DNA from: a virus
IMG/VR virus record: IMGVR_UViG_3300047309_000214
Coordinates: 1-25,793 of that record
Direction: 5' to 3' (one strand)
Length of the DNA stretch: 25,793 nt
The first letter of the stretch is position 1, and the number at the start of each line of letters is the position of its first letter. The notes beneath the pieces are model-generated. The model was not told the origin of the DNA. It ran no database searches and saw only the letters and a list, made by a program, of their open reading frames with translations. This document shows positions 1-25,793 of this stretch, piece by piece. A program made the translations under genes and the position numbers.

Positions 1-3000
1 ATTCGGAATTGTTAGACAAGTATTCTTATTTATCAAAAATTCTTGATAAAGACAAACAAGTTGAAGAAGTAAATAAATTATTGTCTGAATTAAAACAAAA
101 TAAAAATTCTGAATTGTCTGCAATTCAAGACCAATACAGTCAACTTGAACCAACTGATATTGTTGGAAGATTGAATGCAGTTAAAAAACAAAACAATTAT
201 AAATTTTTACAAGTTAAACTTTCACATAATATTTTGCTTGATACACTTCAAAGAGATTACCGTGGAAGAGATTTAAATGAACTTACACCATCACAACAAG
301 AATGGCTTATTGGAGATTCTGTTGTTAAAGCTAAAAAGTTAACTAGTGCAATAACTGTTAATCCAGAACTTACTGGTAAAGAACAAGCAATGCAACGTTA
401 TGATAAGTTAAAAATGTTGTTGGATGAAAATGGTGCAAAAAATGAAACATTGCTTGATTATGTTCAAAAGAAGTATCAAAACATTGAAAACGATTCAAGT
501 GAGATTTCTCGTTTAGCTGATTATAATGGAAAAAGAAATTATTTAATTCTTGGTTTGAAAAAAGATTTGCAAACAATTGGAACTGAACCAGCTCTTATTG
601 AAGGGTTTAAAAAGAAAAATCCTGATTTAGCATTCTTAATTGGCAAACCAGAAAATGAAATTTCTAATTACATTAATAAAGCAGTTAAAAACATTGATGG
701 TAAAATTCAAAAACTTAAAGATTCACGTAATGCACGTATTGCTGCTGAAAAAGAAGCAATGCAAACTGCAATACCTGCACAGATTCAAGTAAATAAAGAT
801 GATTTTGTTCAGTTTTTTGAAAAGAATACTGATAATTTAAAGCTTGGCTCAGCCCCAGAGTCTTTAAAAATTAACGGAGGAAAAGTCCTTAATTCTTTTG
901 ATGATGAGAATGGTGTATTGCACTATGTTGTTAGTAATGGTGATACTGGTGAAGTTACAGTACGTTATGACCAAGTTATTAACACATTTAAAGAGCAAGA
1001 CCGTGCAACTAACAACTTTGTCAAATCACAACAAGGATTTGTAACAAATAAAGTTACTACAACTTTAGAAGATGTTCAGCCACAACTTGATGAGATTGAT
1101 GGGCAAATTAATCAAATCAACAAAGAATTTGATAAACGTAAAAAACAAATTGAATATAACTTTAATAGACGTAAAAATAACAATCCTAGAATGTTGCGTG
1201 AACAGTTAACAAAACTTGAAGAAGAACGTGGATTGCAAATTGATGAGTTAAAACAATCTAAACAAAAAATTGCTGATTTGAATCAACAGATTCGAGTTGC
1301 AAATCAAGCAAACAATAGTGCTTCCAAATTGCTTAACTCAAGACAAACTGGTGATGCAATTAAACGTACTACACAAGCAATTCAAGAAAGCCAACGTGCA
1401 TTTGAAAATCAAATTTCTTATCTTGATAACACAAATACATCGTTATTTGAATCGCAAAAACGTATTGATGAGTTGACTCAAAAAATTACAGATTACAACA
1501 ACTTGTTGAACAATGATGATGCGTTTGAAAACTATGTACGTTTCCAAAATGGTGAAGATTTTGTTAGACGTGCAAAAGACAACATGTTGTCACAATCAAC
1601 TGTATATGAAGAGTTACTTAACAATGAAACTACACTTGATGAGAAAACTAAAAACATTATTGGTATTCTTAAAGCAAACCTTTATGACATTGGTTTGAGT
1701 GAAGTTGAAATTGGCAAGTTAACACGTGGTCAGTTTGATAAAATGTTTGAAACATACATTCCTCACATGGCTACACAAGAGTTTGTTGATTTAAAACGTG
1801 CAATGGAAGCTAATCCTGAAAAAGGTGTACAGAATGTACAGTTTGATAACATTGGATTTGGTTCTAAAGGGTTTAATGCAAATAACATTCAACGTCAAAT
1901 CAAATCAATTGAGTTAAATGGCGAAACTATTGATGACCCTTCAATTGTTCAAATCAATGAGTTGTTTAAAGAGCAACTTAAAGGCAAAAATGCATTCTCT
2001 GAAAACATTGCTGACCTGTACATTAAACGTGCTATGAATAACTTGGATTTGTTGTATGATGATAAATACATGCGTACTATGATGGATGTGTTTGGAAATG
2101 ATGTATTTACACATCAAGAAGGAAAAGGTGCAACTTTTGCACTTAATCATTTGAAAGAACATGCACAAAAGTTTGAAGATTTTTATAACAACTCTAAAAA
2201 TTATCTCGATATGCTTTGGGAAAATACAACAAAGAAAAATTATGAACAAACAGTTGAAGAACAAAAAAGAGTTCAACAAGATATTTTAGATTTTGCAATG
2301 GAAATCCATGGTGTTGCAAAAGATTCTTTAGATAATATGTTTACTGCTGATTCAAAAAATGGTTTCCAGTATTCTGTGAATGCAGGCATGTTAAGAGAAA
2401 TGCTGAAAACACACACTGGATTAAAAACTTCAGCAGATATGACAAAAGCTGCAATTAAAGAAATTCAAGTTGCCAAATCACTTGCTAGTACTGTTGTAAA
2501 AAGTATGTCTAATAGTAATTTTTATAGTGCTTTGATGTACACAGCACAAAATGTTGCTGATAATGTTCCATTTGAAGATGCTTTTAGAAGTGCAACTGGA
2601 TTTATGCCACCTAATGAAGCAATTAGAATGAAAAAAGAAATTCAAAGTTACATTAATCATTACAGCCCACAAACAATTCTTTCATATTATGATACTCCAC
2701 CATTTGAGTTCGCTGATGTGTTAAGAGAGAAACATATGGCTGATTTTAGAAAATCTTTTACTCCAGAAATTAAAAAAGAAATGGCAACAAAATATGCTGA
2801 CGCTGCTCTTGAAAAACTTGGTTATACAGCAGAATCTTTAAGCGAAAATATTACACCTATTTTTAATTTAACTAAAGAACAGGTCGATGCATTTAAAGAA
2901 ATAATGTCTGATACAATTGCACCAAATTTTGATGAATCATTTAAAATGTTTGACACTAGAACAAATAGTGATAGATTTTATGTAAGTACATTTTTAAATC

Positions 3001-4382
3001 ACATCAAAAAAGTTGCAGAGAGTGTTGATAATCTAGATTTTTCAAAACATGTAAAATCTGTTAACGATGCAATTACTATGAAAGCTAACCAAGCACGTAT
3101 TGCACAAATTATGAAAGACAAATCAAGATTCTTAATGGCTTATGATAAAGTAACTTCTCTTATGAAGTTAAACATGACTGTTGTTAACCCAGCGTTCCAC
3201 ATGCGTAACTTGTATTCTAACTATTTCCAAATCTACTTAAGTCTTGGTGCAAGTGCTTTAAATCCTAAATTCCAAGCACAAGTTATCAAAGCAATTATGT
3301 CAAAAGGTAGACTTGGTTCTGATGCAGTTATTGAAGCGTTAGGTAAAGACGGTGTTGCACGTGAAGTACATTGGGGAGATATTCTTGCACATGCCAAAGC
3401 ACATGGTGTATTAGGTAAAGATTACTTCACATCAGAAGCATCTCAATTGATGGATAGTAATGCAGGTTTGTTTAGTAACAATCGTTTCTTTGGTGGCAAA
3501 TTTGCTAAGATTGACCCTACTAACACAACAAACTTTGCACCTTACAAATATGGTGCTAAACTAGGTAGTGCATTTGAAGATTACTCACGTTTACTACACT
3601 TTGCAGCAGCAGTTAAACAAGGACAAACATGGTCTGAAGCGGCTGATACAGTTAATAAGTTTATGTTAGATTATTCTGATTTGACACCATTTGAGCAAAA
3701 TACATTACGACGTGTTATTCCATTCTATACTTGGATGAAAAAGAATACAGCACTTCAAATTGATACACTACTCAATAACCCTGGTCGCTATCAAATGTAC
3801 TTCAAAGGAATCAATGCAATTGAAGGAACAAATGATGATGACAATGCACGTGTTAACAAAGGTTTGTTGCCAAGTTATTTACGTGATTACGTACAAACTC
3901 CATTCCGTGTTAAAAAAGGTTATAGTGGTAACTTTAATACTGTATTTTGGAACACAGCAATGCCAGTCAATGATTTGAATAGACTTGATATTTTTGACCC
4001 TAAAGGCGTTGCACAAGATTTGTTTGGTTCTTTATCTCCAATTGTTAAAGCACCTATTGAGCAAGCAATGAACTATAACACATTCTTTGAACAACCAATT
4101 GTTAAAGATGGTGAAAATGCAGTTTCTGCACGTGGTCAACATTTACTTTCTCAAATCGCTACAACAAACTTGGTTAAGGGCTTTGCAAATAAAGAAGGTA
4201 CAGACCTTGGTTACAATGTTCTTGATAAGTTAACTGGTATCAAATTTGCACAAGTTAATCAGGACTTCTACAAAAAACAAGCTGGATTGATTGAACCAGG
4301 TCAACGTGGTAGAAAATCTAAACAACAACAATTGATGGAATATTACGATAAGTTGTATAATGGTGGAGAGGTGAATCAATAA
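1..4382 (+). CDS. Large virion-type (polyvalent-like) phage protein, 5' end outside window
   Basis: The open frame enters from the left edge. The first in-frame start-like codon is a TTG at 9 with no ribosome-binding site, so I treat it as 5'-partial, with at least 1457 residues here. The first ~530 residues are rich in Lys, Glu, Gln and Asn and look coiled-coil. Residues ~560-1000 are mixed helical. The C-terminal ~450 residues include NPAFHMRNLYSNYF, then DYSDLTPFEQNTLRRVIPFY followed by TWMKKN. I associate this block with very large phage structural or ejected polyvalent proteins; that is recall, not a search. No protease or enzymatic motif is evident in the visible part. It ends in a TAATG overlap with the lysin gene, so it is the last structural gene before the lysis genes. 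Its likely role is an internal or tail-associated virion protein, possibly delivered with the DNA. Confidence 0.6.
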   Translation, partial: SELLDKYSYLSKILDKDKQVEEVNKLLSELKQNKNSELSAIQDQYSQLEPTDIVGRLNAVKKQNNYKFLQVKLSHNILLDTLQRDYRGRDLNELTPSQQEWLIGDSVVKAKKLTSAITVNPELTGKEQAMQRYDKLKMLLDENGAKNETLLDYVQKKYQNIENDSSEISRLADYNGKRNYLILGLKKDLQTIGTEPALIEGFKKKNPDLAFLIGKPENEISNYINKAVKNIDGKIQKLKDSRNARIAAEKEAMQTAIPAQIQVNKDDFVQFFEKNTDNLKLGSAPESLKINGGKVLNSFDDENGVLHYVVSNGDTGEVTVRYDQVINTFKEQDRATNNFVKSQQGFVTNKVTTTLEDVQPQLDEIDGQINQINKEFDKRKKQIEYNFNRRKNNNPRMLREQLTKLEEERGLQIDELKQSKQKIADLNQQIRVANQANNSASKLLNSRQTGDAIKRTTQAIQESQRAFENQISYLDNTNTSLFESQKRIDELTQKITDYNNLLNNDDAFENYVRFQNGEDFVRRAKDNMLSQSTVYEELLNNETTLDEKTKNIIGILKANLYDIGLSEVEIGKLTRGQFDKMFETYIPHMATQEFVDLKRAMEANPEKGVQNVQFDNIGFGSKGFNANNIQRQIKSIELNGETIDDPSIVQINELFKEQLKGKNAFSENIADLYIKRAMNNLDLLYDDKYMRTMMDVFGNDVFTHQEGKGATFALNHLKEHAQKFEDFYNNSKNYLDMLWENTTKKNYEQTVEEQKRVQQDILDFAMEIHGVAKDSLDNMFTADSKNGFQYSVNAGMLREMLKTHTGLKTSADMTKAAIKEIQVAKSLASTVVKSMSNSNFYSALMYTAQNVADNVPFEDAFRSATGFMPPNEAIRMKKEIQSYINHYSPQTILSYYDTPPFEFADVLREKHMADFRKSFTPEIKKEMATKYADAALEKLGYTAESLSENITPIFNLTKEQVDAFKEIMSDTIAPNFDESFKMFDTRTNSDRFYVSTFLNHIKKVAESVDNLDFSKHVKSVNDAITMKANQARIAQIMKDKSRFLMAYDKVTSLMKLNMTVVNPAFHMRNLYSNYFQIYLSLGASALNPKFQAQVIKAIMSKGRLGSDAVIEALGKDGVAREVHWGDILAHAKAHGVLGKDYFTSEASQLMDSNAGLFSNNRFFGGKFAKIDPTNTTNFAPYKYGAKLGSAFEDYSRLLHFAAAVKQGQTWSEAADTVNKFMLDYSDLTPFEQNTLRRVIPFYTWMKKNTALQIDTLLNNPGRYQMYFKGINAIEGTNDDDNARVNKGLLPSYLRDYVQTPFRVKKGYSGNFNTVFWNTAMPVNDLNRLDIFDPKGVAQDLFGSLSPIVKAPIEQAMNYNTFFEQPIVKDGENAVSARGQHLLSQIATTNLVKGFANKEGTDLGYNVLDKLTGIKFAQVNQDFYKKQAGLIEPGQRGRKSKQQQLMEYYDKLYNGGEVNQ

Positions 4383-5035
4383 TGGATAAAATTTATAAAG
4401 ATTTTGGTTTTAAAGAAGTAAAAGATGAGTTTGGTTATCGTTCTGACCCAATCAATGGTGAACATGCATTCCATACTGGTATTGATTTGTTTAAAGGTGA
4501 TAAGGCGGCTATTGCCGCTTTTATCCCTGGTGTTGTGCTGTTTGCTGGGTTTGGAAAGGAAGGTAGTGGGTTTGGTCGATATGGTAACGTTGTAGCCATT
4601 AAGGACGCAAATTCTGCGTTACACGTGTATGCACATTTAGACTCCGTATCAGTCAAAGTTAATGATGTGGTTAAACAAGGTCAAGAGATTGGCAAACAAG
4701 GTACAACTGGACGTTCAACTGGAAGTCATTTGCATTATGAAGTGCGTAAAACATGGCATCCACATTTTGGTTGGAGTACTGATGAGCAAAACTATTGTTA
4801 TGAACCAACTGGATACTTGCAAAGACACATTGGTGCAAATACGGTGGTTGTAGATAAGAATGTGCCAATCAAAAAAGAAACTCCAACTAAAAAGACTTAC
4901 GTTGTTAAGAGTGGAGATACGTTGTCTGAAATTGCAAATGCACATAAGTTAACACTTACTGCAATTTTAAAACTTAATCCACAAATCAAAGATAAGAATG
5001 AAATTTCTGTTGGTCAAAAAATTAACTTGGGGTGA
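4382..5035 (+). CDS. Endolysin: M23 peptidase with LysM domain
   Basis: This 217-aa protein should cleave peptide cross-bridges of the host cell wall at the end of infection. Residues ~17-122 form an M23 (lysostaphin-type) zinc metallopeptidase with FHTGID (H31, D35), YAHL (H85) and SHLHYEV (H116, H118), which are the zinc and catalytic residues of the family. Residues ~172-216 form one LysM repeat (YVVKSGDTLSEIA...LNPQI), which binds peptidoglycan glycan chains. A Lys/Pro/Thr linker (~158-171) joins them. There is no signal peptide, so release probably needs a holin. The start ATG overlaps the stop of the preceding structural gene (TAATG) and follows GGAGAGGTG. A tail-associated hydrolase is an alternative, because the upstream gene is a virion protein, but the small membrane protein directly downstream favours a lysis role. 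Confidence 0.9.
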   Translation: MDKIYKDFGFKEVKDEFGYRSDPINGEHAFHTGIDLFKGDKAAIAAFIPGVVLFAGFGKEGSGFGRYGNVVAIKDANSALHVYAHLDSVSVKVNDVVKQGQEIGKQGTTGRSTGSHLHYEVRKTWHPHFGWSTDEQNYCYEPTGYLQRHIGANTVVVDKNVPIKKETPTKKTYVVKSGDTLSEIANAHKLTLTAILKLNPQIKDKNEISVGQKINLG

Positions 5036-5040
5036 TTTGA

Positions 5041-5202
5041 ATGAAAATTAATCAAACTATGATTGCAACAATTCTTGCGGCTGTTGCACTTAATGTAGCA
5101 ATGCTTACTGGCTATACTGGATTAGATGATAAATGGGTTTCCATTACGTCTGCTGCACTTGCTGTAATTGCTGGACTATTACCTAACAAAACACATCGTT
5201 GA
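5041..5202 (+). CDS. Small holin-like membrane protein
   Basis: This 53-aa frame starts six bases after the lysin stop, with GGGGTGA five bases upstream of the ATG. It has a hydrophobic segment at residues ~7-23 (MIATILAAVALNVAMLT), a short polar turn (GLDDKW), a second hydrophobic segment at ~33-47 and a basic tail (NKTHR). Length, two-helix hairpin shape and position directly after the endolysin fit a small phage holin that permeabilises the membrane at lysis. No family could be assigned by sequence, so the holin call rests on topology and context. Confidence 0.65.
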   Translation: MKINQTMIATILAAVALNVAMLTGYTGLDDKWVSITSAALAVIAGLLPNKTHR

Positions 5203-5213
5203 TGTGGTATAAT
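5203..5213 (+). promoter_or_regulatory. Extended -10 promoter
   Basis: TGGTATAAT is a perfect extended -10 (TGn plus TATAAT at 5208-5213) immediately after the holin-like gene. No good -35 is visible, which extended -10 promoters tolerate. A start near 5220 would give a very short leader whose ribosome-binding site (AAGGTGG at 5221) begins almost at the transcript start. It would drive the 37-aa basic peptide separately from the late operon. Confidence 0.5.
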
Positions 5214-5231
5214 TAACTATAAGGTGGTGAA

Positions 5232-5345
5232 ATGATGGGTAAAATGATTCCTACTAAAAAAGCTTCTACTCCTAAAAAAACTATGGGTGGAAAAGCAGTT
5301 GCAAAAAAATGTAAGAAATGTGGAAAAACAAATTGTAAATGTTAA
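5232..5345 (+). CDS. 37-aa basic Cys-rich peptide
   Basis: An AAGGTGGTGA ribosome-binding site precedes two consecutive ATGs (5232 and 5235). The peptide is very basic (about a dozen Lys) and ends in CKKCGKTNCKC, i.e. C-x2-C-x4-C-x1-C, a possible single-zinc knuckle at the extreme C-terminus. The N-terminal part is a Lys/Thr/Ala/Gly linker. It is the last rightward gene before the convergent non-coding junction and has its own extended -10 promoter. Charge and zinc ligands suggest nucleic-acid binding or packing with DNA, but this is inference; I recognise no family. Confidence 0.6.
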   Translation: MMGKMIPTKKASTPKKTMGGKAVAKKCKKCGKTNCKC

Positions 5346-5349
5346 TCTA

Positions 5350-5378
5350 TTGACAAGTTATTCCACGTGTTGTAAACT
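5350..5378 (+). promoter_or_regulatory. Consensus sigma-70/A promoter for first small RNA
   Basis: TTGACA (5350-5355), a 17-base spacer and TAAACT (5373-5378). The -35 is perfect and the -10 matches four of six. It lies directly after the stop of the 37-aa peptide and points into a ~90-base region that ends in a strong terminator and has no convincing gene. Confidence 0.65.
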
Positions 5379-5384
5379 ATAAAT

Positions 5385-5473
5385 GAGGATGATGATACCT
5401 GCCCTGTCTTGCTCATTTTGTTTTTCTCCTTTCCCCTTTTTTGGACTCACACTTTTGTGTGGGTCTTTTTTTT
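5385..5473 (+). ncRNA. Putative ~90-nt phage small RNA with C/U-rich anti-Shine-Dalgarno tract
   Basis: The transcript is predicted from the promoter at 5350-5378 to the terminator at 5444-5473. The unstructured middle contains TTCTCCTTTCCCC (about 5424-5436), which is complementary to AAGGAG-type ribosome-binding sites. In Bacillota, C-rich single-stranded stretches of this kind are the pairing regions of several trans-acting small RNAs. An ATG at 5388 lacks a correctly spaced ribosome-binding site and its frame runs through the terminator, so I do not call a peptide. Its existence as an RNA is inferred from promoter and terminator only. Confidence 0.5.
5444..5473 (+). terminator. Rho-independent terminator of first small RNA
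   Basis: GACTCACAC (5444-5452), TTTT loop, GTGTGGGTC (5457-5465), a 9-bp stem with one G-U pair, followed by eight T. Besides ending the first RNA, it would stop late transcription running toward the early genes. Confidence 0.85.
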
Positions 5474-5483
5474 ATGTTATAAT
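5455..5483 (+). promoter_or_regulatory. Extended -10 promoter for second small RNA
   Basis: TGTTATAAT gives a perfect extended -10 (TATAAT at 5478-5483, TG at 5475-5476). TTGTGT at 5455-5460 could act as a weak -35 with a 17-base spacer; it lies inside the hairpin of the preceding terminator. A start near 5490 is expected. Confidence 0.6.
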
Positions 5484-5489
5484 ATGTGT

Positions 5490-5626
5490 AAGAAAAAACG
5501 TCAGTTCGTTTTTGTCGTAGTTGTGCGGCTGCCTGAAAGACACAATGAAAACTTTTTAGAGTGAGATAGATGAATCTATCGAATACGCAAATGTAATTGG
5601 ACGCCTCAGTGGACGTCCTTTTTTGT
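5490..5626 (+). ncRNA. Putative ~135-nt structured small RNA
   Basis: The RNA lies between the extended -10 promoter and an intrinsic terminator. Visible hairpins are AAAAACG/CGTTTTT (5494-5500 with 5507-5513), GATAGA-TGAA-TCTATC (5565-5580, perfect 6-bp stem) and the terminator. There is no ribosome-binding site plus start codon giving a plausible peptide. I see no resemblance to tRNA, 6S RNA or a CRISPR-associated RNA. Function unknown; a regulatory RNA is the simplest reading. It is transcribed toward the leftward early operon and could pair with read-through transcripts from it. Confidence 0.5.
5599..5624 (+). terminator. Terminator of second small RNA
   Basis: GGACGCC (5599-5605), loop, GG-A-CGTCC (5611-5618): a 7-bp stem with one bulged A, followed by six T. 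Confidence 0.75.
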
Positions 5627-5632
5627 TTGCAT

Positions 5633-5659
5633 AAAAAAAGACACCCTACCACAGGTGCC
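5633..5659 (-). terminator. Terminator of the leftward early/replication operon
   Basis: On the minus strand GGCACCT pairs with GGGTGTC (plus-strand 5653-5659 and 5640-5646) around a 6-base loop, followed by seven T (5633-5639). It ends leftward transcription after the RusA gene. The 120 bases between it and that gene hold only an imperfect TAACTT/AAGTTA inverted repeat (5681-5705) and an orphan AGGAGGTG without a usable start codon. Confidence 0.75.
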
Positions 5660-5778
5660 TTGATTTAGATATTCACCTCCTAACTTACACCCTATATACA
5701 AGTTAGATTAATGAATTATCTGGTACAAAAAGATTTGTAATTAAATTTTATCTTATTGATTTGATGATTGCAATTGAA

Positions 5779-6249
5779 TTAAGAAATTTTTGTCATTTGA
5801 ATTGCACGTTGTCTACACTTATCAGTTTGTGCTGAAAGTGCCAAATCAACACGAGGATGCTCCTCGTCTAACTCAACACCTTGTATACGTGGCATTACAA
5901 AGTAATCATTCTCAAAAGCAACTGTTTGCATTACGTCTAGCAGTAGTTTCAGCATATTGTGACTATCTCTAATTCTTCGGTCTGGCATGTAAAACACCAG
6001 GTCGATATACTGCCAAACTTCTCTGTCTTGTTTTTCCCAAGATTGCTCATCAATTGCTAGGTTGATTAGACCACGTGCAGCAATAACGTAATCTTGTGCA
6101 AAATTAGTTAAAAACTTTTTACCACCTTTTGAGTGTATGTACATATGATTGATACTTGGTGGTAGTGGGATACTCATTTTGAGTTTTTTGTTGGGGTGTT
6201 TTGGTTTGGCTCTAAACAAATCATCAGGTCTTACTTTTCTTTTAGCCAT
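5779..6249 (-). CDS. RusA-like Holliday junction resolvase
   Basis: The 156-aa protein would resolve branched DNA during replication, recombination or before packaging. The RusA-family layout is clear: IPLPPSINHMY (residues 27-37), a central helix-rich part, then RRIRDSHNMLKLLLDVM (91-107) and ENDYFV (113-118), matching the family pattern R-D-x-D-N-xx-K-xx-x-D followed by DD. One acidic position of the usual RDxDN is His here (RDSHN). D95, D105 and D115 remain as metal-ligand candidates. The start has GAGGTG six bases upstream. It is the last gene of the leftward operon, a common position for RusA in phage replication modules. Confidence 0.82.
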   Translation of the reverse strand: MAKRKVRPDDLFRAKPKHPNKKLKMSIPLPPSINHMYIHSKGGKKFLTNFAQDYVIAARGLINLAIDEQSWEKQDREVWQYIDLVFYMPDRRIRDSHNMLKLLLDVMQTVAFENDYFVMPRIQGVELDEEHPRVDLALSAQTDKCRQRAIQMTKIS

Positions 6250-6280
6250 AATTCACCTCACTCTCAAGTGAAGTGTAGCA

Positions 6281-6565
6281 TTAATTGTAAGTAATTTCAA
6301 TATATGCTGGATATTCTTGTTCAAGTTTTTCCAATCCAACTTTGAGCATTTCATATTGAATCTTAACTTTTTTACCTTTAAACTTAATTATCATTTCTCC
6401 ATCAGCAGTGGATGTGAATGTAGTATACCCATGTTGCATCATTGAGTTAGCAACTACCAAAGAAAGAAAAGACACCGCTGCACATACGATGTCTGTTCCT
6501 TTTTCTGAGTAATCAGCATGACCAATGATGTTAAATTCATTTTCTTTGAATGTAACTTTAATCAT
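6281..6565 (-). CDS. Prp-like cysteine protease (YsxB/DUF464 family)
   Basis: The 94-aa protein contains GHADYSEKGTDIVCAAVS, the Prp signature. With the start at 6565 the catalytic pair is H16 and C28, twelve residues apart as in the Prp family. Bacterial Prp removes the N-terminal extension of ribosomal protein L27 in Bacillota and is also known to process proteins of a staphylococcal phage. A phage copy could mature virion proteins or act on host L27; which cannot be told here. I chose 6565 rather than the upstream in-frame ATGs because AGGA lies eight bases before it. It overlaps the end of the preceding small membrane gene by eight bases. Confidence 0.8.
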   Translation of the reverse strand: MIKVTFKENEFNIIGHADYSEKGTDIVCAAVSFLSLVVANSMMQHGYTTFTSTADGEMIIKFKGKKVKIQYEMLKVGLEKLEQEYPAYIEITYN

Positions 6566-6707
6566 TAATATCATCCTCATCATTTGATTTAGTAATAACA
6601 GAAATTGCTACACCTTCAATTACTTCTAATACAATACGTGGAATCATATAACTCATAATCAAAAGACCAAAAATAACACCAAGAACAAAAATAATCATTT
6701 CATACAT
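6558..6707 (-). CDS. 49-aa small membrane protein
   Basis: The ATG overlaps the dUTPase stop (TAATG) and the stop lies within the first codons of the Prp gene, so translation is probably coupled. Residues 4-22 form one hydrophobic helix (MIIFVLGVIFGLLIMSYMI). The C-terminus is amphipathic and ends acidic (SNDEDDIND). It looks like a single-pass membrane peptide with a cytoplasmic acidic tail. No family recognised. Confidence 0.65.
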   Translation of the reverse strand: MYEMIIFVLGVIFGLLIMSYMIPRIVLEVIEGVAISVITKSNDEDDIND

Positions 6708-7126
6708 TATTTTGTACCAGTGGAACCAAATCCACTTTCTCTCTTTTGATTTGGAGTTGTTTCATTGTATGCAATGTAATAAGAAGTAAATAATGCTTGT
6801 GCAATTCTATCACATTTGTTTACTTTAAATACTTCATTGCCCAAGTTATGCAAAATTACCTTAATTTCATTTGGATAGTAATCCGCATCAACAATACCAG
6901 GTGCATTTAATACAATGACACTATTCTTTAATGCAAGTCCAGAACGTGAACACACATACATAACACTGTTTGCACTCATTTCAGCAGTAATACCAGTTCC
7001 AATCAATGCAGTTTGATGTGGTTGTATTTCAACATCTTCATGTGCATACAAATCATAACCAGCACTTGCAATTGTAGAACGAACTGGAATAATTGAATCT
7101 TCATATAATGCATGAAATTTAATCAT
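6707..7126 (-). CDS. dut: dUTPase (trimeric dUTP diphosphatase)
   Basis: The 139-aa protein hydrolyses dUTP to dUMP, keeping uracil out of phage DNA. All five trimeric dUTPase motifs can be traced: ASAGYDLYA (1), SRSGLA (2), GIVDADYY (3, with the catalytic Asp), KCDRIAQALF (4) and the P-loop-like ESGFGSTG (5). Motif 3 has Asn where Gly is usual after YYP, and motif 5 lacks one Gly of the RGSGGFGSTG form; both are tolerable. AAGGAG precedes the ATG. It overlaps the methyltransferase gene upstream by eight bases. Confidence 0.92.
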   Translation of the reverse strand: MIKFHALYEDSIIPVRSTIASAGYDLYAHEDVEIQPHQTALIGTGITAEMSANSVMYVCSRSGLALKNSVIVLNAPGIVDADYYPNEIKVILHNLGNEVFKVNKCDRIAQALFTSYYIAYNETTPNQKRESGFGSTGTK

Positions 7127-7553
7127 TTGTTTCTCCTTTTGATTTGAATATTACTACTGCACTTGGAAATGGTGCACCAGTTTTACTTCCACCAAACTTT
7201 AATCTACCTTTAATAAAGCGTATTTCACCTTTCATAGCATAATCATGCCACCAACGTGTATCAGTACGTGATGGCACAAGACATACTACTGTTGCTCCAT
7301 TTAAACTAGATTCATATGCTTTTTTCATCCACTTTCCAATTTCTTTTCCATATGGTGGGTTCATCCAACACGTACCGTACCAGTCTTGTTCGAGTCCATT
7401 TTCAGTGGTTGTGTAATAGCATGTGCATTTATGATTCTGATGATCGGCACACACGTCAAGTGTGAATTTGAACTCCTTGTCTAACTTATTAAAGAATTCT
7501 TGTGGCGTAGACCACAAATCAGTAGTGCTAGTAAACAATCCATTGTTTATCAT
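7119..7553 (-). CDS. Phage DNA N6-adenine methyltransferase (Dam family)
   Basis: The 144-aa protein matches the small phage Dam-type family: an early WSTPQEFF motif, LDVCAD, then MNPPYG (catalytic NPPY at about residues 65-68) and a C-terminal KGRLKFGG...PFPSAVVIF stretch. It transfers a methyl group from S-adenosylmethionine to adenine N6. Its target may be GATC by family analogy, and GATC sites are notably rare in this window. I start at 7553 (ATGA overlap with the nuclease stop, GGAG upstream) rather than at an upstream TTG. Likely role: protecting phage DNA from host restriction or marking it. Confidence 0.85.
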   Translation of the reverse strand: MINNGLFTSTTDLWSTPQEFFNKLDKEFKFTLDVCADHQNHKCTCYYTTTENGLEQDWYGTCWMNPPYGKEIGKWMKKAYESSLNGATVVCLVPSRTDTRWWHDYAMKGEIRFIKGRLKFGGSKTGAPFPSAVVIFKSKGETND

Positions 7554-8530
7554 ACTTTTAAACTCCAAGATTGTTCTTCAGCACCTGCACACATTCCGTT
7601 ACGTTTAAACTCACATACTTTACACGTAAAATGCATTTTGTCTGCATTTTTCGGTATTGTAAAGTTTCCTTTAACGATTTGACTAAACAAAGATTTAACC
7701 TCTCTAATTGCTTCTGTTAAGGAAATTTTGTATTCACGTCCTACAACTGTGCATACGTACTCATCATCATTGATGCGTACAAACTCACGTTCTTTACCTT
7801 CATTGACGTAATACAGTGTAAATTTGCGTACTGGTCGCTGATAGTACTGTCGTACAGCGTAAATGTATAATGGTGCTTGCAAATCAGTAGATAGTTTCTT
7901 ACCAACCATAACTTTACCAGTTTTCCAGTCAGCAATTTCTAACTCACCATCTACTTCGTTAATTCTATCCATGGTAATGGAGATGTTTGGCACATTATCT
8001 CCAATTTCAAATTCAATTTTTTGTTCTAATACAATTGGCGGTAACATTTGATTGTGTGCAATGACAAACTCTCGGATTGACTTAATTGCACGTTGGAACA
8101 TTTCTTCTTTCTTTTCTTCTGTTCCAAATAAATCAAATGAGTAATTAGACCAGAATCTATCATTAAACTCTTGAATGATTTCTTCTGTGTTTGGCTCTAA
8201 AATCATGGAGTACTTTTCAAATAACTCATGCAAATCAGAGCCAAGTCTAGTATACATATTTCCTTGTTGTTGATTTCCTTTAATAACTTCTAAATAAAAA
8301 GCATAAGGACATTTTTTATACAGTTCAATGTGTGTACGTCTAATTACTGTTGGCAATTCGTATTTCTGTGGTTGATTTGTTTTGTTTGTATAACACGCAT
8401 CGCAGAAAGTACCACCATCTTTTATTGAACAATCTTTATGAAGTGGTGCTTTACAAGAATCACATTTGCAATTCTTTTTAATGTTTTCTACTTTGTCGTA
8501 ACAATTAGCACAAATCAACTCATCACCCAC
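7550..8530 (-). CDS. RecB/Cas4-like PD-(D/E)XK nuclease with N-terminal RING-like zinc domain
   Basis: This 326-aa exonuclease-type protein has a RecB-family core: H101 in the helix LGSDLHELFE, D188 (SITMDRI), D201 and K203 in EIADWKTGK, and Q218 (motif QAP). C74 (KKCPYAFYL) and C303, C306, C314 near the C-terminus have the spacing of the iron-sulfur cluster of Cas4, AddB and Dna2 nucleases. The N-terminal 46 residues add C7-x2-C10-x12-C23-x2-C26-x4-H31-x2-C34-x8-C43-x2-C46, a cross-brace zinc pattern I do not associate with this family. The start is a GTG with no good ribosome-binding site, inside the end of the preceding membrane gene, so coupled initiation is likely; the frame is closed 21 bases further upstream. 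Likely role: DNA end processing in phage recombination or degradation of host DNA. Confidence 0.8.
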   Translation of the reverse strand: MGDELICANCYDKVENIKKNCKCDSCKAPLHKDCSIKDGGTFCDACYTNKTNQPQKYELPTVIRRTHIELYKKCPYAFYLEVIKGNQQQGNMYTRLGSDLHELFEKYSMILEPNTEEIIQEFNDRFWSNYSFDLFGTEEKKEEMFQRAIKSIREFVIAHNQMLPPIVLEQKIEFEIGDNVPNISITMDRINEVDGELEIADWKTGKVMVGKKLSTDLQAPLYIYAVRQYYQRPVRKFTLYYVNEGKEREFVRINDDEYVCTVVGREYKISLTEAIREVKSLFSQIVKGNFTIPKNADKMHFTCKVCEFKRNGMCAGAEEQSWSLKV

Positions 8531-8679
8531 AATACAAAAAAGAATAATAAATTAGCAAGAATACTTAAAATGATTCCCGCTATGAAAGTAATCCACATTT
8601 GTTTCCAAGTATCTCGGAATATTAACTTGATTGCTAAACTTGCAACAAACAGTACAAGAATACCAGTTACAATATCCAT
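8515..8679 (-). CDS. 54-aa two-helix membrane protein
   Basis: The ATG overlaps the upstream stop (TAATG), with GAGGT nine bases before it. Two hydrophobic stretches (about residues 3-20 and 28-51) flank a short charged loop (FRDTWKQ). The last codons overlap the GTG start of the nuclease. The function is unknown; topology resembles small phage membrane peptides, but position in the replication region argues against a lysis role. Confidence 0.65.
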   Translation of the reverse strand: MDIVTGILVLFVASLAIKLIFRDTWKQMWITFIAGIILSILANLLFFFVLWVMS

Positions 8680-8834
8680 TATTCGGCTACCTCAGCTTTA
8701 GAATTAATAATGATTGCTTTTGCATACTCAAGCAAACCAATTGTAGATACATTGTTTAGCCCATCATGTTGAATTGACATTTGTTGTGTTTCAGTATCCA
8801 ATTCAATAACTACTACAACTTTATTGTTCTCCAT
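8679..8834 (-). CDS. 51-aa hypothetical protein
   Basis: A GGTGG ribosome-binding site lies six bases before the ATG. The start overlaps the end of the DUF3310-type gene by 14 bases and the stop overlaps the next start. The short protein begins with a beta-type segment (NKVVVVIELD) followed by a mixed region and a helix (IGLLEYAKAIII), with an acidic end. No family recognised. Confidence 0.6.
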   Translation of the reverse strand: MENNKVVVVIELDTETQQMSIQHDGLNNVSTIGLLEYAKAIIINSKAEVAE

Positions 8835-9171
8835 CTTTTTCCACCGTCCCAATTAGTTTATTAAGATACCATAGAGCTTTTTGTAAATCCTCTACACCAT
8901 TCTTTTTATCATATCTAACAACATATTTCAATACATTTCCAGCTAAAAAACCTTTAAAACCTTGTAATCCAAGTTTTGCTTCAAGTACATCAATGAGTTC
9001 AATTCCACCACTTTTGTAATGGTCTGGATTAATGTTATCTGATTTGACAATTTGCATTGTTGACCCCTTATAAATTGTATTTTCTTCTAAGTAACAACTT
9101 CCACATACTTTAGTTCCACCATGTGTAATGTAATACGCACCTACGTCTTGTTGACACATTGAGCAACGCAT
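8821..9171 (-). CDS. DUF3310-family protein with N-terminal zinc finger
   Basis: Residues ~47-110 match the phage DUF3310 family: NPDHYKSGGIELIDVLEA, then FLAGNVLKYVVRY and DLQKALWYLNKL. The domain is widespread in phage replication regions; it is sometimes annotated as a nucleotide kinase, but its function is not established to my knowledge. The first ~27 residues add a four-Cys zinc site, C3-x2-C6 and C23-x2-C26. The start ATG has GAGGTG upstream and directly follows the stop of the preceding gene. Confidence 0.8.
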   Translation of the reverse strand: MRCSMCQQDVGAYYITHGGTKVCGSCYLEENTIYKGSTMQIVKSDNINPDHYKSGGIELIDVLEAKLGLQGFKGFLAGNVLKYVVRYDKKNGVEDLQKALWYLNKLIGTVEKDGEQ

Positions 9172-9363
9172 TTACTTCACCTCACCATGAATACGGTAAT
9201 CTTTTACCATATCTAGTTCTCCGCTTTCTAAAGCTTGAAGTAGTTTATTTGTATTAATTACGTCATAAAAAATATTTGTATCATTTGTTAATGGATATTT
9301 TTCTTGATTTGCTTCCATCCATTTAAGTAGTTTCTTTTTACTCACTTGCCGTAACATGTTCAT
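9172..9363 (-). CDS. 63-aa hypothetical protein
   Basis: GGAAG eight bases upstream supports the ATG at 9363 rather than the GTG at 9372. The protein is helical and charged (NMLRQVSKKKLLKWMEANQE, later LLQALESGELDM). It overlaps the upstream gene by 26 bases in another frame. No recognised family. Confidence 0.55.
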   Translation of the reverse strand: MNMLRQVSKKKLLKWMEANQEKYPLTNDTNIFYDVINTNKLLQALESGELDMVKDYRIHGEVK

Positions 9364-9562
9364 ATTCGTCACTTCCTTTTGCTAAGGTGTTAATTTTGTC
9401 TATAAACAACAATAAATCTTCTTTACTAAAAAACTTTAAAGAAACTGTGTTATGTGTTTCACGTTCTTTACCAAATACATAAATACTTAAAGTGTCATGA
9501 CCCATAACATCTTTAGTTAAATACAATTCAGCATCTTGTTTTACGAACATAACTGATAACAT
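9338..9562 (-). CDS. 74-aa hypothetical protein
   Basis: AGGAG nine bases before the ATG at 9562, partly inside the end of the preceding regulator gene. The composition suggests a compact beta-alpha fold: strands in AELYLTKDVM, TLSIYVFG and TVSLKFF, then a helix EDLLLFIDKINTLA. No recognised family. Confidence 0.55.
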   Translation of the reverse strand: MLSVMFVKQDAELYLTKDVMGHDTLSIYVFGKERETHNTVSLKFFSKEDLLLFIDKINTLAKGSDEYEHVTASE

Positions 9563-9563
9563 A

Positions 9564-9788
9564 TTATTCAACTCCTAAAAGATAATTTGTTGATACATCA
9601 AAGTAATCTGCTAGTTTATCCAATTCTTGATTTTTAATAGGATATACACCTTGTTCACGTCTACGATATGTATGATGTGTCATACCAAGCTCTTTTGCAG
9701 CACGATGTTGTGTAAACAACATACGCTTGCTTTTTGCTTTACGTAACGTTTTAATACGTTTTCCAACTGCTTTCCAATCAACTTGCAT
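9564..9788 (-). CDS. XRE/Cro-like helix-turn-helix regulator
   Basis: The 74-aa protein has a single Cro/C1-type helix-turn-helix: FTQHRAAKELGMTHHTYRRR (~residues 25-44) followed by ELDKLADYFDVSTNYLLG, the typical helices 4-5 and end of the XRE fold. The ATG lies inside the end of the 242-aa gene upstream. Presumably a DNA-binding repressor or modulator of phage early transcription; no obvious operator was identified. Confidence 0.85.
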   Translation of the reverse strand: MQVDWKAVGKRIKTLRKAKSKRMLFTQHRAAKELGMTHHTYRRREQGVYPIKNQELDKLADYFDVSTNYLLGVE

Positions 9789-10506
9789 TTTCTTTTTCCT
9801 CCCCTGTAATTAATTCGCTGTAAGGTAATGTTTTAATCCAATCACAAAACTCATGCCACTCTTTCAACTTGTGAGATTTACGACTATGGTACATACTTGC
9901 CAACACCGCATAATTGAGTGTTACTGTACGTTTTTGGTTAAACCCACTTGGCAATAGTGCAATGAGTAAATCCCAATAGCGTTTGTCTTTTGTCATGTTG
10001 TACGCTTCTCTTGTAAGTTCTAGCGTTTCAAACATATTTTTGATAAATACGCATACTTCTTGGTCTGCAAAGTTATTGCTTTCTTTTAGTTCTTCAATAA
10101 ATCCATAATCAAAAGAAAACATATCTTCTGAATATTGTTGATAACCATAACTATCTGTTTTCCAAAAACCTTTTCGATTAATCGTGTGCATAGTAGACTC
10201 GCTATTTGCGGTTGTTCCAACTTTGTACGTATCAAATTGCTTCCAAAAGTATAGCGGTGAGTTTAAGTCAAATGATAGCGTGATTTGTCGCATGAACTTT
10301 GCATGGTCGCTACCAGCTCGAACAAGTTTTTTCATCAACTTTAAGTCGTTTTCGCCAATATTGTAAATTAGTTGCAACTCTTTTTTGACTTCATCATTTT
10401 TTGAAAACCATGTACTATCACTTTTATCGTGGCTATCCCAACTGTTTCGCATACCACGAACTGCGGCTTCAAACTCTGGATAACTTACTTCTGTTACTTC
10501 AATCAT
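9778..10506 (-). CDS. Conserved phage protein, possible degenerate ThyX-like fold
   Basis: This 242-aa protein has features I recall from a common unassigned phage family: GMRNSWDSHDKSDS (residues 18-31), LKLMKKLVRAGSDHAKFMRQ (56-75) and FWKQFDTYKVGTTANSESTM (87-106). The last stretch aligns by eye with the ThyX motif R-H-R-x2-S-x-N-x2-S-x-R-Y, keeping the Asn (N101) and Ser (S104) but with Tyr-Lys-Val where ThyX has Arg-His-Arg. If related, it would keep a flavin/nucleotide-type fold but not ordinary thymidylate synthase chemistry. Translation is coupled to DnaE (ATGA overlap, GGAGG upstream). Position among nucleotide and replication genes fits a metabolism role. Confidence 0.5.
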   Translation of the reverse strand: MIEVTEVSYPEFEAAVRGMRNSWDSHDKSDSTWFSKNDEVKKELQLIYNIGENDLKLMKKLVRAGSDHAKFMRQITLSFDLNSPLYFWKQFDTYKVGTTANSESTMHTINRKGFWKTDSYGYQQYSEDMFSFDYGFIEELKESNNFADQEVCVFIKNMFETLELTREAYNMTKDKRYWDLLIALLPSGFNQKRTVTLNYAVLASMYHSRKSHKLKEWHEFCDWIKTLPYSELITGEEKENAS

Positions 10507-13500
10507 TTCAATTCCTCCGCTGTATTTAATAGAACAGAATCTCCGCTTTTTTTACCTTTAACCATAACAAGTTTTCCAATTTCCATGGTTGATTGTAGTT
10601 TATCATTACTCCACAAAGAAGAAAATACCAAAATACGTACAGAACCAAATAAAGTATCAAGTGTAATAAATGCCATTTGATTTCCTTTTTTGTCGTTTCG
10701 GACACTCAAATCAACAACTTCTCCACCAACCAAACACTCACTATCTTCTTTATATGATTCGAGTGGATTGAATCCGTATTTTTCCATTGGATGCGTAGAT
10801 AAATACATACCAAGCGATTGTTTTTCCCACTCTGATTTAAGTTGGTCATTAAAGTTATAAATAAAAGTAATTACGTTATTCTTAATTTCTTTTGATGTGC
10901 GGTTAGCCATTTCAACTTGATGCAATAACTCACCACGATTTGGATTATCAAAATCAAAACAACCAGACTTTACTAAATTAACTAAAACGTTTTGTTTAAT
11001 AAAATTCTTTTGTCTTTTTTCCATAAACTCATCAAAAGATTTAATTGGTCTTAATTCTTTAATATGTGTAATTGCACTTTCACCAACGTGTTTAATAGTA
11101 GTAATGCGGTAACGTATAGCGTCACCTTCTACAACAAATTCATCAGTTGATTTGTTAATGTCTGGTGGTAAAATACTAATTCCACGTTTTTTACATTCTG
11201 CAATGTATGTTGCAATCTTTTCTGAATCATCGCCATCAGATGTCATTAGTGATGCGTAAAAATGCTGCGGATAATAGTATTTAAGGAATGCTGTTTGGTA
11301 AGATAACATTGCATAACTTGCTGAGTGTGATTTGTTAAATGAGTAACCACCATCAACTGCTGCACAAATTTCATCCCAAACTAGAATAATTTCTTCTTTA
11401 GAATAATTATTATTAAGAGAATCTTGAATAAACTTTTCTTTTAATTCTTCATTTTCAGATAAGTTTTTAGCTTTGCGAATGTATTTATCTGAGTATGCAA
11501 TATCCCATCCTGCAAGCGTTTTACAGTCTAAAAGAAACTGTTCTTGGTAAGTCATTGTACCTGACGTTTCTTCCATATAAGGCAATCTGGATTTGTGTAC
11601 AGACCACGTTTTACCTTTCCTACGTGCAATATACTCATCCCAATCACCAACACCTGGTCGAATCAAAGAGTTAATTGCAATTAAGTCACGGAAATTGCGT
11701 GGTTGTTGCTCAATAACTTTGGCTGATTGGGAGTTTAACTGGAATACGCCACTCACATCACCAGTACCAAGCATTTTGTAAATATTCTCATCTTCATAAT
11801 TAATCTTATTTAAATCAATAATTTGATTAGTGCTTTTATAAATGGAATCCAAGCATCTCCGTAATACTGGTAAAGTTTCCAAGCCAAGAATATCAAACTT
11901 GTAATGACCAAGCTCTTCAAGCATGTATTTATCAAAAGCAACAATACGTTTAGTCTTGTCATCTGCTTTTGTTTTAACTGGAAGAATAGAAGAAAGACCA
12001 GGATATATAATAACACCACCAGCATGTTGGCTTTCATGACTCACAATCCCTTCTAAACGTGCAATAATATCAAATTCTTCTTTGTATTTCTTTTTAACGT
12101 TTAGCAGTTCTGGTTGTGCAGCATATGCATCATCAAGTGTTTTGCACGTTTCATCAATCATTTTTGTGATGCGTCCAATTTCAGCTTGTGGATGCTCAAA
12201 TGCGTTAAGTACTTTGCGTACTACGTTACGTGGACTCATTGTGCCAAACGCTACAATACGTGCTACGTTTTCCATACCATATTTCTTTTGCAAATCCTCA
12301 AACACCGCATCTTGATTTGAGAAGTCTACATCAAAGTCTGGTTGACGTCCATCAGCCATAAAACGTTCAAACAACAAATCAAACTCTTGTGGGTCAATAC
12401 GTGTAATATCAGTTAGATATGCTACTTTACTACCTGCACCAGAACCACGCCCATCACCAACAATAATTCCATTGTTTCTTGATGAGTTAACGTAATCTTG
12501 AACAATTAAGAAATATCCACTATAACCATTACGATCAATAACATCAATTTCTTCTTGAACCATTTTCATGTATTCTTTGTCTGTTGATTTGCCTTTTTCA
12601 CGTGCACCTTCAATAACACGTTCTACAAGAAGTTGTCGTTCAGTTTTCCCATTAGGAATGTCATAGTACTGTGGAAGATAATTGCCAATTTTAATTTCTC
12701 CGTTGCATTTATCAGCAATTTCTTTTGTGTTGCTTAACGCTTCAGTGACTAACTCTTTATCAAGTTTATCAAACGTTTCTAACATTTCTTCTGCACTTTT
12801 TAACCAAAAATCGTTGGTTGTGAATTTAAAACGTTTTTCATCGCTCATCTTTTTGTTTAATTGAAGTGCCAACAAAACTTCATGTGGGAAACAATCTGTT
12901 TCATACGTATAATGCACATCATTAGTGGCAACAATTTTAATGCCTAAGCTTTTTGCAATTTTAATAGATGCAAGATTGCATACGTGCTGTTCTGGGATTT
13001 GATTTGGTTGAATTTCAATGTAGAAATCATTGCCAAACACTTCTTTGAATTTGCGTGCCCAACCTGTTGCTCCAACAATATCACCCTCAATAATCATTTG
13101 ATTAAATGCACTACCTAAGCAAGATGATGTAACAATCAAACCTTCATGATAAAACTTAAGAATGTCCCAATTGATGCGTGGCTTGTAGTAATAGTTGTGT
13201 ACATATGCGTACTCCTGCAACTTAAACATGTTTTCAATGCCTTTGTTGTTTTTAGCAAACACAACTAAATGACCATTCTTTTTATCATTTTCACGTTCAT
13301 AGTAAAACTCACATCCGTGAATAACTTTAACACCATGTTTTTGTCCAAGTTTTTGTGCTTCAAACAAACCACTTGTAGAGCCATGGTCTGTAATTGCAAT
13401 AAACTCTTGACCAAGTTCTTTTGCTGTTAAAATTAACTCTTCAATCTTGCTCATCCCATCAAGAATTGAATACTCACTGTGCGTATGGATGTGTCCAAAA

Positions 13501-13514
13501 TTTACATCACACAT
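10503..13514 (-). CDS. dnaE: DNA polymerase III alpha subunit (DnaE type)
   Basis: This 1003-aa C-family replicative polymerase has an N-terminal PHP domain beginning HIHTHSEYSILDG. It continues with GDGRGSGAGS near residue 355, the catalytic PDFDVDF near 393, HAGGVIIYPG, and the third palm aspartate in FDILGLETLPV. The fingers region includes SHSASYAMLSYQTAFLKYYY. A C-terminal OB-fold (ECLVGGEVVDLSVRNDKKGN...GSVRILVF) follows a tandem helix-hairpin-helix region. No 3'-5' exonuclease insert of the PolC kind is seen. Length is somewhat shorter than bacterial DnaE, normal for phage forms. The ATG has GGGGGA upstream. Its place next to primase, helicase and SSB indicates a largely self-sufficient phage replisome; no sliding clamp or loader is visible here. 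Confidence 0.95.
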   Translation of the reverse strand: MCDVNFGHIHTHSEYSILDGMSKIEELILTAKELGQEFIAITDHGSTSGLFEAQKLGQKHGVKVIHGCEFYYERENDKKNGHLVVFAKNNKGIENMFKLQEYAYVHNYYYKPRINWDILKFYHEGLIVTSSCLGSAFNQMIIEGDIVGATGWARKFKEVFGNDFYIEIQPNQIPEQHVCNLASIKIAKSLGIKIVATNDVHYTYETDCFPHEVLLALQLNKKMSDEKRFKFTTNDFWLKSAEEMLETFDKLDKELVTEALSNTKEIADKCNGEIKIGNYLPQYYDIPNGKTERQLLVERVIEGAREKGKSTDKEYMKMVQEEIDVIDRNGYSGYFLIVQDYVNSSRNNGIIVGDGRGSGAGSKVAYLTDITRIDPQEFDLLFERFMADGRQPDFDVDFSNQDAVFEDLQKKYGMENVARIVAFGTMSPRNVVRKVLNAFEHPQAEIGRITKMIDETCKTLDDAYAAQPELLNVKKKYKEEFDIIARLEGIVSHESQHAGGVIIYPGLSSILPVKTKADDKTKRIVAFDKYMLEELGHYKFDILGLETLPVLRRCLDSIYKSTNQIIDLNKINYEDENIYKMLGTGDVSGVFQLNSQSAKVIEQQPRNFRDLIAINSLIRPGVGDWDEYIARRKGKTWSVHKSRLPYMEETSGTMTYQEQFLLDCKTLAGWDIAYSDKYIRKAKNLSENEELKEKFIQDSLNNNYSKEEIILVWDEICAAVDGGYSFNKSHSASYAMLSYQTAFLKYYYPQHFYASLMTSDGDDSEKIATYIAECKKRGISILPPDINKSTDEFVVEGDAIRYRITTIKHVGESAITHIKELRPIKSFDEFMEKRQKNFIKQNVLVNLVKSGCFDFDNPNRGELLHQVEMANRTSKEIKNNVITFIYNFNDQLKSEWEKQSLGMYLSTHPMEKYGFNPLESYKEDSECLVGGEVVDLSVRNDKKGNQMAFITLDTLFGSVRILVFSSLWSNDKLQSTMEIGKLVMVKGKKSGDSVLLNTAEELK

Positions 13515-13524
13515 AACTTTCCCC

Positions 13525-13587
13525 CTAGTCTAATAACCATGCTATGAAAAACGCAATTCCAAAAACTACTATTGCACCAAATAGCAT
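13525..13587 (-). CDS. 20-aa hydrophobic micro-peptide
   Basis: An AGGAGG ribosome-binding site at correct spacing precedes ATG 13587. The frame encodes M-L-F-G-A-I-V-V-F-G-I-A-F-F-I-A-W-L-L-D, essentially one transmembrane helix. It fills the otherwise empty gap between the 70-aa gene and dnaE. The strong ribosome-binding site and clean hydrophobicity suggest it is translated. It could also act as a leader that couples translation into dnaE. Confidence 0.5.
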   Translation of the reverse strand: MLFGAIVVFGIAFFIAWLLD

Positions 13588-13597
13588 AGTATACCTC

Positions 13598-13810
13598 CTA
13601 CATCAAATCAACAATAAATCTTCCATCTCGTAATGCTTCATCCATAGCTAATCTGATTTGATTAATTTCAAATTGATTTCCATCAACAATTTTTACACTT
13701 TTTCCAGTGGGTTTGGTTACCCAAAATTCATACACACCCTCTGTTGTAGAGGGGTGCACGTTATAACCAATAATGTTGTATGTTCCAGTTTCAAGTCGTA
13801 CCCAAAGCAT
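13598..13810 (-). CDS. 70-aa hypothetical protein
   Basis: The small protein lies three bases after the primase stop (CACTCTCC on the plus strand, i.e. a GGAGAGTG ribosome-binding site). Predominantly beta in appearance (VRLETGTYNIIGYNV, YEFWVTKP, KSVKIVDG) followed by an amphipathic helix (NQIRLAMDEALRDG). Conserved position between primase and polymerase suggests a replication or nucleotide-binding accessory role, but no family was recognised. Confidence 0.6.
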   Translation of the reverse strand: MLWVRLETGTYNIIGYNVHPSTTEGVYEFWVTKPTGKSVKIVDGNQFEINQIRLAMDEALRDGRFIVDLM

Positions 13811-13813
13811 TTT

Positions 13814-14797
13814 TTACACTCTCCTTAATTCGTTATCAAATTTATGTCGTAACAAATGTCTATCAATGTTTTCTGGGTCTTGCCCTTCATCAAAAGGCAA
13901 AACATAAACTGTTGCTTTATTTTTAAACATCTCAATGGCTTTTTGTGTTGCAGTTGCTCCAGCTTTATCTCCGTCAAAAGCAAGTACAAGCTCTGCACCA
14001 GTACGCATTAATAACTTGTACTGCTCTTTGGAGATGTGTGCACCAAACGTACACACTGCATGCACCCCCGCTTCATAAAATGCCCACACATCAAAGATTC
14101 CTTCGCAAATCACAATAACGTCATCATGTTTTGCTACATCGTAGTTATAAAGCATATTGCTTGTTTCAATCTCTGCTGGCTGGTGCAGCCACTTTGGATT
14201 ATCTTCTGATTTTATACGTCGGATAGAGCCGCCAACTTGAATTCCATTATGAATAATTGGAATCAATAAACGGTTACGCAAAGTGTAGTTGCTTCCAGTT
14301 TTGTTTTGAAGTGTAACATTATCAATGTAAACTAGACCAAAGTGATTGATAGTATCAATATGAAACTCTCTAAACTTTTTTACCTCTTTGAACTCTCCAG
14401 CAAATTGGTATTCAGATAGAGTTTGTTTCTTTTTCTTTGCCTTCATTAAAGCAATAAACTTTTTAACTTCTTTGATGTGCGATTGTTGATGTTCAACAAT
14501 CTTATAATTATTTATGTCAACGTTGCAAATTGTTGCGACACGTCTGACAGCAGTTGTAAAATCACACTTTTCCAGTTGTTGTACGAGTGCAATTGCATCT
14601 CCACCACCACAACCACCAGTGTGACAATACCATAGATTATTTTCACGATTTGCCACAAATGCAGTTTTGTTATCTCCGTCATGTATTTTGCAACATCCAC
14701 GAATCATATGACCATCTTCATGCAAACCTTCAAATCCATAGTATTCTAAAATATCTTCAATCTTAATTGTTTCATTGAGATATGTTAGAGCATCCAT
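13814..14797 (-). CDS. DnaG-type DNA primase
   Basis: The 327-aa primase lays RNA primers for replication. It has an N-terminal CHC2-like zinc-binding domain (C36-x2-H39 and C58-x4-C63, followed by GGGDAIALVQ) and a Toprim catalytic domain: CEGIFDVWAFYEAG with E232, then AFDGDKAG with D275 and D277, and a trailing LPFDEGQDPENI. It lacks the long C-terminal helicase-binding domain of bacterial DnaG, as usual in short phage primases. The start ATG directly follows the helicase stop with AGAGGTG upstream, so primase and helicase are translated as a coupled pair. Confidence 0.9.
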   Translation of the reverse strand: MDALTYLNETIKIEDILEYYGFEGLHEDGHMIRGCCKIHDGDNKTAFVANRENNLWYCHTGGCGGGDAIALVQQLEKCDFTTAVRRVATICNVDINNYKIVEHQQSHIKEVKKFIALMKAKKKKQTLSEYQFAGEFKEVKKFREFHIDTINHFGLVYIDNVTLQNKTGSNYTLRNRLLIPIIHNGIQVGGSIRRIKSEDNPKWLHQPAEIETSNMLYNYDVAKHDDVIVICEGIFDVWAFYEAGVHAVCTFGAHISKEQYKLLMRTGAELVLAFDGDKAGATATQKAIEMFKNKATVYVLPFDEGQDPENIDRHLLRHKFDNELRRV

Positions 14798-14798
14798 G

Positions 14799-16190
14799 TT
14801 ACACCTCTGTTTGTCTTAGAATGTTTTTATTGAAGTTGATGTTGATTGGTGGACAATCACTTTGACCATTACGTTGATATTTAATAGACAAAACTTGGTT
14901 TCCGTTATTAAAACCTTCTTTTGCAATTTGCTCATCACTTTTGTTTGTTAAAAACATAAGTTTACTTGCAAGCTGAAGAATACGATATGAACCACCAATA
15001 GACTTTGCATCTTTATTAGTATTACCTAACTCATCACGATTGGCTTGTGCAGCACTAAATACTGGAATGCCTAACGTGCCTGCAATGTCTTTTAAACTAG
15101 ACGCAAAGAATCCAAGTTGTTGGAACTCTTGCATGTAACGTGAACCACCTGCACTAGAAGAAGGAACTTTGATATAGTCAAAGAATACAGCTTGAATGCC
15201 ATGTTGCATTTGGTATTTTTTAACCAACGAAGATACTTTTTCTGATGTGAAATGTGGCATGTATACGTGGTAGTACGCACCTGCTTTAAGCATTTGCTTA
15301 GCACGTTTTAAACGTTCTATTTTATCGTCCTTGTCGCCATTAACTGTATCTAATACATATGTACCACTTACAATTTCTGTGTGTGGAATTCCGCTTAGAT
15401 TTGCTAAAATTCGATCTTCTTGTTCCCGATGATTCATTTCTGTATCAATGTACAATACTGGAATTCTATCAACAATAGCAAGTTTGGTTGCCCAATTGGT
15501 TAGCGTAACAGACTTACCAGTTTTACTTTCTGCAACAAGTACAACTAAATCGCCTGGTTGTGCTCCGTTTGTGTACGTATCGTACAACTCCCAACCTACT
15601 TCAAGTCCTGGAATTTGTTCTGGACTGTTAGCACGTTCATCAAGTACTGCATCTGTTTCGTCACCCATTTTGTAAACTTCATCTTTGGAATTTGTGTTTA
15701 AAACCAAATCATTAATTTTTGATTCGGCAAATCCAACCAACTCCATTGGGTTCATAACTTCCGAATCATCTGAAATAACAAAATCAATAATATCTTTTGA
15801 AATGTTGTAAAGGTTTTTGCGTGTGTACGCTTGAAGGATTTTTTGTGAAAAAATACTGAGGTTATCTTCTGATACGTATGACTCTTCTAGTAACGTCAAA
15901 TACTCTAATCCGCCAAGTTTTTCAACTTCATCTTTGGCTTGTTTGCTAGTAAGCATTTCCATGATTGCCATTGGTGACGGTTTAACGTTCTTGCTATAAA
16001 GATAATTCATTGCCATAAAAATGTATTTATGACCTAGTACAGAAAAATGTTCGGGGCAAATATTTTGGCTTTCAACTTCTACAAGTTTATCTTCATTCCT
16101 CAAACAAATCGAAATTAAATTTCTCTCTGACCCTGGACTGAATGCCAAATCTATGGAGTTTTCCATTGTTTCTTTCGACAGATTGCTCAT
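14799..16190 (-). CDS. Replicative DNA helicase (DnaB family)
   Basis: This 463-aa hexameric 5'-3' helicase has an N-terminal DnaB domain (SERNLISICLRN from residue 21) and a RecA-like ATPase domain. Walker A is AESKTGKS (220-227), the acidic LYIDTEMN follows at 247-254, Walker B is AVFFDYIKV (~residue 340), and a late Q/R-rich region includes IKYQRNGQ. The start at 16190 is supported by AGAGGTG seven bases upstream. This forces a 98-base overlap, in another frame, with the end of the upstream gene. It unwinds the phage fork together with the downstream primase and DnaE. Confidence 0.92.
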   Translation of the reverse strand: MSNLSKETMENSIDLAFSPGSERNLISICLRNEDKLVEVESQNICPEHFSVLGHKYIFMAMNYLYSKNVKPSPMAIMEMLTSKQAKDEVEKLGGLEYLTLLEESYVSEDNLSIFSQKILQAYTRKNLYNISKDIIDFVISDDSEVMNPMELVGFAESKINDLVLNTNSKDEVYKMGDETDAVLDERANSPEQIPGLEVGWELYDTYTNGAQPGDLVVLVAESKTGKSVTLTNWATKLAIVDRIPVLYIDTEMNHREQEDRILANLSGIPHTEIVSGTYVLDTVNGDKDDKIERLKRAKQMLKAGAYYHVYMPHFTSEKVSSLVKKYQMQHGIQAVFFDYIKVPSSSAGGSRYMQEFQQLGFFASSLKDIAGTLGIPVFSAAQANRDELGNTNKDAKSIGGSYRILQLASKLMFLTNKSDEQIAKEGFNNGNQVLSIKYQRNGQSDCPPININFNKNILRQTEV

Positions 16191-16494
16191 CTACTGACAC
16201 CTCTTGTGTTGGTTGTGTTTGTATATTCTTGATGTGTTCCGCATACGTTTCTTTTAAACGTATATTTTCAATTTCTTCTAAATACTTATCCATGTGATTA
16301 TTAAGATAAGCAAGTGAGTATAAATCTATTTTTTTCACATCAATAAGATACTCAATAACGTCTTTAACTTGGGAACTTGAATAACTTTCTAAAAGTGTTC
16401 CAGCAGATTTAACTGCACGTATAATATTAGTTCTTGATTTTTCTTGATTTGAAAGATTTAAAAAATAAATTGCTACATCACGTGGATTACTCAT
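16093..16494 (-). CDS. 133-aa hypothetical, candidate helicase partner
   Basis: The ATG overlaps the preceding stop (TAATG) and the C-terminal 33 residues are encoded in the sequence that also starts the helicase. The protein is strongly helical: AIYFLNLSNQEKSRTNII, VKDVIEYLIDVKKIDLYSLA, YLEEIENIRLKETYAEHIK. A Gln/Thr/Glu linker and a basic C-terminal tail (GKLHRFGIQSRVREKF) follow. Genes just before DnaB in phage replication modules often encode helicase loaders or initiators, so that role is possible. No ATPase or DnaD motif is seen, so it stays an inference. Confidence 0.6.
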   Translation of the reverse strand: MSNPRDVAIYFLNLSNQEKSRTNIIRAVKSAGTLLESYSSSQVKDVIEYLIDVKKIDLYSLAYLNNHMDKYLEEIENIRLKETYAEHIKNIQTQPTQEVSVDEQSVERNNGKLHRFGIQSRVREKFNFDLFEE

Positions 16495-16709
16495 TATACC
16501 AAAACCTTTATAATTTTATTTTTTTCTGTTTTGTTTTCTACCATAATGTAATTCTTAAACTCTAGTATTTGAAGTGCTAAAGAAAGTGCTCCGCCTGGAT
16601 GTTTGTAACCCATAGCCTTAGCAATTTCAGCATGTGTGCCTTTAAACTCACGATTATCATCACACAAAACTAACAATGCACCCAAAACTTTTCTCTCAAT
16701 TTTTTGCAT
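16494..16709 (-). CDS. 71-aa winged-helix-like DNA-binding protein
   Basis: I start at 16709, where AGGTG lies six bases upstream, rather than at an ATG 39 bases earlier inside the upstream gene. The sequence reads as a winged helix: helix 1 IERKVLGALLVLCDD, helix 2 THAEIAKAMGY, recognition helix KHPGGALSLALQIL, then a beta wing (NYIMVENKTEKNKIIKVLV). Probably a small transcriptional or replication regulator. Confidence 0.65.
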   Translation of the reverse strand: MQKIERKVLGALLVLCDDNREFKGTHAEIAKAMGYKHPGGALSLALQILEFKNYIMVENKTEKNKIIKVLV

Positions 16710-16716
16710 GTTGCAC

Positions 16717-16899
16717 CTACTTAATGTATTTTTTATGTGCTTCGTCAATTAATAATTTTAAAATTTGTGTTTGACTAATACGTACTTTAATACCAAACAA
16801 ATCTAAAATATTTTTATCTAGTGATTTGAAAAAGTTTCCAAGTTCTTCAAGTTTTGTATTAGTTTCTGTGTCAAATTTAAAAAGTTTTGTAGTTTTCAT
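16717..16899 (-). CDS. 60-aa hypothetical protein
   Basis: AGGGAG precedes the ATG by seven bases. The gene ends eight bases before the next start and overlaps that gene's ribosome-binding site. It is basic, with a beta-like start (KTTKLFKFDTETN) followed by helices (TKLEELGNFFKSLDKNILDL, QTQILKLLIDEAHKKY), vaguely like a ribbon-helix-helix protein. The DNA-binding suggestion is weak. Confidence 0.55.
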   Translation of the reverse strand: MKTTKLFKFDTETNTKLEELGNFFKSLDKNILDLFGIKVRISQTQILKLLIDEAHKKYIK

Positions 16900-16917
16900 T
16901 TGTTTTCTCCCTAGTAT

Positions 16918-16947
16918 AAAAATTGGGGGAACTTTTTACATTCCCCC
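16918..16947 (-). terminator. Terminator/attenuator after the SSB gene
   Basis: Minus strand GGGGGAA, 9-base loop, TTCCCCC (7-bp perfect stem), then AATTTTT. It lies between the SSB-like gene and the helicase-primase-polymerase genes, none of which has an obvious promoter in between. Partial read-through would give many more SSB than polymerase transcripts. Confidence 0.7.
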
Positions 16948-16955
16948 TATGTGTA

Positions 16956-17549
16956 TTAGCTAATTACTACTTCTTCGTCAGAATCTGCACTTGCAGCAGA
17001 ACTCATAACAGCTTCCCACGTTTCACCTGCTAGTAAACGATTGATTTGCTCAATGCTGTGTGGCTTGAAGAAATCAGGGAAAGAAATTTTGTTGTCTAGC
17101 AATTTTTTGTCCGCATCAGAAAGTGGTGCACGTTCCGAAACATCAATGCGATACGATGTGTCTAAGCCACTTCCACGACGACGAATTTTAATGTCGTAGT
17201 CACGCAAATCACCTTCGTCAGCATTCAAATCACGCAATTGCTCAAAGAATGTTTTACCTTGTTCTAGAATTTCTAGTTTGCCAGTTTCACGGTTAATAAC
17301 GTGAATTGCAAAACGCTTTGCAATGCCATAAGATGGCGTTTCGCCTGCTGCTTTTTGTTCAGCACGAATCTTGTCAATTGGACAACCTTGTCCAGGACAA
17401 TTAACACTGCGTTTAAATTGTGGCATCCAATGTGTCCAACGACCATATGGTGCATCATCTACGATACGAACACGTGTAATCCCTTCTGGCAACTTAACAA
17501 AGTCAACCTTTTCGCCTTGCTGTTTCTTGTCATCTAACTCCCAACTCAT
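16956..17549 (-). CDS. Single-stranded DNA-binding protein (gp32-like, putative)
   Basis: The 197-aa protein begins MSWELDDKKQQ and KLPEGITRVRIVDDAP, followed by RWTHWMPQ (H40) and CPGQGCPID (C51, C56), a layout like the zinc-containing core of T4 gp32-type SSBs. It ends in an acidic, Ser/Asp/Glu-rich tail (SADSDEEVVIS), typical of SSB proteins that recruit replication partners. A very strong GAGGAGG ribosome-binding site and the attenuator behind it fit high-level production. Position directly ahead of helicase, primase and polymerase supports the assignment. Confidence 0.75.
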   Translation of the reverse strand: MSWELDDKKQQGEKVDFVKLPEGITRVRIVDDAPYGRWTHWMPQFKRSVNCPGQGCPIDKIRAEQKAAGETPSYGIAKRFAIHVINRETGKLEILEQGKTFFEQLRDLNADEGDLRDYDIKIRRRGSGLDTSYRIDVSERAPLSDADKKLLDNKISFPDFFKPHSIEQINRLLAGETWEAVMSSAASADSDEEVVIS

Positions 17550-17755
17550 TAGACAACCTCCTCTTCAGATAGTTTTGAAAGATTTGTGTTAACAAAATCA
17601 AACACATTATTATAAACATCTACTACTGTGTTGATAGATGTGTCAACCATTTTCTCGTCAAAAATAGTGTTAATTTCTGTTAAACAATCTTTGTACCCAT
17701 CATTATAAGCCTCTTGCCCTACGTGTTCAATACCTTCTGTGATTAAATTAATCAT
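17549..17755 (-). CDS. 68-aa hypothetical acidic protein
   Basis: The start overlaps the stop of the 170-aa gene by eight bases and has AAGGAG upstream. Its own stop overlaps the SSB start (TAATG). Acidic and helical (EGIEHVGQEAYNDGYKDCLT, TVVDVYNNVFDFVNTNLSKL). Coupling with SSB suggests a replication-related role, otherwise unknown. Confidence 0.6.
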   Translation of the reverse strand: MINLITEGIEHVGQEAYNDGYKDCLTEINTIFDEKMVDTSINTVVDVYNNVFDFVNTNLSKLSEEEVV

Positions 17756-18260
17756 TCAGATTCTCCTTTTTATATAAAATATTTAAATCATTAATCAAAA
17801 CCCCATCTATTAAACGATAAGAATGAGTTTTGTTTAATCTATTTTTTATCCTTTTGTGTGATGTGTTGCCAATATACACAAAAGTTTCAATACTTTCAGA
17901 TTGTGTGTATTTAAGACGTGTAAAGTCAAAAATACTATTGAAATGTATTGGTGTTATTTTTTGGTATACTCTATGATGTAAATCTAGTTTATGATTTGTA
18001 CGCAACATAGAAAGTGAGCATGCGTAATGAGCGTCCAAGTTGCGTATGTAAAAGTCCGCATCGGACAACTCAAATAACGCACCATAAATATATTTATTCA
18101 TGTAAGTACGTGATTTATTTTGCAATGCAAAAACGTTATTGCTATGGAAGTGCCTAAACATTTTACCTTCCATTTTTGCATAACAAATAAACTGCAATGG
18201 TATTCCAATATTTTTATTAAATTCTGGATTAATCATTTTATCATAAATAAATATTTTCAT
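17748..18260 (-). CDS. 170-aa protein, possible gamma-glutamylcyclotransferase-like fold
   Basis: By eye the sequence follows the GGCT/AIG2 layout: an initial strand FIYDKMIN where the family has hFVYGtL, a central YIYGALFELSDADFYIRNLD matching the family's vYGelYel...LD, then a strand segment SIETFVYIG. The family's catalytic Glu after LDxxE is not present (the sequence is LDAHYACS), so ordinary cyclotransferase activity is doubtful. The C-terminal part is basic (SHKRIKNRLNKTHSYRLI). The ribosome-binding site is weak (AAGAAAG). A binding or defence-interfering role is possible but not supported directly. Confidence 0.4.
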   Translation of the reverse strand: MKIFIYDKMINPEFNKNIGIPLQFICYAKMEGKMFRHFHSNNVFALQNKSRTYMNKYIYGALFELSDADFYIRNLDAHYACSLSMLRTNHKLDLHHRVYQKITPIHFNSIFDFTRLKYTQSESIETFVYIGNTSHKRIKNRLNKTHSYRLIDGVLINDLNILYKKENLND

Positions 18261-18275
18261 TTAAACCATTCTTTC

Positions 18276-18980
18276 TTAAGAAATACAATGCTCAATCTCA
18301 TCATCATCGTCATAACGTGCCATTGCTGCACGCATTTCAGAATCTTCATCAAAATCACGCATGTTTTGCTCAAGCTGTTTCAAGGTATGCATACGATTAC
18401 GTGTTTGTATAAAAGTTTCTATTTCATCTGGCGTTAACAAACGCTGTAATTCTGGTGAAAGCTCACGTGTTCTAGTGTCACCAGTGTGGTCAAGTGATGC
18501 ATATTCGTGATTTGCATGCATAACATTTAAATTTCCAGGAATTACTTGGTTACTCTCCGCTAGTTTTTTTTTACTTGCATTAAACGCATCAAAATATTTT
18601 TGTCGAAGAGCATTGTATTTTTCTGGAATGCGAATTAAAGTCCAAGCACCATCTCCAAAACCAAGTTCAATTCCAATATCTGCTTGTTCAACTGTTAGTT
18701 CGGCTTTGTTAAGCAAAACTAAATAACTTTCCTCATCATAAAAAGGAATATCTACTCCATTTTCATTTGTTTCACTTGGCATGTTTTTAGCTTTTGATGT
18801 GACATCAATTTGCTCAAACCACTGACCAATAGTTGGTGTTGTTACACCAATAATTTCTGCAATTTGAGCGTTAGATTTTTTGTAATCCACACGCAATACA
18901 CGCATCAACTCTTCTAATTCCACGCCAAACTGTTTTTCAACTTCCAACATACGTGCTGTTTTACTTTCCAATTTTACCAT
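18276..18980 (-). CDS. 234-aa helix-turn-helix protein
   Basis: AGGAGTG six bases upstream supports ATG 18980 over a GTG three codons earlier. An N-terminal helix-turn-helix (about residues 37-58: SNAQIAEIIGVTTPTIGQWF) is followed by a ~100-residue middle of mixed composition and a C-terminal region with LTPDEIETFIQTRNRMHTLK and an acidic end (DDDDEIEH). It may be a phage transcription regulator or terminase-small-subunit-like DNA-binding protein. Location among early genes favours regulation. Confidence 0.65.
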   Translation of the reverse strand: MVKLESKTARMLEVEKQFGVELEELMRVLRVDYKKSNAQIAEIIGVTTPTIGQWFEQIDVTSKAKNMPSETNENGVDIPFYDEESYLVLLNKAELTVEQADIGIELGFGDGAWTLIRIPEKYNALRQKYFDAFNASKKKLAESNQVIPGNLNVMHANHEYASLDHTGDTRTRELSPELQRLLTPDEIETFIQTRNRMHTLKQLEQNMRDFDEDSEMRAAMARYDDDDEIEHCIS

Positions 18981-19119
18981 TATAATCACTCCTATGTGGT
19001 GAAATTACCCAAGCAATACGAAACTTTTCATTAATCCATCCAGCAAATTGTGGTGGTTGATTTAATTCGTGTTTGTGCTTGGATTTTGGTGCTGCTTTAG
19101 TACGTGTTAATAGCTTCAT
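18961..19119 (-). CDS. 52-aa basic hypothetical protein
   Basis: AGAGGTGG lies five bases before ATG 19119. An in-frame ATG 24 bases earlier lacks a ribosome-binding site. Residues 6-19 are highly basic (RTKAAPKSKHKHEL), followed by QPPQFAGWINEKFRIAWVI. It ends overlapping the next start by 20 bases. Possibly nucleic-acid binding; no family. Confidence 0.55.
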   Translation of the reverse strand: MKLLTRTKAAPKSKHKHELNQPPQFAGWINEKFRIAWVISPHRSDYNGKIGK

Positions 19120-19136
19120 ATTTGCCACCTCTTTAA

Positions 19137-19277
19137 TTACCAATTAATATAAAATACACTGCGCCCTATAAACATATAAATTAATGCGTTAAGTAAGAAA
19201 AAGAAAAGCATTAAAACAACAGGAGAAATAACTAATCCAATTATTACTAAACCTACTTTATCAAAAATACCCACCAC
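19137..19277 (-). CDS. 46-aa membrane peptide
   Basis: The gene begins with GTG GTG directly overlapping the upstream TAG stop, with GAGAGTGAG before it. One long hydrophobic stretch covers residues ~8-38 (VGLVIIGLVISPVVLMLFFF and following LLNALIYMF), with a short basic-polar end. The last bases lie close to the next gene's ribosome-binding site. Its start shares an 18-base sequence with the start of the gene upstream. Confidence 0.55.
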   Translation of the reverse strand: MVGIFDKVGLVIIGLVISPVVLMLFFFLLNALIYMFIGRSVFYINW

Positions 19278-19288
19278 TACTCACTCTC
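19271..19288 (-). repeat. 18-bp junction repeat, copy 2
   Basis: GAGAGTGAGTAGTGGTGG on the minus strand. The repeat contains the end of one gene (ESE-stop), a purine-rich ribosome-binding site and the overlapping GTG start of the next. It is identical to the copy at 19453-19470. Confidence 0.9.
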
Positions 19289-19459
19289 CATTCGCTTCAA
19301 TATTTCTTTCCTTATCAATGCATACTCATCAGAAATTTGATGTTTCATCATTTTTGAAAGATGTTGGTCATGGTGGTAATCCCAAACATAGTATTTGTGT
19401 TCTGAATTTAACAACATATCAATCAACTCATCGTTTGATTTTTTGGATAGTTCCACCAC
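19277..19459 (-). CDS. 60-aa hypothetical protein
   Basis: GTG start overlapping the TAG of the XRE-like gene. It is charged and helical, rich in His (KYYVWDYHHDQHLSKMMKHQ), and ends KRMESE. The C-terminal SE-rich end is a consequence of the junction repeat also found at its 3' end. No family. Confidence 0.5.
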   Translation of the reverse strand: MVELSKKSNDELIDMLLNSEHKYYVWDYHHDQHLSKMMKHQISDEYALIRKEILKRMESE

Positions 19460-19470
19460 TACTCACTCTC
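19453..19470 (-). repeat. 18-bp junction repeat, copy 1
   Basis: Exact copy of the sequence at 19271-19288. Here it joins the XRE-like gene (ending ESESE) to the 60-aa gene through an overlapping TAG/GTG. It serves as stop, ribosome-binding site and start. Confidence 0.9.
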
Positions 19471-19674
19471 GCTTTCTACTCCAACTAACTCATCAAGAGA
19501 AACTTTATAAAAGTTTGCAATTTGTAATAACGTAGAAATACGTGGTTCATTAATGCCACTTTCATATTTTTGATATGTACTTGGAAGCAAACCAAGTTTT
19601 TGTGCTGCTTGTTTTTGATTCCAGTTTTTTTCTGTACGGTAATGGTACAAGTTATGTGCAAAGTTATGCAACAT
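19459..19674 (-). CDS. XRE-family helix-turn-helix regulator
   Basis: The 71-aa protein is a single-domain Cro/C1-type regulator: LYHYRTEKNWNQKQAAQKLG, then LLPSTYQKYESGINEPRIST and LLQIANFYKVSLDELVG, the complete five-helix XRE pattern. The start at 19674 has AGAGGTG six bases upstream. A GTG three codons earlier is too close to it. It is the second XRE-type regulator of the leftward region (the other is at 9564-9788). Confidence 0.88.
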   Translation of the reverse strand: MLHNFAHNLYHYRTEKNWNQKQAAQKLGLLPSTYQKYESGINEPRISTLLQIANFYKVSLDELVGVESESE

Positions 19675-19685
19675 GTTTTTCACCT

Positions 19686-19886
19686 CTAATCTAATAATAT
19701 ATCTACGTAACTATCAATATTTTCTGAAAAGTAATCACAAGCACAATCGTAACTGCAAAAGAACTTGTAATCACGACTGCCATACGCATCATCTACTTTG
19801 ATTGGTTGCTGACAACTAGCACAATCTTCAATCCAATCTGGTGGCTCACGCTCATCAAAACGTGCCATACTTACACTTCTATCCAT
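19686..19886 (-). CDS. 66-aa zinc-finger-like protein
   Basis: GGAG ten bases upstream of ATG 19886; an alternative in-frame ATG is six codons later. The protein carries CASC (C-x2-C) and FCSYDCACDYF (C-x3-C), spaced ~20 residues, a likely single zinc site of treble-clef type, in an acidic context. It follows the E1-like gene after seven bases, so it may be co-expressed with the conjugation cassette. Confidence 0.6.
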   Translation of the reverse strand: MDRSVSMARFDEREPPDWIEDCASCQQPIKVDDAYGSRDYKFFCSYDCACDYFSENIDSYVDILLD

Positions 19887-19892
19887 AAATTA

Positions 19893-20558
19893 TCAACTCC
19901 ATTTAGTATTATAGAATTGGTTATATTTCAAATCAACCAAAATTTCATTATCTAAATCTTCTCCATTGATTTTATTGATGAGTTGCTTGGCACAAAGCGA
20001 TGCCACAATTGCAGCGGTTGTAACAACAGTCATAGAAGTACCACATGCAGAAACTTCTGCATTGTCGTCACTATAAAAGTTTTGCTCGTACAAACCAATA
20101 TGCTTCATATCAAGAGGATTAACTGTGTATATGCGTCCCATTTCTAAGCCCATACGTGGCTCGATAAGTAACTTGATTTGGGAACGTAACTTAATAGCGT
20201 TATTCCAAATACGTTTGCGTTCTGACATAGAATCTACCATAAGAAATACATAACCAGATAGACGTTGATTTTCAAATTTTTGATTGTAAATTGTAGGTTG
20301 AATACCAGTAGAACCATTTAACATATCTTCTAACGCTTGTACTTTTGGCTCACCCACTTGCCATTCACCATAAATTTGATTAGGAATATTATGCTCTTCA
20401 ACAGTATCAAAATCCCAAATACGAATATCGCTAAACCCAAGCTTAGCAAGAAACATAGCAAGCCAGCTGCCAGTTGCACCCGCACCAATGATTGTAACGG
20501 GGGCATCAATGTCATCTCGATTAAATAATTCAGATTGTCTACTAAAGTCATAAATCAT
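19893..20558 (-). CDS. E1-like ThiF/UBA adenylating enzyme
   Basis: This 221-aa Rossmann enzyme would activate the C-terminus of a ubiquitin-like protein by adenylation. VTIIGAGATGSWLAMFLAKL (residues 21-40) is the nucleotide-binding loop, and RIWDFDTVEEHNIPNQIY (46-63) gives the conserved acidic residues and the N-x-x-Q of E1/ThiF/MoeB proteins. GEPKV (69-73, K72) and MVDSMSERK (107-115, D109) follow. C172 in VSACGTSM is placed like the catalytic Cys. No adenylation-domain zinc CxxC pairs are seen, unlike MoeB. It is shorter than CBASS Cap2 and has no fused E2. The start overlaps the JAMM gene stop (ATGA). It resembles ThiF members of PRTRC-type cassettes. Confidence 0.88.
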   Translation of the reverse strand: MIYDFSRQSELFNRDDIDAPVTIIGAGATGSWLAMFLAKLGFSDIRIWDFDTVEEHNIPNQIYGEWQVGEPKVQALEDMLNGSTGIQPTIYNQKFENQRLSGYVFLMVDSMSERKRIWNNAIKLRSQIKLLIEPRMGLEMGRIYTVNPLDMKHIGLYEQNFYSDDNAEVSACGTSMTVVTTAAIVASLCAKQLINKINGEDLDNEILVDLKYNQFYNTKWS

Positions 20559-21559
20559 TTTAAAAACTCCTTGTCTAGTAATATTTCTTCGTAAAAATCA
20601 CGAATCTCAACTTCTTCAAATCGAATATCGTAATACGTGTTTATTTCTTTTTTGAATTCTTCATACGATTTGCATTTAGCAAGGTCTTTAAGTGCAGCAT
20701 CGTCAAAATAGTCATAAATAGATTGTGTGTAGTATTTAGAAGCAGTTTGAATGCCATCTGCATCTTCAAACACATATCCGTTATACTCGTAATACTCTTG
20801 TTCAGTAGTAAAATTCGAGCTGACTGGAGTTTTTTTTTCAGTGGGTGCATTGTACCAATCATTACCACTGTAATCATAAACTTTTGCTGGTGATTTGTAA
20901 TTGTAATTGTAGTTATACGTTGCATAAGATTTTTTGGAAACTTTGTCAGCAATTTCTTGCTTAACTTGTGGCGTAATTTCTGCTAAACGTGTTTGGTCAA
21001 ATGAATCTAATTGTGCATATAGATCGTTAATTTGTTGCATAATATTTTGTTCTTGTTGTGTATATAATACTTGCCAATCCATGTCTTTGAATACAACACC
21101 AGTTTCATAATTATACAAATCAAGTTTGAGTGAACCTTTTTTGTTGGTGATGATTCGAATGAACCAGTCGTGACCAACGTTGCTAAACACGTTCATTTGC
21201 AAATCATCTTGACCAGAAGCGAATGTTTCCATGTTAACGTGGCTATGACCCCAAACTTTAATGTTGTTCCAAACGTCCATGCCACCGTCAACTTGAAGTA
21301 ATTCTTCAGCAAACTCTTGCAAACCCTCAGGGTTAATTTCCGTGGTTGTGGCGTGAACTTCTTGCTTGAATAGGAACATTTCTTCTACAACGTAAGTTGT
21401 TTTGTCAGTTTTGACAGCAGTACCAAGCCAACCAATTTCGTCAGAACAATTGTCAGTATACGCTTTCATTTGTGTAAGTGCTTTTTGTGTAACGAATACT
21501 TCAGGTGTTAACACTTCAATAAAAGAAGTTGTCATTGCTTTTGAATTTGCATTAAACAT
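20555..21559 (-). CDS. JAMM/MPN+ isopeptidase with Tyr-rich extension
   Basis: The 334-aa protein has an N-terminal JAB/MPN+ metalloprotease domain: E41 (SDEIGWLG), then WGHSHVNMETFASGQDD with H105, H107, S115 and D118. This is the full JAMM zinc motif E...H-x-H-x7-S-x2-D of deubiquitinase-type enzymes. It could process the phage ubiquitin-like protein or remove it from targets. After residue ~165 comes a coiled-coil stretch, a tyrosine-rich low-complexity linker (ATYNYNYNYKSPAKVYDY, 213-230) and an acidic helical C-terminus. I recognise none of these as part of the JAB fold. GGAGGGTG precedes the ATG. The gene sits two bases after the E2-RING gene and overlaps the E1 gene. Confidence 0.9.
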   Translation of the reverse strand: MFNANSKAMTTSFIEVLTPEVFVTQKALTQMKAYTDNCSDEIGWLGTAVKTDKTTYVVEEMFLFKQEVHATTTEINPEGLQEFAEELLQVDGGMDVWNNIKVWGHSHVNMETFASGQDDLQMNVFSNVGHDWFIRIITNKKGSLKLDLYNYETGVVFKDMDWQVLYTQQEQNIMQQINDLYAQLDSFDQTRLAEITPQVKQEIADKVSKKSYATYNYNYNYKSPAKVYDYSGNDWYNAPTEKKTPVSSNFTTEQEYYEYNGYVFEDADGIQTASKYYTQSIYDYFDDAALKDLAKCKSYEEFKKEINTYYDIRFEEVEIRDFYEEILLDKEFLK

Positions 21560-21561
21560 TA

Positions 21562-22587
21562 TTATTCACCCTCCTCGTTCCATTGTTCACAGAATGCGTC
21601 CCATCTATCATTGTGAATATAAACTTCTGCATCACCATGCCATGAGTAATAATTTTCACGACAGTGGCTACAAACTAATGTGTCATCATCAGAACCTACC
21701 CAGTTACAGCAATGCTCACAAATGTCACCACCACATTCTTCGCAAGTACGGTACTCATCTTCACTGTGAATTACGTGGTCACATGATGGGCAATCTTCTA
21801 ATGGTTGTTCAGACTCTTCAACAATTTCACCTGTTTCAGGATTGACTTGATTGCGGAAGCGTACAGAGCGTCCAGCAATATCGTTAGTGTTAACAGATTC
21901 TACATAGTCAATAAGTAAGCATGCCAAAACCATGTATTCACGATTGCCACACAACTCAGCAACACTAGACTCAATACTGCCAAGACAAGGGCGACCATTG
22001 TTGCCGTCAACGTGTGGATGTGGGTCTTGACTTGTCCAATAACCTTGTTTGAGGTTATCTGATGTGATGCGGATGTTAGCTTCATCTAAGTAAACAGTGA
22101 TTAAATAACGTGCACCTTCGTAATATTTATCTTCATTTGCATCATAGAGATACAAAAATTTAGTCAAAAATGTAAGTTTGTTTTCGCCATAAAGAACTTC
22201 TTCTACTTTTTCTAGTGATTTGATTTTAACAATCTCACTAGCAATTTTAGTAGCAGTTGCATCTTTAGGAAGTTTGAGTGCTTCGAGGCTATCTTCAAGT
22301 GTCTTAACACGCTCAATAGCACGTGAAAGGTAACCACGATAGTTGTCAACCTCGTTACGTTCTTGACGCAAACGACGTTCCATATTCATAACATTGTTGT
22401 TGAATTGGTTTTCAACGTTTTCACGAATCTTGCTTAAAAAGTTTTTGTTGTACTGTGTTTCATTCATTTTTTCTACCAAAGAAATTGGCGTCATTTGTAT
22501 TACGTTTAAATTAAGATTATTGCTTAACTTGCTGATGAGTGATGCATTGTTTACAAAACTTTTGTCACTTTCACATGTATTGCACAT
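21562..22587 (-). CDS. E2-like ubiquitin-conjugating protein fused to RING/FYVE-like zinc domain
   Basis: This 341-aa protein combines three parts. Residues ~50-105 are a coiled coil. Residues ~135-235 contain an E2-like (UBC) core: strands RYLITVYLDEANIRI, then DPHPHVDGNNGRPCLG, where H190-P191-H192 corresponds to the E2 HPN motif and C201 to the catalytic Cys, as in PRTRC protein-B type E2s. Residues 266-309 hold C266-x2-C269-x12-C282-x2-C285-x4-C290-x2-C293-x12-C306-x2-C309, a binuclear cross-brace pattern of the RING/FYVE treble-clef class. It would receive the activated modifier from E1 and pass it to targets, with the zinc domain as built-in E3 or target binder. GAGGTG precedes the ATG. 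A lone CxxC (residues 2-5) is at the N-terminus. Confidence 0.82.
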   Translation of the reverse strand: MCNTCESDKSFVNNASLISKLSNNLNLNVIQMTPISLVEKMNETQYNKNFLSKIRENVENQFNNNVMNMERRLRQERNEVDNYRGYLSRAIERVKTLEDSLEALKLPKDATATKIASEIVKIKSLEKVEEVLYGENKLTFLTKFLYLYDANEDKYYEGARYLITVYLDEANIRITSDNLKQGYWTSQDPHPHVDGNNGRPCLGSIESSVAELCGNREYMVLACLLIDYVESVNTNDIAGRSVRFRNQVNPETGEIVEESEQPLEDCPSCDHVIHSEDEYRTCEECGGDICEHCCNWVGSDDDTLVCSHCRENYYSWHGDAEVYIHNDRWDAFCEQWNEEGE

Positions 22588-22622
22588 ACTAACACCTCAT
22601 TTGTTTTAGTTTAAGTTGGTAT

Positions 22623-22656
22623 AAAAAAACACGGCTAACAAATATGTCAACCGTGT
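22623..22656 (-). terminator. Intrinsic terminator between Ubl and E2 genes
   Basis: Minus strand ACACGGTTGAC pairs with GTTAGCCGTGT (11 bp including two G-U pairs) around a 6-base loop, followed by seven T. It separates the small modifier gene from the three enzyme genes. TTGACA within its left arm could double as a -35 element for E2, but no convincing -10 follows at normal spacing. Confidence 0.8.
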
Positions 22657-22669
22657 ATGAATAAGGAGA

Positions 22670-22699
22670 GTTGGCAAAGCCATGACTAGCAGTGCCAAC
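22670..22699 (-). other. Second hairpin downstream of the Ubl gene
   Basis: GTTGGCA/TGCCAAC, a perfect 7-bp stem with a 16-base loop, just after the Ubl stop. It has no T tract, so it is more likely an RNA-stabilising or processing hairpin than a terminator. Confidence 0.5.
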
Positions 22700-22707
22700 C
22701 CAGTTGA

Positions 22708-22932
22708 TTAGTTACCTTTTACTTGACGAGCAAGGATAACTACTTTTGTATCTTCAGTTACAACAGTGGAATCAAGTGCCGAAACAGACACTGAATCAAC
22801 TTTAACGTCATAACCAGAAGCGTCAAGACTAGCCAAATCAAGAAGTGCGGAAATTGTTGTACCTACTTCTACTGCAAACTCCTCAATACGACCTGGCAAT
22901 TGACCTACTTTAACTACTACTGTGTTTCCCAT
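22708..22932 (-). CDS. Ubiquitin-like beta-grasp protein (ThiS/MoaD-like size)
   Basis: The 74-aa protein shows the beta-grasp pattern: strand 1 NTVVVKVGQLPG, strand 2 EEFAVEVG, helix TTISALLDLASLDASG, then short strands (DVKVDSVSV, TVVTEDTKVVILARQ). The T-I-x-x-L-L helix and the D-T-K-V-V-I segment before the tail are hallmarks of small ubiquitin-like modifiers. It ends RQVKGN, with one Gly at position 73 and a terminal Asn, not the usual GG. Together with adjacent E2, JAMM and E1 genes it is very probably the modifier of this cassette. AAGGAG precedes the ATG by seven bases. The gene is followed by a terminator, so it can be expressed above the enzymes. Confidence 0.78.
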   Translation of the reverse strand: MGNTVVVKVGQLPGRIEEFAVEVGTTISALLDLASLDASGYDVKVDSVSVSALDSTVVTEDTKVVILARQVKGN

Positions 22933-22975
22933 TCTTCATTCTCCTTTTTAATTTAAATTTTTATTAAAACAAAAC

Positions 22976-22996
22976 CAAAAATCAAAACATATACTA
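22976..22996 (-). repeat. 21-bp leader repeat, copy before Ubl gene
   Basis: Minus strand TAGTATATGTTTTG followed by ATTTTTG; 20 of 21 bases match the copy at 23299-23319. It overlaps the TAG stop of the 90-aa gene and lies ~45 bases before the Ubl start. It could be a promoter -10 region or a regulator site. Confidence 0.75.
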
Positions 22997-23266
22997 TTCA
23001 AAGTGCGAAGTACCACCTTGATTGGCAATGCTTAATTCTTGGTTGTTGTTAAATAACGATGCTTGAATACTGAGTTGATAATCTGTGATTTCTTGCTCAA
23101 GTTTTTTAGCAAACTCATCGAGTGCTTCGATGTCATCAAAGATTAACGTGACACCACTACTTAAGCCGATTGTAAACGATGTTTTGTCATTGACCATATT
23201 GCTTCGCCAAAAACGTTGATTGCACAAATCGCCTTTTTTAATTAGCATGGAAACCATTGTGAACAT
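22994..23266 (-). CDS. 90-aa hypothetical protein upstream of Ubl
   Basis: AAGGTGG seven bases upstream supports ATG 23266 over an earlier in-frame start. The fold looks like short strands (TSFTIGLSSGVTLIFDD) and a long helix (DIEALDEFAKKLEQEITDYQ), with a polar C-terminal region ending ANQGGTSHFE. The Gly-Gly five residues from the end is reminiscent of a modifier precursor but may be chance. It shares its 21-base leader element with the Ubl gene and is the first gene after the tandem terminators, so the two probably form one regulated unit. Confidence 0.6.
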   Translation of the reverse strand: MFTMVSMLIKKGDLCNQRFWRSNMVNDKTSFTIGLSSGVTLIFDDIEALDEFAKKLEQEITDYQLSIQASLFNNNQELSIANQGGTSHFE

Positions 23267-23298
23267 GTTGTCACCACCTTTACAAATCAAAATAACTA

Positions 23299-23319
23299 CA
23301 AAAAACAAAACATATACTA
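23299..23319 (-). repeat. 21-bp leader repeat, copy before 90-aa gene
   Basis: Minus strand TAGTATATGTTTTG followed by TTTTTTG; one mismatch to the copy at 22976-22996. It sits ~33 bases before the start codon. TAGTAT or TATATG could be a -10 box, but no clear -35 is seen. Confidence 0.75.
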
Positions 23320-23365
23320 ATTAAAATTTGATGAGAAGTTACGACAATTGCGGTGGTTGTGTTTA

Positions 23366-23511
23366 GATATGTAAATCCTCCGCTTTTAAGGTAGCGGGTT
23401 TTTGCTCCAACCTTACATCGTAGCGCATGCTTTTTGCGAACGAAGTGAGCCGCTGAATCGAAGATTCATGCGTAAAATTCAAAGATGCGAAGCATCTACA
23501 ATGCCTTACAG
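23366..23511 (-). other. Structured non-coding region
   Basis: The 275-base gap between genes (23309-23583) has no credible gene; a 79-codon open frame across it lacks a usable start and runs through the terminators. It is more GC-rich than the neighbours and full of short inverted repeats: TGAATC-GAA-GATTCA (23454-23468), AGATGC-GAA-GCATCT (23483-23497), CGCATG/CATGCG (23424-23429 with 23467-23472), an enclosing CATCGTAG/CTACAATG pair (23416-23423 with 23496-23503) and CCGCT/AGCGG at ~23381-23398. The outer pair works only with G-U on the minus-strand RNA. It could be a structured RNA, a replication origin or a protein-binding site. Confidence 0.55.
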
Positions 23512-23540
23512 AAAAAAAAGTTGCTCCGATCGGGAACAAC
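23512..23540 (-). terminator. Second of two tandem terminators
   Basis: Minus strand GTTGTTCC, loop CGATC, GGAGCAAC (8-bp stem with one G-U), followed by eight T. The loop contains one of the few GATC sites of the window. Confidence 0.85.
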
Positions 23541-23549
23541 ATTAAACAG

Positions 23550-23576
23550 AAAAAAAGGGCAGGATTGCTCCCGCCC
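23550..23576 (-). terminator. First of two tandem terminators after the 378-aa gene
   Basis: Minus strand GGGCGGG, loop AGCAAT, CCTGCCC (7 bp with one G-U), then seven T. It begins eight bases after the stop codon. The tandem arrangement implies a strongly expressed upstream unit that must be insulated from the conjugation cassette. Confidence 0.88.
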
Positions 23577-23583
23577 CGGTTTT

Positions 23584-24720
23584 CTATGCTTTTTTGACAC
23601 AAGCAGTAGCAAACTCATTATTTTGAGCAAGTTTCAACAAGTTTGTTTTGCTTGCGAAACCATTGTCTACTAGGTATTGAACATAACGCATAACGTGCTT
23701 TGCTTTGTTATGATTATGAGCGAGAAGTTCGTCCTCACAACCCTCGATAGCCATGAGAGCGTAAACGAACTCCTCATTTGTCAAACCTTTGCTTTCTAGT
23801 GCGTCAAATTTTTTTTTTAATTCCGCATCATCCGTATTTGTGTACGGTTGGCGGACGATTGCATTTTCGGATTTAAGTTGGTCGATGTATTTGTCGATTT
23901 CCTCGATACTCATCATAGCCAACTGGTCTTGCGTATATCCAACATAACCGACTGGAGCCCACTCATTTGTTGCAGGGACTTCGACAATGGAACCATCATC
24001 AAGAATCTCCATTTTAGGTTTGTTGATGCGAGTATTAGCCATGCGTTCTTGCAACATGATTGCATACTCGATTTTACCACGAGTCGGACGACCTTTTTTC
24101 CACGCACCGAATGGCTCGCGGTATTTGTTGATGAATTCTCGTGCTTCAGCAGAACGTACACATTCTTGAATGTCTGCAATCATCTCTGCACGTGTTGGAC
24201 GACGCCACATTTGCTTGACGTTGCCTTGCTCATCAACTGTTGACTCATCAAGGACGATTTTTGTTGTGATGGATAATTCTGAGAAGTCAACGTCTGGGCA
24301 GAAGAACATATCTGCGATGTACTCTGCTTGCTGTTCAGTTGCAGGACGTACAACTGCTGTTGCCTTTTCTCTCTCTACTAACATCGCAATTAAGTCTGAC
24401 ACTTCTTGCGAAGTTCTGCCGTAGAAGAACGAGTAAGGAACTGGGTTCGTACCCATTCGCTCTTGAATGGAACGAACAAGTTCTTGCTGTTTCAAAGTTG
24501 GCATTGAGTAAATGATAGCCATTTCGCCACCAATTTCTCGGTCATCTTTGAAGTCTGCAAATGCTTTTGGTTCTACGTTTTTAGCAGTTGCCATTGTAAC
24601 GTACTGTTCGTATTTTGCAGAAACTGTGAATTTTGGTGCTTCAACTACTGGTACTTCGAATTGCTCCTCGTGCATTACTGCTTCTACTGCTGCTGCTACT
24701 TTCGATTTTGCTCTTGTCAT
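23584..24720 (-). CDS. 378-aa phage protein with repeated T-x-x-Q helical modules
   Basis: After an Ala/Val/Glu-rich N-terminus, similar modules recur: PTLKQQELVRSIQERMG followed by TSQEVSDLIAMLVE (~residues 74-113), PATEQQAEYIADMF (~126-139), PTRAEMIADIQECV (~175-188) and YTQDQLAMMSIEEIDKYIDQ (~267-286). These resemble the short T-x-K-Q-x-x-Y-I...AS-x-L-I modules found in many Gram-positive phage and plasmid proteins of unclear function. The gene uses more C and G than its neighbours. It has an AGGGAG site 11 bases upstream, a hairpin in its leader and two tandem terminators behind it, so it is probably abundant. The function is unknown; a nucleic-acid-binding or host-takeover protein is a guess. 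Confidence 0.6.
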   Translation of the reverse strand: MTRAKSKVAAAVEAVMHEEQFEVPVVEAPKFTVSAKYEQYVTMATAKNVEPKAFADFKDDREIGGEMAIIYSMPTLKQQELVRSIQERMGTNPVPYSFFYGRTSQEVSDLIAMLVEREKATAVVRPATEQQAEYIADMFFCPDVDFSELSITTKIVLDESTVDEQGNVKQMWRRPTRAEMIADIQECVRSAEAREFINKYREPFGAWKKGRPTRGKIEYAIMLQERMANTRINKPKMEILDDGSIVEVPATNEWAPVGYVGYTQDQLAMMSIEEIDKYIDQLKSENAIVRQPYTNTDDAELKKKFDALESKGLTNEEFVYALMAIEGCEDELLAHNHNKAKHVMRYVQYLVDNGFASKTNLLKLAQNNEFATACVKKA

Positions 24721-24758
24721 GATTAGAACATCTCCCTTTGGGTTGGTTTATTTTGTGA

Positions 24759-24781
24759 GGAGTGAGATTCTCACCCACTCC
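24759..24781 (-). other. Leader hairpin before the 378-aa gene
   Basis: GGAGTG/CACTCC arms with a competing inner GTGAGA/TCTCAC pair in an 85-base gap. Two alternative foldings share bases. No T tract, so it may be a stability or processing element. Confidence 0.4.
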
Positions 24782-24805
24782 CCATTAATTCAAAAATCTA
24801 AACAC

Positions 24806-25003
24806 CTACTTTTTATGAATGCAGTAAGTAGGCAATTGTACAGTATGGTCAAGTGCTAGTGTAGCACAGACCTGTTTTTGACGCTCCTTTTCGATGTTGT
24901 CAAAGTAAATCATTGTCTGACGTGCGATGAATGCTGTTAATGCTAGAATGAGTACGATTGCACCGATCACTGTGCAAAGGTTTTTCAAAAAATTATACAA
25001 CAT
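24806..25003 (-). CDS. 65-aa single-pass membrane protein
   Basis: AGGAGGTG six bases before ATG 25003 and the preceding stop two bases upstream fix the start. Residues ~8-27 are a strong transmembrane helix (NLCTVIGAIVLILALTAFIA), preceded by a short basic N-terminus and followed by a charged tail (ENIEKERQKQ-like) with two Cys. Inner-membrane anchoring with the tail outside or inside cannot be decided. Unknown function; early-region membrane peptides often act on the host. Confidence 0.65.
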   Translation of the reverse strand: MLYNFLKNLCTVIGAIVLILALTAFIARQTMIYFDNIEKERQKQVCATLALDHTVQLPTYCIHKK

Positions 25004-25004
25004 A

Positions 25005-25325
25005 CTAAACACCTCCTTTCTCGAGAATGTCGAGGATATAATTAACGTAACCAGTAGCCTCATCAACGCTGCCAGCTAGTAACGTTTCGAAAAGATTTCC
25101 GACCATGCAATCCATTTGTTCAATCCACGACATTGCCATTTCGGATTGATTTTCTGGAATTTGAATTGAATTGATGAGTCGCTCCATGAGTTCCTCTTCA
25201 ATCACACAAAGTGTCGGACTTGTTTCCAAACTATCTTTTCTTTGGATTTGCACTAACAACTCGATAACGAGTCGTTCATTGCTCATGTGAGCAACTTCTC
25301 TACCATAACTCATTGCGATAAACAT
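25005..25325 (-). CDS. 106-aa hypothetical acidic protein
   Basis: AAGGAG lies ten bases before ATG 25325; a GTG three codons earlier is too close to it. The protein is helical and acidic (NERLVIELLVQIQRK, VIEEELMERLINSIQ, EMAMSWIEQMDCMVGNLFE, DEATGYVNYILDILEKGG). Its end encodes the ribosome-binding site of the next gene (GAGAAAGGAGGTG). No recognised family. Confidence 0.6.
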   Translation of the reverse strand: MFIAMSYGREVAHMSNERLVIELLVQIQRKDSLETSPTLCVIEEELMERLINSIQIPENQSEMAMSWIEQMDCMVGNLFETLLAGSVDEATGYVNYILDILEKGGV

Positions 25326-25361
25326 AACATACACGCTCCTTTTTTAGTTTGGGGGATTGGT

Positions 25362-25393
25362 GCAGGAAGGGGGATTATTCCCCCTTATCCTGC
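25362..25393 (-). repeat. G5/C5 intercistronic hairpin, copy 1
   Basis: GCAGG-AT-AAGGGGG, 6-base loop, CCCCCTT-CCTGC on the minus strand: 12 pairs with a two-base bulge, between two small genes. Same architecture as 25662-25694. No T tract, so likely an mRNA-protecting or processing hairpin. Confidence 0.8.
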
Positions 25394-25439
25394 TTCATTA
25401 CGTAATAACGCAAAACGTCGCCATTTAAATTAGGGTGCA

Positions 25440-25631
25440 CTAAATTCGCTCCATTCGTGGAATTAGTGTTGGGTTGATGAAAACTGGATTTGATTTGGCT
25501 TTTGCCAAAAACTTTGTTGCTTCACTGCGAGTGAAGAATTTAGCTTCACAAAGTGTTTTGTTACCGTCGAAATCTGAAACGAAATAAAGGATTACGAAAA
25601 TTTGTTGTTTCTTGCTGAATAAGTTGAGCAT
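25440..25631 (-). CDS. 63-aa hypothetical protein
   Basis: AAAGGAG nine bases before ATG 25631. The small basic protein runs as strands and a helix: QQIFVILYFVSDFDG, CEAKFFTRSEATKFLAKAKS, PVFINPTLIPRMERI. It lies between the two copies of the G5/C5 hairpin. No recognised family. Confidence 0.6.
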   Translation of the reverse strand: MLNLFSKKQQIFVILYFVSDFDGNKTLCEAKFFTRSEATKFLAKAKSNPVFINPTLIPRMERI

Positions 25632-25661
25632 AGCACTATCTCCTTTTATTAGGGTTGTGGT

Positions 25662-25694
25662 GCAGGAAAGGGGGCAAGCCCCCTTATACCCTGC
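25662..25694 (-). repeat. G5/C5 intercistronic hairpin, copy 2
   Basis: GCAGG-GTAT-AAGGGGG, CTTG loop, CCCCCTT-T-CCTGC on the minus strand. It includes the stop codon of the gene entering from the right edge. Confidence 0.8.
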
Positions 25695-25793
25695 GGTTTA
25701 AGAATTCAAGCATTGGTTTGATATGTGATTTGTTACGCATATTAAAACATGGTATGCCTAACGAATCTGCTAATCTCATGCCCTGTCCTGTTC
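25684..25793 (-). CDS. C-terminal end of a gene entering from the right edge
   Basis: The open frame runs from the window edge to TAA at 25684-25686 and encodes 35 residues here: GQGMRLADSLGIPCFNMRNK (from residue 2 of the visible part) then HIKPMLEFLNRRV. G-x-x-x-A-x-x-x-G-I-P resembles the end of Rossmann-like DprA/YspA (DUF2493-type) nucleotide- or sugar-binding domains common in phages, but so little is visible that this is only a suggestion. Confidence 0.45.
   Translation of the reverse strand, partial: TGQGMRLADSLGIPCFNMRNKSHIKPMLEFLNRRV

Follow-up and report, generated by a model that had tools for sequence, protein, structure and literature searches.

Four adjacent genes of a phage record are predicted to encode a ubiquitin-like conjugation pathway

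Can a phage carry a complete ubiquitin-like conjugation pathway? To our knowledge, phages are not known to run one, and in bacteria ubiquitin-like conjugation has so far been met mainly as an anti-phage weapon, or in plasmid-borne genes without a known role. The question is raised by the window analysed here, i.e. the whole 25.8-kb viral record, in which four adjacent minus-strand open reading frames at 19893-22932 read as a ubiquitin-like modifier (Ubl), an E2-like conjugating enzyme, a JAMM peptidase and an E1-like activating enzyme. From sequence and structure models, we estimate a probability of about 80% that these genes constitute one phage-encoded pathway, in which the Ubl would pass through the E1 and the E2 to a target, with processing by the JAMM protein. 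If true, a complete, selected and widespread phage set would mean that phages use the conjugation chemistry too, and it would offer a tractable four-protein system for the study of viral substrates and of the early evolution of the E1-E2-Ubl-JAMM machinery.

Upon re-derivation of the coordinates, the four frames matched the strand and positions given in a preliminary description of this DNA (Table 1). The E2, JAMM and E1 genes are packed, with a gap of 2 nt between E2 and JAMM and an overlap of 4 nt between JAMM and E1, and the Ubl gene stands 120 nt apart. The cassette indeed lies beside replisome genes, as had been described: SSB, DnaB-like helicase, primase and DnaE-type polymerase genes are present on the same strand of the window. 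The G+C content of the window is 34.7%, and its polymerase is nearest to those of Geobacillus and Bacillus phages (34-36% identity).

Table 1. Positions of the four predicted pathway genes and of associated elements in the window.
Feature	Position	Strand	Basis
Ubl modifier, 74 aa, beta-grasp	22708..22932	-	ORF with strong ribosome-binding site, AF2, Foldseek, profiles
Second stable hairpin, just 3' of the Ubl stop codon, ahead of the terminator	22668..22701	-	RNA fold of 22600-22710
Intrinsic terminator, 12-bp stem and run of T, 3' of the Ubl gene and 5' of the enzyme genes	22629..22656	-	region z = -7.1
E2-like conjugating enzyme, 341 aa	21562..22587	-	AF2 core, PDB fold matches, homologues in 78 loci
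E2 active site H192...C201 (DPHPHVDGNNGRPCLG)	21985..22014	-	conservation and alignment with UBE2W HPHVYSNGHICL
E2 C-terminal zinc-finger-like tail, eight Cys	21661..21792	-	sequence; candidate RING only
JAMM/JAB metallopeptidase, 334 aa, low-complexity C-terminal extension	20555..21559	-	ligand conservation, family profile against PDB
E1/ThiF-type activating enzyme, 221 aa, single adenylation domain, C172	19893..20558	-	Pfam ThiF, family profile against PDB

The E1 matches Pfam ThiF at 1e-21 and carries a GAGATG loop at residues 25-30 together with C172, a cysteine present in 80 of 80 E1s including the window (79/79 of the others). A profile of its family found UBA5 as the closest PDB entry (1e-16), and also the E1 domains of type II CBASS Cap2 and of Bub BubCD. 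All metal ligands of the JAMM protein (E41, H105, H107, S115 and D118) are present and are identical in the 81 other sequences compared (82/82 with the window); its family profile matched RPN11 at 7e-4 and also BRCC36, and Prok-JAB in Pfam was touched by 10 of 33 members. The Ubl was modelled by AF2 with a pLDDT of 90.6 in a ubiquitin/SUMO-like beta-grasp fold, for which Foldseek returned ubiquitin, SUMO, ISG15 and others at a probability of 1.00. The Ubl family profile matched SAMP2 in the PDB at 2.2e-5, and Pfam matches among the family members were to ThiS, Ub-Mut7C and SAMP2. These results bear out the beta-grasp modifier, the JAMM peptidase with all metal ligands and the E1-like enzyme with its loop and cysteine that had been proposed beforehand. 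Taken singly, the JAMM, E2 and Ubl proteins of the window lie below Pfam cut-offs, and searches with its E2 and Ubl against Pfam, NCBIfam, PHROGs and PADLOC returned nothing useful.

The E2 consists of a coiled coil (about 46-123), a UBC core (about 128-245) and a Cys-rich tail, and it has the residues H190-P-H192...P-C201-L-G. AF2 modelled the core with a pLDDT above 90, and the best seven PDB fold matches of the model were all ubiquitin-conjugating enzymes, with a top E of 0.014 and partial TM-scores, a modest match that is partly due to the long coiled coil; against viral folds, every match was an uncharacterised protein. Because the full-length profile gave coiled-coil noise against the PDB, we used a core-only profile, whose sole sensible match was UBE2W with its isoform entry (E = 1), the UBE2W active site HPHVYSNGHICL being aligned to the same phage E2 motif. 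Of 78 relatives besides the window, 77 retain H192 and 77 retain C201, and the sole Cys-less E2 is a second copy next to an intact one, i.e. a pseudo-E2. The predicted E2 identity rests on fold, motif and conservation taken together. Earlier, this protein had been called an E2-RING; the UBC core with its His/Cys motif stands, but the RING part comes down to a Cys-rich tail, in which eight Cys follow the cross-brace order (266/269, 282/285, 290/293, 306/309), which AF2 modelled with low pLDDT and which matched Prok-RING_1 (E 0.89), FYVE_2 and zf-RING_4 in Pfam, all sub-threshold. In the relatives L008-L011 this tail has four Cys, and in L012 it is missing. The agreement in the named catalytic residues of E1, JAMM and E2 is far beyond chance.

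The E2 also bears on whether the set could be a sulfur-carrier system of the ThiS/MoaD/TtuB type, in which thiocarboxylation of the Ubl by the E1 would serve to modify bases or tRNA, with the JAMM protein trimming the carrier. The Ubls do match ThiS, SAMP2 and TtuB profiles, and the E1 is ThiF/MoeB/UBA5-like. However, nearly all loci also have an E2, whose active-site Cys is invariant, and the scan of neighbouring genes revealed neither a sulfurtransferase nor a rhodanese; we consider the sulfur-carrier reading highly improbable.

Is the four-gene set a one-off? Single-protein scans found no close relatives, but two-sequence or family alignments did find them, and a search with a two-sequence JAMM alignment gave 156 viral contigs that encode a JAMM relative. 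We fetched 80 of these contigs and, with the window and two GenBank phages, compared 83 loci. The E1 gene lies next to the JAMM gene in all but two loci, in both of which the JAMM gene is near a contig end, and profiles found the E2 in 78 loci and the Ubl in 77. All four genes are present in 73 of the 83; the incomplete loci are mostly truncated contigs, with the gaps mostly at contig ends. A reciprocal scan started from the E1, run to lessen query bias, gave 126 contigs with relatives and all four genes in 69 of 79 newly fetched loci; as the two scans share many contigs, these counts must not be summed. Three gene orders are common and several are rarer (U-E2-J-E1, E2-J-E1-U and U-E1-J-E2 are included). 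The cassette-bearing records span from less than 40 kb to more than 200 kb. Of 40 source records, 21 have a terminase (phrog_2), among them the six that are closest to the window. The four-gene set is thus widespread in phages; in the open-access literature, we found no description of the complete set in phages.

Besides occurring together, the four genes are inherited and maintained together. Distances computed from any one of the four proteins correlate with those from any other (r 0.69-0.82), and all four genes are under purifying selection, with pN far below pS in most close-relative comparisons. The earlier proposal of a single pathway, read from adjacency and coupling, is strengthened by co-occurrence in several orders and from two starting queries, by the correlated distances and by the invariant active sites; conjugation itself is predicted. 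The reading as four unrelated chance neighbours or as a decaying remnant has nothing in its favour other than the low scores that JAMM, E2 and Ubl singly reach in curated families; joint occurrence, the invariant active sites and the purifying selection contradict it, and we give it hardly any credence.

The C-terminus of the modifier points to a role for the peptidase. The window Ubl ends in RQVKGN, i.e. Gly73 is followed by one Asn. A bare C-terminal Gly closes just 1 of 84 Ubls, while GN with 0-3 further residues closes 44, GA closes 6, and 25 have a KxNNA/KxxGG type of tail; five loci (L015, L017, L033, L038 and L044) contain tandem arrays of two or three Ubls. Since the Ubl tails mostly have residues past the Gly, a processing peptidase would be needed, which is consistent with the invariant JAMM protein. 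In a Xanthomonas jumbo phage the Ubl ends in GG and is accompanied by an E1 and by an E2 with HPHM...CLG, and no JAMM gene was recognised in a 12.6-kb stretch of that phage, which agrees with the JAMM protein as processor of the Ubl. Probably, the JAMM protein matures the KGN-ending Ubl of the window.

A terminator at the border of Ubl and enzyme genes recurs in relatives. Terminators with dG <= -10 occur in 13 of 29 Ubl-first loci (the window and 12 relatives) versus 0.1 expected in shuffles, the loci being partly related and the counts therefore not independent. We read this element as a leaky terminator 3' of the Ubl gene, which would keep the modifier in excess over the enzymes.

We propose the following course for the pathway. 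The Ubl would be made as a precursor in which Gly73 is capped by one Asn, and the JAMM protein would take off this cap and, in relatives, also split tandem Ubls. The single-domain E1 would adenylate the exposed Ubl C-terminus and then load the Ubl on C172; from there, we infer, the Ubl would move to C201 of the E2, which would transfer it to a target amine, with the coiled coil and the zinc-finger-like tail likely choosing the target. The JAMM protein might also be able to remove the tag. As the cassette shares strand and neighbourhood with replication genes, the pathway would most likely act while the phage replicates and takes over the host, on nucleic-acid proteins of either host or phage, an early timing and a choice of target that are suggested by gene position.

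The same neighbourhood allows another target, in that the Ubl might modify the phage's own proteins (e.g. replisome or virion) as a regulated switch for assembly or timing. The cassette adjoins SSB, helicase, primase and polymerase genes, the JAMM protein permits reversal, and lambda-like phages have a Ubl (TAPI) with a JAMM protein (TAPK) among their tail assembly genes, although without E1 or E2 and in a structural-gene context (Iyer 2006, PMC1779556). We hold this own-protein switch to be a tentative possibility, as the sequence shows no recognisable substrate site in phage proteins and the cassette is common to phages that differ widely in genome size and gene order.

Which known system does the phage set resemble? 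PRTRC, Bil and CBASS had been named as relatives in the preliminary description; the likeness in the list of parts holds, with PRTRC and Bil nearest, but by the tested features the phage set is a member of none of them. Bil (BilABCD) is an anti-phage system with a Ubl, an E2, an E1 and a JAMM DUB that cleaves the precursor Ubl, i.e. the same four activities; its E2, BilB, is marked by C-E-H-H, and its E1, BilD, has two adenylation domains (one inactive, one active) and a separate Cys domain (PMC11354881). In contrast, both CEHH histidines occur in 0 of 77 phage E2s, and the phage E1 is a 221-aa single domain, on which grounds we rejected Bil membership. CBASS membership was rejected because E1 and E2 are separate genes: Cap2 is an E1-E2 fusion and BubCD an E1 fused to another domain, whereas the phage parts are all encoded separately. 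No CD-NTase gene was recognised among the scanned neighbours in relatives, nor in the scanned part of the window neighbours.

PRTRC, which in our reading is operon type 6d of Iyer 2006, likewise has a separate Ubl, E2-like protein, JAMM protein and single-domain ThiF-type E1, in a mobile-element setting (plasmids, integrative elements). The phage E1 profile found the PRTRC ThiF protein at 8e-19, and the NCBIfam model PRTRC_ThiF, the only PRTRC family matched, reached 9.5e-7 and 28 bits with the window E1 against a cut-off of 145. Neither the E2 nor the Ubl profile of the phages detected a protein in the PRTRC locus that we looked at, and neither ParB nor other PRTRC genes were recognised in the window. 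Moreover, 6d E2s are without the upstream His and have a conserved His past the Cys (Iyer 2006, PMC1779556), whereas the phage E2 has the conserved H192 (HPH...C). The sub-cut-off PRTRC_ThiF match and this upstream His led us to reject PRTRC membership.

The likeness to anti-phage systems suggests that the same chemistry could serve as a phage-carried defence, with Bil-like tagging of the virion proteins of competing phages and superinfection exclusion instead of takeover. Indeed, the nearest studied bacterial four-gene sets, Bil (PMC11354881) and CBASS Cap2/Cap3, are anti-phage, defence genes are common cargo of phages, and the cassette is found in very different phages, across the range of record sizes given above. 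However, it lies among replication genes in unrelated phages and not in an obvious defence locus, and PADLOC gives no system match beyond generic E1 hits. A scan of 84,980 bacterial and archaeal genomes gave just seven matches, with a restrictive JAMM pattern so narrow that just 12 of the 80 viral JAMMs carry it, and rarity in bacteria is thereby indicated, not measured. These seven are metagenome or scaffold contigs, again with matches to all four genes, and may themselves be phage. We regard a defence function as unlikely.

Returning to the predicted conjugation pathway, the E1 tree groups the window with L008, L011 and L012 (100/98) and contains a separate branch (100/100) with KxNNA-like Ubl tails and a reverse transcriptase (RT) after the E1. 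In this RT-bearing branch, Asn often replaces Gly at the expected Ubl tail site, which makes the cleavage position and the activated residue uncertain. We give about even odds to the broader view that these loci represent a large, undescribed class of tailed-phage conjugation systems with HPH-type E2s, Asn/Ala-capped Ubls and polyubiquitin-like precursors, which would tag proteins in infection and would include one monophyletic RT-coupled branch, some of the Ubls being perhaps Asn-activated.

Related cassettes extend to well-known phages. In Crassvirales and Flavobacterium Fpv phages, genes for a Ubl-like, a His/Cys E2-like, a JAMM and a ThiF protein lie side by side, close to those for primase and uracil-DNA glycosylase. 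The annotations of the cassette genes read hypothetical, metalloprotease and thiamine biosynthesis protein; if the proposed pathway is true, many phage 'thiamine biosynthesis' genes would be re-annotated, those of crAss-like phages included. As in the window, the cassette of the crAss-like and Xanthomonas phages is found in a replication-gene neighbourhood. The Crassvirales and Flavobacterium set is very divergent, with a JAMM hhalign E of 1.4e-7 and weakly related E2 and Ubl, and the crAss-like E1s form a separate supported group in the E1 tree.

In the branch whose Ubls end in the KxNNA-type tail, the gene immediately 3' of E1 encodes a reverse transcriptase (RVT_1, YADD) in 23 of approximately 26 loci; no KGN-type locus has one there. 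In the E1 tree, the enzymes of the branch bearing the reverse transcriptase form a single clade. The four coordinates tabulated for this gene are examples; further loci carry it too.

In crAss-like and Flavobacterium phages (L003, L005, L006, L007 and L097), we found a gene row of a Ubl-like protein ending in KSG, an E2-like protein with an HSH...C motif, a JAMM metalloprotease and a ThiF protein, with a primase and a uracil-DNA glycosylase close by. The existing annotation of these row genes reads hypothetical or thiamine biosynthesis. In Xanthomonas phage PhiXhv-12, the C-terminus of the Ubl is already GG and the giant E2 has a Cys-rich tail; no JAMM gene was recognised near its Ubl, E2 and E1 genes.

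The E2 itself varies in other loci as well. About 15 CxxC motifs make up a multi-zinc-finger extension in the long E2 tails of L014 and L013. In L026, a second copy lacking the active-site Cys (QAPHVELSGYPVAGM) adjoins the intact E2 and is possibly a UEV-like pseudo-E2. The gene inserted between E2 and JAMM in L067 resembles, by its motifs, a DHH-type phosphoesterase.

Coordinates of cassette variants and neighbouring features; L-numbers denote loci in other genomes, each with its own numbering
Feature	Locus	Position	Strand	Remark
RT after E1	L051	7959-9086		RVT_1, YADD
RT after E1	L061	9603-10754		RVT_1, YADD
RT after E1	L065	6474-7580		RVT_1, YADD
RT after E1	L002	6885-8222		RVT_1, YADD
Ubl, giant E2, E1	L004	2784-7536		PhiXhv-12
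E2, CxxC-rich long tail	L014	99-1703		
E2, CxxC-rich long tail	L013	1-447		
Cys-less second E2	L026	6593-7954		
DHH-type phosphoesterase-like	L067	1191-2126		by eye
~170-aa protein	window	17748-18260		
~170-aa protein	L008	5214-5735		
~170-aa protein	L013	2722-3237		
Two further consecutive terminator-like sites	window	23520-23577	minus	upstream of Ubl region
Tandem-Ubl ORF	L015	2264-2896		
Tandem-Ubl ORF	L017	9441-9872		
Tandem-Ubl ORF	L033	1347-1775		
Tandem-Ubl ORF	L038	9454-9867		
Tandem-Ubl ORF	L044	9845-10291		

Downstream of E1, the window and its nearest relatives share a protein of about 170 aa, its similarity judged by eye, which gave no convincing match in Pfam or PHROG. Several loci contain polyubiquitin-like ORFs with two or three Ubls in tandem, every unit of which ends in KGN or RGA.
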